A DNA stretch of 64,000 nt from assembly GCF_002797815.1 (NCBI RefSeq), contig NZ_PGFJ01000002.1:248001-312000 (forward strand), written 5' to 3'. The stretch's first letter is position 1. Every line of letters begins with the position of its first letter. Source of the DNA: Mucilaginibacter auburnensis. GTDB taxonomy: Bacteria; Bacteroidota; Bacteroidia; Sphingobacteriales; Sphingobacteriaceae. A program made the position numbers and the translations under genes. The notes below the pieces were generated by a model that worked only from the letters and a program-made list of their open reading frames with translations, searched no databases and was not told the origin of the DNA. Of this stretch, positions 1 through 64,000 are shown one piece after another.

Positions 1-34
1 GTACCATTCACAATCTAAATATAAATGCTAACTA

Positions 35-712
35 ATGCTATCACTTAAAAACATTTCAAAACGCTATAAAAACGGAAGTTCGCAGGTAACTATTTTAAAT
101 AACATTAGCCTGGAGGTTGAAGCCGGCGAGTTTGTTTCAATTATGGGGCCGTCCGGTTCAGGGAAATCAACCTTGCTTAACATAATAGGCATGCTTGATC
201 AACCTTCTGATGGGTTTCATTATTTTTTAGATGAGCCTGTTCATCAATTAAAAGAAAAGCAGCGCTCGGCTTTATATAAAAAGAACATTGGTTTTGTGTT
301 TCAGGCCTATCATTTAATAGACGAATTAAACGTTTATGAAAACATTGAAACACCCCTACTCTATCATGATGTTAAATCATCAGAACGAAAAGCTTTGGTT
401 GCTGATATGTTAGACCGGTTTCAGATAGTTGGAAAGAAAGACCTTTTTCCATCACAACTTTCAGGCGGGCAACAGCAATTAGTAGGCATTGCACGTGCGC
501 TCATCGTTAAGCCAAAACTTTTACTCGCCGACGAGCCTACGGGTAATCTCAACTCAAAACAGGGTGAAGAAATTATGCAGCTTTTCAGCAAATTAAATAA
601 AGAGGAAGGCATGACAATTATACAGGTTACCCATTCTGAAAAGAACGCTGCATATGGCACTCGTATTATTAATCTGCTTGATGGAACTATTGCTTCATCA
701 CAACAAATTTAA
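35..712 (+). CDS. ABC transporter ATP-binding protein (LolD/MacB type)
   Basis: Cytoplasmic ATPase that would power an export or lipoprotein-release type ABC transporter. Seen in the 225 residues: Walker A GPSGSGKS at 38-45, Q-loop Gln at 90, signature LSGGQQQ at 142-148, Walker B LLLADEP at 162-168, and a His in the H-loop near 200 (VTHS). Length and motif spacing fit the LolD/MacB/SalY subfamily. The outer-membrane TolC-like gene starts 1 nt after the stop, so the two are co-transcribed. The permease and adaptor expected with them would lie left of the window. The exact substrate cannot be read from sequence. Confidence 0.93.
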   Translation: MLSLKNISKRYKNGSSQVTILNNISLEVEAGEFVSIMGPSGSGKSTLLNIIGMLDQPSDGFHYFLDEPVHQLKEKQRSALYKKNIGFVFQAYHLIDELNVYENIETPLLYHDVKSSERKALVADMLDRFQIVGKKDLFPSQLSGGQQQLVGIARALIVKPKLLLADEPTGNLNSKQGEEIMQLFSKLNKEEGMTIIQVTHSEKNAAYGTRIINLLDGTIASSQQI

Positions 713-713
713 T

Positions 714-2156
714 ATGGGCAGGCTAAGAAAATACGAATTATTGATCGCATTTGCGTTGGGCGGCAAAATATCGTATGCTCAGCAAACAGCTGATTCTGTT
801 CTGACTTTGCAACAATGTATTGATATTGGAATAAAAAACAATTTGCAGGTCAAACAAACTGCTGCACAAACAGAAGCAAGCCGTATTTATTGGCAACAAG
901 CTAAAGAAAACCTTTTGCCCACACTTGGCGGCGATATCAACCATAGTTATAGCCAGGGCCGAAGTTTAAATCCGTTCACTAATGGTTATCTTGATCAACC
1001 TATTACTTCCGGAAATTATAATTTAAGCAGTAGCCTAACATTGTCAAGCGGGCTAACTTTACAAAACAGTATAAAGCAAACTGCCCTTGCCTACCAGGCC
1101 GGTAAAATGGATCTGGAGCAGGCAAAAAACGACCTTACGCTTAACCTTATCACGGCCTACTTTAAAGTTTTGAACGGCGAAGATCAGTTGGAATTGGCAA
1201 AAACTCAGGCTTCAGTATCGCAAAAACAATTGGAACGTGCAGAGGTGCTTGACAAAGATGGAGCCATATCTCCCCAACAATTGTATGACCTGAAGGGACA
1301 GGCGGCCACAGACCAGTTAAGTATTATAAACGCTCAAAATAGCATATCAATTGCAAAGCTTGATCTTTTACAATCACTAAATGTACCGTATAACAAAAAT
1401 ATAAAACTACAGCGCAAATTGAGTGATCAAATCACCGCGCGTTACCAGGAAACAGCTGAGCAGGTTTATAATACCGCATTAAATAACTTTGCATTTGTAA
1501 AATCGGGCACATTGAAACGGCAGAGCGCAGAACGCGCGTTAATGGTTGCCAAGGGCACACTATTACCATCATTGTACTTAACCGGCGGACTAAGCACTAC
1601 CTACTCAAGCGCTGCGCAGCGCTCAATACTTATCAACCAGAGTATTGAGCCTACTAACCAGTTTATTCAAACTGCTGGCGGCGGCAGGGAAACCGTTTAC
1701 ACAACACAATCAAATTATATTGGTCAGAATATTAATTACACAGATCAGCTAAGAAACAACTATCGCACCTTTATAGGTATTGGCTTAAGTGTACCTATAC
1801 TTAATGCTTTTCAAAACAGGAACAAGGTATCGTTAGCTAAGATCAACCTGCAAACGGCTAAAGATGTTGAACAGACCAATCAGCTACAGCTAAAGGTTAA
1901 TATTGATAAAGCTTACGAGAATATGAATATGGCTTTTGATCGTTATCAGCTGCTTTTAATTCAAACTGATGCTTTTACTGAGTCATTCCGTATAGCAGAG
2001 AATCGTTTCAACGCGGGAGCGATAACTTCTGTTGATTTTTTAATTGTTAAAGGCAATTTAGACAGGGCTCGTACTAACCTCGTCAATGCCCGCTATGATT
2101 ATTTGATACGCACCCGAATTTTAGATTACTACACTGGGCAGTTAGAAGTATATTAA
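714..2156 (+). CDS. TolC family outer membrane efflux protein
   Basis: Outer-membrane channel component of a tripartite efflux system. I chose ATG 714 because it gives a Sec-type signal peptide (MGRLRKYELLIAFALGG, cleavage near SYAQQ) and follows the ABC stop at once; an upstream in-frame ATG at 654 would overlap the ABC gene. The 480-residue product has the two coiled, Gln/Asn/Ala-rich repeats of the OEP family, with LTLQQCIDIGIKNN near the mature N-terminus and FNAGAITSVDFL near the C-terminal repeat. Partner of the ABC ATPase just upstream. Confidence 0.92.
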   Translation: MGRLRKYELLIAFALGGKISYAQQTADSVLTLQQCIDIGIKNNLQVKQTAAQTEASRIYWQQAKENLLPTLGGDINHSYSQGRSLNPFTNGYLDQPITSGNYNLSSSLTLSSGLTLQNSIKQTALAYQAGKMDLEQAKNDLTLNLITAYFKVLNGEDQLELAKTQASVSQKQLERAEVLDKDGAISPQQLYDLKGQAATDQLSIINAQNSISIAKLDLLQSLNVPYNKNIKLQRKLSDQITARYQETAEQVYNTALNNFAFVKSGTLKRQSAERALMVAKGTLLPSLYLTGGLSTTYSSAAQRSILINQSIEPTNQFIQTAGGGRETVYTTQSNYIGQNINYTDQLRNNYRTFIGIGLSVPILNAFQNRNKVSLAKINLQTAKDVEQTNQLQLKVNIDKAYENMNMAFDRYQLLLIQTDAFTESFRIAENRFNAGAITSVDFLIVKGNLDRARTNLVNARYDYLIRTRILDYYTGQLEVY

Positions 2157-2213
2157 TTTAATCTTATGGGTTCCTGCGGCCACATATAAAAACCATCATT
2201 AATTTAAATATGA

Positions 2214-2221
2214 TAGCTTTG
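2214..2221 (+). promoter_or_regulatory. Bacteroidota -7 promoter element (TAGCTTTG)
   Basis: TAGCTTTG matches the TAnnTTTG -7 consensus of Bacteroidota primary sigma. It lies only 7 nt before the ATG at 2229, so transcription would begin at or next to the start codon and the mRNA would be leaderless or nearly so. No convincing -33 TTTG was found, so this rests on the -7 match alone. Confidence 0.45.
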
Positions 2222-2228
2222 TGCTATT

Positions 2229-3173
2229 ATGAAATATAAGTTAGGCGATTTTGTACGCTTTATTGATGAAAAGCTGGAAGGTTTTGTAACCAGGATTATT
2301 GACGAGCAAATGATTGGCGTGACCGGTGAAGATGACTTTGAAATACCGGTACCTGCAGCCAAGGTTACGCTTGTGCATGGTTACAAAAAGCCGGATGCTG
2401 TGTCAGAAAACCTCAGCAATCCTTTAGATGTCTCAATAGCTAATTTCAAGGCGAAAGGTATTTACTTGGGTGTTGTGCCCGACCCAAAGGCTAACTCCGT
2501 TGTACATTTTCACCTAATTAACGATACCTCTTTCCAGTTGTTGGCAACACTTGTTACTGAGCAACGCGGAAATAAAGGAGAATTCGCTGGCAATATAGCG
2601 TCTAACAGTGCTGAAAAAATCTACTCGGCTCAATTGGCTGATCTGCAGCTTTGGCCTAAAATGTTGATCAACATTTTGTACTTCACCAAACAACACCCGG
2701 AAATTCCAAATCCGCTAACATTTTCAGAGAAGTTTAAAGCCAAAGATTTTTCGGGAAGTAAAAAAAACCTGCCTATTATAAATCAGCAAGGCTGGCTCAT
2801 TAGATTAGATGAACCGGAACTGGTAATTGATGCAGATAAATTAAAGGAAAGCTTTTTCAAATCTGCCGAAGAGAAAGTAACCATCAGCAAGCCTGAACGC
2901 GAAGTTGACCTTCACATAGAAAAGCTTCGGGATGATCACCAATTTTTAAGCAGCGCAGAAATACTTGGTATACAGTTAAATCATTTCAACAAAGCGCTTG
3001 ATGCTGCTATAGTGAATCAAATGCCCGAAATAGTTTTTATCCATGGAGCTGGCAATGGCACATTACGCCATGAGATACAAAAAAAGCTGAGTAAGCACCC
3101 CAAGGTCCAAACCTTCATGGATGCCCAAAAAGAGAAATTCGGTTTTGGTGCAACAAGAGTATTGCTGAAATAA
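2229..3173 (+). CDS. DUF2027 and Smr domain protein
   Basis: 314 residues. The N-terminal part (KYKLGDFVRFIDEKLEGFVTRI, about 1-60) is a DUF2027-type small beta domain. The C-terminus from about 226 is a Smr domain starting VDLHIEKL, with the HGAGNGTLR nucleic-acid-binding loop at 272-280 and GFGATRVLLK at the end. Smr domains, as in MutS2 tails, bind or nick branched DNA or act on RNA. This standalone architecture is typical of Bacteroidota and its biological role is not established. It is monocistronic with its own -7 element just upstream. Confidence 0.88.
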   Translation: MKYKLGDFVRFIDEKLEGFVTRIIDEQMIGVTGEDDFEIPVPAAKVTLVHGYKKPDAVSENLSNPLDVSIANFKAKGIYLGVVPDPKANSVVHFHLINDTSFQLLATLVTEQRGNKGEFAGNIASNSAEKIYSAQLADLQLWPKMLINILYFTKQHPEIPNPLTFSEKFKAKDFSGSKKNLPIINQQGWLIRLDEPELVIDADKLKESFFKSAEEKVTISKPEREVDLHIEKLRDDHQFLSSAEILGIQLNHFNKALDAAIVNQMPEIVFIHGAGNGTLRHEIQKKLSKHPKVQTFMDAQKEKFGFGATRVLLK

Positions 3174-3261
3174 CGCTATAAATATCTACAGCTTTTCTTT
3201 TTAATGAATGAAGTAAAACCACTAACTATACTTGCTTGTAGTTATATAAAGTGTATAGTAT

Positions 3262-3687
3262 ATGGATAATTTACAGCGTTTTAAAGAATCACAAAAAAGA
3301 GATTACGAAACAGCTTTAGCAGAAATTAGGGCGGGTCGTAAAAAAAGCCATTGGATGTGGTATATCTTTCCGCAAATTGCTGGTCTGGGCGCTACAGAAA
3401 CGTCTCGCTTTTATGCCATCAAGGATATTGAGGAAGCAGGTGATTATTTGATGGATCAGGACTTGGGCTACAGGCTCACAGAAATATGTAAAGCTTTACT
3501 GATGTTGGAAACGAATAATGCAACTGCTATATTCGGCACACCTGACGATCTTAAACTGAGATCGTCAATGACCTTATTCGATGCTGTACCGGCCACATTT
3601 CCTGTATTTGGACAGGTGTTAGATAAATTTAATAATGGGCAGCGGGACGAACGTACACTGGCAATTTTGGCAAGTTCGCGTAAATAG
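3262..3687 (+). CDS. DUF1810 family protein
   Basis: 141-residue soluble protein. The family hallmark KSHWMWYIFPQIAGLG lies at about 28-44, preceded by LQRFKESQKRDYETALAEI; the remainder is alpha-helical and ends in an all-acid/base tail. Length is normal for DUF1810. No catalytic function is known for the family. It stands alone between the Smr gene and the deacetylase-like gene on the same strand, with short gaps, so weak co-transcription is possible. Confidence 0.88.
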   Translation: MDNLQRFKESQKRDYETALAEIRAGRKKSHWMWYIFPQIAGLGATETSRFYAIKDIEEAGDYLMDQDLGYRLTEICKALLMLETNNATAIFGTPDDLKLRSSMTLFDAVPATFPVFGQVLDKFNNGQRDERTLAILASSRK

Positions 3688-3744
3688 ACGAGGTTACATA
3701 AAAACCTGCACAGATAGTATGTTCAAATTACTGATATTTGAGAC

Positions 3745-4719
3745 ATGATTTCCTTTGCTTATCGTTACACAGTTGTTTTGTTCCTTTTGTTATTATGCTG
3801 TTCGGTTAATGCCCAAACTATATCAAATTACCGTACTTACTACGCCTATGCATCTGCGGGCAGTAAACAAATTCTGGTGTTACGCCAATTTAAAAAGGAC
3901 GCTCAGGATTTTTTCTTAACCGTAGACCTTTACACTTTACAAACAAAAATTGTAGCGGCTTCTACTCTATCTGTTAAACCCGTTCAGTTTGAAATGCTGG
4001 AAAAGCTGTATGCGGGCACTCCATATTTCCGGGCTTTATCACAAGCCCGCAATACAAGCTTAAGCTTGCAGAATGCAGGTATTGTACAGGGATATCCTGA
4101 CGAAAAAGGCATAACATTAACAATAGACCTTTGTCCCTCACATAAACCACTTGATAGGGTGATATTTACATCACTTATTAATGAGTTTAAAAAAGTGGAA
4201 GCACCTGTACCTTTGGCGCTATCACTATCCGGTCGCTTTATGCTCACGCACTCGGCAGATATTAAATGGCTTAAAAGCATGGAAGTTGCCGGAGAATTGA
4301 ATATCACCTGGATCAATCACACTTATAATCACCATTACACACCAAATGTGCCCTTGCAGCAAAACTTTCTGCTCAAGCCCGGCACCGACATAAATTTTGA
4401 GATTCTTGGTACCGAGATAGCCATGCTGGAACATGGACTTACACCTTCTGCATTCTTTCGCTTCCCAGGACTGGTATCTGATCAGGCTGTGGTAGACAAA
4501 GTACTGAGTTATGGATTGATCCCTGTGGGAAGTGATGCTTGGTTGGCTAAAGGGCAACCTGCCAACCCCAGTAGTATCGTATTGATACATGGCAACGGAA
4601 ACGAACCGCTTGGTGTGAAGGATTTTCTGCAACTTCTCCAAAGCAATCGTAAAGCTGTACTTAACAAACAGTGGTTGTTGTATGATCTTAGAGAGAGTCT
4701 GGACGATGAGTTTAAGTAA
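3745..4719 (+). CDS. polysaccharide deacetylase-like (NodB fold) secreted protein
   Basis: 324 residues with a signal peptide (hydrophobic 9-20, cleavage near VNAQ). NodB-type motifs are recognisable but divergent: motif 1 reads TIDLCPS at 126-132 instead of TFDDGPS, so the first Asp (128) is kept but the metal-ligand Asp is Leu129. Motif 2 HTYNH at 192-196 is intact, motif 3 reads RFPG, and a late motif reads IVLIHGN. About 120 residues precede the catalytic part and match nothing I recognise. It may act on a periplasmic polysaccharide, but loss of one metal ligand makes activity uncertain. It converges on the SusE-like gene across a shared terminator. Confidence 0.72.
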   Translation: MISFAYRYTVVLFLLLLCCSVNAQTISNYRTYYAYASAGSKQILVLRQFKKDAQDFFLTVDLYTLQTKIVAASTLSVKPVQFEMLEKLYAGTPYFRALSQARNTSLSLQNAGIVQGYPDEKGITLTIDLCPSHKPLDRVIFTSLINEFKKVEAPVPLALSLSGRFMLTHSADIKWLKSMEVAGELNITWINHTYNHHYTPNVPLQQNFLLKPGTDINFEILGTEIAMLEHGLTPSAFFRFPGLVSDQAVVDKVLSYGLIPVGSDAWLAKGQPANPSSIVLIHGNGNEPLGVKDFLQLLQSNRKAVLNKQWLLYDLRESLDDEFK

Positions 4720-4790
4720 TAATCGTAATTTGACGACTTGCTTGACAGTTTTAATTTAACCGGCATATTTACCCGCGCTAAAAAAAATAA

Positions 4791-4820
4791 AAGGCCTGTA
4801 AATTTCAGTTTACAGGCCTT
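4791..4820. terminator. bidirectional intrinsic terminator
   Basis: Perfect 12-bp stem AAGGCCTGTAAA / TTTACAGGCCTT with a 6-nt loop, flanked by an A-rich run on the left and AGTTTTTT on the right. It lies between convergent genes (deacetylase-like on plus, SusE-like on minus) and serves both. Confidence 0.88.
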
Positions 4821-4898
4821 AGTTTTTTGTGATAGATTTAGGTATGAATATGTATCATCCTATCGCTCAATGGTAGCGAAAGGCTCGTTTGTTTATTA

Positions 4899-5909
4899 TT
4901 ATCTGGGAACTACTTCAAATACTTCTTTAGCCACTCCCCTGTCGCGCATTACCAATGTATCTTTAGTGTTGTATTGACGAGCTCCAACAGTTACCTGATA
5001 ATCGAGATAAAGTGCGTCGCGGTCTTGATCGCCCCAGCTTTTTTTCTCGCCTCTTTTAACAAACTGGCCCGTGCCCGTTGAGTTTACAGCTGCCGTGTTG
5101 GAAACTATAGTGCATTTGCCTGTATTATCAAATTGTAGCTTCAATGAAACAGGTACATTTGTTCCCGACTCATTTTTGAACGTTAAGGGCAGTTCCAAAT
5201 TAGAGAGGTCGATGGTATTGAGTTTTTTGATCTCATCGCTTTCAACATATTTATTCCTGCGCGATACCGTTTCGGTATTGCCATTGGTTACAATTACATC
5301 CTTGCCTCTTCTTAAGTAATTACCATCCCAGGTGTTAATATACTTTACAGCATAAAATGTATAGTCTTTAGGAATGGTGCCCCAGTCAGAACCAATTATC
5401 CTGTTAGGTGCAGTGAGTTGGGATTTACCGCGTAAAATCACATCAGCCCCTTCAACCGTACGCATAATTAAAGGAATTACATAATTACGTTTCAACGCTA
5501 AAGGATCCGCAAAAAAATCATCTGTAAGTTGAACTTCAACACCACCGGCCACAGCGCCTTTAGGTATAACTATTTTATTTGAAGCAAGTTTGTAATAGTT
5601 GGTTGGCATTGCCCTTACCTGGGTACCATCTTTATAATTAACATTGCTTACCATTGACTGATCAACTTCAAAACCGATAGTTACATCTTTTTTATTAGTA
5701 TAACCACCACCCCATGTTGCCATTATGCTGAATTTGCGTTGATTATCAAGCGTAGTATCAAATATATCCTCGCCCATGGTAATAGTTCTTACCGGGTATT
5801 GGTAAGAAAAGTAAACAGTACTTGTGTTGCTATCCGGAAATTCCCATTCGGCATTTTTACATGCCGAAAGGAAAAGTATGATAATTGATAAATAAAATAA
5901 ATTCTTCAT
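4899..5909 (-). CDS. SusE-like DUF1735 surface lipoprotein
   Basis: Last gene of the SusC/SusD operon. I start at ATG 5909: MKNLFYLSIIILFLSAC is a clean lipoprotein signal with lipobox LSAC (Cys17), whereas the longer reading adds a hydrophilic leader overlapping SusD. The mature N-terminal half (TVYFSYQYPVRTITMGED, VTIGFEVDQSMVSNVN) is the DUF1735 immunoglobulin-like region. The C-terminal half (INTWDGNYLRRGKDV) resembles the DUF5627 domain often joined to it. Such proteins sit on the cell surface and assist glycan binding. The ligand is not readable. Confidence 0.85.
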   Translation of the reverse strand: MKNLFYLSIIILFLSACKNAEWEFPDSNTSTVYFSYQYPVRTITMGEDIFDTTLDNQRKFSIMATWGGGYTNKKDVTIGFEVDQSMVSNVNYKDGTQVRAMPTNYYKLASNKIVIPKGAVAGGVEVQLTDDFFADPLALKRNYVIPLIMRTVEGADVILRGKSQLTAPNRIIGSDWGTIPKDYTFYAVKYINTWDGNYLRRGKDVIVTNGNTETVSRRNKYVESDEIKKLNTIDLSNLELPLTFKNESGTNVPVSLKLQFDNTGKCTIVSNTAAVNSTGTGQFVKRGEKKSWGDQDRDALYLDYQVTVGARQYNTKDTLVMRDRGVAKEVFEVVPR

Positions 5910-5934
5910 GTTGTTGTTATTAGTAATACACGTT

Positions 5935-7746
5935 TTACCAGCCTTCATTTTGTGGTAGGTTAGAGAATTTTAATGTTTCAAAATAAGGTATCGGCCCATA
6001 GTACATGTAGCTTTGAAATGCACGTTTCTGGCTTTCAATTGCAAAAGGCCCTGTAAAATCATAAACTGTTTGTCCTGAAGCATTTTTGCCTGCAATACCT
6101 CTAATTGGTTCATTAAGCTTGGTTAAATCAAGCTTCCACCTTCTGATATCCCAAAACCTGTTGCCTTCAAAACAAAGCTCTAACCTGCGTTCGTTACGAA
6201 TAAGTTCTCGCATTGCCTCTTTAGAACTGATAGATGCTAAATAAGGGTCGGCGCTACCACCAACTCCGGCTCTTTTACGAATGGCTGCAATTACATTACG
6301 AGGTGTATAAGCAGCACCGGGTGCAGCACCGTCAGGACCGTAAGCTTCGTTAGCAGCTTCCGCATAATTCAGATATATCTCGGTATAACGTAGGCGTGCA
6401 ACATACATCATTTTAGTTTGAGGTGTTGCAGGATTAAGGTTAGTTGCTTGATTAAGCAGTTTACGCATGTAGTAACCTGTTACAGTTGATGTAGCTAAAA
6501 CTCCTACGCCATCATTTCCGGAAGTTGTTGAGATAGTTGTATTGGAAACACCAGCCTTGCTGCCATTTACTGTGATGTAAGCATCCATGCGTGGGTCACG
6601 ATCTTTGTATGGATTGTTTTTATCATAATTACCGTTTAGATCGTCTATTGGATACCCATTTTTCATAGGGAAAGCATCTACCAGGTTTTGAGTAGGGTTA
6701 AGACGCCCATTACCAAACAAAGACGGCGGGAAGTGTTGTTTCTCTATTGTACTGCTGATGTTGCTATGCGTAAGCGTACGCCCCCGCCAAATAATTTCGG
6801 GCGGATTAGAACCATTAGCTATAGCGCTAATTTCTGACGAATTGTTATAAAACGTCCAACCGTTTGCCGGCAAACCAGCAATGCCGTTGTTCAAATTGAT
6901 AAGGTCCGCAGCTGCTAATGCCGCTTTCTGCCAGCTATCTCCCTCACCGTTTAAAAAAGCAGGACTTGCCGCCATTAAGCTTACTCTTGAACGGAAAGCT
7001 TTCACAATTCGGCCGTTAACCCTGCCCCTAAAAAACATACCCATAACCCTGTTATAGCTTGCTATTGAAGTAATGCCTTGTGCCGCGTATTTAGCAGGTA
7101 TAACACCGGTATTTACGTTTAGATCATTGTAGTCTGTAGGTAACATATCCTCTGCTGCCTGCATGTCCTTATAAATAAAGTCAACGTATTCTTTATACTC
7201 TGCTCGGGGTAAATTGTAGTCTGTGATCTCCTCAGATGGCTTTGACAAAATTGGTAATCCCATAAGTTTGCCACCAACTTTTCCGCCATGAGCCTGAAGT
7301 AAAAAATACATAAAAATTGCGCGCAAACCATGCGCTTCGCCTTTTATACGCATTTTAAACAGTTTAGAAGCTTGCTCCTCTTCTGCCCATTTTACTTTGT
7401 CGGCTTCAGCTAAAATAAGGTTTAGGTAAAGTATCGCATTGTGTCCCCGTGTCCAAAAGTCCATGGCGTTATTGTCCTTTCTCCATTGGCCGGTTGCCAA
7501 AGCATAAAAAACATTTGTCGGATCATTTGACACAGCGTCATCAGTTGCCACATCGTTAAACCCATATACAAAATCATCGTAAGGCAAACGCAAGTAGCCG
7601 TTGGTAAGTAAGCCTGCGGCAAATCCGGGCTCATTGTAAATAATATCCTTACCGCGCAGGTTCTCATTTGCGGGATCGATCAGATCTTTTTTGCAACCAG
7701 CAGAAAATACCGTGATCAGTAATATTAATATTGCTATTTTTTTCAT
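5935..7746 (-). CDS. SusD/RagB family nutrient-binding lipoprotein (second pair)
   Basis: 603-residue surface lipoprotein that caps the neighbouring SusC transporter. Signal MKKIAILILLITVFSAGC has lipobox SAGC (Cys18). SusD landmarks are present: NTGVIPAKYAAQGI in the TPR-like region, the PRNVIAAIRKRAG stretch, IRNERRLELCFEGNRFWDIRRWK near residue 520, and a C-terminal NEGW. It lies 21 bp after the SusC gene and overlaps the upstream part of the SusE-like reading frame. One of two SusD proteins in the operon, clearly divergent from the other. Confidence 0.95.
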   Translation of the reverse strand: MKKIAILILLITVFSAGCKKDLIDPANENLRGKDIIYNEPGFAAGLLTNGYLRLPYDDFVYGFNDVATDDAVSNDPTNVFYALATGQWRKDNNAMDFWTRGHNAILYLNLILAEADKVKWAEEEQASKLFKMRIKGEAHGLRAIFMYFLLQAHGGKVGGKLMGLPILSKPSEEITDYNLPRAEYKEYVDFIYKDMQAAEDMLPTDYNDLNVNTGVIPAKYAAQGITSIASYNRVMGMFFRGRVNGRIVKAFRSRVSLMAASPAFLNGEGDSWQKAALAAADLINLNNGIAGLPANGWTFYNNSSEISAIANGSNPPEIIWRGRTLTHSNISSTIEKQHFPPSLFGNGRLNPTQNLVDAFPMKNGYPIDDLNGNYDKNNPYKDRDPRMDAYITVNGSKAGVSNTTISTTSGNDGVGVLATSTVTGYYMRKLLNQATNLNPATPQTKMMYVARLRYTEIYLNYAEAANEAYGPDGAAPGAAYTPRNVIAAIRKRAGVGGSADPYLASISSKEAMRELIRNERRLELCFEGNRFWDIRRWKLDLTKLNEPIRGIAGKNASGQTVYDFTGPFAIESQKRAFQSYMYYGPIPYFETLKFSNLPQNEGW

Positions 7747-7767
7747 CGTAATTCTATTAGTTTCAAC

Positions 7768-10700
7768 TTATAAGGTTGCTTTTACGCCCAGGTTAAAAAA
7801 CGTTAACTGAGGAGCCGCTCCAATATTAGTTTGAAGTATCTTTCTGTTTTTAGAAATAGTTAACAGATCAAACCCGCTAACATACACGCCTAAATTTTTT
7901 ACAATTTTACTTTTGATAACTCCTGTAGGAAAATCATAAGACAACTGCACTTTTGATAAATTGATGTAACTGTTATCGTACAACCAGAAATCAGAATCAC
8001 GGAAGTTATTATCTCCGGCAGTAGTAGTTAGGCGTGGATATGCGCCTAACTGAGTTACTTCCCAATTACCGCTTACGTCTTTATTGATTATTGTTCTGTC
8101 TCTAACATATTCTGAGTACTTTCTCTCCTGGCGTACTCTGAAATAATCGTTCGTTTTATTGCCTTTTCCACCAGTTGCTCCATTAAGCAACATGAACAAG
8201 GTGAAGTTCTTCCATTTGGCGGTTATGTTTAAACCCAATATAAATGATGGTGTACTACGGGCTAAATAAACAATATCATTATTATCAATTTTACCATCAC
8301 CATTTTGGTCAACATACTTCAAATCTCCGGCTCTTAAACTTGATCCGGCTATACCTGTTTGCGAAGGGCTTGCGTTTATCTGCGCCTGGTTCATGAAAAA
8401 GCCGTCACTTTGCAATCCCCAGATACCATCAACCGGTTGCCCTACTCTTGATAAATAACTCCATTTGGCCTCATAAACTTCTCTCCGTTTTAAGGCTTTG
8501 TTATTGATGTAAGTTCCGGTTAAACCAACGTTTAAGCCAACCTGTCCAACTCGTTTGTTAATTGAAGCGCCAAAATCAAAACCGGTATACAGGTTGTTAT
8601 TATAATTTTCAATTGCGGGAATAAAGTTGGTTGAGCCAAATACAAAGTAATTTGGATATGCATTAGCATTCTTAAGCGGTAGGCCGTTCATTTCAATGCG
8701 ATAATACGAAGCGTTTACCTGCAACAATCTGTTAAACAATGTTGCATCAACTCCAAAGTTTAACTCTTTTCTTTGCACAAAAACTAAGTTAGCGTTAGCG
8801 CCTCGTAGTACGTTTGTACCATTTGACTGACGGCCTTCGTTAAATCTAAATGCGTCGCCATTACCATAGGCGCTTCTAAAGAGAAAATACTCTGTAAAAT
8901 CCATGTCGGTATGCAAAATACCGGCAGTGGCTGTCAACCTAAGGTCGTTAACTACAGAAGATTTTGCAAGGAATTTTTCTTTGCTCATTCTCCACCCCAC
9001 AGTTACAACCGGAGAAAATGCATTGCTATTTTGGGATTCAAGCTTTGCAGAATGAACATAGTTACTTGTAAAATCTACATAATATTTTTGATCATAGTTA
9101 TACCCCGCCTGAAAGCCCAGGTTTGCATTTCCATCGCCGTGATAAACTTCGGATATTTGCCTTAAAAATGCATTTACCAGCAACAAACCTGACACATTGT
9201 GAACTTTATTAAAGGTGTTTTTATAGTTAAACTGACCAGAGTAAAAAGTTACCAAACGTTGATACGCATCAGTTAGTGATCTGCCACGAGAAGCTTTATC
9301 AACCAAACCATAGCGTTGTATATTGGTAATTTTATCATTTGCATTCCAGGTGGCAACCTGCACAGAATAATCATTAATATTTTCTGATAAATAAAAACGA
9401 TTATAGTAATCTAATCCGAATACAGTATTAAAAGTTAAGCCTTTTAGAGCAGAACCCAGGTCAAAATTTAATCCGGCGTCGAACTGAAACTGCCGGGACG
9501 AATATTTTTCTAACCCTTGCGTGTACAGTGCGCCAAATGGCGTGGTTGTCATATCCTGGCGGCCACCCACTAAATACTGGCCATCAACAAGAAAAGGGCT
9601 ATCTTTAAACGTTTGCCATTTTGGATCATTTGGGTTTTCAACTGCAGATAGTGGTATTAACGGAGCGTACCAGTTTGGCCTTAATGTAGCCGCGTTGCCC
9701 CAATAGTTGCCTTTGGCGGTTTTGGTATCATAATAAGCCAAACTCGCGTTTATTTTACCTGTAATTGCTTTATTAAATTTAATATCAAGATTACCACGCA
9801 CATTGAAACGCGAAACGCCTTCGTCTTTGCCTGTACCAACATTTAATAACGAGCCTTGTTGGTAAAAGCCCATGTTGGCATAGAAACGCGCCTTTTCATT
9901 TCCACCTCTAAACTCAGCGGTTACATCTGCTCTGTTAACTGATTTTTTCAGGAACTCTGATGAGTAATAATTTACATCCGGATATCTGAAAAGGTTTTTG
10001 CCAGAAGCGGTGTTATTAATGGTCACATCGTCATACAGCGTTCCTGCACCATCATTTCTCCTCGCTTCGTTGTACAATGTCATATACTCGGCGGCGCCAA
10101 CATAATCAGGGTAACCTCTTGGTGTAAATACACCGGCGTTAAACCGTACTTTAAATGCATCCTGCCCCGAGGTACCACGTTTTGTAGTTACAATTAAAAC
10201 ACCCCTGCTGGCCTGGCTGCCGTACAGCGCAACGGCTTGCGCTCCTTTTAATAAGGTTATCTGGTCTATCTCAGTTGGTAGTACGTTGCCAATGTCGCGT
10301 GGCACACCGTCAACCATAGTTAGCGTACCGGAGCCCCAAACATTTCCATTAGTACCGTTATAACCTGGTAGAAAGGAAGATAAATAATCACTGGTTGACA
10401 TGTAATAATTTTTCTCCAGCATTTCTGCCACGTTGAAGTTAGATACACCACCTAATATCTCTGATCTGTCTTGCTTTTGAAAAGCAACCTGAACCTGATC
10501 TGCTTCAGATTTAAGTGTAATCAACTTCAGCGTTGTATCAGCATCTATAGTTAACGACTGATATCCCAGCGCAGTTATAACAAGGCGCTTACCAGGTGTT
10601 GTAATTATAGAAAATGCGCCTTCCTTGTCTGTATTGGTAATTTCATTCCCCAGGCTTATTACAGACGCACCCTGCACAGGCTCGCCTTTTGAGTTTTGCA

Positions 10701-10803
10701 CCCTGGCATTTAGTTCACCTTGTTTGGTTTGCTGAGCTTTCAGTTTCAAACAAAATAAAGCAAGTACGAGGTGCAACAATATATTTACTTTAAATATTTT
10801 CAT
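7768..10803 (-). CDS. SusC/RagA family TonB-linked outer membrane protein (second pair)
   Basis: 1011-residue TonB-dependent outer-membrane transporter. After a signal peptide (cleavage near LKAQQ, 24) comes a carboxypeptidase-regulatory-like domain at about 31-100, then a plug with LTMVDGVPRD at 161-170 and VALYGSQASRGVLIVTTKRG at 191-210, then the barrel. It lacks the STN signalling domain carried by the first SusC, so it is expected to transport but not to signal to FecR. The Ig-like regulatory domain is short and divergent. It begins 40 bp after the first SusD stop, consistent with one operon. Confidence 0.95.
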   Translation of the reverse strand: MKIFKVNILLHLVLALFCLKLKAQQTKQGELNARVQNSKGEPVQGASVISLGNEITNTDKEGAFSIITTPGKRLVITALGYQSLTIDADTTLKLITLKSEADQVQVAFQKQDRSEILGGVSNFNVAEMLEKNYYMSTSDYLSSFLPGYNGTNGNVWGSGTLTMVDGVPRDIGNVLPTEIDQITLLKGAQAVALYGSQASRGVLIVTTKRGTSGQDAFKVRFNAGVFTPRGYPDYVGAAEYMTLYNEARRNDGAGTLYDDVTINNTASGKNLFRYPDVNYYSSEFLKKSVNRADVTAEFRGGNEKARFYANMGFYQQGSLLNVGTGKDEGVSRFNVRGNLDIKFNKAITGKINASLAYYDTKTAKGNYWGNAATLRPNWYAPLIPLSAVENPNDPKWQTFKDSPFLVDGQYLVGGRQDMTTTPFGALYTQGLEKYSSRQFQFDAGLNFDLGSALKGLTFNTVFGLDYYNRFYLSENINDYSVQVATWNANDKITNIQRYGLVDKASRGRSLTDAYQRLVTFYSGQFNYKNTFNKVHNVSGLLLVNAFLRQISEVYHGDGNANLGFQAGYNYDQKYYVDFTSNYVHSAKLESQNSNAFSPVVTVGWRMSKEKFLAKSSVVNDLRLTATAGILHTDMDFTEYFLFRSAYGNGDAFRFNEGRQSNGTNVLRGANANLVFVQRKELNFGVDATLFNRLLQVNASYYRIEMNGLPLKNANAYPNYFVFGSTNFIPAIENYNNNLYTGFDFGASINKRVGQVGLNVGLTGTYINNKALKRREVYEAKWSYLSRVGQPVDGIWGLQSDGFFMNQAQINASPSQTGIAGSSLRAGDLKYVDQNGDGKIDNNDIVYLARSTPSFILGLNITAKWKNFTLFMLLNGATGGKGNKTNDYFRVRQERKYSEYVRDRTIINKDVSGNWEVTQLGAYPRLTTTAGDNNFRDSDFWLYDNSYINLSKVQLSYDFPTGVIKSKIVKNLGVYVSGFDLLTISKNRKILQTNIGAAPQLTFFNLGVKATL

Positions 10804-10842
10804 TGTTGTCTTTATTTATATCAACATTTAGTTACTAACCTG

Positions 10843-12741
10843 TTACCATCCTGGATTTTGCGGAAAACCCGGATAAATGTTGACATCTGTTCGTTTGATT
10901 GGAAGCCAGTAATGCTTGTCGGTATATTTTCTGTCAATTATAACAACATCTCTGATATTGAGAACTTTGTTAGCTTTTGGATCAACCTTGTTAAAGTTTA
11001 CTTTTTCGGCACGGTCAAATTCAATAGCAGTTTTTATGTTATAAGGATATTTATCCCATAATAACCAACGGCGTAAGTCATGAAATCTATGTCCTTCCCA
11101 AGCCAGTTCAACAGCGCGTTCGCGTTGTAATTCAGGCATAAAAGCGGCAGTACTTGTTCTAAATTTAGGTGCAAATTTACCTACGGTAGCTCTCTCTCTT
11201 ATTCTGTCTACTGCATCCAATGCGGTATATCCGGCAAACGAAGTGCTCGATGACGATGGAGAACCATAACCAATTGCCACAGCTTCTGCATACATTAAAT
11301 ATATATCTGCTAAACGCATCCATGGTATATGTATATGATGTGAAACGAATTGATTATCAAACTTGTTAAAACCAACCGGATCAAATTTTATTAACAAATA
11401 ACCGGTAGGACTTCCTGTTTCAGGCACCCTGTATGACCATCTGCGCTCCTCATCGGTTCCGCCGTATGTAGCTAAATTTGCATATCTCCAACCCTCGTTC
11501 GCACCAAGGTTACCTAAAACCATTCGCTGTGTATCAAAGGCATAAGTTAAATAGAAACGTGGATCGCGATTTTTCCAGGGATACTGAGGATCATAGCCAG
11601 ATTCTGCATCAGCTGTTGACGAACTGTTGTCATTATTAATAGGTAAACCATTTGCCATTCCAAAATAATTAGCATAGTTGGCACTTGGATAAAGCGACCA
11701 GCTGCGGTCAAACAAAATGCGGGCACATAGATATTGCTTGTCTAAAGACCAGGCTGTACCATCTGGGCCATTGTAAGCCGGACCGCGGAATATTGCCTCT
11801 GTTAATCCTGGCATTTTACCATTTTGACCGTTAGTTCTCAAAATCTCTGAATACTGGCTGAAATTCACCAGTTTGTACTGCGTTTGGTTATTTTCAACCA
11901 TTTTCAATACATCCCCAAAAGCCTCAGCAGCCTTTTTGGTATAATCCAAATCGTAAGTTGCGGCACCTTTTGATACCTTGTTCATTAGCGGACTGCCTGC
12001 ATATAAATAGGTTTTGCCAAGGTAGGCCATAGCCATAATTTTATTTATACGCAACTCGTTATATCCTGATGTTGCTTTTCCGGCTTCGGTGTCATCCCAT
12101 TTAACAGGCAACAGGTCTGCAGCTTTTTTAAAATCGGCGGCTATTTTGTCAGCCATTTCCTGCCATTTCAGTCTTGGTAATTGTGGCGTTACATCCGGAG
12201 CAAGTTCTGTATCAATATATGGCATACCTCCCCAGTAGCAGGCTAACTCAAAGTGGAACCATGCTCTGAAGAAATAAAGCTGTCCAGCTATCAGGTCTTT
12301 TTCTTCCTGTGTAGCATTGGTTAGTTTAGATAAGTTGGCAAGGCCCTGATTAGCTTTGCGTATACCATACCATGAGCTCGACCATAAAAAATGATTCCAT
12401 CTATCTCCACCTGAGTTATGTGGGCCATCTAAAAAATACCCGGTTGAGATCCAAAAGTCGCCGCGGTCCATGCGTGCCAGCAACTCATTTTTTCCGTTAG
12501 GGCTGTTTACTTCTTCTTCACCCCAGTTCCACATGTTATTATATTCACGTTTATCCATAACCGGAATACAGTTATACAACTCCTCTGTGAAACCCTGAAA
12601 ATTGTAAAAATTGCGGTAAAACGAAGTTGGATCAACGTCGGTAGCAGGTTCCTTATCAAGAAATTTTTTGCATGAACCCAACGTCAATAAAGTTCCTGAA
12701 AACAAACAAATAAACAGGCTCTTGTATATATATCTTCTCAT
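10843..12741 (-). CDS. SusD/RagB family nutrient-binding lipoprotein (first pair)
   Basis: 632-residue lipoprotein: signal MRRYIYKSLFICLFSGTLLTLGSC with Cys24 in LGSC, followed by KKFLDKEPATDVDP. SusD signatures include IAGQLYFFRAWFHFELACYW (TPR helix), IPWMRLADIYLMYAEA and RAVELAWEGHRFHDLRRWLLW, and the chain ends YPGFPQNPGW. Twenty-one bp separate it from the SusC-STN gene upstream, so the two make one outer-membrane complex. Confidence 0.95.
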   Translation of the reverse strand: MRRYIYKSLFICLFSGTLLTLGSCKKFLDKEPATDVDPTSFYRNFYNFQGFTEELYNCIPVMDKREYNNMWNWGEEEVNSPNGKNELLARMDRGDFWISTGYFLDGPHNSGGDRWNHFLWSSSWYGIRKANQGLANLSKLTNATQEEKDLIAGQLYFFRAWFHFELACYWGGMPYIDTELAPDVTPQLPRLKWQEMADKIAADFKKAADLLPVKWDDTEAGKATSGYNELRINKIMAMAYLGKTYLYAGSPLMNKVSKGAATYDLDYTKKAAEAFGDVLKMVENNQTQYKLVNFSQYSEILRTNGQNGKMPGLTEAIFRGPAYNGPDGTAWSLDKQYLCARILFDRSWSLYPSANYANYFGMANGLPINNDNSSSTADAESGYDPQYPWKNRDPRFYLTYAFDTQRMVLGNLGANEGWRYANLATYGGTDEERRWSYRVPETGSPTGYLLIKFDPVGFNKFDNQFVSHHIHIPWMRLADIYLMYAEAVAIGYGSPSSSSTSFAGYTALDAVDRIRERATVGKFAPKFRTSTAAFMPELQRERAVELAWEGHRFHDLRRWLLWDKYPYNIKTAIEFDRAEKVNFNKVDPKANKVLNIRDVVIIDRKYTDKHYWLPIKRTDVNIYPGFPQNPGW

Positions 12742-12762
12742 ATTTTTAATATTTAAATTATC

Positions 12763-15700
12763 TTATAAAGAAATTCTCATACCCAGGTTAAATCTCCTTA
12801 CAGTAGGATAAGCGTTGTTAACCGTAGTACCGCCTGCCGTATTTGACTCACGGTCATCCGGCATTCTTGACCACATCCAAAGGTTGTTACCGTTCAGGAA
12901 CATTCTTAAAGAGTTTATGCCAATTTTCTTTATCAAACCGTTATTGAAAGTATAAGCGATCTCTGCATTTTTCAAGCGGATGTAAGATCCGTCGTACATA
13001 AACTGGTCTCCCAGGTAGCTTACGTGTGGATAAGAGTATAAACGCGGCATTTGCGCATCGGCATTTGTATTGGTTTTAGACCAATAGCTGCCAACATCAT
13101 AAGCTGTATTTCTGTAGGTACGGGTAAAGCTTTCCTGATTTACGTAGCGGGATACGTTATTCACACCGTATAGTTGGAAGAAACCGCTGAAACCTTTCCA
13201 ATCAACACCGAAAGACATACTTAATGTATGTTGCGGATTGCCCGAGTAACCATAAGGCACCTGGTCAAAGTCTATCACACCATCGCCGTCAAAATCAACT
13301 ATAAACATTCCCCCGGGAATTTTGCTATCGCTGTTTACATATGGCGTTGCTCCGTAAACCTGGTCCCAGGTATTGTAGTTTCCGTTAGAAATATAAGAAG
13401 TAGCTTGCCCGTTTGCGTAGCCGGCTCTGTTAAGAAAGCCCTGACGTAAGGCCGGATCATCAGCAAACTCAATCCTGTCTTTGGCATAAGTAAGGTTTGC
13501 GTTCATCCATACGCGAGTTGATTTTGAAACGTTTTTACTAAAACGCAATTCAATCTCATAGCCTTTAGCCCTTACTCTACCTAAGTTAGATGTTGGAGGT
13601 GTAACGCCGAAGTATGATGGCATGGCCCTTTGCCCGCCTGCAATAAGGATATTGGTTCTGTAATCTTCAAAAACGTCAACACTACCTGAGATCAGACCTT
13701 TGAAAATTGAAAATTCCAGTCCTACGTTCTTTTTAGTAACAGTTTCCCATTTAACATTTGGGTTGCCTATCTGGGTTCGTCTAAGCCATGGGTATGGGCT
13801 TGTCTCGCCCGCACCAGGAAATATTCCTAAAGCAGTATTGCCTCCGGAAGCCCAAATGTCCATGTATAACCAGCGGCTGCCCGAGTCATCACCGATCTGT
13901 CCGTACGAGCCTTTAACCTTCAGCATGTCAATCCACTTTGCATTTTCCTTAATAAATTTCTCTTCGCTAATTAACCAACCTATAGCTCCTGATTGGAAGA
14001 AGCCGAAACGGTATTGAGGAGCAAATCTTTCAGATCCGTTATACGCGCCATTGTATTCAAGCAAGTACTTACCGGCATAATTGTAAGTGGTTCTAAATAC
14101 CCAGTCTTCACGATATCCGGGGATACCACCGCCACCTGCGTTTTCACGGCGAAGGAAAGTACCCATCAAGGTAACATTATGCTTTTTTAAAACTGTGGTT
14201 GCATAATTAAGCTGCATCTGGTAGTTTAGGTTACGTGAGGTAAAGCCATCGTCCATTGAACCGCCTTGAGAGCTCCATGTTAATGAAGGCATCCAGTCAA
14301 AGTTTGTATTGGCATCAAGCAAATACTTGTAAGTAGGCGTACCTGTAAGTGGGTCAATATACTTACGGAAACCATCAGCTCCATCTGCTATACCTCTGCC
14401 ATTTTCGCGGAAATTATAATCCCACGCTAACGTGCCACGAAATTTTAAACCTTTTGTAATAAAACCAAGATCCTGATCAAGAGAAAAGTCTGTATATAAC
14501 CGGGTATCAACTCTGTCGCGGACACCGGCAGTAGCAAGTTCCTTTGCGGGATTAGGTGTTTCCACCTCCGCCGGAGGGAAATAGCCCCAGCTACCGTCAG
14601 AATAGCGCGGGTAAAATACGTCGCCAGCCATAAAGTACACACCCGACATTAAATTGGTAACGTTGTCTGCACCTACACCACCCGGCGAAGTTCTAACCCC
14701 GTTTGAACCCGATAAGTTAACTTTAAGGGATGTGCTTTTGCTAAGTTGAAAATCAAAATTGGTACGTGAGTTAAGCCTGTTGTACTCAAATTTTGGTGTA
14801 TACCCTCTTCCAACATCCATTGTTTTGAAAAGGTCACCTTCGTGCACATAATCAACGTTGGCAAAATATTTAACAAATTTTGAACCGCCCGAAATGTTAA
14901 CATTGGGGTTGGTTGACAATGCGTAGTCTCTGAAAAGATAATCCTGCCAATCAATGTTAGGATAGCGCTCTCTTTGCTCCTGGGTTGTTTGATTTCTATA
15001 CTTGTTTATAATATCCTGAGGGGTAATAAACGACCAAACGCCCGGAACTGTGCTCAACTCATACTCAACAATTTTGTTTTTTAGACGTAGCGCATCATAA
15101 GCATCATATTTGTTAGGCAGTTTTGATACCGTTTTACCAGTAACGTTCAAATTTACATCAACCTTAGCCGAGCCCTCTTGTCCTCTTTTTGTGGTGATCA
15201 AAATAACACCGTTAGCACCTTCAACACCAAATATTGCAGTTGCAGAGGCATCTTTCAATACCGAAATAGTGGCTACCGAATTTATATCAATGTCGTTAAT
15301 TGAACGTTTAATGTTATCTATTAATACCAATGGGGCACTATTATTCCATGATGTTTGCCCCCTAATTAATATAGTAGGGTTCTCTTCGCCGGGCATACCT
15401 GTAGTTGCTGTGGTTACCAGACCGGGAATATTACCCGTTAATGCAGCACCTAAACTGGTAACACCGCCGGTTCGCTCTAAAATTTTGCCCGATACCTGAG
15501 ATATAGCTCCAACAACGCTTTCCTTTTTTTGCTGACCGAAGCCAACAATAATTACTTCGTCAAGATTGCTTAGTTTTTCTTTAAGGGTTACGTTGATATT
15601 TCGGGTTGTACCCACTTTTCTTTCGGCATCGTCATAACCTAAAAACGAAAAAACCAACACGGTTTCCGCATTTGGTACAGTGATCTTGTAAAAACCGTCG

Positions 15701-16173
15701 ATATCTGTTGCTACAGCTATTGTTGTACCTTTTATTTTTACAGTAACGCCTGTTAGTGGCTGGCCCGTCTTTTCTTCAACTACCCTTCCTGTAACTGCAA
15801 TATCTGCAGCGGCTTCAATTTTGCCGCTATTTTTAATTACAATTACACCATTAACGCTTTCAAACGTTAAGTTTAGCGGGTCAAAAAGATCCTTAAGCAC
15901 ATCGCCCAGTTTTTTCTGCCTGGCAACAACGTTCACACGCTGTTTAGCGTTTACTAACTGATCACTGTAAAAGAAATTAACATTGTAAGTTTCCTCCAGT
16001 TCAGATAGTACACTTCTCAGCTGTACGTTTGATTCGTTTATACTGATGATCTGTTGTAATGCAATTTGCGCCTTTCCATCCTTAGCAAGGGATGTCCCTA
16101 TCATTGTAAGAATAAGCACTAATTGTAAAAAAGTAATCCTCATAAAAGTTATAATCAGAGGTTTTAATTTCAT
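12763..16173 (-). CDS. SusC family TonB-linked receptor with STN signalling domain
   Basis: 1136-residue outer-membrane receptor-transporter. Signal peptide 1-30; STN (secretin/TonB N-terminal) domain at about 45-115, which in FecA-type systems contacts FecR in the periplasm; carboxypeptidase-regulatory-like domain from VTGRVVEEK at 128; LDEVIIVGFGQQKKESVVGA at 204-223 before the plug; barrel ending FNLGMRISL. The STN domain and the adjacent fecR and sigma genes make this the substrate-sensing member of the operon. The start is the first ATG of the open frame, 222 bp after the fecR stop, leaving room for an ECF-dependent promoter. Confidence 0.95.
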   Translation of the reverse strand: MKLKPLIITFMRITFLQLVLILTMIGTSLAKDGKAQIALQQIISINESNVQLRSVLSELEETYNVNFFYSDQLVNAKQRVNVVARQKKLGDVLKDLFDPLNLTFESVNGVIVIKNSGKIEAAADIAVTGRVVEEKTGQPLTGVTVKIKGTTIAVATDIDGFYKITVPNAETVLVFSFLGYDDAERKVGTTRNINVTLKEKLSNLDEVIIVGFGQQKKESVVGAISQVSGKILERTGGVTSLGAALTGNIPGLVTTATTGMPGEENPTILIRGQTSWNNSAPLVLIDNIKRSINDIDINSVATISVLKDASATAIFGVEGANGVILITTKRGQEGSAKVDVNLNVTGKTVSKLPNKYDAYDALRLKNKIVEYELSTVPGVWSFITPQDIINKYRNQTTQEQRERYPNIDWQDYLFRDYALSTNPNVNISGGSKFVKYFANVDYVHEGDLFKTMDVGRGYTPKFEYNRLNSRTNFDFQLSKSTSLKVNLSGSNGVRTSPGGVGADNVTNLMSGVYFMAGDVFYPRYSDGSWGYFPPAEVETPNPAKELATAGVRDRVDTRLYTDFSLDQDLGFITKGLKFRGTLAWDYNFRENGRGIADGADGFRKYIDPLTGTPTYKYLLDANTNFDWMPSLTWSSQGGSMDDGFTSRNLNYQMQLNYATTVLKKHNVTLMGTFLRRENAGGGGIPGYREDWVFRTTYNYAGKYLLEYNGAYNGSERFAPQYRFGFFQSGAIGWLISEEKFIKENAKWIDMLKVKGSYGQIGDDSGSRWLYMDIWASGGNTALGIFPGAGETSPYPWLRRTQIGNPNVKWETVTKKNVGLEFSIFKGLISGSVDVFEDYRTNILIAGGQRAMPSYFGVTPPTSNLGRVRAKGYEIELRFSKNVSKSTRVWMNANLTYAKDRIEFADDPALRQGFLNRAGYANGQATSYISNGNYNTWDQVYGATPYVNSDSKIPGGMFIVDFDGDGVIDFDQVPYGYSGNPQHTLSMSFGVDWKGFSGFFQLYGVNNVSRYVNQESFTRTYRNTAYDVGSYWSKTNTNADAQMPRLYSYPHVSYLGDQFMYDGSYIRLKNAEIAYTFNNGLIKKIGINSLRMFLNGNNLWMWSRMPDDRESNTAGGTTVNNAYPTVRRFNLGMRISL

Positions 16174-16284
16174 ACTTTTGGTTTATGGTTGATAAATCTT
16201 ATTAATCATGCAAAAAAAATCCCCTTAACACCTTTAACAAGGTGCTTTAATGTGTGTGAGAAGCCATTATGAATGGGATTTTTG

Positions 16285-16310
16285 AACGGCCGTATGGACA
16301 TACTGCCGTT
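16285..16310. other. imperfect hairpin in the fecR-susC gap
   Basis: AACGGC, a mismatch, GTATG, a 2-nt loop, CATAC, a mismatch, GCCGTT; TTTT follows on the plus side only. Minus-strand transcripts running from fecR to susC would have no U-tract after it, so it is more likely an mRNA structure or a plus-strand stop than an operon terminator. The operon's ECF-driven promoter probably also lies in this 221-bp gap, but I could not identify it. Confidence 0.4.
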
Positions 16311-16394
16311 TTTTGTTAAGTATCTTTTCTAATCATATCTCTTATTGTTTAAGGTTTGTAATTGGTTTATTATTTTATATACAATTGGTGTTTT

Positions 16395-17462
16395 CTAATA
16401 AATTTTTACCCTGCCGGTTTCAATTTGGCATTTAGCGTTAACGGCTTTAGAAATAAATTGAATTTTCTCATCAAGCGGCAGTTTACTTATGTCTCCCGAA
16501 ACAGAAGTTTTACCAAACTTATGTTCGCTGTAATCAATTGTTATGTTGTATGCCCTTTCAAGCTGTTCAATAACATCGGCAAAAGGTGTTTCATTAAAAA
16601 TAAACACATGGCTGGCTACGTCAACAGACAAAGGTTGGTGATTAAGCACCGTGTCTTTTTTTAGTTCTTCAATAGACGGCACATAAGTAACTTGTTGATT
16701 AGGCGTTATAACCACCCATTTATTAGTTTTTTTGTTATCTGCGCGATTGACCATTACCTTACCGGTGTAAACTATTACTTTGCTTGCTTGATTAACGGCT
16801 GAGCTAACTGTAAAACTGGTACCTAAAACCCGGGTTGTTATACTCCTGGCATGTACAATAAAAGGCATCTTCGGATTTCTTTTCACTTCAAAAAACCCCG
16901 TACCATCTAAGGTTACTTCCCTGGTAGAATCAACAAATATTTTAGGAAATGATAAGGTAGAATTTGGTCTTAATACTACTATGCTACCATCGGCAAGGTT
17001 AACAACAAGGCCTTCTTTTGAAGTATTACGTATCCTCGTAAATTCAACTTCTCTAACTTTACCTGTAGCTAAATCATGATTTCGGGCGCTACCTTCATTT
17101 TTTATGTAGTTATACGCAATTCCTAAAGAAAATAAAATAACAATACTTGCCGCTACTTTAAGCCATAAAAAACTAAGCGTTGTTTTATTCGGAGCCTCTG
17201 CAACTTCTTCTTCTGCAATGCGTAGTTGCACATTTTGAATAAGGTTTTCAATTTCGCGTTCGGTAAGTTGCACATTGTTTTCCTTAACGCGTATGGCTAA
17301 TAAAATAGCTCTGGCGTTCTGAATGTACTTAGCCCTGTCAGGGTTTGTTCTTTGCCAATTATCCCAGAAAGCAGAGTTATCCGTCTTAGGATTTAAAACC
17401 CAGTCGATAAAAAAATCATCGCAAACGAAATCCTCTACTTCGTAGTTCCGGTAATTGTTCAT
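16395..17462 (-). CDS. FecR family anti-sigma factor
   Basis: 355-residue inner-membrane regulator. It has a cytoplasmic N-terminal domain (1-98) that holds the ECF sigma, one membrane span at about 99-120 (LWLKVAASIVILFSLGIAYN), a periplasmic FecR domain at about 135-235 (GLVVNLADGSIVVLRPNSTL, GTGFFEVKRN), and a C-terminal DUF4974 domain that contacts the SusC STN domain. It follows the sigma gene by about 100 bp on the same strand and precedes SusC-STN, the standard trans-envelope signalling order. Confidence 0.95.
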   Translation of the reverse strand: MNNYRNYEVEDFVCDDFFIDWVLNPKTDNSAFWDNWQRTNPDRAKYIQNARAILLAIRVKENNVQLTEREIENLIQNVQLRIAEEEVAEAPNKTTLSFLWLKVAASIVILFSLGIAYNYIKNEGSARNHDLATGKVREVEFTRIRNTSKEGLVVNLADGSIVVLRPNSTLSFPKIFVDSTREVTLDGTGFFEVKRNPKMPFIVHARSITTRVLGTSFTVSSAVNQASKVIVYTGKVMVNRADNKKTNKWVVITPNQQVTYVPSIEELKKDTVLNHQPLSVDVASHVFIFNETPFADVIEQLERAYNITIDYSEHKFGKTSVSGDISKLPLDEKIQFISKAVNAKCQIETGRVKIY

Positions 17463-17562
17463 TAATTAATTATAATTGGTTTTAATGGTAAAAGACGATT
17501 TACAACAAAATCTACCCTCCTAAAACCAAAAAATATTATAAAAAATTAAAAAACACTGATAA

Positions 17563-18132
17563 TCAGTACGTTAAAATTTCAAACATCGCAATCACAATCG
17601 GAATCCACTCGGCGCGAAAGTTTTTATACGCTTTTTGAAGTAAGTTATATACTGATTGAGGGTTAAGTTCCATAACATTTGCTATCTCAGCCAAAGTTAG
17701 GTTTTCATAGAACCTTAAATAAAGTATTTCTTTTTGCCGGGGAGGCAGTTGGTTTATAATTGTCTTTATTCTATCAGCTAAACTAAGATTATCCAGATCA
17801 GCTATTAATTTTGTCTCTACATCAAACTCAACATTGAACGCATACTCATTTACTATTTCATCGTTGCGTATCCATTTTTTTTGCTCGCGCAAAATGCTTG
17901 TTTTCGTGCACTTAAGTAAATACCAGGTAATAGAATCTGTTGTGTTTACATTAACTCTCCTGTTCCACAATGTTAAAAAAACATCCTGAATGCAGTCTTT
18001 TACCAAATCCTCGTCAGCACACATCCTAAAGCCATAATTAAACATTTTACCAGAGTACTGTTTAAGTATTTGACTGTAGGCAACCTGGTCGCCCGCTAAA
18101 AAACGATCCCATATTTCCTTCTCCGAATTCAT
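17563..18132 (-). CDS. ECF RNA polymerase sigma factor
   Basis: 189 residues from ATG 18132. A TTG start at 18156 is also open but adds only eight residues (MVNAPPIN). Region 2 reads MFNYGFRMCADEDLVKDCIQ DVFLTLW; region 4 reads LPPRQKEILYLRF followed by the helix-turn-helix LTLAEIANVMELNPQSVYNL. Size and layout fit the Bacteroidota FecI-like group. Expected to be freed by the FecR protein encoded next when the SusC receptor is occupied, and then to transcribe the susC-susD genes. Confidence 0.95.
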   Translation of the reverse strand: MNSEKEIWDRFLAGDQVAYSQILKQYSGKMFNYGFRMCADEDLVKDCIQDVFLTLWNRRVNVNTTDSITWYLLKCTKTSILREQKKWIRNDEIVNEYAFNVEFDVETKLIADLDNLSLADRIKTIINQLPPRQKEILYLRFYENLTLAEIANVMELNPQSVYNLLQKAYKNFRAEWIPIVIAMFEILTY

Positions 18133-18416
18133 ATTAATTGGTGGTGCGTTTACCAAGGCGTGTTACACATGTAAAGCAGCCTTGAAATTTAGGTAACTTT
18201 TGGGTGACAAAAAAATATAAAAAACAAAATAATAAAAATTTCTGACAAATAAGTCAGTATAAATAATGATCGATATTAAAGCAAATGATTTTGCTTCACC
18301 CCATTTTGAAATCTATACTAACCTAAAGAAGCAAAAACAATTCAAAACTAACCAGTATGTACTGGTTGTAAACTAAGATTCTTATCAGGGGTGAGACTGT
18401 GGGGACAAAAACAAAA

Positions 18417-18448
18417 AAGCCGCTAAATCTCTCTATTTAGCGGCTTTT
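18417..18448 (-). terminator. intrinsic terminator, probably the displaced tRNA-Ser terminator
   Basis: Perfect 12-bp stem AAGCCGCTAAAT / ATTTAGCGGCTT with a 6-nt loop. The A-rich run ACAAAAAA on its left gives a U-tract on the minus strand, so it is best oriented for minus transcription. No minus-strand gene ends here. A terminator of the same layout stands beside tRNA-Ser at 50.2 kb, which suggests this one originally ended that tRNA before the island inserted. Confidence 0.7.
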
Positions 18449-18467
18449 ATATCTTGATAGCTTTTTA

Positions 18468-18476
18468 GCGGTGAGG
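18468..18476 (+). repeat. putative attL core, GCGGTGAGG
   Basis: Nine bases identical to the 3' end of tRNA-Ser at 50235-50243, at a similar distance (21 nt) from a terminator hairpin as the copy on the right. The repeat is short and imperfect outside the core, so the exact crossover is uncertain. Confidence 0.5.
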
Positions 18477-18739
18477 CCATGTTTTCAAAATCCTTGAAAC
18501 TCGCTTTCGATAAATCCATGTGTTAACTATTGTTTAACTCTGAATTTAAGCTACCCTTATACTCCGTAGTGGTCACATACAAGCAAAATTTCTAATTTCT
18601 GCTGTAAAAGTTAGTAAAACGGGCCGCTGACCATAAAAATATAACGAATAAGTAAGCCATATGATTGCCTAATAAGCAAAATCACCCACCTTGCCTATCA
18701 GGATGGAAGAATAAACATATTTCCAGGAGAATTTGACAA
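18477..18739. other. intergenic, left end of island
   Basis: No reading frame, RNA or repeat that I can support. A/T-rich. It would contain the tetR promoter, which I could not place. Confidence 0.5.
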
Positions 18740-19347
18740 ATGGATCAAGCAAGCAAGGACAAAGCCCAAACCAAAGGAAAATTAATCGCCGCCGTAGGAC
18801 AGCTTTTAGCCACGGAAGGACCTGCAGCACTTGGCATCAACCGCATCGCCAGACAAGCGGGCGTAAATAAAAAACTCATCTACCGCTATTTCGGCGGCAA
18901 AGACCGGCTCATCGAAAGCTACATTACCGAAAACGATTACTGGCTCATCCAGGCACAAGCAATCACCGATCTGCAACAGCCCAGCCAAACCGAACTCCAG
19001 CAACAACTGACCGAACTGCTCCAAAACCAGTTCCGCTACTTCCTCAGCCATCCCAACATGCAAGACCTCATCCTATGGGAACTCAACACCAAAAGCCTCA
19101 TGAAAAGCATCCACATAGCAAGAGAACACGTCGGACAAGCCCTCTTTGAAAAATTGACAACCACATCCCCCAAAACAACCTCCGCGCCATCAGCGCCCTC
19201 CTCGTCGGCGGCATCTACTACAGCATCCTCCACACCCGCCACAACGAACACAAATTCTGCGACCTCCAGCTTAACGAAGCCTCAGACCAGCAAGCCATAC
19301 TTAACGCTATCACTCAAATCATCGAATGGGCTTTTAATCATATATGA
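18740..19347 (+). pseudogene. TetR/AcrR family regulator, frameshifted
   Basis: The N-terminal HTH is normal (INRIARQAGVNKKLIYRYFGGK at about 35-56). After LFEK near residue 137 the frame turns into low-complexity Ser/Thr. In the next frame the sequence resumes as a proper TetR C-terminus, DNHIPQNNLRAISALLVGG to IIEWAFNHI with a TGA at 19345-19347, giving an expected length of about 202 residues. Adding one A to the five-A run at 19149-19153 repairs it. As it stands, an altered protein reading to 19378 would be made. G/C-rich codon usage unlike the left flank. Confidence 0.8.
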
Positions 19348-19350
19348 GCA

Positions 19351-19620
19351 GGTGACCAGATTGGTAGGCATTACCTAATAACCGCAAATAAGGATCACAG
19401 GTAAGTCCCGGTTCCGCAGATACTTAACATGTTCACCAAGTCGTTTAAACCAGCGTAGTTTGCAGTTCCCAACCTGCTGCTTAAAATTGGCTTCGGAAAT
19501 TGATGACCTCCGTTTTAAGTGCCTGTAAACAAATCATATCGAACCGGCTTCTTCAAGCCAGCTTAGCAGACTGTCAAGCCTGCCGTTGATCCCGTTAATA
19601 TTGTAAGTGGCGATCTTCAT
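19351..19620 (-). pseudogene. exodeoxyribonuclease III (xth) remnant
   Basis: ATG 19620 opens MKIATYNINGINGRLDSLLS, the ExoIII N-terminus. After 28 codons the frame shifts to MICLQALKTEVINF, then shifts again to LRWFKRLGEHVKYLRNRDLP and a CGY-stop-VMPT piece that recalls the GDYNVMPT motif. About 100 internal residues and the whole C-terminal half are missing. Its 3' end runs to the end of the tetR frame. It lies 3 bp after the small gene at 19624-19845, so it was probably the second gene of that operon. Confidence 0.7.
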
Positions 19621-19623
19621 CAT

Positions 19624-19845
19624 CTAATCCAAGATCACCTGCCATTGATTCCGGTCGTTGAGCATATAGCCGAGGCCATCGCTCATCTCGTGCACTTCTT
19701 TCTGATGTTTATCACTGAAGCGGGTATGGAGTTCACGCACAGCACCGCCGTTCTCCCTTTTCAGAAAGATCAGCAGGGAGGCCATATTAGGAGCGATGTC
19801 TTTTAGCTGCTCATTTTCGCTTTCTTTAACAAAGGCGCTGCTCAT
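19624..19845 (-). CDS. small conserved-looking protein, 73 aa
   Basis: ATG 19845 opens MSSAFVKESENEQLKDIAPN and the frame closes with TAG at 19624. Charged, no membrane span, with an HEMSDGLGYMLNDRNQWQVI tail. I do not recognise a named family. It is intact while its neighbours are broken, and it directly precedes the xth remnant on the same strand, so a DNA-repair setting is possible but unproven. Confidence 0.55.
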   Translation of the reverse strand: MSSAFVKESENEQLKDIAPNMASLLIFLKRENGGAVRELHTRFSDKHQKEVHEMSDGLGYMLNDRNQWQVILD

Positions 19846-19933
19846 ACCGAATTCCTTTCCACCTTACTTCCTCTTGTGCTCATAGGTAAATGATTTAATT
19901 TCCTATAATTAACAAAATGTATTCCAAGAGGTT

Positions 19934-20134
19934 TTGGTGCAGCGTTTCGATACCGGCATTATTGCCAGCGGATCAGCCTCTAAAGTACTGACGGAGGTGG
20001 CTCACCGGGAAAAAGTGCTGGTGGGCGTAACGCCGAATTGCATTGTTTTTACAAAACGAGTGAGCGTCTTCATCCTATGTCCGATGAAAAAATGGCTGGA
20101 CATCAAATTAACCTGCCGGTACAATCTTGAATAG
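19934..20134 (+). pseudogene. DUF5655-like fragment
   Basis: The stretch KVLTEVAHREKVLVGVTPNC followed by IVFTKR and CPMKKWLDIKL is closely similar to ILAEVADWEGVLIGVTPNC, IVFTRR and RPMKKELDIKF of the complete DUF5655 gene at 31502-31927. The zinc-ribbon N-terminus and the C-terminal half are gone. It is a decayed paralogue or the scar of a duplication. The rest of 19846-20343 shows no gene. Confidence 0.6.
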
Positions 20135-20343
20135 ATTAGTTTATCAATTAATTGCAAAAACCCTAACAAAGGAATGAAACAGTTATAGGGAAAGAGAATG
20201 TATGAGATCGATGGGATTATCGTTAATCATAACGTCTTTGAATTGAACATTTGATTAATACGAACGTTAGTAATAACATCGGAACTCTGGTTAATTTTAA
20301 TTAGTGGTGACGCAAGCAAATTCTGCTGTTGAAAATTTAATAG

Positions 20344-21021
20344 ATGAGCAACCCCCATTTGATATGGAAATTATATGGCTGGTATGTACACGTATTTCGT
20401 TTATACATTATCGCGCTATTGGTTCTATCACTGTTTTTGGTGAACCCATCATATGATAGCATTAATTATACAATAAATGGGTATCACCTGGCCATTTTCG
20501 AACTGCAGTTTTACATTATTATGTTGGTTCTTTACAACCTTCGACCATCTCGTTTCAAACCGGTTATCCTAAAAGCCTATGAAGAAAAATCACAACCACC
20601 GTACAATAAAAATCGCTTTTTCTGGACGGTGTATCTGCTTACGCTGGTCATTATATTCGGGGTACCCCTGTTGGTTTGCTTCAGCTATATACGATGGATT
20701 TTGGAAGAAGTGATGATATCAAATGAACATATTGTCGAGCATGCCGGCGCCTGGATACCGGCTGGCTTATTATTAACGCTTGGTTGTTTAATGTTGTGGA
20801 CAGACCCCAGCCGTTCACTTGATCAAGCCAGGTTTTTAGTTGGCAGAACGTTGTACGTCCTCATAATCACAGTTGCCCTAGGTTCCGCATTGTGCTTACT
20901 GTTGTTTTTTTGCCGATTTCATTACGATTTTGTCGTGATTTTTTGCCTGACCTTCAACGTGGCCATGATCTTGACCGAATGGAAGATTTATCTCAAAACC
21001 CGGACAATTAGTGACAATTAA
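20344..21021 (+). CDS. multi-pass membrane protein of unknown function
   Basis: 225 residues from ATG 20344. About six hydrophobic spans are visible: 18-33, 47-64, 93-113, 134-152, 166-187 and 192-209, separated by a basic cytoplasmic loop (RPSRFKPVILKAYEEK). No enzyme motif and no family that I recognise. It stands first in a run of membrane and secreted proteins of unknown role. No Shine-Dalgarno-like site, which is usual for Bacteroidota. Confidence 0.65.
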   Translation: MSNPHLIWKLYGWYVHVFRLYIIALLVLSLFLVNPSYDSINYTINGYHLAIFELQFYIIMLVLYNLRPSRFKPVILKAYEEKSQPPYNKNRFFWTVYLLTLVIIFGVPLLVCFSYIRWILEEVMISNEHIVEHAGAWIPAGLLLTLGCLMLWTDPSRSLDQARFLVGRTLYVLIITVALGSALCLLLFFCRFHYDFVVIFCLTFNVAMILTEWKIYLKTRTISDN

Positions 21022-21087
21022 ATGCTTGTCCCATGTTGACCTATTCTTCTTAGTGCTGTTTAAAGACGAGACTAAACATATCACTGA

Positions 21088-21249
21088 CCAATTGCGAGGT
21101 GGGCCACTGTTCTAAGCACTTTGTACAGATTCGAAAGACACAACCTGTTTTTCCTTACCTTCCTGGCCATTCCGATCATTATACTGGGAGGAGGCGATAT
21201 TATTGGTGGGTTTGTATTGGGCCTGCTGGCCGACCAGGTATTTAAATAA
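21088..21249 (+). pseudogene. membrane protein C-terminal fragment
   Basis: Open frame after a TGA, ending TAA at 21247-21249, encoding LYRFERHNLFFLTFLAIPII, LGGGDIIGG and FVLGLLADQVFK. It contains one hydrophobic span and a glycine-rich turn but no ATG. It looks like the tail of a small membrane protein whose start is lost. A TTG start within it cannot be ruled out. Confidence 0.35.
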
Positions 21250-22158
21250 TTAGCTTAGTCCCGCCGCAAAACGACCTTTATAAACACGTATCAGCCTTTC
21301 AAGCCTGGCTTTATTGACGTTGAAATCGCTGACATCGATATTGACTAAGCCGCCGGGATATTGGAAGCTGAAGGTATACAGGATGCCTCTTTTTCCGCGG
21401 TCTGTCCTGGTCACCTTTTCATTAAAGATCAGGTCCCAGTTGAGGAAGCCGGTCCCGGGGGTTGTAAGTCCCTGATTGTCCAAAACCATTTCCGGCTGCT
21501 TTTTCAGCATCCGTTTGATATTGATCACGATGTAGCATATGGCCGCGATCACGATAACAAAGGGAATCAGTTGCGAGGTGAAATCGCCATTGTTTTTTAT
21601 CACCAGATATTCTATTCCGCCACCTATACCTAAAAAAAGTAGACCAAACAGAATATATACGGCACTATTCATTTTACTATAAAAAACCTCGGTCACGGAG
21701 GGTATAGTCGAGTCGTCTTTGAAAATATCAGGAAAGTCGAAGCGGTCCTGTAGCTTACGCCATTGTTCTCTTTCTTTGGCAGACTGAATCTGTATTTTGT
21801 CCATGAACGTGCCATAGGCCGGGCATAGGTTTGCTTGTACGGCTGCTATCTTTAATTCATGCACATTATCTACATTGTTAAATGCCCATAACTTCCAGCG
21901 CGTGGTGCGCTTGCTCCAGAACCGAAACGGCAGGTAAAAACATACGAAAAAGCATACTATCACGATACTTGCTGCGATCAGCCAAGCATTTGTTGAAAAA
22001 CTTGGACCATCTTTAATAGCGATAAATAACATCGCGATAGGAAACAGGAAGAAGAATAACCCGATAATCATCAGGATGCGTGGCAATAGCAACATTTTAC
22101 GGCCTTTGGTGATCGCTTGATCAACGGAGATCAAGCTGGCTTTCTGGTACGAACTCAT
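21250..22158 (-). CDS. membrane protein of unknown function with C-terminal PH-like tail
   Basis: 302 residues. Spans at about 24-46 and 57-79, a hydrophilic domain (80-165), spans at about 166-184 and 193-211, then a cytoplasmic tail with MVLDNQGLTTPGTGFLNWDL and WxxI-like features that recall PH-like STM3941-type proteins. The resemblance is only to the pattern, not a firm family call. It is divergent from the rhomboid gene, about 100 bp away, so they may share a control region. Confidence 0.6.
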   Translation of the reverse strand: MSSYQKASLISVDQAITKGRKMLLLPRILMIIGLFFFLFPIAMLFIAIKDGPSFSTNAWLIAASIVIVCFFVCFYLPFRFWSKRTTRWKLWAFNNVDNVHELKIAAVQANLCPAYGTFMDKIQIQSAKEREQWRKLQDRFDFPDIFKDDSTIPSVTEVFYSKMNSAVYILFGLLFLGIGGGIEYLVIKNNGDFTSQLIPFVIVIAAICYIVINIKRMLKKQPEMVLDNQGLTTPGTGFLNWDLIFNEKVTRTDRGKRGILYTFSFQYPGGLVNIDVSDFNVNKARLERLIRVYKGRFAAGLS

Positions 22159-22262
22159 GCGTTTAATTGTTCTGATAACCGATATCGGAACAAAACAGTT
22201 TTGAATTGTTTATAAAAGCAAATGAATAAGGTCGATACACTCATGATATTATACTTCAGTTA

Positions 22263-23720
22263 ATGGGTAAAGCAACGCAAACCATTTCTACTACGGGGCT
22301 TAGCCAAAAACATGGCCTGGTCACAGCATTTGAGTCGGTCAAGTCTTTAGGCTGGCGCATTCGTTTTGTTTCTGACGCAGGTGTGATCGCTTACACGAAT
22401 AACAATGGCTTTTCCTGGAACGGGGAAATCACAGTCAAATTTGGTGACGATCAGTTGAAGGTCGAATGTAATTCAGCTTCAGCCATGCCCAATGAATACG
22501 GACAGCATGAAAACGCAGTCAGGCAATTTGTAGCAACTTTCGAAAAGCTAAAAACAGCAATTACAGAAGAGGAAGTCCGGCTGAAATATCCACTATACGA
22601 AAAAGACTTTGTACCGCCTTATGAGGATACGCTGAAGCCCGACATCCGGCCGAAGTTTAACCTGATCACCGGCTTCTGGGTTTTCTTTCGGCCGGCTAAA
22701 AATTATTTCGTTACACCTGTACTTGTGATTCTGAACATCCTGATCTTCCTGGTCATGGTTGAAAGCGGCATTTCTATTATAGATCCGGATGGACAAAGCT
22801 TACTGGCCTGGGGAGCCAACGCAACAGTCGCCACACTTGACGGACAATGGTGGCGTTTGCTGACCAGTTGTTTCCTTCACTTCGGCATTATACACCTGGC
22901 GCTGAATATGTATGCGCTCATTTTCGCAGGCATGCTGCTGGAGCCTTTTTTAGGCAAAGCAAAGTTTTTGAGTTCCTATTTGTTAACGGGTATAGCTGCC
23001 AGCGTGGTTAGTTTATGGTGGCATGATTACACCATCAGCGCTGGCGCCTCCGGGGCCATATTCGGGTTATATGGCGTTTTTTTAGCGATGTTGAGTACCA
23101 ATCACATCGAACGCGGTATGCGCAATGGCTTATTGAGCAGCATTGGCATGTTTGTGATTTACAATCTGGTTTATGGCAGCCTTAAGAGCGGCATCGACAA
23201 TGCAGCGCATTTAGGCGGTCTGATAAGCGGGTTGCTGATCGGTTTCCTCTATTTGCCGGCTTTAAGGAAGCCAAATAATGCCAGAATCAACCGGCTGGTC
23301 ATAGCAGGCGCAATAATACTGGTCCTTGCAGGGTCAGCATGTACCTATATTTTCCTCGCAAGCAGTGATCGCGTTATCTACTTTAAGCGAATGGAAAGCT
23401 TCTATCAACTGGAAGCAAAAGCAATTGAGGTGATGGGCGAAGAAGACAATAGACCTACTGCAGAACAGCTTCCTGCTCTGCAACAAGGTATCAGGTATTG
23501 GCAGGAAGGCATCATCCTGATAAATGAGTTGGATAAGCTCAATGTATCATCCGGTATTCATAGCAAGAACCGTCAGTTAATCAAATACTGCCAGCTCAGA
23601 ATTAAAAGCTATCAAATAAACTACTATGCCTATCAAAATGGAACTTATCCTGATCAGAAGCAAGTCTTTGAGATCAACCAGGAGATCAAAACAGTTATGG
23701 ATGAGTTATCATCAAGGTAG
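22263..23720 (+). CDS. rhomboid family intramembrane serine protease
   Basis: 485 residues. A soluble N-terminal domain (1-135) resembles no family I know. The rhomboid core spans about 150-335, with the L1 WR motif (WWRLLTSCFLHFG, 196-208), catalytic GASG with Ser263, and catalytic His316 in AAHLGGLISG. A further span (344-364) and a C-terminal charged helical tail follow. It would cleave transmembrane substrates within the inner membrane. Substrates are unknown; the neighbouring lipoprotein and membrane genes are candidates only by position. Confidence 0.88.
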   Translation: MGKATQTISTTGLSQKHGLVTAFESVKSLGWRIRFVSDAGVIAYTNNNGFSWNGEITVKFGDDQLKVECNSASAMPNEYGQHENAVRQFVATFEKLKTAITEEEVRLKYPLYEKDFVPPYEDTLKPDIRPKFNLITGFWVFFRPAKNYFVTPVLVILNILIFLVMVESGISIIDPDGQSLLAWGANATVATLDGQWWRLLTSCFLHFGIIHLALNMYALIFAGMLLEPFLGKAKFLSSYLLTGIAASVVSLWWHDYTISAGASGAIFGLYGVFLAMLSTNHIERGMRNGLLSSIGMFVIYNLVYGSLKSGIDNAAHLGGLISGLLIGFLYLPALRKPNNARINRLVIAGAIILVLAGSACTYIFLASSDRVIYFKRMESFYQLEAKAIEVMGEEDNRPTAEQLPALQQGIRYWQEGIILINELDKLNVSSGIHSKNRQLIKYCQLRIKSYQINYYAYQNGTYPDQKQVFEINQEIKTVMDELSSR

Positions 23721-23797
23721 CACAGATCAGTGACCGGTACGGACTTCTCTATTTTGACATCCAAACATTGCTGATGATCTACCGTTGTATTATATTC

Positions 23798-24307
23798 ATG
23801 TACAGATTTGTTTATCGCAATTTCGTTTCGCTGCTCATGGTAACTGCCATGGCTGGTTTAAGCTGTAACGGCGACAAAATATCCCGGCAGCCGGTTGATA
23901 AAAATGCTTTAATGAATATCATTAAGCAACTGGCTGAGGTGGAAGGCAAACACGCGCAGGATACCAGCAGCAACTTACTGCGCGATTGGGCTGAAAAATA
24001 CAGCCTTGTTGAAGTTGACACCTTGTCTATACATGCTGACTCGAACATGGTGAAAGTGTGTGTGGTGCGCAACAAAGATTTCCCTCATATTATCATCCAG
24101 CTACCAGTACATCTACAAAGACAGCTGACTTTCGCAGATTTTGACCATGTTTTTGGAGCAGGTATAGAATCGCCCCGACCCAAGGAACCAATCAGCTTTA
24201 GTGTTATGTTTCGTGCCGCTAAAGTCGGCGACATTCGCGTTGCTGTGAACAGTCATCGACCGCCTAACGCGGTTCATCCGGAGATCTATGAAATTTTGAT
24301 CATGTAA
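23798..24307 (+). CDS. putative lipoprotein of unknown function
   Basis: I chose ATG 23798, since MYRFVYRNFVSLLMVTAMAG LSC gives a compact signal peptide with a Cys at about 23 (a weak lipobox, GLSC); earlier in-frame starts (TTG 23768, ATG 23774) only lengthen the n-region. The mature part is about 145 residues, mixed alpha/beta, without known motifs. It follows the rhomboid gene by 77 bp on the same strand and converges on the lipoprotein gene at 24316. Confidence 0.55.
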   Translation: MYRFVYRNFVSLLMVTAMAGLSCNGDKISRQPVDKNALMNIIKQLAEVEGKHAQDTSSNLLRDWAEKYSLVEVDTLSIHADSNMVKVCVVRNKDFPHIIIQLPVHLQRQLTFADFDHVFGAGIESPRPKEPISFSVMFRAAKVGDIRVAVNSHRPPNAVHPEIYEILIM

Positions 24308-24315
24308 ATGCAAAT

Positions 24316-25218
24316 TTACAGTGAAACGGTTATATTCAGTTGATTTGAAGTGACTTCTATTTTGTTTTTAGTTCTTAGCGCTTTATCTGATTCTAAAAGC
24401 TCTTCCTTAAAAGCATCCGTATAAGGATATATCTTGTAATCAAAGCGGCTGCTGTTGATGGTATATTGACCTTTACGTTTGGGTATCAACTTCATGGTAA
24501 AAATAGGGTTCTTTATATAAACGCTATTTTCAAGGGTGGACATTCTTTTGTTTACGTCATTAACATTCCAGTCAAAATTGACCACGTTAAAATTAGCATC
24601 GATATACGCTTTGAATCCCTGAATGCCAACCTCATAATCTACATTTCCCTCCGCTATGATTGCGAACAGTGCATCCCGTGCGCCCTTTTTGACCAGATCA
24701 TCTGGAGTGAACCTGCTGTAATTAACAAATTTGGCATACGTATCCAAAGAAAGCAATACGGTATCACCGAGTTTATACTGGTTTTTATCGGATGACAACA
24801 CCATTCTTATAGCGTTGCTATCCACCTTAAGTTTTTCTACCACTTCAATCAAACCGGGCGTACTTTTATAAGTGTTTCCGTTTACTTTTATTTCAATTAC
24901 CGGAGTTGCAGACTTACCCAATTTTCCTGCTGTGAATTCATATTCGTAATAATAATTGGCTTTATCATATTTGATCCCTCTCTCTATTTCCGAACCATTA
25001 AAATCAATATCCAGCTCATTACCCGATATAACTTTAATACTTCCTTTATCGGGTTTATGCCTGAAAAAAATTGTTGTGATTGCGGTTTTGTGCAGCTCCA
25101 CCTGAGGTTGGGTTACCAACCATATCATTTCATCATCCCCGGGTTTGCTGGAAGGCGTACATGATAGTAATACACTTACAACCATTAGTAAATAATTGAT
25201 CTTTTTTATTTTGCACAT
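24316..25218 (-). CDS. BatD-like lipoprotein of unknown function
   Basis: 300 residues with a lipoprotein signal, NYLLMVVSVLLSC (Cys20). The chain is beta-rich. The repeats VIEIKVNGNTYKSTPGLIEV, MVLSSDKNQYKLGDTVLLSL and IPKRKGQYTINSSRFDYKI recall the Ig-like repeats of BatD (aerotolerance) proteins and GldM-type domains, though no membrane anchor or Bat partners are present. Function is open. It heads away from the DUF2931 gene, 46 bp upstream on the same strand, and may share its transcript. Confidence 0.6.
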   Translation of the reverse strand: MCKIKKINYLLMVVSVLLSCTPSSKPGDDEMIWLVTQPQVELHKTAITTIFFRHKPDKGSIKVISGNELDIDFNGSEIERGIKYDKANYYYEYEFTAGKLGKSATPVIEIKVNGNTYKSTPGLIEVVEKLKVDSNAIRMVLSSDKNQYKLGDTVLLSLDTYAKFVNYSRFTPDDLVKKGARDALFAIIAEGNVDYEVGIQGFKAYIDANFNVVNFDWNVNDVNKRMSTLENSVYIKNPIFTMKLIPKRKGQYTINSSRFDYKIYPYTDAFKEELLESDKALRTKNKIEVTSNQLNITVSL

Positions 25219-25264
25219 TTCTACGTTCTAAAATAATGGTTAATTTAATTTGATTGGGTCGGTA

Positions 25265-25987
25265 TCATGGCCGGAGCTGATCGAAATATACAGGAACACT
25301 ATCTTTATATTCTACGTTATCCACTTTTAATTCCATTATTTTCCGTTTTAGACTATCTGGCACATCCGCAAAATAATTGATCTGACTTTTATTAGCTCCC
25401 ACAGGTTCCGGCTCTTTCTTTGAAACGACATTGCCCGTGAATGGTTTGGGATGTATCTTTTTCCGATAAAGCTCAAGCTGGTAATCATCTCCAAGCAGCC
25501 AGATGAGAATATTACCATCATTAGCGATACCTACATGAAAGGAAAGCCCCATTTTCCGGCGCCCGTATGCAAGATCGCTGAGCTTGTTTTGCTTTTTAGC
25601 GATTTCAAATGACTGATACATCTTTTCTTTAGGAAGAATGATGGTATCTATGTAGTATTTTTGGGTACGAAAATCCATATATTCTACGAACAGGCTCTTC
25701 GGCAGAAATTGCGGATTATAAGCCTCATAACTTGTTCCGCGTCCCCAATCAGAATTAAACGAATTGATGATGTCCAGGTCATTGTAGAAGTCTCCACTAT
25801 ACTCTCCGTTCTCCATGATGAACGCGATGCCAAATAGATGAATTGGGAATGCTTCCGGATTGGAGACGGACGAGGTATAGTAGTATCGCTCCCACGATTT
25901 GTAAGAAAATATTTTAAAAAGGAGAAGGATGGCCATGACCACGGCAAGCATCATCAATCCTTTATTCAGTAAATTTAATCGCTTCAT
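25265..25987 (-). CDS. DUF2931 family protein
   Basis: 240 residues from ATG 25987 (MKRLNLLNKGLMMLAVVMAI), chosen because it overlaps the upstream stop as ATGA and begins an N-terminal membrane anchor. A longer frame to 26074 is only antisense to the upstream gene. The periplasmic part holds the DUF2931 pattern LPKSLFVEYMDFRTQKYY, LPKEKMYQSF and FHVGIANDGNILIWLLGDD. In Bacteroidota such genes often lie among T6SS or polymorphic-toxin loci, but no toxin is present here, so an immunity role is a guess. Confidence 0.7.
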   Translation of the reverse strand: MKRLNLLNKGLMMLAVVMAILLLFKIFSYKSWERYYYTSSVSNPEAFPIHLFGIAFIMENGEYSGDFYNDLDIINSFNSDWGRGTSYEAYNPQFLPKSLFVEYMDFRTQKYYIDTIILPKEKMYQSFEIAKKQNKLSDLAYGRRKMGLSFHVGIANDGNILIWLLGDDYQLELYRKKIHPKPFTGNVVSKKEPEPVGANKSQINYFADVPDSLKRKIMELKVDNVEYKDSVPVYFDQLRP

Positions 25988-26262
25988 CTCCAACTGGCAT
26001 GCCCTAAGGCCAAAAAATACAAGTAAAACACGGTCGCTAAAACAAAGGCAATAGAAACGACCACCGTAACCCAAAAAAAAGCCGTTCTGCGTGTCTGCCT
26101 ATAAAAAATACATGTTACTAGGCAAGTGACAAACAGATAAACTATTACCAGATAAATATTACGGATCCCCTCATCTTCGGTTACGAAACCCTGATCAAGA
26201 TAGGCGATCAATAACAAAAAATTGAGCCCGATCAGTAATGCTGATACCGCTTTGTTATTCAT
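25984..26262 (-). CDS. small three-span membrane protein
   Basis: 92 residues, nearly all hydrophobic: spans at about 7-22, 34-52 and 63-86. ATG 26262. Its TGA overlaps the ATG of the DUF2931 gene (ATGA), implying translational coupling. No recognised family. Confidence 0.6.
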   Translation of the reverse strand: MNNKAVSALLIGLNFLLLIAYLDQGFVTEDEGIRNIYLVIVYLFVTCLVTCIFYRQTRRTAFFWVTVVVSIAFVLATVFYLYFLALGHASWR

Positions 26263-26400
26263 ATCACTTAGGTAACAAATTTTTCTTACGCTGGGTTTTG
26301 GTGGTGACGCATATTTTCAATCGCCGTTTAATAGCAATATCAGGAAGCCCGGGGCAAAAACATAAAACTATCAGTTAAATATTTAGTTATTGACTAAGCT

Positions 26401-27306
26401 ATGGCCGGATTTTACTTGTCATTTATTTTCGTTTTATATTCAGCTTTATGTTGGGCTCAAAACACAAATGCTGTTCACGGCACCTTGTTCACTAAAATTA
26501 CACATCAAGATAAAAGTTCTGACACCAGCCAAGTTTTGTATTGCAAAAACACTGTCGGCGATCAAATTGCTGTATACACTATCGAAGAAGGTGTAATATC
26601 AGAGGCAAATGCTTACCGGATTAGTGAAGGCTCGAAGGGTTTGTTTCTTTACCGCCAGCCTCTATTGCCTAACCAACAAATGAAAGATAGCTTAGAGGTA
26701 GCATTTAACGATAACTCACATACCGTAGTGATTAACAGTACTGATCGTTACGTGCTTTTTCCGGCATATTATTCTCGCTTTAAAAAGGAAGTTTACAGCG
26801 GACATTCCATCAGGACCCTTGTTGAACTGCTTGCTGATGCCATTGGCGATTACCCTATTTCGGACCTCCTGTATTTAGTCAATTACACCCCGCATTTTGA
26901 TAAGCGGATTAGTGGTGCAAGCATAGCTACCCAACGCAGCCAGGCAGATATAACAGACACGTGGACCGCGAAATACTACTATAATAACCGTGGTCTGCTG
27001 GATTCAGTAAATGCCTATAGCGCCAAGGAGGTGCGCTTTGGAAAAAAGGTAAAATATAATGGCAATAAAACTGCGCGAAGCCATGGATATTATAATATAG
27101 AAAGCCGGCAAATAACCAACCGCTATATTACCTATGATATACCTAACCGTTCAGTGCTGAAATGGGAAGAAGACATATACGAGACCGGCAAGGATCTTGA
27201 AACGCATTTATCTGTAAACCTAAGATTAAAAGACCTTGGTGTAATTGATAACCTTAACCCCTCAACTGCTGAAGTTTTGAAAATCATTAAAAAACATAAC
27301 CGATGA
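26401..27306 (+). CDS. secreted protein of unknown function
   Basis: 301 residues. Signal peptide MAGFYLSFIFVLYSALCWA, cleavage before QNTN. The mature protein has RHS-like prose such as WTAKYYYNNRGLLDSVNAYS and VRFGKKVKYNGNKTARSHGY, which hint at beta hairpins but are too short for an RHS/YD protein. The stop overlaps the next start (ATGA), so it is coupled to the lipoprotein that follows. Confidence 0.6.
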   Translation: MAGFYLSFIFVLYSALCWAQNTNAVHGTLFTKITHQDKSSDTSQVLYCKNTVGDQIAVYTIEEGVISEANAYRISEGSKGLFLYRQPLLPNQQMKDSLEVAFNDNSHTVVINSTDRYVLFPAYYSRFKKEVYSGHSIRTLVELLADAIGDYPISDLLYLVNYTPHFDKRISGASIATQRSQADITDTWTAKYYYNNRGLLDSVNAYSAKEVRFGKKVKYNGNKTARSHGYYNIESRQITNRYITYDIPNRSVLKWEEDIYETGKDLETHLSVNLRLKDLGVIDNLNPSTAEVLKIIKKHNR

Positions 27307-27971
27307 ATATAAAAGTAAACATATCCGCTGTTTTAGCCCTGATCTTTTTGCTATTCTCCTGCAAAGAGAAACCGAGAACTGATCTGGCTAAAATAACTTT
27401 TAAAGAGCAAGCAGCAAATTTGATTAGCTATGATGATGTATATGTAGGAGGTATTGACAATTTTGATGCGCCCATGTCATTTGCCTTGCAGGCTACGGAG
27501 TCAAATTCTTTTGCTTTTAACGGCGTTAAAATCGATAGCGCTAATATTACCTTTCAGTTACGGTCAGACAAGATCAGAAAGGATACCCTGCTTTACCAGG
27601 GAGGTGCAACGATAAATCAGGAGCATATAAAAAATTCAGCCGATCTGAAAAAATTGCTAAATAAATACCAGGCAGATAGTGTGATATACGCCTACCGTAT
27701 CAGGTTAAAAAAACCTGAGCTACAATCAGCAATCTTAACGCAATTGGTAAAATTATACGGCCCTGGTACAAAGAACCCAAATACAGACAATGGCCTGTAC
27801 TGGAACCTGAAAAATCAGCACCGTTTTATTTTTTTCAACCCTGATTACAGATCGCTGATTGTGGTTGACAACACGCGTCTTTCTAAAACATGCTATTGGG
27901 ATCCCACTACGGGAAATATAGATATGGGAGGCTGTGATATAGAACAGTATAAAGCAAATATTTTAAAATAA
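27303..27971 (+). CDS. lipoprotein of unknown function
   Basis: 222 residues with a clear lipoprotein signal, ISAVLALIFLLFSC (Cys20). The mature part is alpha/beta with LYWNLKNQHRFIFFNPDYRS near residue 160 and a Cys pair near the end (CYWDPTTG, GCDIEQ). Start overlaps the preceding stop by 4 nt. No family recognised. Middle gene of a three-gene plus-strand run. Confidence 0.62.
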   Translation: MNIKVNISAVLALIFLLFSCKEKPRTDLAKITFKEQAANLISYDDVYVGGIDNFDAPMSFALQATESNSFAFNGVKIDSANITFQLRSDKIRKDTLLYQGGATINQEHIKNSADLKKLLNKYQADSVIYAYRIRLKKPELQSAILTQLVKLYGPGTKNPNTDNGLYWNLKNQHRFIFFNPDYRSLIVVDNTRLSKTCYWDPTTGNIDMGGCDIEQYKANILK

Positions 27972-28013
27972 GCCGATCAGTACTTGCATGGCGAAACGCT
28001 CAATTAATAACAA

Positions 28014-28910
28014 ATGAAAAAAAACCTATTGCTGTTACTTACGGTCCTGTTTATTTACAGCGGATGTAACTCGAAAAACAACATGGCCTCAGATCCTACT
28101 CCCATTGCCATTCAAAAAAAGGCAGACTACAACACAAACCAACCCTATTACCAATTAGATTTTAAAGCGGCATTTTGCAGGTTTGAAGTTTCGGTTAATG
28201 ATATCATAGTGTTCAACATGAGCGTTGCCGGGCAAACTTCATCATTCATTCCCATCAACGCTGCAATTTCAAAAAGTGGCAAACAAGCAATCGTTGTAAA
28301 AGTGTATCCGCTTGATGGTGAAAAGGCGCTACATCCAAGCGCCGAATTCAGCTACAACATCAAGGTTTTTGATGCCTTAAACCAACTGGAGTTTAAAGAG
28401 CAACTTCCGGGAGAATATGCCATTGCTAAAGTTGACCCCTCAAAAAAGACACCCTTGCTTACCCAAAGTGCTTTTTTTGTAGCTGATGTACCCTATACCA
28501 TTAAAAGCTACCAGGACGGCGCTGACCTAAAAAGTATGACTAACTTAAAAGACAAATTGCAGGGAGCTTACCAACAATTAGCCAGGATTATTGCTAATAA
28601 AGAGATGGAAAAATTGCAAAAGCTAATTGCTAACCGTGAGCGCGTTGTTGGGGTAACGATGTATTTAAACAAGGAGGAAACAGAAGCTAGAATTAATAGC
28701 TTAACCCGGGACTTGGGGGCTGGCTTTAAATTGTTACCTATGCCATCAGACGCTGTTATTAAAATATCCGGTAACGGCAAGTTAGCATCGCTGGTCAAAC
28801 CCAACGGTGAAGCTGCCATAAAATTGGTCAACACCCAAACCCAAGAAGAAATGAGTCTGGAGTTTTCCTTTTACCTACCAAAGGGAAAAACAGAACTGGA
28901 AATCATCTGA
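28014..28910 (+). CDS. lipoprotein of unknown function
   Basis: 298 residues. Signal MKKNLLLLLTVLFIYSGC (Cys18 in YSGC). N-terminal half is beta-rich (FEVSVNDIIVFNMSVAG, AIVVKVYPLDGEKALHPS); the second half has an ALK-rich helical segment (LQGAYQQLARIIANKEMEKL) ending in a beta tail. It resembles lipoproteins seen near Bacteroidota secretion loci only in general layout. Third gene of the run; its stop codon lies inside a terminator stem. Confidence 0.62.
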   Translation: MKKNLLLLLTVLFIYSGCNSKNNMASDPTPIAIQKKADYNTNQPYYQLDFKAAFCRFEVSVNDIIVFNMSVAGQTSSFIPINAAISKSGKQAIVVKVYPLDGEKALHPSAEFSYNIKVFDALNQLEFKEQLPGEYAIAKVDPSKKTPLLTQSAFFVADVPYTIKSYQDGADLKSMTNLKDKLQGAYQQLARIIANKEMEKLQKLIANRERVVGVTMYLNKEETEARINSLTRDLGAGFKLLPMPSDAVIKISGNGKLASLVKPNGEAAIKLVNTQTQEEMSLEFSFYLPKGKTELEII

Positions 28911-28935
28911 TTTTACACCGTTCAAATCAGTTTTT
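28907..28935 (+). terminator. intrinsic terminator
   Basis: CTGATTT / AAATCAG 7-bp stem, 10-nt loop, then TTTTT. The TGA of the upstream lipoprotein is part of the left arm. Confidence 0.65.
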
Positions 28936-28945
28936 GTTCAACTTA

Positions 28946-29326
28946 TTATTGCACTTTACTCTTTTTAAATATCAATCGTAACCTCCATCCCTTTAGCGCA
29001 TAAGTAGCCTTTAAAACTGCAGGCGCCGTGTAGTTTTGGTCCACGCCATGCAATATAATCTGCCCGCCCTGCTTGTTTTTTGAAGCGGTGAAGATCAGGT
29101 CGCCATCGTCATCTGCTGTGCCATTGACCGGTTGAAAGATAGCTGTGATCCGAAACGACCGTTTTATTTTAATACTGCTGGCTGCAGGGTAACCATCGGC
29201 ATAAGCCAACAAAAATGTTTGCCCGTCGCTTTCAGAAACGTAATGCAGCAATTCATAAGCCTTGGCTTGTTGAGCGTACCGACTGCCTGAAAAGATGAGG
29301 CAAACGAGTAGCATACAATATTTCAT
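28946..29326 (-). CDS. small secreted protein of unknown function
   Basis: 126 residues with a signal peptide (MKYCMLLVCLIFSGSRYAQQ). Mature part is a small beta protein ending in a basic tail (LKGWRLRLIFKKSKVQ). Its ATG overlaps the TGA of the upstream membrane gene (ATGA), so translation is coupled. Third gene of a minus-strand trio. Confidence 0.58.
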   Translation of the reverse strand: MKYCMLLVCLIFSGSRYAQQAKAYELLHYVSESDGQTFLLAYADGYPAASSIKIKRSFRITAIFQPVNGTADDDGDLIFTASKNKQGGQIILHGVDQNYTAPAVLKATYALKGWRLRLIFKKSKVQ

Positions 29327-29859
29327 AGGATAGTCGGAGATTTAGGGATATAGATCATACGCGTGCTCCCGTGGCTGGTTGCAAGGAGCTCCAGATCAAG
29401 TCGCTTTATCATAGCTTTGACCAGCTTTTGCAGCAACAGTCTTTGTTCCTGGTCAGTGCTGCCAAAGAGGCGGGTATCCGTTATATAAATGTTGGTTCCG
29501 TTCTTTAACCGGATACGCAGATCCGTTCGAACAGGGCCCCGGCGCTCCGGATCATAAGTCACCAAACTTTCGATCTGCTGCTGGAGGTAGCGCGTACCGT
29601 TCAGGAACAGGGACTTTTCATCCAGGTAAATCGTCACTGCCCTTTCCTGCGTTTTGAGGATCAGCATCATGACCAGGATCATAATACCGACTGCAAGCCC
29701 CAGGCCGCCTCTGAAAAAGAGCGCCCGGATAACAAACACATAAAAACAACCGGCCACCATAAAGGCGGCAAGCGCGGCTAGATAAATAAATGCCGGTGGC
29801 CGCGTCATGACTTTTGTCAGCACAAAATCTTCGGTACAGTATTTACGGTGTCCGGGCAT
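29323..29859 (-). CDS. membrane protein of unknown function
   Basis: 178 residues. Two spans at about 23-44 and 50-67 (PPAFIYLAALAAFMVAGCFY; GGLGLAVGIMILVMMLI), then a cytoplasmic alpha/beta part with LVTYDPERRGPVRTDLRIRL. PH-like tail possible. It overlaps the upstream gene by 17 bp and the downstream gene by 4 bp, so all three are made together. Confidence 0.58.
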   Translation of the reverse strand: MPGHRKYCTEDFVLTKVMTRPPAFIYLAALAAFMVAGCFYVFVIRALFFRGGLGLAVGIMILVMMLILKTQERAVTIYLDEKSLFLNGTRYLQQQIESLVTYDPERRGPVRTDLRIRLKNGTNIYITDTRLFGSTDQEQRLLLQKLVKAMIKRLDLELLATSHGSTRMIYIPKSPTIL

Positions 29860-30247
29860 TTCTGATAATTTTTAAGCGTACATAAGTGCCCAACCCAATA
29901 AACAGCAGCCATTGGCCAAGGGTTAAAAAGATCAACTCACCAACTATTCCGTTGTTTCCGGTGTTGTTTTTCTCCACATAAATAGTGACCGCTTTGCCCA
30001 CCGATTCCCAGAGGATGCTGCCGTCACTTCCTTCCAAGGTGTTGCCTTGGTAGCTGAATTGATAGGTCGCATTGTTGTGATACTTGCGATGATCGTTGCT
30101 CAACAGTATGCCTTTGGTGATCTCGTATTTTTCAGGGTGCGTAACATAGATACGCAATAGTTTGCTGCCATTGCCCATGCCCAATATCAGCAATGGGATC
30201 ATTAGGATCGCGGCGAACAGGAAAAACGGGCTAAAAAGTTGCTTCAT
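29843..30247 (-). CDS. DUF3592-like membrane protein
   Basis: 134 residues from ATG 30247 (MKQLFSPFFLFAAILMIPLL); a longer frame to 30307 adds only a hydrophilic leader. Membrane span, periplasmic beta domain (ITKGILLSNDHRKYHNNATY, GKAVTIYVEKNN), then a second span near the C-terminus. This is the layout of DUF3592 proteins. First gene of the trio; its promoter would lie in the 236-bp divergent gap to 30484. Confidence 0.55.
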   Translation of the reverse strand: MKQLFSPFFLFAAILMIPLLILGMGNGSKLLRIYVTHPEKYEITKGILLSNDHRKYHNNATYQFSYQGNTLEGSDGSILWESVGKAVTIYVEKNNTGNNGIVGELIFLTLGQWLLFIGLGTYVRLKIIRNARTP

Positions 30248-30483
30248 TGCGCATTCATCCCATTGGTAACAATTACCTGGATGCAATTGTTTAGGTCTGA
30301 AGTCCACAGCTATTGCGGCGTACTTATACCTTAAAATAACTTCGCTTCGGTATTCCGTTTCCGGATGGCTTCTTCTGTTTTCAATACGAAATTGGTTTTA
30401 AGATTTTGTTCCGCGATCGATCCCTGGCAGACTCAGCGCCCCCTGACCCGCTAACAAACAATTAACTATTTAAATACAAAATC

Positions 30484-31229
30484 ATGAACACAGAAAATTT
30501 AGGTTACCTGCAAAAACAGCTGCTGAACTTAGGCTTCGGCGAGCAAATGAACGAAGCTCTGGAAAAACAGATCAAGGCCAAAACGCCCGAGTTTACACTC
30601 GCCGCCACCAACGAGTACTCCAAACAAAGCGTCGATTACACGCTGCATTTCAAGATGGGCGACCAGAACGAGATGTACTTCTTTAACAAGTACGATGCCT
30701 CCCTGCGGGAAAAAGACATGCAGCAGACCTTTTATATCAATAAGGGCAGCGGCATCACCGCCAAAGAAGCCTATAACCTGATGGACGGTCGCGCCGTGCA
30801 CAAAGAGCTGGAAAACAAGGATGGTGAAAATACAAAGCCTGGATTACGCTTGATAAGGACAACAAAACCGAGAACGGCAATCACAAGCTCAATACATTTT
30901 CCGAGGGCTGGAATTACAAGCCCGAGCGCGCCATTGACAAAATGGATATTGTTGGTATCGGCGAAGAAGGCGCCCGCGACAAGCTGATGAAGTCGCTTGA
31001 AAAAGGTAACCGCCACCAGGTCGAAGCGATACGCGACAGTAAGACGGTTAAGCTCTTCTTAGAGGCCAACCCGGCCGAGCACCGGGTGAACATCACGAAC
31101 TACAAGGGCGAGCCGCAGCAACTGAAGCACTACAAAAAGCCGGAAGCGAAACAGGAGCAAAAGAAGGCGGAAACACAAACCCAGGAGGAGTCAAAAAAAA
31201 AGTCCAGGGGTAAGAAAATGAGCGTCTGA
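30484..31229 (+). pseudogene. conjugative-element accessory protein, frameshifted
   Basis: Starts MNTENLGYLQKQLLNLGFGE and continues to TFYINKGSGITAKEAYNLMD as in a protein common on Bacteroidota conjugative elements. After EN near residue 117 the frame breaks. The other frame resumes YKAWITLDKDNKTENGNHKL and ends FLEANPAEHRVNITNYKG plus a Lys/Gln-rich tail (SRGKKMSV). Restoring one T at 30827-30831 (GAAAATAC to GAAAATTAC) makes a single frame of about 248 residues. Function unknown. Confidence 0.78.
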
Positions 31230-31232
31230 TTG

Positions 31233-31265
31233 AATAAGCCCTTCCTTCACATGGAGGGCTTATTT
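31233..31265 (+). terminator. intrinsic terminator
   Basis: AATAAGCCCT / AGGGCTTATT 10-bp stem with TTT after it, directly behind the TGA of the broken accessory gene. The A/T end bases also let it work for minus transcripts. Confidence 0.75.
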
Positions 31266-31515
31266 GAGATACAAAAGCAGCTTTAGTCAGCTTGAATTTG
31301 ATCTGTGCCAGGTACGGCGCCAACGCGTTCTTAGTGTTGAAAGATCGAAAAGCTACAATGCGGTTTTCCATCTAATCGTAAAAGACCTCCACATAAAAAT
31401 TACTGACCGCGTAGAGCTGAATGGTATGCGCCTCGTCAAATCGGTCCGCCAGAAAAATCCCCGACCAAACCGCCTCGGCTTTTCCGTTATCGTCCAAACT
31501 GTTAAAATCGTACAA
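31266..31515 (-). pseudogene. small element-borne protein, interrupted by TAG
   Basis: From a possible TTG at 31515 the minus frame reads LYDFNSLDDNGKAEAVWSGI, LADRFDEAHTIQLYAVSNFY, VEVFYD, then TAG at 31372-31374, then directly MENRIVAFRSFNTKNALAPY in the same frame. The two halves together resemble short hypothetical proteins of Bacteroidota elements. The frame then runs on through the terminator of the opposing gene, so its own end is unclear. It overlaps the 3' end of the DUF5655 gene. Confidence 0.5.
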
Positions 31516-31927
31516 TGTCAGCGTCGCTTCTAAGATAAAATGATTCCCGAAAATATTGAAATATGCCCGGTTTTAGCTGATCCAGGGTATTGATGCGGAT
31601 ATGGTTTTCAAATTTGTTCCCAACAGCCAAGCTCTTGGTGAACGGCTTGTCCCGGTGCTCCACCGCCGAATAGAATTTGATGTCCAGCTCCTTTTTCATC
31701 GGCCGGATGATCAGAAAAGCACGGCGCCTTGTGAAAACGATGCAGTTGGGTGTCACCCCGATCAGCACACCCTCCCAATCCGCTACTTCTGCCAGGATCT
31801 TATCAAAGACGAGCACCAGTTCCGGCGACCGCCCCGTAAACAAAGTATCCAGTTCTATACGTGCGCAATAATGCCGGTAATCTTTCCAGGGCAATTCACG
31901 GTCACATTTTGGGCAGGTCCAGCTCAT
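31502..31927 (-). CDS. DUF5655 protein with N-terminal zinc ribbon
   Basis: 141 residues. The N-terminus WTCPKCDRELPWKDYRHYCA supplies CxxC and HxC ligands of a small zinc ribbon. The DUF5655 domain follows (VFDKILAEVADWEGVLIGVT, LDIKFYSAVEHR, FENHIRINTLDQLKP). The final 15 residues (ESFYLRSDADIVRF) may be out of the natural frame, since the next reading frame overlaps here. Function unknown. It lies 6 bp after msrA on the same strand. Confidence 0.65.
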   Translation of the reverse strand: MSWTCPKCDRELPWKDYRHYCARIELDTLFTGRSPELVLVFDKILAEVADWEGVLIGVTPNCIVFTRRRAFLIIRPMKKELDIKFYSAVEHRDKPFTKSLAVGNKFENHIRINTLDQLKPGIFQYFRESFYLRSDADIVRF

Positions 31928-31933
31928 TTTTCG

Positions 31934-32425
31934 CTAAACCAGCTTCCAGTTTGGCCTTTCAAAATGGCAGGTATAACCATATGGGTTCTTCTGCAAATAA
32001 TCCTGATGATCTTCCTCAGCATCCCAAAAATCTCCTGCCGGACTTACTTCTGTGACGATCTTACCGGGCCAAATACCTGAGGCGTCCATCTCCTCAATCA
32101 GTTGCAAAGCTGTTTGATGCTGATTTTCGTCCAGGTAGAAAATAGCGGAACGATAAGAAGTCCCGATATCGTTGCCCTGCCGGTTCCTTGTCGTAGGGTC
32201 ATGGATCTTAAAAAAATACTCAAGTAAATGCCGGTAAGTAATTTTTTCAGGATCAAAAGTAATGGCTATGCCTTCGGCATGTGTACCATGGTTGCGGTAA
32301 GTCGCATTCGGAACGTCGCCGCCTGTATAACCGACTATAGTTGAGGTTACGCCCGGTACCTGGCGGATCAGTTCTTCCACGCCCCAAAAACAACCGCCGG
32401 CCAATATCGCTTTCTCTGTTTGCAT
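31934..32425 (-). CDS. msrA: peptide methionine-S-sulfoxide reductase
   Basis: 163 residues from ATG 32425 ([20 protein letters not shown]); the longer frame to 32536 is unlike the family. Catalytic Cys12 lies in GCFWG. Family segments [23 protein letters not shown] and [19 protein letters not shown] (substrate and hinge residues) are complete, and the length is normal. It repairs oxidised methionine in the cytoplasm. Heads a short minus run with the DUF5655 gene. Confidence 0.95.
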
Positions 32426-32529
32426 CAGTTTATATTTTATACGTAAATATATGCATACTTTCAGAATATGTTTTAATAAGGAAACTGCCCTTACAGTTGT
32501 ACAACACGCGGGGGCTTTACCTTTGAACA

Positions 32530-32628
32530 ATGGCAACTATCAAATACTCGGTACTCGACCTGGCTACGGCAGCAACCATCATGCGTCGGCCTGAATCGAA
32601 CTCAATGCAAGGCCTGTCGGCACCTTAA
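32530..32628 (+). pseudogene. LLM flavin oxidoreductase N-terminal stub
   Basis: ATG 32530 opens [17 protein letters not shown], the start of luciferase-like monooxygenases, then ends after 32 codons at a TAA that overlaps the kinase gene's 3' end. About 300 residues are missing. It is the scar of a deletion between msrA and the kinase genes. Confidence 0.45.
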
Positions 32629-35600
32629 TTTCCAAGGTCGAGCGGAAGTGAAAAATGAAAGATAGAACCCGTGCCAATTTCGCTTTCTGCCCAAAGGCGA
32701 CCACCATGACGTTCAATAATCTCAGCACACAGGTATAACCCGATGCCGAAACCCGCTATATGCTGTGTATCCTGGTTTTCGACGCGATAATAACGATCGA
32801 ATAATTTCTCCAGGTCATCCGTGTTAATACCCATTCCTTCGTCTTTAATACTCACCGCAAGGTGGCCTTTAAATGCCGTTGTCCTCACATTGATCTCTTT
32901 ACCCTTGGGTGAGTATTTTACCGCATTACTTAATAAGTTGGATAGCACGGTACCAATTTTCTCACGGTCGGCATTAAGCGCTACCGGATCAGCCGGTGTA
33001 AACAGCATTTGATGAGTACTGCTGGTCATTTCCGTTTCTTCGATGATCTCGCAGATCAATTCATTCAGCTCAAAGTGACTTTTCTGTAACGCGATCTTGC
33101 CTGATTCCAGTCTGGACACATTCAGGAAGCCGTTGATCATCGTTGTCATTTTTTTTATCTGGTTACTGATCTTTTCCGATTTATCCCGCACAAAATCGTC
33201 CGACCTTTTTCCGGCGTGCCGGGCCAGCATCTGTGCGTAACCACTCAGCGAGGTTAAGGGAGTTTTCATCTCATGGCTCACCATTCCTATGAAATCATTT
33301 TTTCGCAGTTCGTCCTCTTTCGATTCCGTTATATCCAGAATGGTACCGATCACTCCGGTTACCTCTCCGTTGGCATCCAACTCGACCTTACCGGTGGAAT
33401 TCAGCCATTTCCGTTTACTTCCGTTGTAAGGTTGTATCTGGTAATTTTCACTAAAGCGGCCTTTGGTGAATACCGCCTGTTCGACGGCTTGCACGAAGCG
33501 GTCGCGGTGCTCTGGTATGATAACGTTCAACGTTTCCCTGAAAGAAAGTTCCGTTGCTAAAGGAAGGCCATGAATTTTGCGCGTAATGTCCGAAACGATG
33601 AGATTGTCTGTCCCCCAGTCGCTTCGCCAGGTACCCAGATTGGCGGCTTCCAGCGAGAGTTTAAGCGTGTCCGTCACTTTCTCCAGCTCATGTCGCGCAG
33701 CGACCTGGTCAGTGACGTCCGCGGCCACGGCCATCATGCCCGTGATCTGCCCGTCTTCATTCCTTAATGCTTCAACGGTTAAGTGAATATAGGTGGTCGC
33801 TGTCTTGCCACCTTTGGTCAGGACAACGGGTATCTCACTGGTTACAAATCGCTCACCGGTCCGGTAAATGTGATCCATTATATCGCCAAATCCCTGCGCT
33901 TTTAATTCTGGTACCACTTCTAAAAGCGGACGGTTAAATGAAGCGCTACTGTCAATGCCCCAATATTCCAGCATCCGCTTGTTGGCGAATTCGATCAGGT
34001 GCCATGGGGTTCGGTAGATCGCTATCGCCACCGGCGCTTCAGTTAACAGATCCCGTAACTGCTGTTCGGCATGTGAACGGGTCTTACTGATCTTAATCTG
34101 TGCCCTGACCTTGGTCAATAATTCAGCCGCTGAGAACGGTTTGACCAGGTAATCATCCGCTCCCGCTTCCAGGCCATCTATGCGCGCTTCCTCACCGGCA
34201 CGTGCAGATAAAAAGATCACCGGCAAGCGCATGGTTTCCGGCGCTTTACGCAGGATCTCCAGCATGGCCTTGCCGTCCATGACCGGCATCATGATGTCGC
34301 TCAGCACCAGGTCCGGCTTAAGCTCATGGATCTTTTGCAGGGCATCCGCGCCGTTGTTTGCTGTGATCACCGTAAAATAAGGTTCCAGTAAGCGGTTCAG
34401 GTAAGCCCGCATATCTGTATTGTCATCTACGACCAGCAATCGGGTGTCCTTCGTCACCGAAAAATCCTGATGCGTGCTGATGTCGCCGGTCGCCTGCGCG
34501 CTTTCCGAGTGGGTCGCCTGTGTTTCTTCCTGTAACAAACTGAAGGCCTCCTGGATAAACGCGCCCTTCAACGCGGTCGAATCGGTCTCTTTAGCGCTAT
34601 CCAGCACATGCTCCTGCGGCAAATGCGCTTTGCCGACGGGGATCTTTATCGTAAAGGTGCTACCTCCACCCTCCATACTGGCTACGGAGATTTCGCCGCC
34701 ATGTAAATGCACCAGTTCATGCACCAGCGACAAACCGATACCCGTGCCCTCATGCGTGCGACCGGCGGTATTTTCCACCCGGTGAAAACGCTCGAACATA
34801 TACGGCAGTTCCTTTTCGGGAATGCCCACGCCGGTGTCCTGAACTTCCAGTACTGCGGCGTTACCCTGCTGTTTCAGGCGAACACCGATGGTGCCTTTCA
34901 GCGTATATTTAAAAGCATTGGATAATAGATTGAGCACGATCTTTTCCCACATCTGTTTGTCGACATAAGCGGTCTGGATCAGGGGTTGGGTGTGTACGAT
35001 CAGTTCCATGCCGGCTTTTTCAATGATCGAACGGAAGCTGCTGGCCAGGTCGGCCGTTAGTTCCGCCAGATCGACCGGCTGATAGGCGGCCTGTGCGCGT
35101 CCGGCCTCCACCCGGCTGTAATCGAGTAGGTTGTTAACCAGCTTCAGCAGGCGCAGCGCGTTACGATGCGTAGCGTCCAGTGGCGCTTTCAGATCGGCGG
35201 GCAGCTTGTCCCGGCCGAGCATATCCTCCAGCGGGCCCAGCATCAAGGTCAGCGGCGTCCGGAACTCATGACTGACATTGCTGAAGAACGCGGTTTTTGA
35301 GCGGTCTATGGCGGCTAAGGCTTCAGCACGCTTTTGTTCTTGTTCATAGGCATAGACATTAGAAATCGCCGTATTATAGGTATTGGCAAGTTGGTCATAA
35401 AAGTTCAGGTAATCCTGATCCAGCGCACGGCAGGCGCTGACCCCGGCGATCATAAAGCCGTAAGGTTCTTCCTGCCCGGATAACTTGAGTGGCAGGATGA
35501 CAGCTGTATGCGGTGCTATATCGTAAGGTGCACAACTAAAGTCGCCAAAGCGTTCGGCCAGGCCGGTGATCACTTCCATCTCGCCAGATGCCAGGCTACC

Positions 35601-36332
35601 CGCCAGCGGCCAGCTTTCGTCAGCTATAATTATGATCTCTGTGGGCACTATCGGTATTCCGGGAGTCAATCCGGAGGCGCTGATGAGGGAAGCCTTACCC
35701 TCGTTATACTGGTAAAAAAGCAGGAATGGCAGGTCAAGGTTAAAGTCGGCATAACGGCCTTCGGTCAAACGGCCGATGTCTTCCACCGTTTTGGCTTTGT
35801 TGATCGCTGCGCCCAGGTCACGTAAGGTTTGTGTACGGCGGCCGCTCAGCATTTTAACCGTTGTTTCTGTAATCGGGTGAAAAATGCCACCCACATTGCC
35901 GGTTTCATCGCGGATGGGTGCAAAGGAAAAGGTCATCCAGGATTCTTCCAGGTAGCCGTAACGGTCCAGGAACATCCGCTGGTCATTGATATACGTACCC
36001 TCGCCATGCTGGCCGCGGGTGAATGCATCGCCTACGACGGAGAGCGCCGTTTCCCAGCAAATGCGAAAGTTCATGCCCATGGATTCGGGGTGTTTGGCCC
36101 CGCAGATCGGCCGGTAACTGTCATTGTAGATCTGTATGGTTTCCGGCCCCCAGGCGATCAGGATGGGAAAAGTAGAGGACAAACAAAGGCTGATCGAGGT
36201 ACGAAGACTTTGCGGCCATTCTGCAATTGGGCCCAATGCCGTTTGTGACCAGTCCAGTGAACGGATCAGTTTACCCATTTCGCCGCCACCCGAAAGAAAT
36301 GCTTCGGTGCTTTCCTCTTTTCTTAAGTTCAT
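32625..36332 (-). CDS. hybrid sensor kinase with two kinase cores and one receiver
   Basis: 1235 residues, cytoplasmic. Order: PAS-like sensor (about 25-160), GAF (165-325), first HisKA with His355 in SHEFRTPL and HATPase (GVGIP 501-505, GTGIGLSL 529-536), receiver (DD636-637, phospho-Asp679 in SDIMMP, Lys731), PAS (about 760-880), PAS (885-1005), second HisKA with His1020 in SHEMKTPL and a second HATPase to the end. Two complete kinase cores in one chain is unusual. No HTH output domain, so signalling must leave by phosphotransfer or by its own second kinase. It follows the GAF kinase by 22 bp. Confidence 0.92.
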   Translation of the reverse strand: MNLRKEESTEAFLSGGGEMGKLIRSLDWSQTALGPIAEWPQSLRTSISLCLSSTFPILIAWGPETIQIYNDSYRPICGAKHPESMGMNFRICWETALSVVGDAFTRGQHGEGTYINDQRMFLDRYGYLEESWMTFSFAPIRDETGNVGGIFHPITETTVKMLSGRRTQTLRDLGAAINKAKTVEDIGRLTEGRYADFNLDLPFLLFYQYNEGKASLISASGLTPGIPIVPTEIIIIADESWPLAGSLASGEMEVITGLAERFGDFSCAPYDIAPHTAVILPLKLSGQEEPYGFMIAGVSACRALDQDYLNFYDQLANTYNTAISNVYAYEQEQKRAEALAAIDRSKTAFFSNVSHEFRTPLTLMLGPLEDMLGRDKLPADLKAPLDATHRNALRLLKLVNNLLDYSRVEAGRAQAAYQPVDLAELTADLASSFRSIIEKAGMELIVHTQPLIQTAYVDKQMWEKIVLNLLSNAFKYTLKGTIGVRLKQQGNAAVLEVQDTGVGIPEKELPYMFERFHRVENTAGRTHEGTGIGLSLVHELVHLHGGEISVASMEGGGSTFTIKIPVGKAHLPQEHVLDSAKETDSTALKGAFIQEAFSLLQEETQATHSESAQATGDISTHQDFSVTKDTRLLVVDDNTDMRAYLNRLLEPYFTVITANNGADALQKIHELKPDLVLSDIMMPVMDGKAMLEILRKAPETMRLPVIFLSARAGEEARIDGLEAGADDYLVKPFSAAELLTKVRAQIKISKTRSHAEQQLRDLLTEAPVAIAIYRTPWHLIEFANKRMLEYWGIDSSASFNRPLLEVVPELKAQGFGDIMDHIYRTGERFVTSEIPVVLTKGGKTATTYIHLTVEALRNEDGQITGMMAVAADVTDQVAARHELEKVTDTLKLSLEAANLGTWRSDWGTDNLIVSDITRKIHGLPLATELSFRETLNVIIPEHRDRFVQAVEQAVFTKGRFSENYQIQPYNGSKRKWLNSTGKVELDANGEVTGVIGTILDITESKEDELRKNDFIGMVSHEMKTPLTSLSGYAQMLARHAGKRSDDFVRDKSEKISNQIKKMTTMINGFLNVSRLESGKIALQKSHFELNELICEIIEETEMTSSTHQMLFTPADPVALNADREKIGTVLSNLLSNAVKYSPKGKEINVRTTAFKGHLAVSIKDEGMGINTDDLEKLFDRYYRVENQDTQHIAGFGIGLYLCAEIIERHGGRLWAESEIGTGSIFHFSLPLDLGN

Positions 36333-36354
36333 TTATTTAATAATGTTTCAGTTT

Positions 36355-37536
36355 TTATAGCGGCAAGGTGAACCAAAACGTCGCGCCCTTGCCGGGTTCA
36401 CTCTCGACGCCGATCTCCCCGCCATGCGCCTTGACGATCTCCGCGCAGATATACAAGCCAAGCCCCAGCCCGGTTTGGCTGTGGCTGCTTTCCGGGCGGA
36501 AGAATTTGCGAAAGATGTGGGATAACAGTTCCGTCGGGATACCCGGCCCCTCGTCCGCCACGCTCACTTTGACAAATGCCGGCAGCTTTTCAATGCGCAG
36601 CGTGATCGTCGGGGTACCCGGTGAATATTTCATCGCATTTTCCACCAGATTGGTCAAAACCTGTTCGATCTTCTCTTCGTCACCGGTCAGCTCCAAATTG
36701 GTTTCCCCTTCTACGACTAATTTATGCTTACCTGCTGACTCCGCAAATCCGCAACAGTTCTGCACCAGGCGGTTCAGATCGAACAGCCCTTTTCGAAGCG
36801 TGAACTTTCGTTCCGACAGACGGCTGGCATCAAAGAGGTCGTTGACCAAATGAGCCAGTTTCTGGGTACTGCGATAGGCCTGGGCGGTCATGCGTCCGCT
36901 GCTATCCGTTTTGCCGGCCTTTTGCTGTTTTTCAAGGATGTCAACCGCCGTCTTGAGCGCCGTTAAAGGTGTGCGCATTTCGTGACTGGCAATGGGAATG
37001 AATTCGTCTTTTTGCTGCAGCAATTGCAAATTATGGTAACGCAGTTCGGTCTGCTCCATGACCAGCTGCGCCATTTTCTGCAGGACCTGTTGTTCCTTTT
37101 CACTCAGCGTCCGGGGTTGCGTATCAATCAGGCAAAGGGTTCCAATGACATAACCGTCAGGTGTGATGACCGGCGCGCCGGCATAAAAACGGATAAAGAG
37201 TTCACCGGTCACAAAGGGGTGCCGGGCAAACAGCGGGTGCTGATGGGTATCTTCAACGATCAGCAGCTTCTCTTCCAGTATGGACAAAGCGCAAAAACCG
37301 AGTCCGCGGCTCACTTCGGTAATGTCGCCGATGCCAATACCCGCTTTGACAAACTCCTTATCGGCGCTCAGAAACGAAATATGGCTGATCGGACAGGAAA
37401 ACAATTCGCAGGCCAGGTCACAAATACTGTCGAAAGCCCGTTCCCGGTGGGAATTCAGTATCCGGTAATGTTGCAGGGCGGCTACGCGCTCGGCATCATT
37501 AGGCGGGATCAGGTTTATGCCGTAGACGTTTTCCAT
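36355..37536 (-). CDS. GAF domain sensor histidine kinase
   Basis: 393 residues without membrane spans. GAF at about 25-165 (FDSICDLACELFSCPISHIS, GFCALSILEEKLLIVEDT, GYVIGTLCLID), HisKA with His185 in ASHEMRTPLTAL, HATPase with DEGPGIP and GLGLGLYICAEI. No response regulator of its own is visible, so it may work with the receiver in the larger kinase encoded 22 bp downstream. Its promoter faces the divergent Crp/Fnr gene. Confidence 0.93.
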   Translation of the reverse strand: MENVYGINLIPPNDAERVAALQHYRILNSHRERAFDSICDLACELFSCPISHISFLSADKEFVKAGIGIGDITEVSRGLGFCALSILEEKLLIVEDTHQHPLFARHPFVTGELFIRFYAGAPVITPDGYVIGTLCLIDTQPRTLSEKEQQVLQKMAQLVMEQTELRYHNLQLLQQKDEFIPIASHEMRTPLTALKTAVDILEKQQKAGKTDSSGRMTAQAYRSTQKLAHLVNDLFDASRLSERKFTLRKGLFDLNRLVQNCCGFAESAGKHKLVVEGETNLELTGDEEKIEQVLTNLVENAMKYSPGTPTITLRIEKLPAFVKVSVADEGPGIPTELLSHIFRKFFRPESSHSQTGLGLGLYICAEIVKAHGGEIGVESEPGKGATFWFTLPL

Positions 37537-37650
37537 AGTTTACGCTAAAGGTAGTAAATTTAACTAAAAGAATAACGACCCATTCCTGCTTACCTTAACC
37601 GGTATAAAGTTTTGGCCTTATAAATCATCCGGTTTGTCTATCTTGGCGGC

Positions 37651-38232
37651 ATGTACGAGACCTTCCAGCGCTACATTAAAAGCAGGGCGACACTTACCGG
37701 TGCCGAAATGGAACAGGTGCGTTCCGTCGCGGTGATCAAAAAACTCCGTAAACGGCAGTACCTGCTGCAGGAAGGCGATGTCTGGAAATACCACGCTTTC
37801 GTGACCTCTGGTTGTCTGCGTACTTACTCCATCGATGAAAAAGGAAATGAACACATCATCGGCTTCAGTATCGAGAACTGGTGGAGCGGTGACCGGGAAA
37901 GTCTGCTATCGGGCGAACCCAGCCGTTTTAATATCGATGCCATCGAGGATAGTGAACTGGTACTATTCACCAATAGCAACTTCGAAGTGCTTTGCCGGAC
38001 CATTCCTGCTTTTAAACAGATGATCGAGGATATTTTGAACAAAAGCTTCGTCAGCCAGCAAAGCCGTATTAATGCCTCACTAAGCCAGACCGCTGAAGAA
38101 AAACACCTCCGCTTCGTTAAAAAATACCCCGACTTCGCCCTTCTTATTCCCCAAAACATGATCGCTTCCTATTTGGGCATGACCCCGGAGACCCTCAGCC
38201 GTATCCGTACCCAGACCGCCCGTAAATCCTGA
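37651..38232 (+). CDS. Crp/Fnr family transcriptional regulator
   Basis: 193 residues. A cyclic-nucleotide-binding-like jelly roll spans about 20-110 (LRKRQYLLQEGDVWKYHAFV, SGCLRTYSIDEKGNEHIIGF, ENWWSGDRESLLSGEPSRFN). A short winged helix at the C-terminus reads IASYLGMTPETLSRIRTQTA. No Fe-S cysteine cluster, so it is not a true oxygen-sensing Fnr; common in Bacteroidota beside oxidoreductase genes. A perfect FNR-type box begins at the base after its stop and lies before the SDR gene, suggesting it controls that operon. Confidence 0.93.
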   Translation: MYETFQRYIKSRATLTGAEMEQVRSVAVIKKLRKRQYLLQEGDVWKYHAFVTSGCLRTYSIDEKGNEHIIGFSIENWWSGDRESLLSGEPSRFNIDAIEDSELVLFTNSNFEVLCRTIPAFKQMIEDILNKSFVSQQSRINASLSQTAEEKHLRFVKKYPDFALLIPQNMIASYLGMTPETLSRIRTQTARKS

Positions 38233-38246
38233 TTGATCTATATCAA
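38233..38246. promoter_or_regulatory. FNR/CRP-type operator TTGAT-N4-ATCAA
   Basis: Exact match to the FNR consensus half-sites, TTGAT CTAT ATCAA, placed 94 bp before the SDR ATG and directly behind the Crp/Fnr regulator gene. The likely target is the SDR-NTF2 pair. Confidence 0.65.
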
Positions 38247-38340
38247 TTGCTTTCTTATTTTATATCAATGTGCAGGTTGCGCCTTTGCCGAAACTTTGTA
38301 TTGTTCAAACAACAATAACAATACATTAAAATAAGAAACC

Positions 38341-39198
38341 ATGTCAAAAACAATTTTTATCACCGGCACCAGCACCGGTTTCGGCAAACTAAACGCCATC
38401 ACTTTAGCTAAGGCTGGCCACTCGGTCATTGCGGGGATGCGCAATACAACTACTAAAAATGCCGCCGTTGCGCAGGAACTGGAAGCCATACCTAACATCG
38501 AAGTCGCGGAGATCGATATCACCAGCGATGATTCTGTTAACAAAGCTATTCAGCAAGTATTGCACAAGTACGGCAAGATCGACGTGCTGGTGAACAATGC
38601 CGCAGTTAGCGGATTCGGTTTGATGGAAGGCTATTCGCTCAACCAGATCCGAAATATGTTCGAGGTGAATGTATATGGCGTTTTGCGTACGTATATGGCC
38701 GTTCTACCGGCTATGCGTAAAGAAAAGAACGGCCTCATCATCAATATCACATCGGGCGCCAGCGGCCATACCCTGCCATTTATGATTCCTTACTTTGCCT
38801 CCAAATTCGTAGTGGAAAGCATCACCGAAGGCGCGCAGGGCGAACTGATGGACTTCGGCATTGAAAACGTCAGCATCCAGCCCGGCGTTTACCCGACCGA
38901 AATGAATAACGGGTCGAAAGCCGGCGTCCATGCCGACAAACCGGAGATCGTTGCCGAATATGGAAATGCCGCCACTGAACGGTTTAATGCCCTGGGAGCC
39001 GCATTGTTCGGTAAAATGGAACAATTCCAAATGGACCCGCAAACCATCGCCGATGGCATCCTGGAACTGGTGAATATGCCCAAAGGCACCCGCCCTTTAC
39101 GCATGCCGCTCGATGCCATTGCCCTGGGCACTGACAAAGAATTCATTGATGCCCGCGCCGCTATCAAAGAAAAATGGCTGGCCGCTTACACCGCTTAA
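38341..39198 (+). CDS. SDR family NAD(P)-dependent oxidoreductase
   Basis: 285 residues. Rossmann motif TGTSTGFG at 8-15, NNAAV at about 89-93, catalytic Ser in NITSGASG and YFASK with Tyr and Lys. The cofactor-binding part is classical SDR; the substrate is not readable. It overlaps no gene; 12 bp separate it from the SnoaL-like gene, so they form an operon under the FNR-like box. Small-molecule detoxification is a guess. Confidence 0.93.
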   Translation: MSKTIFITGTSTGFGKLNAITLAKAGHSVIAGMRNTTTKNAAVAQELEAIPNIEVAEIDITSDDSVNKAIQQVLHKYGKIDVLVNNAAVSGFGLMEGYSLNQIRNMFEVNVYGVLRTYMAVLPAMRKEKNGLIINITSGASGHTLPFMIPYFASKFVVESITEGAQGELMDFGIENVSIQPGVYPTEMNNGSKAGVHADKPEIVAEYGNAATERFNALGAALFGKMEQFQMDPQTIADGILELVNMPKGTRPLRMPLDAIALGTDKEFIDARAAIKEKWLAAYTA

Positions 39199-39210
39199 TT
39201 ATCCATAACC

Positions 39211-39615
39211 ATGAAAACAGCAAAAGAATTATTACTGGCTTACCTTGAAAATATCGGTAATCCTGATTTCCAGATCGAACTGTTCGCTGACGATGCGGTA
39301 TTTGAATTACCCTACCTGGCCAGCATTGGGCTGCCCGCCCGCTGGGAAGGCCGTGAAGTATTGTACCAATTTTTAAGTAATCTGCCTAAGACCTTTCCGG
39401 GCTTTCAGTTCAGGAACATCCGGATCCATATCGACACCCCGGAACAAGCATTTGGCGAATACGAAGCTACTGCGAAGATCGCCGCCAACGGTAAGGATTA
39501 CGCCCAGCATTACATGGGCCGGGTCGTTGCTGAAAACGGCAGGATCAAACTGATCCGTGAAGCGCTGAATATGGTGCCCGTATTGCGCGATATTAAGGGA
39601 ATTCCCATCAATTGA
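39211..39615 (+). CDS. nuclear transport factor 2 family (SnoaL-like) protein
   Basis: 134 residues with the cone-fold pattern ENIGNPDFQIELFADDAVFE, LPYLASIGLPARWEGREVLY and a C-terminal IKLIREALNMVPVLRDI. Such proteins act as small hydrolases, isomerases or ligand binders, often beside SDR enzymes. Operonic with the SDR gene and closed by a strong terminator 4 bp after its stop. Confidence 0.88.
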   Translation: MKTAKELLLAYLENIGNPDFQIELFADDAVFELPYLASIGLPARWEGREVLYQFLSNLPKTFPGFQFRNIRIHIDTPEQAFGEYEATAKIAANGKDYAQHYMGRVVAENGRIKLIREALNMVPVLRDIKGIPIN

Positions 39616-39618
39616 TAG

Positions 39619-39649
39619 CAAAACCCCGGTCGCTCAGCCCGGGGTTTTG
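39619..39649 (+). terminator. intrinsic terminator
   Basis: CAAAACCCCGG / CCGGGGTTTTG 11-bp stem with a 9-nt loop, then GTTTTA. It ends the SDR-NTF2 operon and separates it from the araC pseudogene. Confidence 0.85.
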
Positions 39650-39654
39650 GTTTT

Positions 39655-40204
39655 AATGCCAAGGGCTTCCATTTCTTTTCTTATGAATTGCATGAGGCCC
39701 TTCACTTATCAGAAAGCGAGGAAGCCGTGATCGAAGGGATCTTTAATAGTATTGAGCGGGAATACCAAAGCGCGATCGATGGTTTCAGCCGCGACGTTAT
39801 GATTACGCAGATCGAATTGTTGCTGCGGTACGGTAGTCGTTTCTATGCCCGGCAGTTTACGACGCGTAAGGTCGCCAATGATGAATTACTGATCCGTATG
39901 TAGCACCTGCTGGATACTTACTTTGATCAACCCAAGGCTTGCCCTCGGTGCAGGCTATCGCCGCTGAATTAAATTTATAGGCAGACTACCTGAGCGATAT
40001 GCTGCGCAGCCTGACGGGCCAAACGGCCCAGCGACATATTCAGGCACGGCTCATTGAAAAAGCAAAAGAGCTGTTGAGCATGACCACCCTGCAGGTGAGC
40101 GAGGTTGCTTACCATCTGGGCTTCGAGCACCCGCAATCGTTCAATAAGCTCTTCAAAAATAAAACAAAATTATCGCCGCTGGCGTTTCGCGCAAGCTTTA
40201 ACTG
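39655..40204 (+). pseudogene. AraC family regulator, 5'-truncated and broken
   Basis: Frame begins without a start (GFHFFSYELHEALHLSESEE), lacking the N-terminal sensor domain. It reads to LIRM, an in-frame TAG at 39901-39903, HLLDTYFDQPK, then needs one extra G at 39934-39937 to continue GLPSVQAIAAELNL, then a second in-frame TAG at 39979 (TTA TAG GCA), then ADYLSDMLRSLTGQTAQRHI and the second HTH SEVAYHLGFEHPQSFNKLFK to TGA at 40202. Two stops plus a frameshift show long disuse. Confidence 0.82.
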
Positions 40205-40205
40205 A

Positions 40206-41018
40206 TCAGGTCGTAATGGCGGTCGGTGTGTGACCAAATTGCAGCCGGTATGAACGCGAAAAATGCGAGAGGCTTTCAAAACCAAGGTCAAGGTAAATGT
40301 CCGTCGGTCTCTTACGCTGCTGTTCGATGAGGTGACGGGCCTCGCCGAGGCGTTTTTCCTGCAGCCAGCGGCGCGGTGGCTGGCCGAATAGCTTGTGGAA
40401 GTCGCGTTTGAAGGCGGCCAGGCTGCGGCCGGTAAGCTGGGCAAAGCGTTCGACGGGGATGTTGTAATGGTAGTTTTGCACCATAAAATGTTCAAGGTCG
40501 ATCTTGTGGGGATGCGAGAAATCGAACAGTAAATTTTTTAAACCAGGCTGGATATGCAGTAAGAGTTTGACCGCTTCCTTTACTTTAAGGATACCCATTT
40601 CTTCACTGAGCGGCTCGGCACTCGTACGCGCGTAAGGCATGATGGATTGGAAGAAGCCCTGCAAATAGGCATTGGGGGGAAGTTGTATATTGAGCGGCCC
40701 CTGGTATTTTTGTTCCGACAGGAGACGTTCTTCCAGCGCGATCCTGCGCAGCAGCTCTTCCTGTAAGGAAATGACGATGCTTTCGTAAGGCTGGATGTCC
40801 AGGGGCGTCTTGGTCAGGGTACCTAACTGGTTCTTACTGATCAGCAGGACGTCACCGGCACCGGTAACCAGGCTTTGACCGGAGGTCTCCAGGCCTAAAC
40901 GGCCGGAGACCATGAGCACCAAAGCATGGTTGGCCCAAAAGCAGACCTTGTCCTTTCGCTGCGAAGACAGGTAGGAATAAAAGATCACGCCGGGTAATAT
41001 TTCTGCTGGATTGGTCAT
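40206..41018 (-). CDS. AraC family transcriptional regulator
   Basis: 270 residues, intact. N-terminal cupin-like ligand domain (FYSYLSSQRKDKVCFWANHA, GDVLLISKNQLGTL) then two HTHs (VERFAQLTGRSLAAFKRDFH and DIYLDLGFESLSHFSRSYRL, about 190-265). The ATG overlaps the stop of the aldo/keto reductase gene (TAATG), so the two are co-transcribed and the regulator probably controls this operon. Unlike the neighbouring broken araC, all of its reading frame is clean. Confidence 0.93.
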   Translation of the reverse strand: MTNPAEILPGVIFYSYLSSQRKDKVCFWANHALVLMVSGRLGLETSGQSLVTGAGDVLLISKNQLGTLTKTPLDIQPYESIVISLQEELLRRIALEERLLSEQKYQGPLNIQLPPNAYLQGFFQSIMPYARTSAEPLSEEMGILKVKEAVKLLLHIQPGLKNLLFDFSHPHKIDLEHFMVQNYHYNIPVERFAQLTGRSLAAFKRDFHKLFGQPPRRWLQEKRLGEARHLIEQQRKRPTDIYLDLGFESLSHFSRSYRLQFGHTPTAITT

Positions 41019-41980
41019 TAACGCTGCAAATAGGTGCTGCCTAAGATAGCGCCCGGTGCAAATGTAGTATTTAACAAGTTCATTTCAGCCGCGCTCAGTT
41101 CCAATTCCATAGCGGCGATGTTTTCCGGCAGGCGCGCGCGGCGGCTCATACTCACCAGCGGCATAATGTGTTTATCCTGGGTATTCACCCAGGCAATGGC
41201 CACCTGTGTCGGCGTTACCTGCTTATCGGCAGCAATCTGTTTCAATACTTCCACCTTTTCCAGGTTTTTGATCAGGTTATCGCCCTGGAAGCGGGAGAAG
41301 TGCGCGTGGTAGCTACCGGCGGGCAAGGGGGCTTTCATGTCGCCGGTCAATAACCCTTCAGCGGTATTGGCAAAAGCGATCACTCCGATTCCCAGCTCTT
41401 TGGCAGCCGGTAAAAGGTCAGCTTCAATTTGTCGGTCTGCCAGGGAATAACCGATCTCTAATGCAGATACCCGGTGAACTGCGTGTGCTTGTCGTAATTG
41501 GTCTGCGGTAATTTCCGAGACGCCCAGGTAACGTACTTTGCCTTCTTTGATGAGATCTGCCACTGTGCCGATAATGTCTTCTAACGCTACGCTGCCATCC
41601 ATACGACAGGGTTGGTACAAGTCGATATAATCGGTGCCCAAACGGGTCAGCGAATAATTGATAAAGTTCTTAATAGCAAGCGGCCGCAGATCAAGACCCA
41701 GCCATTCGCCGTTGTGGAAGATCGCGCCGAACTTGACGCTGATAAAAGCATCCTCCCTTCTGCCTTTAACCGCTTTGCCAACCAGCAGTTCATTATGTCC
41801 GGCACCGTAAAAGTCGCCGGTATTAAAAAAATTGATGCCCTGATCGAGCGCCGCCTGTATGGTAGCGATGCTTTCCTGTTCATCGGGTGTGGGTCCGCCC
41901 CATACCGATGACATGCGCATGCAGCCCAAACCCAGTTTGGAGACCTGCGGGCCTTTATGGCCGAGTGTGATGTTTTTCAT
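41018..41980 (-). CDS. aldo/keto reductase
   Basis: 320 residues, TIM-barrel oxidoreductase of the YajO/pyridoxal-reductase type: KLGLGCMRMS near 15-24, NTGDFYGAGHNELLVGKA with the catalytic Asp and Tyr, and SVKFG with Lys. The usual catalytic His position reads IDLYQPCRMDG, i.e. Cys in place of His, a variation shared in kind with YQPARLD relatives. Heads the operon with the AraC gene; two 22-bp-spaced repeats lie upstream. Confidence 0.92.
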   Translation of the reverse strand: MKNITLGHKGPQVSKLGLGCMRMSSVWGGPTPDEQESIATIQAALDQGINFFNTGDFYGAGHNELLVGKAVKGRREDAFISVKFGAIFHNGEWLGLDLRPLAIKNFINYSLTRLGTDYIDLYQPCRMDGSVALEDIIGTVADLIKEGKVRYLGVSEITADQLRQAHAVHRVSALEIGYSLADRQIEADLLPAAKELGIGVIAFANTAEGLLTGDMKAPLPAGSYHAHFSRFQGDNLIKNLEKVEVLKQIAADKQVTPTQVAIAWVNTQDKHIMPLVSMSRRARLPENIAAMELELSAAEMNLLNTTFAPGAILGSTYLQR

Positions 41981-42021
41981 GACCCAAAGATAGTCGGGTG
42001 ATCATCCTCCCATTGTTCTCC

Positions 42022-42051
42022 ACGGCTCAAATTAATAGCCTGTACGGCTCA
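42022..42051 (-). promoter_or_regulatory. AraC-type direct repeat, ACGGCTCA x2
   Basis: ACGGCTCA at 42022-42029 and 42044-42051, exactly 22 bp apart (two helical turns), about 40 bp before the aldo/keto reductase ATG. Direct repeats at this spacing are typical of AraC-family operators. Confidence 0.5.
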
Positions 42052-42064
42052 TTTGTTGGTTGCT

Positions 42065-42672
42065 TTAAATAACTAACCTAAAGGTCAGGTTGACCCCTGG
42101 CCGCATGGGCTTGGTCGATTTAGCGATCCGGTGCTCCCATTGCTCCTGCAAACCGGACTTCAACAGCAAAAATGAGCCATGCCAGTTTAACCGAGTAATG
42201 CTCCTGATGATTGGCTTTATTGCGGATATCAAAACTGCGCACCTGACCGAAGCTTACTGAGGCGATAACCATGCGCTTGCCGAGAATGCTTTCGTTATCG
42301 CTGTGCCAGGAGACCGAGTCGTTCCATCCCGGTAATAGTTCAACAACACACTGTTAAACTTAACACCCGCTAATGGTTCCACCTTCGCTTTGATCGCCAA
42401 TAACGCAGGCGTCCAGGGTGTAGGGTTGGTGATCCGGCCGGGATGGGAATAATCCGTTCCCCGGTCGCCATACCAAGCGGTCAGCCGCGGGGTCAGCACT
42501 TCTTTATCATACATTTTTAGTTTGGTCTGCTTCCAGGGTGCAGTTGCGATGAACTTTTGAAGAAATCATTACCCTCCTCCGGGCTGAATAAACCCGTGAA
42601 ATATTCCAGAAAATCAGTAGGCAAACCCCTGCTTTGTCCCGCCTCACCAAACAACGCCAATTGCTCCGTCAT
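42065..42672 (-). pseudogene. alkB alpha-ketoglutarate-dependent dioxygenase, broken
   Basis: ATG 42672 opens MTEQLALFGEAGQSRGLPTD. The domain is recoverable across three frames: FIATAPWKQTKLKMYDKEVL with TAWYGDRGTDYSHPGR, then WHSDNESILGKRMVIASVSF (H and D ligands), then HGSFLLLKSGLQEQWEHRIA and NLTFRLVI ending TAA at 42065. Breaks lie at 42555-42558 (one A short), 42324-42325 (one G short) and 42181-42183 (two bases short). It would reverse DNA alkylation. Its ATG overlaps the SRAP stop (ATGA). Confidence 0.85.
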
Positions 42673-43144
42673 CCTGTTTTATGCACCGTTATTTTCAGTT
42701 TTTCAGCCGGACAGGGATTACCGCGCAGGTACTCCACCCTTTCCGGCCCGTTCAAATGCGCGTTGATCCAATGCTTGATGTGTTCACGTTCCAAAATGGC
42801 AGGCATCCGGTCATGGATCTCCGCAGCAGCCCTATTGGGTGGTACCGTGATCATCACGAAAGTTGGTAATAAAATATTGGTTTTAATATCCAGCCAATGC
42901 TCCCAAAGCCCCGCGATGTAAAACGGCTTCCCGTCGGTCCGCTCCACTTTATAAGTGATGTTCTGAATCTTGTACTCAAAATAAGCCTGTATCCGGATGA
43001 CGCAATGTTTACGTCCTACCCTTTCGCGCCACAAAGGCACCGTGAACAAAGACTCGATCCGCGCATGCTTGTTCTTGCTGTGTATCCGCTCATCATCGGC
43101 CGTCTCTTTTTTGCCGGTGTTTTTTCAATCGCAACATGCCACAA
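42669..43144 (-). pseudogene. SOS response-associated peptidase (SRAP/YedK), broken
   Basis: The C-terminal part is clear: KHCVIRIQAYFEYKIQNITY, FYIAGLWEHWLD, EIHDRMPAILEREHIKHWI with the conserved HDRMP loop, ending TGA at 42669. The N-terminus sits in another frame (WHVAIEKTPAKKRR, from about 43144), and the Met-Cys-Gly start needed for the catalytic Cys2 is not intact. A missing A in the T-run at 43120-43125 explains the shift. It would cap abasic sites. Overlaps alkB, suggesting a damage-response pair. Confidence 0.75.
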
Positions 43145-43159
43145 AATTAGTTGGTTTAA

Positions 43160-43192
43160 TTTGCATTTGCTAATATTTTTAGCATAAATTTG
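43160..43192 (+). promoter_or_regulatory. promoter TTTG-N21-TAAATTTG
   Basis: TTTG at 43160-43163 and -7 element TAAATTTG at 43185-43192 match the Bacteroidota promoter layout, with the 43212 ATG 20 nt downstream. An inverted repeat GCTAA/TTAGC (43169-43183) sits between the boxes and could be an operator. Confidence 0.55.
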
Positions 43193-43211
43193 TAAACATA
43201 ACAAGAATGAC

Positions 43212-43553
43212 ATGAGATATCAGGTATTGACAGCAGGCAAAAGAACGGAGATCACCGATCTGGAAAACAAGGTCCGGATAGCGGTTTTCGAACAAGATAA
43301 AAAGGTTTCTGCCTCCCGAACGACCTATTGCCTAGCGACGCAATATCAGGTAAAAGGAGGCTTCGTGCCGCAAAGGATATTTGTCTTTCAGACAGTGGCG
43401 GTGATCGAATTGGCACTGGTCAAACAGGCCATGGATTTCTTCTTTACCACGCTGCTGGATACCGAGCTTTATGTCAAGGAAGTGCCGCGGGATTTCGCTT
43501 TCTTTCCACAGGAACCCGCGAAATTATTCGGAAATCCTATTTTAGCGGCATGA
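43212..43553 (+). CDS. protein of unknown function, helicase-module gene 1
   Basis: 113 residues, MRYQVLTAGKRTEITDLENK through FFPQEPAKLFGNPILAA. No span or signal peptide. No family recognised. First gene behind a good promoter; its TGA overlaps the ATG of the next small gene (ATGA), and the helicase follows, so three genes are coupled. Its intactness among broken genes suggests selection on the module. Confidence 0.62.
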   Translation: MRYQVLTAGKRTEITDLENKVRIAVFEQDKKVSASRTTYCLATQYQVKGGFVPQRIFVFQTVAVIELALVKQAMDFFFTTLLDTELYVKEVPRDFAFFPQEPAKLFGNPILAA

Positions 43554-43768
43554 ACGAGCCTTTTGTTTTACAGGTGAATGAACATGCTTTTAAAGCCCGT
43601 TTTGAGCGTTGGGGTTATACGCATCGTTTTATGGTGCTGATCGGTGAGGAAACGTTTACGTTCGAACCGGATGAAGAAGGGAGTTACAGGGCGCTGGGAA
43701 ATGTTTCATCCGGGAATGTGCCGTTATTACAAACAGTTGCTGAGAAACTGGCTGAACTGAGCAAGTAA
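43550..43768 (+). CDS. small protein of unknown function, helicase-module gene 2
   Basis: 72 residues from ATG 43550 (MNEPFVLQVNEHAFKARFER); the longer open frame from 43328 is a shadow of gene 1. Acidic and small with an EEGSYRALGNVSSGNVPLLQ tail. The ATG overlaps the preceding TGA, and the helicase ATG follows 1 bp after its stop. Unknown family. Confidence 0.6.
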   Translation: MNEPFVLQVNEHAFKARFERWGYTHRFMVLIGEETFTFEPDEEGSYRALGNVSSGNVPLLQTVAEKLAELSK

Positions 43769-43769
43769 G

Positions 43770-45746
43770 ATGAATGAGCCAAACCCGGCCATGCAATTGG
43801 CCACCGATTACCTGGAAAGTACCAATACCTTAGTGTTTCTGACCGGTAAAGCCGGAACGGGTAAAACTACCTTTTTACAAAACCTGCGGCAGACATCAAA
43901 CAAGAAGCTGGCCGTGGTTGCTCCGACAGGTGTTGCGGCGATTAACGCCGGAGGGATGACGATCCACTCACTTTTCCAGCTGCCTTTCGGATTGATTATT
44001 CCCGGCAGCATCGCACAACCCGAGCTGACATATAGTGATGAAAAAAAAGCGCTTCTTAGCAGCCTGGAACTGTTGATCATTGATGAGATCAGTATGGTCA
44101 GGCCGGATGTGCTGGACCAGGTCGATCTGATCCTGCGCAATATCAAGGATAATAGCTTTCCATTTGGCGGTGTGCAGTTACTGCTGATCGGCGACCTTTC
44201 GCAGTTAAGCCCGATCATTCGCGATGAGGAATGGATGGTATTGAGCCGCTATTATGCTACACCTTATTTTTTCAGCAGCCTGGTTTTGCAAAAGGCGGCC
44301 TATGTACGAATCGAGCTGGATAAAGTTTACCGCCAAAAGGAACAGGCTTTTGTAGATATTTTGAACGAGGTGAGAAACCAGACCATTAGCGAACATAGCC
44401 TTGCATTGTTAAATGAACACTACGTACCGGGATTTAAGCCTTCGGCGGATGATCCTTATATTACGCTAACTACGCATAATACGATCACGCAGCAGATCAA
44501 TACCGAATTTATAACGGCTTTGGCTGGTGAATCAGTGGAATATAAAGCGACCATTAAAGGAGATTTCCCAAAGGATGCCTACCCTACTGATGAATCATTA
44601 TTATTGAAGATCGGCGCGCAGGTGATGTTCGTCAAGAATGACAGCTCTGCTGAAAAGCGATATTATAACGGTAAGATGGGGACGGTAACAGGAGTTACAA
44701 CTGATGCCGTAACCGTAAGAAGCGGCAGCCAGGAGATCGAGGTGCAGGCATTAGAATGGACAAATGTCAAATACCAAATGGCAGGCGATGAAATGAGCGA
44801 AACCAATGCCGGGACCTTTGCCCAAATCCCGCTTAAACTGGCCTGGTCGATTACCATTCATAAAAGCCAGGGGCTAACTTTTGATAAAGCCATCATTGAT
44901 GTGAGCGAAGCATTTACCCATGGTCAGGCCTATGTGGCACTGAGCCGTTGCCGGAGCCTTGCAGGTATTATATTGCGCAATCCCATTGCTGCAGAGAATA
45001 TCATCGGAGATCCGGCGGTCGCCCGCTTTAATGAACATGCTAGACTGCTTCAGCCTGATCGCGAACAACTCTTGAATGATCAGGAAAACTACCGTCGGTT
45101 CTTATTGAGCGACCTCTTCAATTTCAATGGACTGGCAAAAAGGGCTGAAAAATTTAGCTACATGGTACCTGATCTGCAGCCAACAATAATCGATATCGCT
45201 AAGCGCTCAGCTGGTCAATTGGCGGGTTATGACAACGTAAGAATTCAAAAAGCTGCGGCCTATTTTCACAGCAAACTGACCGCGATGACAGAGCAACTGC
45301 ACCAGCAACTCCCGGATTTCATCGCCCAATCTAAAGATAACGCCGCAAAGGCCGATGAACTTATAAACTGGCTGCTCGGACGTTTACCGCTGCTGGAATA
45401 TTTCGCCAATGCAGAATTCACCACGGAGGCTTACCTGAAACTACAAAACCAGAAAAGCGAGAAGAGCGATTACCTACGCGCTTTAACGGCGCCGGTAAAT
45501 GAAGTACTTTACCAACAGATACTGGATTGGCGGGCGGTAACTGCCGCGCAGGAGAAGATCATGCCGAATATGCTGCTGTCAGAAAAGACTGCCGCAACTA
45601 TCGCTGAAAAATTACCGGCGACGATCAAGGCCTTGAGCGCAATCAAAGGTGTCGGGCCTCAGAAAGCCAGTCAATACGGTTCGGACTTGATTGGACTTAT
45701 ACGGACTTTCCAGGGCCTGGATGGCGACCAGAGCAGTTTGTTCTGA
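43770..45746 (+). CDS. PIF1-like AAA helicase with C-terminal HRDC/HTH-like tail
   Basis: 658 residues. Walker A GKAGTGKT at 26-33, VAPTGVAAINAGGMTIHSLF (motif Ia), Walker B LLIIDEIS (DE at 105-106), LIGDLSQLSP (motif III), ITIHKSQGLTFDKAI and AYVALSRCRS (motifs V-VI). The C-terminal part (ILDWRAVTAAQEKIMPNMLL, IKGVGPQKASQYGSDLI) resembles HRDC/HTH_40 tails of RecQ-type proteins. A DNA helicase for repair or fork progress. Third gene of the module, divergent from the SRAP-alkB repair genes. Confidence 0.9.
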   Translation: MNEPNPAMQLATDYLESTNTLVFLTGKAGTGKTTFLQNLRQTSNKKLAVVAPTGVAAINAGGMTIHSLFQLPFGLIIPGSIAQPELTYSDEKKALLSSLELLIIDEISMVRPDVLDQVDLILRNIKDNSFPFGGVQLLLIGDLSQLSPIIRDEEWMVLSRYYATPYFFSSLVLQKAAYVRIELDKVYRQKEQAFVDILNEVRNQTISEHSLALLNEHYVPGFKPSADDPYITLTTHNTITQQINTEFITALAGESVEYKATIKGDFPKDAYPTDESLLLKIGAQVMFVKNDSSAEKRYYNGKMGTVTGVTTDAVTVRSGSQEIEVQALEWTNVKYQMAGDEMSETNAGTFAQIPLKLAWSITIHKSQGLTFDKAIIDVSEAFTHGQAYVALSRCRSLAGIILRNPIAAENIIGDPAVARFNEHARLLQPDREQLLNDQENYRRFLLSDLFNFNGLAKRAEKFSYMVPDLQPTIIDIAKRSAGQLAGYDNVRIQKAAAYFHSKLTAMTEQLHQQLPDFIAQSKDNAAKADELINWLLGRLPLLEYFANAEFTTEAYLKLQNQKSEKSDYLRALTAPVNEVLYQQILDWRAVTAAQEKIMPNMLLSEKTAATIAEKLPATIKALSAIKGVGPQKASQYGSDLIGLIRTFQGLDGDQSSLF

Positions 45747-45750
45747 TGGC

Positions 45751-46122
45751 TTAGATTTCTACCATTTGCTTTTCTGTTGTCTCCCTGTACAAATTTCCCC
45801 AATCCGACATCGCAATTAACATCGGTTGCATGGTCAGGCCTAAATCGGTCAGTTTATACTCCACCCGCGGCGGCACTTCCGGGTAAACCATTCTTTTGAT
45901 GATCCCGTCGTTTTCCAGTTCGCGTAACTGCGCCACCAGCATGCGTTCTGAAATCCCCTCGATAGACTTCTTTAACTCACCGTAACGCATGGTGCCGTAA
46001 CGCAACCTGCACAAAATGGCAGGTTTCCATCTGCCACCTAAAACACGCAAAGCGTTGGCCATGCCACAACTGTCTGTGATCAGTTTTTCATTCAAAGCAT
46101 TGGTAGAGGTTGGTTTTCGCAT
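45751..46122 (-). CDS. HxlR family winged-helix regulator
   Basis: 123 residues. The family pattern is clear: CGMANALRVLGGRWKPAILC, LRYGTMRYGELKKSIEGISE, RMLVAQLRELENDGIIKRMV, VEYKLTDLGLTM. HxlR/DUF24 regulators often use the Cys near the N-terminus (Cys19) as a thiol sensor. It is divergent from the SDR gene, and two perfect dyads lie between them, one 12 bp from its start. Confidence 0.93.
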   Translation of the reverse strand: MRKPTSTNALNEKLITDSCGMANALRVLGGRWKPAILCRLRYGTMRYGELKKSIEGISERMLVAQLRELENDGIIKRMVYPEVPPRVEYKLTDLGLTMQPMLIAMSDWGNLYRETTEKQMVEI

Positions 46123-46133
46123 TACTTACGTTT

Positions 46134-46173
46134 TTGTTAGTACCTAACAATTGATGAATTACTTACAAAAGTA
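46134..46173. promoter_or_regulatory. two dyads in the hxlR-SDR divergent gap
   Basis: TTGTTAG-TAC-CTAACAA at 46134-46150 is a perfect 7-bp dyad. TACTT-ACAA-AAGTA at 46160-46173 is a 5-bp dyad resembling the TACT/AGTA half-sites bound by DUF24/MarR-type regulators. Both suit a dimeric winged-helix repressor controlling both genes. Confidence 0.6.
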
Positions 46174-46185
46174 GCGTATAGGAAT

Positions 46186-46193
46186 TAGATTTG
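46186..46193 (+). promoter_or_regulatory. -7 promoter element TAGATTTG
   Basis: Matches TAnnTTTG and lies 30 nt before the SDR ATG. The -33 region coincides with the second dyad, so the regulator could block polymerase binding. No clear TTTG was found at -33. Confidence 0.45.
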
Positions 46194-46223
46194 CTGCGTC
46201 ATTTAAAAGAATAACATACAATC

Positions 46224-46964
46224 ATGAAAAAATTAGCAAATAAAGTGGCCTTGGTTACCGGTGGTAGCCGGGGAATCGGCGCCGCGATCGTCCGCAAATT
46301 AGCGGCAGATGGCGCAAGCGTTGCGTTCACTTATACCCGTTCCGCTGAGAAAGCGGAAGCCCTCGCTGCGGAAATTCAAGCTGCCGGCGGCAAGGCATTA
46401 GCGTTACAGGCCGACAGCGCCCAGGCAAAAGCGGTCATTGACGCCGTCAACACCGCCGTTGCTTCATTTGACGGACTGGATATCCTGGTGAACAATGCCG
46501 GGATCTATGTGGGCAAGGATTTCGCGGAACATACCATCGAAGACTATGATGAGATCATGGCCGTCAATGTTAAAGCGGTCTATGTTGCAGCGTTGGAAGC
46601 GGTTAAGCATCTGAAATCAGGTGGTCGTATCATTACGATCGGCAGCAACATGGGTGATAATGCCATCGGCCCACAAACCACATTGTACACCATGAGTAAA
46701 TCTGCCTTGCATGGCCTTACCCGGGGCCTGGCCAGAGATCTCGGCCCAAAAGGCATCAACGTTACTTTGGTACAACCCGGTCCTATCGACACCGACATGA
46801 ACCCCGCTAACACGGAATTTGCTGATTTTCTGCGCAGCAAAACAGCTTTGGGAAGGTATGGTACTGGCGAAGATATTGCCGGACTCGTTTCATTTCTGGC
46901 AAGTGAAGAAAGTAAATATATTACCGGTTCATGGGTTACCATTGACGGTGGTTTTAACGCCTAA
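46224..46964 (+). CDS. SDR family oxidoreductase (FabG-like)
   Basis: 246 residues. TGGSRGIG at 12-19, NNAGIYVG, catalytic Ser in IGSNMG, YTMSK with Tyr and Lys, and a C-terminal GxxxITGSWVTIDGGF. Close to 3-oxoacyl-ACP reductase-like quinone or aldehyde SDRs. Its pairing with an HxlR regulator suggests induction by an electrophile or xenobiotic, as is common for HxlR-linked SDRs, but the substrate is unknown. Confidence 0.93.
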   Translation: MKKLANKVALVTGGSRGIGAAIVRKLAADGASVAFTYTRSAEKAEALAAEIQAAGGKALALQADSAQAKAVIDAVNTAVASFDGLDILVNNAGIYVGKDFAEHTIEDYDEIMAVNVKAVYVAALEAVKHLKSGGRIITIGSNMGDNAIGPQTTLYTMSKSALHGLTRGLARDLGPKGINVTLVQPGPIDTDMNPANTEFADFLRSKTALGRYGTGEDIAGLVSFLASEESKYITGSWVTIDGGFNA

Positions 46965-46968
46965 AATT

Positions 46969-46998
46969 GAACAGGCCCGTTACTCAGCGGGCCTGTTC
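46969..46998. terminator. terminator shared with the mobC remnant
   Basis: GAACAGGCCCG / CGGGCCTGTTC 11-bp stem, 8-nt loop, C/T-rich tail. On the minus strand the same bases encode the last residues of MobC (NRPAE and stop), so the hairpin is embedded in a coding end. Confidence 0.75.
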
Positions 46999-48034
46999 CT
47001 CTCTGCTATCAATCCGGCAATATCCGCTTTGATGTGGTGATAGTTTTGGCTGATTTCTTGTAAACTGCTCTTTCGGATTTCAGGTATCGCCTCGTAAGCT
47101 GCTTCTTCCCGGCTAATGGCTGCATGGTCATTCTGTATCTGGCAGTGAAAAGTTTTCAGGTCGATCTTGTTGGTCGGATCATCATCGACCATACCGACAA
47201 ATTCACCGGAGGACAAACTTGCAATTTTTGAAGCGGGAATGGCATAGTCCAGTTGTGTAGAACGGCTGACCGAGGTATCATTGCTATTGATGGACACGCT
47301 CTCTTTTGCTGGTTGATCTTGCCAAAGCGTTCCGACAATTGCTTGGCGGTATCGCCGGTCACCTGACCGTAAATGATATTACCGACGATGTTCATGATGA
47401 CCTCTGCCTGCTCTCGTCCATAGTCTTTTTTTAATTGAGAGTAGTCTTGCACCGCTAACGTGACCGCCACTTTATTGGAGCGTGCCGTCGCAATCAGGTT
47501 GTCAATCCCATTGAAATAAATGGTTGGGAACTCGTCAAAGATCAGGCTGCATTTCTGCTGTTGTTTACGATTCACCAACTTATTGATGCGATTGACATAC
47601 AGCGATAATACGGCGCCATAAACCTGTGACTTCTGCGTGTTGTTGGCCAGGCAAACGACTTTGGGTGCTTTCGGATTATTGATATCCAGCGAAAAATCAT
47701 TGCCGCTTAGCACATAATAAAGCTGGGGAGATGAAAGCCGGGCCAGACTGATCTTGGCACTGGCGATCTGCCCTTCCAACTGTTCATAGGCTTCATTCTT
47801 CCAGGCGGAAGGTATCACATTTTGTGATACCATGGCACCGGCCTCCTGCACCATCAATTGAAACATAAAGTGTTCGGGAAATCGCTCTGTATTACGTTTG
47901 ACCTGCTGGCGCAGGCGGATGGGAATCGTGCCGTACATTTCGGCGAGGTCTTTATCGAGCATGACTTTGATGCCGCGAATGAGATAGATTTTCTCGGCGA
48001 TCTGTTGATCGTTAGTTGTAGTAAGATTTTCCAT
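46980..48034 (-). pseudogene. ORF6N domain fused to a MobC/VirD4-type coupling protein, frameshifted
   Basis: ATG 48034 starts an ORF6N domain (IYLIRGIKVMLDKDLAEMYG, NTERFPEHFMFQL, MVSQNVIPS). Immediately after, it becomes the C-terminal half of the conjugation coupling protein MobC: WKNEAYEQLEGQIASAKISL, LYYVLSGNDF, LIFDEFPTIYFNGIDNL (Walker B), IIYGQVTGDTAKQLSERFGK. At 47303 one base is missing, and the frame jumps to VSINSNDTSVSRSTQLDYAI and runs to TAA at 46980. Walker A is gone with the deletion. In conjugation MobC would link the relaxosome to the channel; here it cannot. Confidence 0.82.
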
Positions 48035-48035
48035 A

Positions 48036-48319
48036 TTAAGTTAAATAGATGAGGCTGCCCTGATAATAATTATAAGACGGGATGTAGTAGATCACGCCCA
48101 TCGCGATCAGGTCTTTGATACACTTGTGATAAGTAGCGATGGAATGAATATGCGCCAGTGTCATCAGCTCTTTGCGAAAAACAGGGAAGGTTTCACAGAA
48201 TTGATGTTGCTTCCAGCTCCAGAATAAGACAAGAAAAAGGCTGATGTGACTCGGCAAAACATCGTTGTTTTTTTGGCGGCCCTGATCATAAAGCGCGCCA
48301 AGGCGTTTAATTGTTTCAT
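48036..48319 (-). pseudogene. element accessory gene, frameshifted
   Basis: ATG 48319 opens MKQLNALARF. One base missing at about 48290-48293 puts the rest, YDQGRQKNNDVLPSHISLFL then RKELMTLAHIHSIATYHKCI and LIAMGVIYYIPSYNY, in another frame. The C-terminal part looks like a small winged-helix or plasmid-type protein found beside integrase-linked HTH genes on Bacteroidota elements. Lies 3 bp after the HTH gene on the same strand. Confidence 0.65.
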
Positions 48320-48322
48320 AAG

Positions 48323-48583
48323 CTATTGGTTACCGGCCAGCATTTTGTTGATGTCTTCCTGGTTATAATACATGATGCCGCCGACGCGGGTGAATTTGAT
48401 GATGCCATTAATGCGCAGGCTGGTCAGGGTATTGGGTGAGATGTTGAGCAGTTTGCGGACCTGCGCGCTCCTCAGCCATTTAAGCGGTTGCCCGCGCCCT
48501 TGCCCTAATATGCCTTTGATCCTTTCGACCAGCCTGTTTTCAAATTCGGCAAGGTCTTCTTTGGTGATGATTTCTGCTGCCAT
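48323..48583 (-). CDS. helix-turn-helix (MerR/excisionase-like) protein
   Basis: 86 residues, intact: an acidic N-terminal helix then WLRSAQVRKLLNISPNTLTS and LRINGIIKFTRVGGIMYYNQ, a wing-containing HTH_17 domain. Small HTH genes of this kind sit beside integrases on Bacteroidota elements and act as excision or transfer regulators. It is the only core element gene here with an unbroken frame. Confidence 0.8.
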   Translation of the reverse strand: MAAEIITKEDLAEFENRLVERIKGILGQGRGQPLKWLRSAQVRKLLNISPNTLTSLRINGIIKFTRVGGIMYYNQEDINKMLAGNQ

Positions 48584-48667
48584 AGTGTTGATACTTTTAA
48601 TGTAAACCCTGCCTAACTTTTAGGCGGGGTTCAAAACTGCACATATTGGCGCAGCGGAAATCAACCC

Positions 48668-49989
48668 TTATGAGCAACTTGGGTGTTTTTTTAAGCGATT
48701 TTGCGTGGATTCAAATCCAACAGGCCCGGTGTCTTCGCTCAGAATTGGAGAATTTGCGAAGAAATCGCTGTCCTGTAATTTCCTGTTTAGTTCGGCCATG
48801 TCTTCATTGACTTTGATAGCGAGTACTTTGGCGTAATGTTGAGTTTGCCGCAGGCTTTTGTGACCCATCATTTTGCTGATGGTTTCCATGGGGACGTTGT
48901 TAGCCAGGGTGATAGTTGTGACGAAAGTATTCCGGACAATCTTGGAACTGAGTTCGATCTCAATATCGCAGCGCTCTGCGATTTCTTTTAGGTAACTGTT
49001 ATACTTCTGATTGCTTAAACCGGCAATAGCATATCAGTGATGATACAATGCTCGTCGTAAGCGTACTTTTGCAGGATGCCTTTGGCAATAGGCAGTAACG
49101 GGATAACGGCCGCTGTTGCGGTTTTTTGCCGGTTCTTATTGATACGCAATTCACCATTCGCCGCTATGCTGACCTCGGAACGTTTAAGCTGTTTCATGTC
49201 TATAAAGGACAGACCGGTGAAGCAAGAGAAAATGAATAAATCCCTTACCCGGCTGAGGCGGGAAGTCCTGAGTTCCTTATTGACAATCCGCTGCACTTCC
49301 TCCTTGGTAAGATAAATGGTGTTTACTTCATCACGGTTCATGTCGAACTTGGCGAAGGGGTCGCCCAGCAGCCAGCCATTATCCACGCAATCCAGCACGA
49401 TCTTTTTCATGTTGGCGATATTCTTTAAGGCGGAGTTGCGGTTAAGCTTTTTCACCATCCTTAACCAGTGATAGAATTTCTTGATAAACTCCAGGTCCAA
49501 GGACAGGATGTTGATGTCATCAACTTTGTATTCAGCTTTTAGGAAATTGGCAACATGTTTATAAGCCGTTTCAAAATTCGTATGTGTGCCTTTGGCTACT
49601 CCGTTGCCGACCATTCCTTCAAGTTGCTGGTTGTGCGTTTTGAAAAGTGTTAAGAGCATCCACTGGCGCTGGTCTTCGCCGGATATGATGTTTTTGATCG
49701 CCTGAGCGGTCACGACTTTGCCACGGTCGATGAGATGGGTACGGGCATCATACGCCTAATTTTGCAGGAGATCAAGACAGGCGTTGAGTTTTTTAACTTC
49801 TTCTTTGTTACCAATGGCACGATTGGCCTTAGAACTCCACTTCTCAGGTTCACAAAAACGTTTGGTGGACATTTCTTTTTGAACGCCGTCAACGGTAATT
49901 CGCAGGTAGATTAATACAGGTCCTTCTGTGTAATCTTTCGGTTTTTTCAGGTAAAACAGTAAACCTAATGTTTTTTCAAGCATGATCAC
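48668..49989 (-). pseudogene. tyrosine recombinase (integrase), nonsense and frameshift
   Basis: ATG 49989 opens the arm-binding domain (YLKKPKDYTEGPVLIYLRIT, MSTKRFCEPEKWSSKANRAI). An in-frame TAG at 49756-49758 follows LLQN, then the same frame goes on with AYDARTHLIDRGKVVTAQAI, the core-binding domain, and RDLFIFSCFTGLSFIDMKQL to LLPV. One A is missing at 49017-49019. The other frame carries SNQKYNSYLKEIAERCD, SKIVRNTFVTT, GHKSLRQTQHYAKV with the catalytic Tyr. The HxxR motif is KIVR here, so a catalytic His is also lost. Adjoins the tRNA-Ser 3' end, as an island integrase should. Confidence 0.9.
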
Positions 49990-50178
49990 TCACGATTTTA
50001 GATGAATAAATATCGAAATGAGTGCCTCAAAAGTCAAGATGTTCATTTAGTGAAAACATTGTCATTCAGTGCTTTACGACACTTCCAGTGAGTAAATTTT
50101 CGCATTGTCATTTTACTCACTGAATAACTCACTAAAGTTATGCGTTTTGCCGTTTTTTTTGGTTTCGCGTTAAAACAA

Positions 50179-50211
50179 AAAAACCTGTAAATCAACGATT
50201 TACAGGTTTTT
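50179..50211 (-). terminator. intrinsic terminator downstream of tRNA-Ser
   Basis: AAACCTGTAAAT / ATTTACAGGTTT 12-bp stem with a 5-nt loop, preceded on plus by ACAAAAAA so that minus transcripts end in a U-tract. It lies about 25 nt beyond the tRNA 3' end. The rest of 49990-50178 shows no gene. Confidence 0.8.
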
Positions 50212-50234
50212 GCGTAGTTTTGAGCTGCTAATTT

Positions 50235-50243
50235 GCGGTGAGG
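50235..50243 (+). repeat. putative attR core, GCGGTGAGG
   Basis: Covers the discriminator and acceptor-stem 3' end of tRNA-Ser plus one base beyond. Identical to 18468-18476; the island lies between. Confidence 0.5.
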
Positions 50244-50322
50244 GAGGGATTCGAACCCTCGGTACAGTTTCCCGTACGTCAGTTTAGCAAACTGATCCTT
50301 TCGGCCTCTCAGGCACCTCACC
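50236..50322 (-). tRNA. tRNA-Ser (GCU)
   Basis: Folds as a class II tRNA of 87 nt. Acceptor stem GGTGAGG/CCTCACC, anticodon stem TCAGT/ACTGA around loop TTGCTAA giving anticodon GCT (codons AGC/AGU), long variable arm GTAC...GTAC, T-arm with GGTTCGAATCC. CCA is not encoded. Its 3' end faces the island and appears intact, so insertion restored the tRNA. Confidence 0.95.
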
Positions 50323-50457
50323 ATCTTTTAATAAACACCCTTTTTTCAGGGAATGCAAATATAGTAATTAGCTTAAGCAGGCAAAAAAAAATTTAAGGTA
50401 ATAATTTATCATGCTGTTTTATAGGGGAATAAATTATTTTTTTGATATAAAATATCG

Positions 50458-52524
50458 CTAATAATCAATCCTAACGTGATAAATACTCATCAACATGCGC
50501 TTAAAAATAGTCTTGATCGTCTCCAGGTCTTTCAGCGTGATATCACTATCGTTAAGCTGATTTTGGTCTAACTTGTACTTTACTATGCGGTCAACTAAAT
50601 TGCCTATCGAGACCTCATCCGGTTGTTTCAAAGCACGAGACGCAGCTTCTATTGAATCAGCGAGCATTAAAACACCTGTCTCTTTGGAGAACGGAATAGG
50701 TCCAGGATATCTGAATGTATTCTCATCAACTATTTTCTCGGGGAAGTTTTTTAAAAAAGATTGGTAAAAATAATCAACACGTGTATTGCCATGATGCGTC
50801 CGTATAAAATCAATTACAATGTTTGGAATATTGGCTTTATGGGCCATTTCAATGCCCCTGCTAACGTGCCTGATGATAACCTGTGCACTTTCCTCATAAG
50901 TAAGCTTATCGTGCGGATTAAACATTGACGTTTGATTCTCTATAAAGAAAAGCGGATTATCCATTTTGCCAATATCATGGTATAAAGCTCCTGCCCTAAC
51001 CAACAGGGCATTACCACCAATAGCGTAAATGGCATTCTCAGCAAGATTAGCTACCTGAAGCGAATGCTGAAACGTTCCGGGTGCTGTAGAGGCCATTTTG
51101 CGCAGTAGCGGAGCGTTGGTATTGGTTAGTTCAATTAATGTAATATCTGTAGTGATGGAGAATATTTTTTCAAACAGATAAATAAGCGGGTAAGCGAGTA
51201 ATGTTAATAACACACTTACTACAAACGGCACAAATCCAACCCAGTCCAGATCAACCAATGTTCCTTCTTTAATTAGCGATATACCTAAAAACGCCATGAA
51301 GTAGGATATGATGATGATAAGCGCCGAAGTAAGAAACTGATCGCGGCGAGCCAGATACTTGATACTATAAATTGACACCATGCCTGCGGTAATTTCAAAA
51401 TAGGCGAACTCAAAGCTGTTGGGCACAAAAAAACCTGCTATTAATACCACCAGCATATGTATGTTCAGCGCTAAACGGGTATCAAATAAAATGCGGATAA
51501 TAATAGGCACTATACAATAAGGTATATAATACAGGTTAGGCAACTGAAACCTGATAGCCATTGACAGGGTAAACAGCATTACCGTTATAACCAGTAGTAT
51601 CAGCCCAACCAGGCGGTTGTCATCATAAATATCTCTTCTGAATAAATAAAGAAACACCATGAGCAATACAACGGCAATGCCAACCAATACAAATTGCCCG
51701 GTCAGCACCAGTTTAGGGTCGCCTTTAATGCGGGCGTTATCCTCAAAAGCTTTTTTATATGATTGCAGCTTTTGATAAATATCATCATTAACCACCGAGC
51801 CCTTTGTTACTATTACCTCCCCTTTCTGCACCATTCCATTACTAATAGACAGGTCAGACATTGCATCATTCTCAAGCTTAGAAGTAAGTTTGTGATTGTA
51901 TGAAATGTTATTTTGTATCCTTATTTGCAGCAGATCTAACAAAAAGGCCTTATCCAGATCAGGTTGTGCGCTTAAAGTTGCATCGCAATATTGCAAAGCC
52001 TTTTCGCGTGTAAATAAATCGGAAGTGTTTCTTTCCGTACCAATGTTTTTATCCAGAACAGTAATCGTATATCCCTGCTCATTTTGCATGTATTTTGGAT
52101 TTAAATTCAAAATACCCCTGTTATAAACGCTATTTAACAGTGCTACTCCTGTGGTTATATATTTTTTCTTTTTGTTATCCGGGATATTTGCACCGCGCCA
52201 TTTAATTTCAAGATCGGCTTTAAAACCTGCTATTTGCTGAGCAGCCAAACCGCTATTTAATTGATATACAGGCGTGATGTTGGCAAGCGCTATTTTTTTA
52301 TCTCTTTCAATCTCTTCTGAAGTTTTGAGTATAGCAAAATTGTAAGGTGAAACCAGGTCTTTTTGATTCCAGATACGCCCTTTTTCAATTTCGTAGCTAA
52401 ATTTTACCTGTTTGGGCAAGGTAAAAACTATAACCACTGTACTTGCCACAACCATCAAATACTTAAGGTGTCGGGCGTACTTACGCAATGCGGCCTTCTG
52501 TCGCGAAGTGGAGAATTTAGCCAT
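50458..52524 (-). CDS. 7TM-HD (PgpH-like) HD-domain phosphohydrolase
   Basis: 688 residues, inner membrane. An N-terminal span (21-39) is followed by an extracytoplasmic 7TMR-HDED-like domain (to about 270), seven membrane segments to about 450, then a cytoplasmic HD domain with HDIGKMDNPLFF near 515 and HHGNTRVDYFYQSF later. PgpH-type proteins hydrolyse cyclic di-AMP in Firmicutes, and the fold makes that the best guess here. First gene beyond the tRNA, transcribed toward it. Confidence 0.9.
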   Translation of the reverse strand: MAKFSTSRQKAALRKYARHLKYLMVVASTVVIVFTLPKQVKFSYEIEKGRIWNQKDLVSPYNFAILKTSEEIERDKKIALANITPVYQLNSGLAAQQIAGFKADLEIKWRGANIPDNKKKKYITTGVALLNSVYNRGILNLNPKYMQNEQGYTITVLDKNIGTERNTSDLFTREKALQYCDATLSAQPDLDKAFLLDLLQIRIQNNISYNHKLTSKLENDAMSDLSISNGMVQKGEVIVTKGSVVNDDIYQKLQSYKKAFEDNARIKGDPKLVLTGQFVLVGIAVVLLMVFLYLFRRDIYDDNRLVGLILLVITVMLFTLSMAIRFQLPNLYYIPYCIVPIIIRILFDTRLALNIHMLVVLIAGFFVPNSFEFAYFEITAGMVSIYSIKYLARRDQFLTSALIIIISYFMAFLGISLIKEGTLVDLDWVGFVPFVVSVLLTLLAYPLIYLFEKIFSITTDITLIELTNTNAPLLRKMASTAPGTFQHSLQVANLAENAIYAIGGNALLVRAGALYHDIGKMDNPLFFIENQTSMFNPHDKLTYEESAQVIIRHVSRGIEMAHKANIPNIVIDFIRTHHGNTRVDYFYQSFLKNFPEKIVDENTFRYPGPIPFSKETGVLMLADSIEAASRALKQPDEVSIGNLVDRIVKYKLDQNQLNDSDITLKDLETIKTIFKRMLMSIYHVRIDY

Positions 52525-52578
52525 TTATCTATCTAAACACACAAAAGTAACTAATTTTTAAAACATGAGCATTTTTTC

Positions 52579-52619
52579 TTGATTTTGTCATATCTATTAT
52601 GATATCTTTGTGATATCAT
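52579..52619 (+). promoter_or_regulatory. promoter with embedded palindrome before the SPFH operon
   Basis: TTG at 52579-52581, 21-nt spacer, -7 element TATCTTTG at 52603-52610. A perfect dyad ATGATATC-N5-GATATCAT (52599-52619) covers the -7 element. A dimeric regulator bound here would block transcription. The RHH protein in the same operon is the natural candidate. Confidence 0.6.
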
Positions 52620-52638
52620 TTTAAAATCAAAAAGAATC

Positions 52639-53496
52639 ATGAATACCGAAAAAACACTAAACCCTCCATCCGGCTATTTAACCCTTGTAGTATTTTTACT
52701 CCTGCTTGGCGCAACCGGTTTTTGCATAGTTAACCAAAGCTTTACCGGAGCTATTATAATTGGCTTAATTGATTTTATACTGGTACTGCCGGGCCTTGTT
52801 ATTGTTAACCCTAATGAATCAAAGGTTTTAATATTGTTTGGCAAATATGTTGGCACCGTAAAGCAAGATGGCTTTTTTTGGGTAAACCCGCTCACTATAA
52901 AAAGAAAAGTATCTTTAAAGGCTTTCAACCTTAACGGACAACAATTAAAGGTAAACGACGGCGTAGGCAACCCGATAGAAATTGCTGCCGTGATAGTTTG
53001 GCGTATAAAAGATACGGCTAAGGCTATGTTTGCCGTTGAAAACTATTTACAATACGTTAATATACAAAGCGAGGCGGCCGTTCGTCATCTTGCTAATTCT
53101 TTTCCTTATGATAACATTGAGGATGAGCAAGCCCGCATTACCTTAAGCAACGGTGCCGATGAGGTAAGTAAATTATTGGAGAAAGAGCTGAATGAGCGCC
53201 TTGAACCTGCCGGGATAGAAGTCTTAGAAGCACGCATTTCGCACCTCGCCTATTCGCCCGAAATTGCCCACACCATGCTGCAGCGCCAGCAAGCGTCAGC
53301 TATCATTTCTGCTCGTCGTTTAATTGTTGAAGGAGCCGTTGGTATGGTTGATATGGCCTTACAAAAGCTGTCGGAAAAAAACATAGTAGAGTTAGATGAA
53401 GAACGTAAAGCAGCGATGGTGAGCAACCTGTTAGTTGTGCTTTGCGGAGACAAAGCTGTAAACCCTGTTGTTAATACCGGTACCTTGTATCACTAA
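52639..53496 (+). CDS. SPFH/band-7 family membrane protein
   Basis: 285 residues. Two N-terminal hydrophobic segments (about 13-34, 37-53), then the SPFH domain from [20 protein letters not shown], with [20 protein letters not shown] and [20 protein letters not shown], and a helical tail ending in [20 protein letters not shown]. Flotillin/stomatin relatives form membrane scaffolds. Operon with the next two genes. Confidence 0.92.
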
Positions 53497-53497
53497 G

Positions 53498-54037
53498 ATG
53501 GAACAATACAGAAAAATTCAGGATCTGCGCACACCCTCCTTATATATTAAAAGAAGCGGTTTTTGGTGCCCTGACCATATACTAACTGATGGCCAATTTG
53601 AGTTTGGTAAACTGATAAGGCCAAAAATGTTTAATTGTGACCGCCTGATTGAAACAGCGGATGGCACCTTCAAACTGCATAAAAAAAGCTTTTGGAGCAA
53701 AGAGATTGAAATTTATAAAAATGAGGAAAAAATTGGCTCGTTAACCCGTAACACCTGGGATAATAAGCAAACGCTGCAATTGCATACGGGCTTTACTGCC
53801 ACATTTACACGCACCCCGGGGTCGGGTATATTTAGTCGGAAAGTAAGCTGGCTCAATAGCGAATTGGGAGAATTTATAACGCTGCAAAGTTGCTTTGGTT
53901 TTAGAAAACCCTTTACTGTTGAAATTGTGAATACGCAGTTAAATAAGGCACAGGTACCAATTGTTTTAATGGCCATTATTGGCGTAAATATTTTATTACT
54001 GCGCCAGCAATGGGCAGCTGCCGCAGCATCAGTATAA
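53498..54037 (+). CDS. protein of unknown function in the SPFH operon
   Basis: 179 residues from ATG 53498 (MEQYRKIQDLRTPSLYIKRS), 1 nt after the SPFH stop; an in-frame start at 53468 overlaps it. A soluble beta-rich body with KLHKKSFWSKEIEIYKNEEK and FSRKVSWLNSELGEFITLQS, then a C-terminal span (VPIVLMAIIGVNILLL). No family recognised. Probably a membrane-tethered partner of the SPFH protein. Confidence 0.68.
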   Translation: MEQYRKIQDLRTPSLYIKRSGFWCPDHILTDGQFEFGKLIRPKMFNCDRLIETADGTFKLHKKSFWSKEIEIYKNEEKIGSLTRNTWDNKQTLQLHTGFTATFTRTPGSGIFSRKVSWLNSELGEFITLQSCFGFRKPFTVEIVNTQLNKAQVPIVLMAIIGVNILLLRQQWAAAAASV

Positions 54038-54039
54038 CT

Positions 54040-54219
54040 ATGGCCGAAAAAAAAGCATTTGTATTACGCGTCAATCCTGATATGCTCAAGGAGATAGAAG
54101 CCTGGGCAGAAACAGAGTTCAGGAGCACCAACGGGCAAATAGAGTTCCTGTTGCAGCAGGCTTTGAACGCGCGTAAAAAAGGAAGCAAAAAAAACAAAGA
54201 CGCAAACAACAACCAATAA
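54040..54219 (+). CDS. Arc family ribbon-helix-helix protein
   Basis: 59 residues from ATG 54040: KAFVLRVNPDMLKEIEAWAE, FRSTNGQIEFLLQQALNARK and a Lys-rich tail, the pattern of an Arc-type RHH DNA-binding protein, dimeric in this family. It starts 2 nt after the preceding stop. Likely autoregulates the operon through the ATGATATC palindrome upstream. No toxin partner is visible, so it is not a classical antitoxin. Confidence 0.8.
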   Translation: MAEKKAFVLRVNPDMLKEIEAWAETEFRSTNGQIEFLLQQALNARKKGSKKNKDANNNQ

Positions 54220-54269
54220 TGCATTTGTATTTAAAACGTTTTTAATGCAAACCGACTTTTAAAATCAAC

Positions 54270-54310
54270 ACTGACAATCACCTATTTGCTATAGTTGATT
54301 GTCAGTATTC
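54270..54310 (+). terminator. intrinsic terminator of the SPFH operon
   Basis: ACTGACAATCA / TGATTGTCAGT 11-bp stem, 15-nt loop, followed by ATTCTTTG. The tail is a weak U-tract. Confidence 0.6.
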
Positions 54311-54372
54311 TTTGCGATAACTGTTTGAGATGGGTTGCGGATCAATACAAATTTTAACAATATTTAACAGGG

Positions 54373-54418
54373 CATTAGCTAACATTAGCTTAACCATTGC
54401 CCTATTTTTATATTTTTG
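54373..54418 (+). promoter_or_regulatory. promoter region of the envelope operon
   Basis: A -7 element TATTTTTG at 54411-54418 lies 27 nt before ATG 54446. Upstream, CATTAGCT occurs twice 10 bp apart (54373-54380 and 54383-54390), inside a GGGCA/TGCCC inverted pair. No -33 TTTG at the right distance. Confidence 0.4.
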
Positions 54419-54445
54419 CATAGGTTTTGCAAAACCTGCCATTAA

Positions 54446-55399
54446 ATGGATATATCAGTAGTAGTACCTTTATATAACGAAGTTGAGTCATTGCCTGAGC
54501 TTACCTCATGGATAAGCCGTGTGATGGACGATAACAAATTCACTTACGAGATAGTGTTGGTGGATGATGGCAGTAACGACGGCTCATGGGATATGATCAA
54601 CAAACTGCGTGTTAACAACCCGTTTATAAACGGCGTTAAATTCAGACGCAACTATGGTAAATCGGCTGCATTGAACACGGGCTTTGAAAAAGCACAAGGC
54701 GATGTGATCATCACCATGGATGCCGACCTGCAAGATAGTCCGGATGAAATACCTGAGCTATACCGCCGCATCACCGAAGAAAAATATGATCTGATCTCGG
54801 GATGGAAAGCCAAACGTTATGACCCGCTGAGCAAAACCATTCCAACAAAGTTGTTCAATGCTGCCACCCGTAAAATGTCGGGTATCAACAACCTGCATGA
54901 TTTTAATTGCGGATTAAAAGCTTACCGTAAGGCCGTGGTAAAAAACATTGAGATTTACGGTGAGATGCATCGCTATATACCTGTGCTGGCTAAATGGGCG
55001 GGGTTTACCAAAATTGGCGAACAAGTGGTTGAGCACCGTGCACGTAAGTATGGCACCACCAAATTTGGTATGAGCAGGTTTGTTAACGGCTTTTTAGACT
55101 TACTGTCTATATTTTTTGTAGGCAAGTTTGGCAAACGCCCAATGCACTTTTTTGGGTTAATGGGAACTTTAAGTTTCTTGGCAGGGATGGTGATAGCCAT
55201 TTGGCTCATCTGCGAAAAGCTATATGATATTGCGCACCACATTAAAATAAACCGCGATGTTACAGATCAGCCGCTGTTCTATATTGCTTTGGTAGCTATT
55301 ATAATTGGCTCACAACTATTCCTTACCGGGTTTGTTGCAGAATTGGTAGCGCGCAGCGCTCCCGAGCGAAATAAGTACCAGATAGAAGACGTTATTTAA
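54446..55399 (+). CDS. family 2 glycosyltransferase, polyprenyl-phosphate type
   Basis: 317 residues. GT-A domain with SVVVPLYNEVESLPELTSWI, LVDDGSNDGS and MDADLQD (DXD). Two C-terminal spans at about 233-255 and 270-293 (FFGLMGTLSFLAGMVIAIWL). This matches DPM1/GtrB/ArnC-like enzymes that load a sugar onto undecaprenyl phosphate at the inner membrane. First gene of a six-gene operon. Confidence 0.93.
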   Translation: MDISVVVPLYNEVESLPELTSWISRVMDDNKFTYEIVLVDDGSNDGSWDMINKLRVNNPFINGVKFRRNYGKSAALNTGFEKAQGDVIITMDADLQDSPDEIPELYRRITEEKYDLISGWKAKRYDPLSKTIPTKLFNAATRKMSGINNLHDFNCGLKAYRKAVVKNIEIYGEMHRYIPVLAKWAGFTKIGEQVVEHRARKYGTTKFGMSRFVNGFLDLLSIFFVGKFGKRPMHFFGLMGTLSFLAGMVIAIWLICEKLYDIAHHIKINRDVTDQPLFYIALVAIIIGSQLFLTGFVAELVARSAPERNKYQIEDVI

Positions 55400-55499
55400 T
55401 TTCAGATTTTCAGAAGCAAGAAACAGGAAGTAAGATTGGTAAGGATAGTTTGGCAATAGTCTTAATTCTTTAATCTTAACTCCTGCATCTATAACAAAC

Positions 55500-56480
55500 A
55501 TGTTTTTTTCCGTAATCATTCCCCTATATAACCGCCCGCAGGAGATAAAAGAACTGCTGGAAACCCTAACCCTGCAAACCTATAAGCAGTTTGAGGTTCT
55601 GGTTATTGAAGACGGCTCAAAACTTGACGCAAGCGATATAGTTAATAGCTTTAAAGACCAACTTGATCTGCACTATTATGTAAAAGAAAATGCCGGACAA
55701 GGCTTTGCCCGCAACTTTGCGTTTGAGCGTGCCAAAGGAGATTACTTCGTAATATTCGATTCGGATTGTTTGATACCTGCCAATTACTTTGAAATTGTAA
55801 ATAACTCGCTTACAATTAACTGGCTGGATGCTTACGGCGGTCCGGATGCAGCGCATGAAAGCTTTACCCCTACGCAAAAAGCTATCAGCTATGCCATGAC
55901 CTCACCATTCACTACAGGTGGCATACGTGGCAATAAAAAGGCTATTGGCGGGCAGTTCCATCCACGTAGTTTTAACATGGGTATATCCAGGGCGGCCTGG
56001 CAAAAAGCAGGTGGTTTTAAAATAACCCGCCTGGGTGAAGATATTGAGTACAGCATTCGTATACACTCATTGGGTTTTAAAATAGGTTTAATACCAGAAG
56101 CTAAGGTTTACCATAAACGCCGCACTAATCTGTTACAGTTTTACAAGCAAATTCATTTTTTTGGAAGGGCTCGTGTTAACATATCCCTTTTCTTTCCTGA
56201 AACACTAAAAGCCGTTCATTTTTTCCCTGCCGCCTTTACCGTCAGCATTCTTTTTTTAATAGTTTTTAATATCTTCCATTTGCAAATAGCATTTATTGGG
56301 AATATAATAGCACTGTTCATCGTTTTGTTAATATTTTTTCACGCTTGGTGGAAAAACAAATCACTAAAAATTGCACTTTTGAGTGTGATAGCCGCCTTTA
56401 TCCAACTAACCGCATATGGCTTAGGTTTTATGCAGGATTTTTGGAAACGTATAGTGCTAAAAAAACAAATATCTGCTTAA
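55500..56480 (+). CDS. family 2 glycosyltransferase
   Basis: 326 residues. SVIIPLYNRPQEIKELLETL, IEDGSK, FDSDCLIP (DXD), ending in two or three hydrophobic segments near 236-308. No dolichol-type motif, so it likely adds sugars to an envelope polymer. Three bp before the next gene. Operon partner of the preceding glycosyltransferase. Confidence 0.92.
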   Translation: MFFSVIIPLYNRPQEIKELLETLTLQTYKQFEVLVIEDGSKLDASDIVNSFKDQLDLHYYVKENAGQGFARNFAFERAKGDYFVIFDSDCLIPANYFEIVNNSLTINWLDAYGGPDAAHESFTPTQKAISYAMTSPFTTGGIRGNKKAIGGQFHPRSFNMGISRAAWQKAGGFKITRLGEDIEYSIRIHSLGFKIGLIPEAKVYHKRRTNLLQFYKQIHFFGRARVNISLFFPETLKAVHFFPAAFTVSILFLIVFNIFHLQIAFIGNIIALFIVLLIFFHAWWKNKSLKIALLSVIAAFIQLTAYGLGFMQDFWKRIVLKKQISA

Positions 56481-56483
56481 TAT

Positions 56484-57254
56484 ATGTACCACCCGTTTTC
56501 TGTTTCAGAAACTATTAAAACATCATGGAATGTACTAAAGGGCAACTTTGCCATATTAGCAATATACTCCATAGTATCTTTAGTGGTTATAGGGTTTACC
56601 GAATTCATTAACTCATTTGTTTTATTGGATGATTCAATAGGTTATCAATTAGTAGTACTATTTATCCAAATGCTGGTACAGTCCTACCTTGCTTTAAGCT
56701 TTTATAAGCTGATTTTGACCTTGATGGACAAGCAATACTATGAATTTGAATTTAGAGAGATATGGCCTTCATTCCGCATGGCCTTCAGGTTTATTATTAT
56801 TGGCTTATCATATTCTCTGCTTATTGGTACTTGTTGGTTTATAAACCTCATGCTACAGGAGTGGCCTGTAATACAGTTGACAGTGAGATTTTTAGAGATA
56901 GTTGGGATAGGTTACTTACTGATACGCTCTATATTTTGCGTGTGTTTTGTGGTAGACGAAGATTCGCATGCGTATGAAGCCCTCTTGCAAAGCTTCCTGA
57001 TAACCAAGGACAACATCTTTAAAACATTGAGTATCGTGTTGATCATATTAGGCTTCATGGTGGGTACGCTGCTGATCATATTAACTTTTATTGGTTTTCT
57101 GCAGCGTGAGGAGGATAGCTTTCTATTCAGACTGGCTTTCTATTTTTGGTTTGTTATAGCTTTCCCTACCGTTCAGGTTTTAGTAATGGTAACCTACCGC
57201 AAACTGGTATACGCGCATCAGGATATTGATGACGACTACTCAGAAACTAATTAA
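56484..57254 (+). CDS. multi-span membrane protein
   Basis: 256 residues with about six hydrophobic spans (27-41, 54-75, 94-113, 118-136, 174-195, 213-231). Acid tail YAHQDIDDDYSETN. No motif I recognise. It lies 3 bp after the glycosyltransferase and 5 bp before the GH3 gene, so it is fully within the operon. Confidence 0.72.
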   Translation: MYHPFSVSETIKTSWNVLKGNFAILAIYSIVSLVVIGFTEFINSFVLLDDSIGYQLVVLFIQMLVQSYLALSFYKLILTLMDKQYYEFEFREIWPSFRMAFRFIIIGLSYSLLIGTCWFINLMLQEWPVIQLTVRFLEIVGIGYLLIRSIFCVCFVVDEDSHAYEALLQSFLITKDNIFKTLSIVLIILGFMVGTLLIILTFIGFLQREEDSFLFRLAFYFWFVIAFPTVQVLVMVTYRKLVYAHQDIDDDYSETN

Positions 57255-57259
57255 TAATT

Positions 57260-58762
57260 ATGGGTTTGAAAGCCACCTTAAGCAAAGTATTTGCAGCGTG
57301 GGTAAACCGCGATATCAATAAATTACGGGCAAACGCCGTATGGCTCCAACAAAAAACCTTGCTACAACTCGTTAACCAGGCAAAAAACACAGCGTTTGGT
57401 CGGGATCATCATTTTGATCAAATAAAAACTTACGATGACTTTAAACGCCTGATACCTATTCGTGACTATGAGGAGTTAAGCGCTTATATAAAGCGCGTAA
57501 TTGATGGCGAAGAAAATGTGCTATGGCCCGGCAAGCCCGCTTATTTAACCAAAACATCGGGTACTACATCCGGTGTAAAGTACATTCCTATTAGTAAGGA
57601 AAGTATGCCCGAGCATATTAAGGCCGCACGCAATGCCCTGCTTAGCTATATTCACGAGACCGGTAAGGCTGATTTTGTTGATGGCAAAATGATATTTCTA
57701 CAGGGCAGCCCCGAACTGGCTGAAAAAGCGGGGATTCCTACCGGACGCCTTTCGGGCATAGTTGCGCACCATGTTCCCGGTTATCTGCAAAAAAACAGAC
57801 TACCCAGCTATGAAGTAAACTGCATTGACGATTGGGAGCAGAAGGTTGACGCCATTGTTGCCGAAACACTAAAAGCGGATATGAGGCTAATATCCGGCAT
57901 CCCGCCCTGGTGTCAGATGTATTTCGACCGGCTTTCTGCTGCATCAGGCGGTAAAAAGATAAAAGACATCTTCCCCAATTTTAAACTTTATGTTTATGGC
58001 GGTGTGAACTTTGAGCCTTATCGTGCGCGTATTGAGGAAAGCATTGGCTTCGCCATAGACACAATTGAGACCTACCCTGCTTCTGAGGGATTTATCGCTT
58101 TCCAGGATTCGCAAAAAGAAAAGGGATTGTTATTGTTGGCCGACTCGGGTATCTTCTATGAGTTCATCCCCTCAGATGAATACTTTAATGATAACCCTAC
58201 CCGAATAAGTCTTGAAGATGTTGAACTGAATAAAAATTACGCGTTGATAATGAATACCAATGCAGGTTTATGGGGCTACAGCATTGGCGATACGGTAAAG
58301 TTTGTGTCGAAAAATCCTTATAAAATTGTAGTAAGCGGCCGTATAAAACATTATATATCAGCGTTTGGTGAGCATGTTATTGGCGAAGAAGTTGAACAGG
58401 CTTTATTAGGCGTGGCCAACCAGGAGGGAATTGATATTGTAGAATTTACGGTGGCTCCTCAGGTAAATCCGGCAAAGGGTGAGCTCCCCTATCACGAATG
58501 GTTTGTTGAGTTTGGTACAGCGCCAATCAACATGGCTGATTTTGCTGCTAAAGTTGATAAAGCCCTACAGGTAAAAAATATTTATTATTTTGACCTGATT
58601 GATGGTAATATTTTGCAACCTTTGATAATAAGAAGCCTAAACAAGGATGCTTTTATTAATTTTATGCGCTCGCAGGGAAAACTGGGAGGGCAAAATAAAG
58701 TTCCTCGTTTATCAAACGACAGAAAGATAGCGGACGGCCTTCAGGAATACATTAACGCTTAA
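57260..58762 (+). CDS. GH3 auxin-responsive promoter family protein
   Basis: 500 residues. Adenylate-forming motifs are visible: KTSGTTSGVKYIPIS near 93-107 (ATP loop), ETYPASEGFIAFQ near 270-283 and GYSIGDTVKF near 340. The acyl-adenylate/firefly-luciferase fold of plant GH3 enzymes joins acyl acids to amino acids. The bacterial function is unknown. It is set between a membrane gene and dxr, 26 bp before dxr, in what looks like an envelope/isoprenoid operon. Confidence 0.92.
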   Translation: MGLKATLSKVFAAWVNRDINKLRANAVWLQQKTLLQLVNQAKNTAFGRDHHFDQIKTYDDFKRLIPIRDYEELSAYIKRVIDGEENVLWPGKPAYLTKTSGTTSGVKYIPISKESMPEHIKAARNALLSYIHETGKADFVDGKMIFLQGSPELAEKAGIPTGRLSGIVAHHVPGYLQKNRLPSYEVNCIDDWEQKVDAIVAETLKADMRLISGIPPWCQMYFDRLSAASGGKKIKDIFPNFKLYVYGGVNFEPYRARIEESIGFAIDTIETYPASEGFIAFQDSQKEKGLLLLADSGIFYEFIPSDEYFNDNPTRISLEDVELNKNYALIMNTNAGLWGYSIGDTVKFVSKNPYKIVVSGRIKHYISAFGEHVIGEEVEQALLGVANQEGIDIVEFTVAPQVNPAKGELPYHEWFVEFGTAPINMADFAAKVDKALQVKNIYYFDLIDGNILQPLIIRSLNKDAFINFMRSQGKLGGQNKVPRLSNDRKIADGLQEYINA

Positions 58763-58788
58763 TTTAAAACCATTACAATTATAAAATT

Positions 58789-59994
58789 GTGATAGGTGAA
58801 TATATAACATTGAATAACCCTAAAAATATAGCCATTCTTGGCTCAACAGGCAGCATAGGTACACAAGCCTTGGAAGTGATAGCGGAAAACCCATCGCTTT
58901 TTAAGGCATTTTTGATCACAGCCAACAGCAATGCCTATTTACTTATACAGCAGGCCTTACAATTCAAACCGCAGCATGTTGTTATTTGCGACGAAAGTAA
59001 ATACGCCGAAGTAAAACAAGCCCTTGCTCATACTGATACGCAGGTATCAGCCGGGATCAATGCCATTATTGAAGCGGTTACTCACCCGGAAATAGACATT
59101 GTGTTAACAGCCATGGTTGGTTTTGCAGGCTTGCAGCCCACCATAGCTGCAATAAAGGCGGTTAAAACCATCGCGTTAGCCAATAAAGAAACCCTTGTTG
59201 TGGCAGGTGAACTAATTACAGACCTGGCTAAAAAACACAACGTTAAAATTTTACCGGTTGATTCTGAGCATTCTGCCATTTACCAGTGTTTAGTTGGCGA
59301 AGAATACAACAAAATTGAAAAACTCATCCTCACCGCTTCAGGAGGGCCATTCAGAGGCAGGGATGCAGCTTATTTGGCCGACGTAACCCGCGAGCACGCA
59401 CTAAAACACCCTAATTGGGTGATGGGTGCCAAAATAACCATTGATTCGGCTACTTTGATGAACAAGGGCTTAGAGGTTATTGAGGCAAAGTGGCTGTTTG
59501 ATGTAAGTAACGAACAAATAGATGTGATCGTTCATCCGCAATCTATCATTCACTCCATGGTTCAGTTTCAGGATGGTTCAATAAAGGCACAAATGGGCTT
59601 GCCTGATATGAAATTGCCTATTCAATATGCACTGGCTTACCCGGAGCGCTTACAAAATAATTTTAAGCGTTTTGATTTTACTGACTACCACAACCTGAGC
59701 TTTGAAAAGCCTGATACTACAACGTTCAGAAACCTTGCTTTAGCTTTTGAGGCATTGGATAAAGGTGGTAATATGCCCTGTGTTATCAACGCCGCCAATG
59801 AGGTTGCCGTAGCTGCTTTTTTAACTGATGGTGTGGGCTTTTTGCAAATAAGCGAGGTTATTGAAAACTGCATGAAACATATTGCTTATGTGGAGCGTCC
59901 AACACTGGATGATTATTTGAATACTGACAGAGAAACACGCATATTTGCGCAAAATATAATACAAGCCGGCAGCGTTAAAGGTGCTGCAATTTGA
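58789..59994 (+). CDS. dxr: 1-deoxy-D-xylulose 5-phosphate reductoisomerase
   Basis: 401 residues, cytoplasmic, MEP pathway: converts DXP to MEP with NADPH. Seen: GSTGSIGTQALEVI (NADPH loop), PVDSEHSAIYQCL and LTASGGPFRG (catalytic), GAKITIDSATLMNKGLEVIE, HPQSIIHSMVQF. The start is GTG 58789 (MIGEYITLNN); TTG 58810 (MNNPKNIAILGSTGSIG) is also possible; no ATG lies nearby. Supplies isoprenoid (undecaprenyl) precursors in the operon. Confidence 0.96.
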   Translation: MIGEYITLNNPKNIAILGSTGSIGTQALEVIAENPSLFKAFLITANSNAYLLIQQALQFKPQHVVICDESKYAEVKQALAHTDTQVSAGINAIIEAVTHPEIDIVLTAMVGFAGLQPTIAAIKAVKTIALANKETLVVAGELITDLAKKHNVKILPVDSEHSAIYQCLVGEEYNKIEKLILTASGGPFRGRDAAYLADVTREHALKHPNWVMGAKITIDSATLMNKGLEVIEAKWLFDVSNEQIDVIVHPQSIIHSMVQFQDGSIKAQMGLPDMKLPIQYALAYPERLQNNFKRFDFTDYHNLSFEKPDTTTFRNLALAFEALDKGGNMPCVINAANEVAVAAFLTDGVGFLQISEVIENCMKHIAYVERPTLDDYLNTDRETRIFAQNIIQAGSVKGAAI

Positions 59995-60007
59995 TATAAA
60001 ATAATAT

Positions 60008-61348
60008 ATGGGTATAGTAATAATGGTTGGCCAACTTATACTGGGATTATCTATCCTGGTTATTCTACACGAGTTGGGCCACTTTTTAGCCGCACGGGCT
60101 TTCGGTATCAGGGTTGAAAAATTCTACCTGTTTTTTGATGCCTGGAACTTCAGCTTATTTAAATTTACTTATAAAGACGTTGAGTATGGTATTGGCTGGC
60201 TGCCTTTAGGTGGTTATGTTAAAATTTCGGGAATGATAGATGAGTCTATGGATACCGAACAAATGGCCGGTCCGCCGCAGCCATGGGAGTTCCGCTCAAA
60301 ACCGGCGTGGCAGCGCCTTATTGTAATGATGGGCGGTATTATTGTGAATGTAATACTGGGCATATTCATTTTTTGGATGCTTACCGCCAGATACGGCGAG
60401 ACCTATGTTCCTACAGCCAACATAGAACACGGCATTGTTCCGGGTGTAATTGGCAAAAAAATGGGCCTGCAGGCAGGCGACAGGATCATTGCCGTGAACG
60501 GGCAAGAGGTTGATCGTTTTAGCGATTTACGTAGTACAAAAGTATTATTAGATCACACCGTATTAACTATTAAGCGTGGCGACAAAACGCTTGAAGTTAC
60601 AGTTCCTTCAAACATTATAAATGACCTGGCAGATTACGGTCAGGACGGCTTAGAACAATTTATAAGTAGTTTACCACGCAGCACCTTTACAGTTGGCGAG
60701 ATACAGCCCAATACAGGCGCCGCAAGTGCAGGTTTATTAAAAGGCGATAGCATAGTAAGCATAAACAATAAGCCGGTATTATTTTACGATCAGCTGGTAA
60801 GTGAATTAAAAGCTAATAAAAGTAAAACTGTTGATGTTGGAGTATGGCGAGCAGATTCAACCAAACACCTTACAGCAAAAGTTAGCCCAACCGGTACACT
60901 TGGTTTCCGTGCTGATTTTAATCTTCCTAAACAAGTTACCGTAGATTACGGCGTGGTTGGTTCATTACCTGTTGGCGCTGAAAGAGCCTGGGGCACTTTT
61001 ATTGACAACATTAAAGGTCTGTCAAAAGTATTTAAAGGCGATGTTGAATTGGGTAAAGCTGTTGGTGGTCCTGTGGCTATAGCAACCATGTTTGGTACAG
61101 AGCTTAACTGGATACACTTCTGGACCATGGTAGGCTTCTTATCGATGGTGCTTGCCTTTACCAATCTTTTACCAATACCGGCGCTTGATGGCGGCCATGC
61201 GGTGTTCCTGATCATTGAGATGGTAAAAGGCAAACCACTAAGCGATAAGTTTTTAGAGCGGGCTCAGGTGGTTGGCTTTGTATTGCTGATAACCCTGATG
61301 GTATTTGTATTTGGTAATGATATTATGAAACATGTTATTAATAAATAA
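60008..61348 (+). CDS. rseP: site-2 protease RseP
   Basis: 446 residues, inner membrane. HELGH with His21, Glu22 and His25, GGYVKISGM, two PDZ domains (about 140-205 and 215-290), the LDGG motif in LPIPALDGGHAVF, and a final membrane span. It cleaves membrane-bound anti-sigma factors, for example FecR-type or RseA-type, and signal peptides. Co-transcribed with dxr 13 bp upstream, as in many bacteria, though usually without GH3. Confidence 0.95.
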   Translation: MGIVIMVGQLILGLSILVILHELGHFLAARAFGIRVEKFYLFFDAWNFSLFKFTYKDVEYGIGWLPLGGYVKISGMIDESMDTEQMAGPPQPWEFRSKPAWQRLIVMMGGIIVNVILGIFIFWMLTARYGETYVPTANIEHGIVPGVIGKKMGLQAGDRIIAVNGQEVDRFSDLRSTKVLLDHTVLTIKRGDKTLEVTVPSNIINDLADYGQDGLEQFISSLPRSTFTVGEIQPNTGAASAGLLKGDSIVSINNKPVLFYDQLVSELKANKSKTVDVGVWRADSTKHLTAKVSPTGTLGFRADFNLPKQVTVDYGVVGSLPVGAERAWGTFIDNIKGLSKVFKGDVELGKAVGGPVAIATMFGTELNWIHFWTMVGFLSMVLAFTNLLPIPALDGGHAVFLIIEMVKGKPLSDKFLERAQVVGFVLLITLMVFVFGNDIMKHVINK

Positions 61349-61370
61349 CAGCGTTACACATATTAATAAA

Positions 61371-61412
61371 ACAAAGCGGCCTCCTGGAAAAACCAGGAGG
61401 CCGCTTTGTTTT
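61371..61412. terminator. strong intrinsic terminator after rseP
   Basis: Perfect 17-bp stem ACAAAGCGGCCTCCTGG / CCAGGAGGCCGCTTTGT with a 5-A loop and TTTT. Closes the envelope operon. Confidence 0.92.
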
Positions 61413-61531
61413 AACTGAGATCTGCATTAAACTACAGTACTGAATATCACTTCGCGCCTAAAGGTGTGTGCGTTTACAGCACCGCAAGTAACGCTACATA
61501 GGCTAAAATTTACGGGAAAATTAAAATTAGC

Positions 61532-61637
61532 CGTTTCACCCGTTTCATTTTCGTTTCACTAAAAATCTGCAATTTATTGATTACCAAATTTTTATAAAAA
61601 ATATCGTTTCACATCGTCTCATATGCTCGGTGAAACG
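61532..61637. promoter_or_regulatory. cluster of CGTTTCAC repeats
   Basis: CGTTTCAC at 61532-61539, CGTTTCAT at 61541-61548, CGTTTCAC at 61552-61559 and 61605-61612, CGTCTCAT at 61615-61622, and GTGAAACG (inverted) at 61630-61637. Spacing is about one helical turn. Between rseP and the DUF4199 gene end, 61413-61691 otherwise holds no gene. Function unknown. Confidence 0.65.
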
Positions 61638-61691
61638 GTACGACATGTTTAGCTATAGCTATGAGCTAACAATTAAAGAGCTTTCTGTAGA

Positions 61692-62237
61692 TTATTCCGG
61701 ATCTACGGCGGTATCTAACGGAGAGCGTTCTTTTTTAAAGATAGCAGCGCCAATTAATGACAATAATGCACCAACTATAGTATACATTAATGCCGAGAAA
61801 AACCCACCAGCCCAAGGTCCAATTTTGTTTGCAATACCCATAGAACGTTCAATTTCAGCGTCTGACATACCTCTTGCTTCCATTTGGGCACGAGATGCCT
61901 CCAGTGATTTCTCTAAAACCTCAGGACTCAAAATCCACAAATAGATTGCTATGAATACGCCTAAAAGCAGGCCGGTAAATACAGAGTAACGGAAGCCGGT
62001 TGAGAACCCGGTTCCAAAAGTCATGTATCCACCACCTGTGGTATCTCTAAACTCCTTTTGAGCCAAAAAGAGGAATATGATAAAAGGCAAAAACGATAAA
62101 TACTTAATCGGCGATTGCTGATCAAGGTTCATAAATTCGAAAACGTAAGTTAGCACAATATTGGTAAGAGTGCTTATTAAGGCCCACTTTGTGGCTACCT
62201 TGGTAGGATTAGGGGTGACAGCAGCTTGGTTTTCCAT
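61692..62237 (-). CDS. DUF4199 domain membrane protein
   Basis: 181 residues with about four spans (17-36, 45-60, 75-104, 148-168). GGGYMTFGTGFSTGFRYSVF and EASRAQMEARGMSDAEIERS (loop) match DUF4199, a Bacteroidota family of unknown function. Last gene of a minus-strand run after the acidic protein. Confidence 0.88.
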   Translation of the reverse strand: MENQAAVTPNPTKVATKWALISTLTNIVLTYVFEFMNLDQQSPIKYLSFLPFIIFLFLAQKEFRDTTGGGYMTFGTGFSTGFRYSVFTGLLLGVFIAIYLWILSPEVLEKSLEASRAQMEARGMSDAEIERSMGIANKIGPWAGGFFSALMYTIVGALLSLIGAAIFKKERSPLDTAVDPE

Positions 62238-62255
62238 TTTATATTATTTTAAGGT

Positions 62256-62924
62256 TTAAATAAACGATTGTAGGACAGCAATTACCGGCATGGTAAATTC
62301 TTTATCACTTGCGTTTGCCGCTATCTCCTGCTTCTCTTTTTCGCCGGCATCAGGGTTTTGAAAAAAGCACATCATCGGGTAAAATATCTCTTTCAATTCT
62401 GAATCATCTGATACCTTTTCAGCCACCTTTGCAATTTCAACTACCGGACTTTCCATTAATATCTGGTTAGATATTACAGGCTCGTAAATACGGTACTCGT
62501 CCTGAAACTCGTCTTCGTCAACCAGTAAGAACTCTTTTAGATAGTCTTCCAGTTCGGGTTCGATGTCCTCGTCGGCGCATTCATTCAAATACAACAACAA
62601 GTTAAGCATTTCTGTACCCCTGTCAAGCGTCTCTTCTTCGATATCTTCCCATTCTTTACTATCAAGGTAATCTTCTTCCAGCTTTTTAACGTCGGCGCTA
62701 AAAAAGTTCACCATTAGCAGGTCAAACAATATTTCACGCAAACCTTCCAGTTCAGGGTTATCATCAACAGTTTTATCCAGGGCATCAACTTTACTCAAAA
62801 AGTCCACTTCTAATGAAAAAACTTCTTCTAATTGTTTGGTGAGCTCAGCAGCGTCTGAATTGCTATATTCAGATAAGGCTGCCATAGCTGCCTTAATACC
62901 ATTCTTTACTTTAGGATCTATCAT
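62256..62924 (-). CDS. acidic cytoplasmic protein of unknown function
   Basis: 222 residues from ATG 62924 (MIDPKVKNGIKAAMAALSEY), 5 nt after the dihydroorotase stop; a TTG start at 62945 overlaps that gene. Very acidic, all-helical with leucine-rich periods (LLYLNECADEDIEPELEDYL, FLLVDEDEFQDEY). No family recognised. Middle gene of the run. Confidence 0.65.
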   Translation of the reverse strand: MIDPKVKNGIKAAMAALSEYSNSDAAELTKQLEEVFSLEVDFLSKVDALDKTVDDNPELEGLREILFDLLMVNFFSADVKKLEEDYLDSKEWEDIEEETLDRGTEMLNLLLYLNECADEDIEPELEDYLKEFLLVDEDEFQDEYRIYEPVISNQILMESPVVEIAKVAEKVSDDSELKEIFYPMMCFFQNPDAGEKEKQEIAANASDKEFTMPVIAVLQSFI

Positions 62925-62928
62925 CTCT

Positions 62929-64000
62929 TTAAATATCAGATACAATTGATTGGTTATTATTACAAGTTAGCAAAACTTTACCTGTTAAAGTTTTACCTAA
63001 ATAAGGTGAGTTGGCTGATTTAGATAGGTTATTCTGCCTGTTATACTGCCACTCGACAGCGGTATCCACCACCACCAGATTGGCAACTGAACCTTCGGCG
63101 ATTGTAGCAGCATCAACATTTAATATATCACGTGGATTGATTGCCATTTTTTGAACTATCGTCTGTAATGATAGTCCTGCCTGCAATGCCAAAGAAAAAG
63201 CAGTTTGTAGCGCGATCATGCCATATTCTGCCACTTCAAATTCTACGTCTTTAAATTCTATTTCATGCGGGGTGTGTTGCGTTATTATTGCATCAATAGT
63301 TCCGTCGTTTAAACCCGCTATAAGCGCGTCAACATCATTTTGGGTACGTAGCGGTGGTTTTACCTTATAAAGACTATCAAAGCCCATTAACGCGCTATCA
63401 GTAAGCACCAGGTGATGAACTGCCACATCACAGCTTACCTGTATGCCTTTTTTCTTGGCCTCCCTAATTAGCTCAACCGAGCGTTTTGTTGATATGGTGC
63501 TAAAGTGTATTTTGGAATCAGTGTATTCAGCCAGGTAAAGATCTCTCGCAACTATCAGCTCCTCGGCAAGTGCCGGGATTCCTTTCATGCCTAAAAGCGT
63601 ACTTACTTCGCCTTCGTTAACTTTTGCTTTTCCGGCAATAGCAGGGTCTTCCGGGTAAGAGAATACAAGGGCACTAAAACCTTTGGTGTACAACAGCGCG
63701 CGTTCCATTAGTCCGGCATCACTAACCGGGCGCGTGCCATCTGTAAAAGCTTTGGCGCCGCTCAGGTACATATCGTACATTTCGGCGAGGTCTTTACCCT
63801 CGCGTTTATGCGATATAGTTCCCAAAGGAAAAACATCAACCAGATTGGTCTTTGCCCGGTTAAACAGGTATTCCACCTCGGCCTTTGAGTGGACAGGCGG
63901 CTGCGTGTTAGGCATTAAAGCTAAACCTGTAAAGCCACCGGCTGCAGCGGCCTTTGTACCTGTTTGAAGTGTCTCCTTTGTTTCAAGGCCTAATTCGCCT
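62929..64000 (-). CDS. pyrC: dihydroorotase homologue, partial at right edge
   Basis: The frame is open to the window end, so the N-terminus with the HxH metal motif lies outside. Visible: GLETKETLQTGTKAAAAGGF and TGLALMPNTQPPV, AKAFTDGT where active enzymes have SDDG, SYPEDPAIA in place of the HCED loop, IHFSTIST with one His, and TQHTPHE near the end where active enzymes read TDHAPH. The catalytic Asp is Gln. It may be a non-catalytic PyrC-like partner. The enzyme otherwise closes carbamoyl-aspartate to dihydroorotate in pyrimidine synthesis. Confidence 0.85.
   Translation of the reverse strand, partial: GELGLETKETLQTGTKAAAAGGFTGLALMPNTQPPVHSKAEVEYLFNRAKTNLVDVFPLGTISHKREGKDLAEMYDMYLSGAKAFTDGTRPVSDAGLMERALLYTKGFSALVFSYPEDPAIAGKAKVNEGEVSTLLGMKGIPALAEELIVARDLYLAEYTDSKIHFSTISTKRSVELIREAKKKGIQVSCDVAVHHLVLTDSALMGFDSLYKVKPPLRTQNDVDALIAGLNDGTIDAIITQHTPHEIEFKDVEFEVAEYGMIALQTAFSLALQAGLSLQTIVQKMAINPRDILNVDAATIAEGSVANLVVVDTAVEWQYNRQNNLSKSANSPYLGKTLTGKVLLTCNNNQSIVSDI

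Follow-up and report, generated by a model that had tools for sequence, protein, structure and literature searches.

What are the six short repeats that lie between two genes of Mucilaginibacter auburnensis, and what might bind them? The window, the whole stretch of 64,000 nucleotides that was analysed, corresponds to G000:C2:248001-312000 of a genome (G000) of two contigs and 4.04 Mb; positions below refer to it unless a contig is named. The initial annotation had described five direct and one inverted repeat at 61532-61637 in a 343-nt intergenic gap, and both descriptions hold. The gap is bounded by a gene for an RseP-like protease (plus strand, end at 61348), whose top-ranking relatives in named genomes belong to Mucilaginibacter (best 73%), and a DUF4199 gene (minus strand, end at 61692). 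Each word was found at the position noted, in the window sequence and in the alignment of copies: on the plus strand CGTTTCAC at 61532-61539, CGTTTCAT at 61541-61548, CGTTTCAC at 61552-61559, CGTTTCAC at 61605-61612 and CGTCTCAT at 61615-61622, and on the minus strand CGTTTCAC at 61630-61637, which forms a right-hand inverted repeat with the fifth word. The 45 nt at 61560-61604 are an AT-rich linker, of fixed length according to the copy alignment and the spacing counts. The same gap holds a perfect 21-bp inverted repeat with A/T-rich ends (61367-61413) between the protease gene and the array, which is probably the bidirectional terminator of the protease gene and separate from the array unit. 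Rfam matches in 60000-64000 were all far under the gathering scores and lay at or over the neighbouring terminator.

Taken singly, the word is hardly more frequent than chance would have it: CGTTTCAY occurs eight times in the window against 4.55 expected (100 shuffles, 11 of which reach eight). Five of these occurrences fall within the 106-bp stretch, and the two-word pattern read backwards as a control gave no matches. The objection that such a motif could be equally frequent in random DNA thus nearly holds for the lone word and fails for the clusters. Searching the own genome with 61500-61660 as the query returned 32 places at E <= 8.9e-8, the next best match being at 0.025, and it is because the whole unit recurs 32 times at this level that a chance origin is most strongly disfavoured. 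Most of the matches cover or are bounded by query positions 33-138, i.e. 61532-61637, and because they share these bounds the interval is exactly one repeat unit. The genome-wide scan proposed in the initial annotation therefore yields 32 dispersed copies of the whole unit, nearly all of them 106 bp long and intergenic; none of the 31 copies that could be placed lies inside any heuristically called ORF of at least 70 codons.

All copies follow one layout, three CGTYTCAY words, a linker of fixed length, two further words and one inverted word. The consensus of 31 oriented copies (copy L046 was not placed and hence left out of the 32) reads AAAAT-CGKTTCAC-Y-CGTYTCAT-TTT-CGTTTCAC-T to the left of the AT-rich linker and AAAAATAT-CGTYTCAM-AT-CGTYTCAY-AYNYNCA-RTGARACG-ATG to its right. 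Pairwise identity, averaged over the 28 ungapped copies (L046, L030, L033 and L056 left out), is 91% in the words, 56% in the linker, where 37% is expected from composition, and 26-28% in the outer flanks; therefore selection or copying acts on the words and their spacing. Distances between word starts are nearly invariant among the own copies: 9 (31 counts), 11 (30), 53 (28) and 10 (27) bp. The resulting starts at unit positions 1, 10, 21, 74 and 84 all fall near whole turns of a helix with 10.5 bp per turn, so that all five direct words would lie on one face of the DNA. The helical phasing from which cooperative binding had been proposed is thus well supported by the geometry, the spacing being fixed across copies and also across genomes with different words. 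Two known sites were considered and rejected. parS, the site of ParB, is a palindrome of 16 bp in which two TGTTYCAC half sites abut, whereas the inverted words of the arrays are 6-10 bp apart and the other words are direct; the 22-bp MuA site at the ends of Mu-type transposons, YGTTTCAYTNNAARYRCGAAAR, resembles the own word in its first half, but its CGAAAR half is absent from the aligned consensus.

The linker carries a signal of its own. WATCARNNNNTTR, which we take to be the IHF consensus, is present with at most one mismatch in 24 of 31 linkers, whereas 300 shuffles gave 4.4 on average (largest 9), and in 23 of the 31 the best site stands at one fixed offset, unit positions 51-63. The window copy, with three mismatches by manual count at this offset (61582-61594), is a weak member. 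The reverse strand, on which 12 of 31 linkers match at the same cut, also exceeds the shuffles, so AT-richness combined with symmetry accounts for some of the signal. The linker is thus a putative site for IHF or HU.

Conservation in relatives, likewise proposed as a check, took a particular form: the layout is kept in other Mucilaginibacter genomes and the word is changed. A model (R1) derived from 28 of the 32 copies in the own genome, its matches on these not being independent, was searched in 60 relatives, 36 of them of the same genus, and strong copies turned up in no genome but the own. Its weak matches revealed the same layout with TGATCC in G019 and with TGTCCCA in M. pankratovii (L070). 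Among 149 genus genomes, 18 contain GTGATCC pairs, G019 alone having 27 of them; several pairs have no further words around them, so not all are arrays. The second model (R2) was built from 25 arrays, comprising both word types and L070 (again not independent on those), and 34 of 41 genus genomes have a match to it at E <= 0.05, most of them one to four weak ones. The highest counts, which take in some partial matches on the opposite strand, are those of G019 (63), G137 (62), the own genome and G170 (37 each), G010 (22), G021 (15) and G006 (13). In 20 loci the words were read, and within any one array they agree closely: TGTTTCA in G137 (TGATTCA at one locus), TGTTCCA in G010 with TGTTTCA and TGATTCA variants, and both TGTTTCG and TGTCCCG in G170. 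The distance from the third to the fourth word is 53-54 bp in the own genome (28 counts), G019 (20), G137 (5) and G010 (5) and in five of the seven long spacings of G170, and 54 bp span the linker of L070. The layout varies in its details, the second word of the right pair being mostly absent in G010, and G019 having longer arrays with an additional word pair and a second IHF-like stretch on the left.

A candidate for the protein that reads these words came from comparing the genes at 92 array loci in five genomes, where one family recurs beside the arrays. It encodes a protein of about 380 amino acids consisting of a Pfam AAA_25 ATPase (E 5e-15 to 2e-19) and a C-terminal helix-turn-helix (HTH), and it adjoins an array in four genomes: the own genome, G019, G170 (two copies) and G010. 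The own gene (G000:C2:225265-226374, some 22 kb to the left of the window) has its array upstream at C2:226499, and a second own paralog (C2:381872) has a TGTTACA array of its own on the same plan of pair, 52, pair and inverted word. In G170 one paralog adjoins a TGTTTCG array and the other a TGTCCCG array; in G010, where the family has three members, a TGTTCCA array lies immediately upstream of one (L366), and another has a match to the array model about 0.8 kb away, behind a minisatellite. With paralogs going with other words, each genome would therefore have its own array family. Modelled with AlphaFold2 (25 sequences, mean pLDDT 80, pTM 0.70), the own protein resembles RadA, DnaB, T7 gp4 and KaiC, and the best phage profiles are DNA primase/helicase and DnaB-like helicase. 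The ATPase probably descends from the replication module of a mobile element. A second homologous gene follows 3' of it in five of 30 genus loci, the one tested encoding DUF6371 with a zinc ribbon, and outside the genus, where the family is sporadic, a comparable zinc-ribbon-like reading frame lies downstream in several relatives.

Counting against this candidate, arrays and ATPase do not go together in every genome. G137, with 62 array matches, has no close ATPase relative in a fragmented assembly (best 380 bits), nor was such a gene present in the 30 of its array loci that were fetched; G006, with 13 matches, gave no relative at E <= 1e-20, also in a fragmented assembly. Close ATPases are present in G023 and G033, but these have only 0 and 3 matches to the array model. 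From 59 loci of the family, 55 were used (two unplaced and two too short left out) for a count of over-repeated upstream 6-mers, which were significant in 20 (p <= 0.01, 100 shuffles) and in none of the six from other genera. Some of the 20 are plain tandem repeats (L341, L378, L382), and the own locus L340 was missed (p 0.34) because its word is degenerate. Judged by eye, the upstream words are near the frame [TC]GTNNC[AG]. A recognition-helix code, suggested by eye from three GCA-type words that go with a His in the helix, was rejected, word distance showing no correlation with recognition-helix distance among 16 members (Mantel r 0.07, p 0.25), a result that also counts against the ATPase as partner.

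Other features were observed around the ATPase genes. The palindrome TGACACAAGTGTGTCA stands, exact, just upstream of all four own paralogs (G000:C2:226402, C2:383016, C1:1708928 and C1:1811934), and many family members of other genomes have a similar palindrome in front of them. Elsewhere in the own genome it is found in one region only (L401), as one exact and one 1-mismatch copy at C2:1043455 and C2:1043551; the region adjoins a Clp-protease-type, phage-like gene, and positions 1760-1920 of L401 form a tandem repeat of an approximately 43-bp unit (TTCCGGACTTTCCGACTTGCGGACTT...). An SOS operator was considered and rejected, since the palindrome differs from the LexA-type motifs GGA-N5-TCC and CTAA-N5-TTAG that are given for Bacteroidetes in PMC8565304. 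A minisatellite upstream of the ATPase gene at L341 in G010 has units of roughly 100 bp, each with the palindrome CCGTCCCTTGAAAGGGACGG. At L364 (G002:C1:915616) the ATPase gene is split, 289 amino acids being followed by the C-terminal part about 1.2 kb further, as if after an insertion.

Observed by computation are the family of repeats with its geometry, the replacement of one word by another from genome to genome, and the position of the ATPase gene beside a matching array. To explain them together we favour, with some confidence, a dispersed array family that is read by a word-specific ATPase-HTH, a REPIN-like system with a helicase-type ATPase as its partner. The window unit would be one member of this non-coding family and a protein-binding array, presenting several copies of one 7-8-bp word on one DNA face and an inverted word at one end, and an IHF- or HU-type bend in the fixed linker would join the two word groups, 53 bp apart across it. 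The dedicated RecA-fold ATPase, whose own gene has such an array upstream, would read the array, its C-terminal HTH presumably binding the word. It would have come, probably, from a mobile-element replication module, and the arrays would have spread by a process in which it takes part. A bolder version, which we put forward tentatively as a possibility, is a new two-part system in which a RecA-fold ATPase with a private word is loaded at tens of IHF-bent arrays as an initiator is at an iteron origin, while lineages swap the word genome-wide and keep the sites.

The placement of the copies is relevant to a different explanation, that arrays are chromosome-organising sites of the host, anchors of nucleoid loops or domains at fixed places, with the ATPase-HTH as the host's site-binding protein; matS and RIB sites are thought to have such a role. 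Own copies are indeed spaced more evenly than random, with a smallest gap of 27.6 kb (P 0.0003) and two gaps below 40 kb where 8.4 are expected (P 0.0008). Even spacing is not general, however, since the arrays of G019 are clustered on contig C16, most gaps being 8-28 kb. Dense array regions were seen at 157-364 kb of this contig and at 645-1009 kb of contig C1 of G170; they have at least one array-adjacent gene in common (L230/L308), there may be a preferred chromosomal region for arrays, and dnaA lies on other contigs in both genomes. Gene neighbours also speak for fixed places. Among 134 arrays and 262 neighbour genes of five genomes, taken as best R2 matches first (32 of 32 own places, 41 in G019, 18 in G170, 13 in G010, 30 in G137), 29 of the 257 genes next to an array (ATPase excluded) have a homologue that is also next to an array in another genome, whereas 11 of 532 other genes of the same loci do (Fisher 2e-7), counts that are not fully independent because each pair counts from both sides. 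The arrays so paired have different words. Seven array pairs of G019 and G137 share the gene, the side and the strand, and arrays with three different words lie 104, 96 and 103 bp upstream of mutS in the own genome, G019 and G137, respectively. Linkers of the same-place pairs are nevertheless ordinary, at percentiles 0.42-0.55 of 768 cross pairs in the five of seven pairs that were measurable; therefore the sites either persist or are targeted again. In-place rewriting of words at orthologous arrays was not retained as an explanation, as the linkers do not coincide and repeat targeting is equally possible. In G019 one array separates a gene A from mutS (L223), and in the own genome the two genes adjoin different arrays far apart (L053, L054), which may mark a rearrangement broken at arrays. 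The ordinary linkers, the clustering in G019 and the patchy presence of the ATPase (present in 27 of the 41 genus genomes and, counting the genus, in 18 of 295 genomes of the class) argue against host anchors, and we consider this explanation unlikely.

Still less probable, in our judgement, is an origin of the units as miniature transposable elements that some transposase mobilises, the ATPase gene being merely a frequent neighbour. The units are dispersed, short and intergenic, and the bases just outside their short inverted ends (positions 0 and 107) co-vary, being T-A in 24 and C-G in 4 of 28 copies. Elements of this kind with an IHF site are known: the Correia/NEMIS elements of Neisseria, as described in PMC2229807, are about 105-155 bp long and dispersed, and their long form has an IHF site and is mainly intergenic; the arrays are similar in size, dispersal and intergenic position and carry an IHF-type consensus. 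The same source gives them 24-bp terminal repeats and a target duplication, whereas the arrays have inverted words of 8-10 bp and, read by eye, the aligned flanks of the 31 placed copies show no shared target-site duplication. Nor was a transposase found beside the words. RAYT/REP was rejected as a source, Y1_Tnp being present in 13 of 14 genomes both with and without known arrays and the single own copy being unlinked to the words. Against a mere neighbour stands also the adjoining of arrays and ATPase-HTH paralogs in four genomes.

That the unit is a regulatory or terminator element, either an operator cluster or a hairpin ending the right-hand gene, is very improbable. In its favour, 23 of 31 copies point their right end at the 3' end of a gene, co-directional gaps are 12:1 by orientation (beside 11 convergent and 7 divergent ones; heuristic ORFs, L046 left out), and for two copies the RNA of the strand leaving that gene folds strongly (z -5.3 each). 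Against it, 11 of the 31 lie between convergent genes, the window copy folds poorly (z -1.1) and shows no terminator pattern, and helical phasing and a fixed linker have no role in a terminator. The proposal that the repeats serve the regulator of a gene is not borne out by one of 32 dispersed copies placed in this way. An RNA was also rejected, the Rfam matches being sub-threshold and RNAalifold on 28 copies giving only the right-hand stem (CGTC paired, loop of 7), with one compensatory pair and a covariation term of -0.01.

If the preferred reading of an array family with an ATPase partner is correct, it has relatives among several known systems. Iteron origins with RepA-type helicases, e.g. 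that of RSF1010, combine direct repeats, an AT-rich stretch, an IHF-type site and a RecA-fold hexameric helicase, and the arrays and their candidate partner resemble them in each of these, some ATPase family members being moreover followed by the DUF6371/zinc-ribbon gene. The arrays are, however, chromosomal and dispersed and belong to no replicon, and the recognition domain is fused to the ATPase. The suggestion of plasmid- or phage-like iterons comes closer than that of a regulator, as a replicative-helicase-type ATPase with a DNA-binding tail is the candidate partner, but the locus itself belongs to no plasmid or phage. In E. coli, the RIB/RIP and BIME elements are intergenic composites that include an IHF-type site and are often found at the 3' ends of transcription units. 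Arrays are likewise composite and intergenic with an IHF-type consensus, but they lack REP palindromes, their ends being tandem words and one inverted word, and have a genome-specific word and a dedicated ATPase neighbour. GTAG/CGTC-tagged REPs are described in PMC3733652 as 20-40-bp palindromes with an unpaired tag, the CGTC type having an 8-9-bp stem and a 4-5-nt loop; the array shares with them an intergenic palindrome starting with CGTC and without a linked transposase, and differs in a tag within the stem, the larger loop and a unit of 106 bp.

The closest likeness in logic is to REPIN-RAYT. As outlined in PMC3116915, that system comprises dispersed short extragenic repeats and a resident partner gene next to which a matching repeat lies. 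Shared with it are the dispersed extragenic repeats, the matching repeat beside the partner gene (own genome, G019, twice in G170, G010), the occurrence of several paralogs in a genome, each having a repeat sequence to itself, and conserved recognition parts around a variable spacer. It differs in that a RAYT is a Y1 (HUH) transposase and the partner here an AAA_25 RecA-fold ATPase with an HTH, and in paired REP hairpins where we find phased word arrays with an IHF-type linker. The pairing logic is thus that of REPIN-RAYT with a different partner enzyme, and the arrays, though short, intergenic and composite, lack a defining feature of each of REPIN, RIB and Correia. Neither such arrays nor their pairing with an ATPase were found described in one library of open-access papers. 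The arrays, with the ATPase gene beside a matching one, suggest an undescribed system of repeat and partner protein.

If this is true, dispersed repeats with a resident partner extend beyond the transposase-derived RAYT systems, and a family of helicase-type ATPases has acquired a genome-wide, word-specific role. The change of word at constant geometry, with several paralogs and words per genome, would then be a natural experiment on how a DNA-binding protein changes along with its dozens of sites, and both parts, arrays and ATPase, could be tested in an ordinary soil bacterium.
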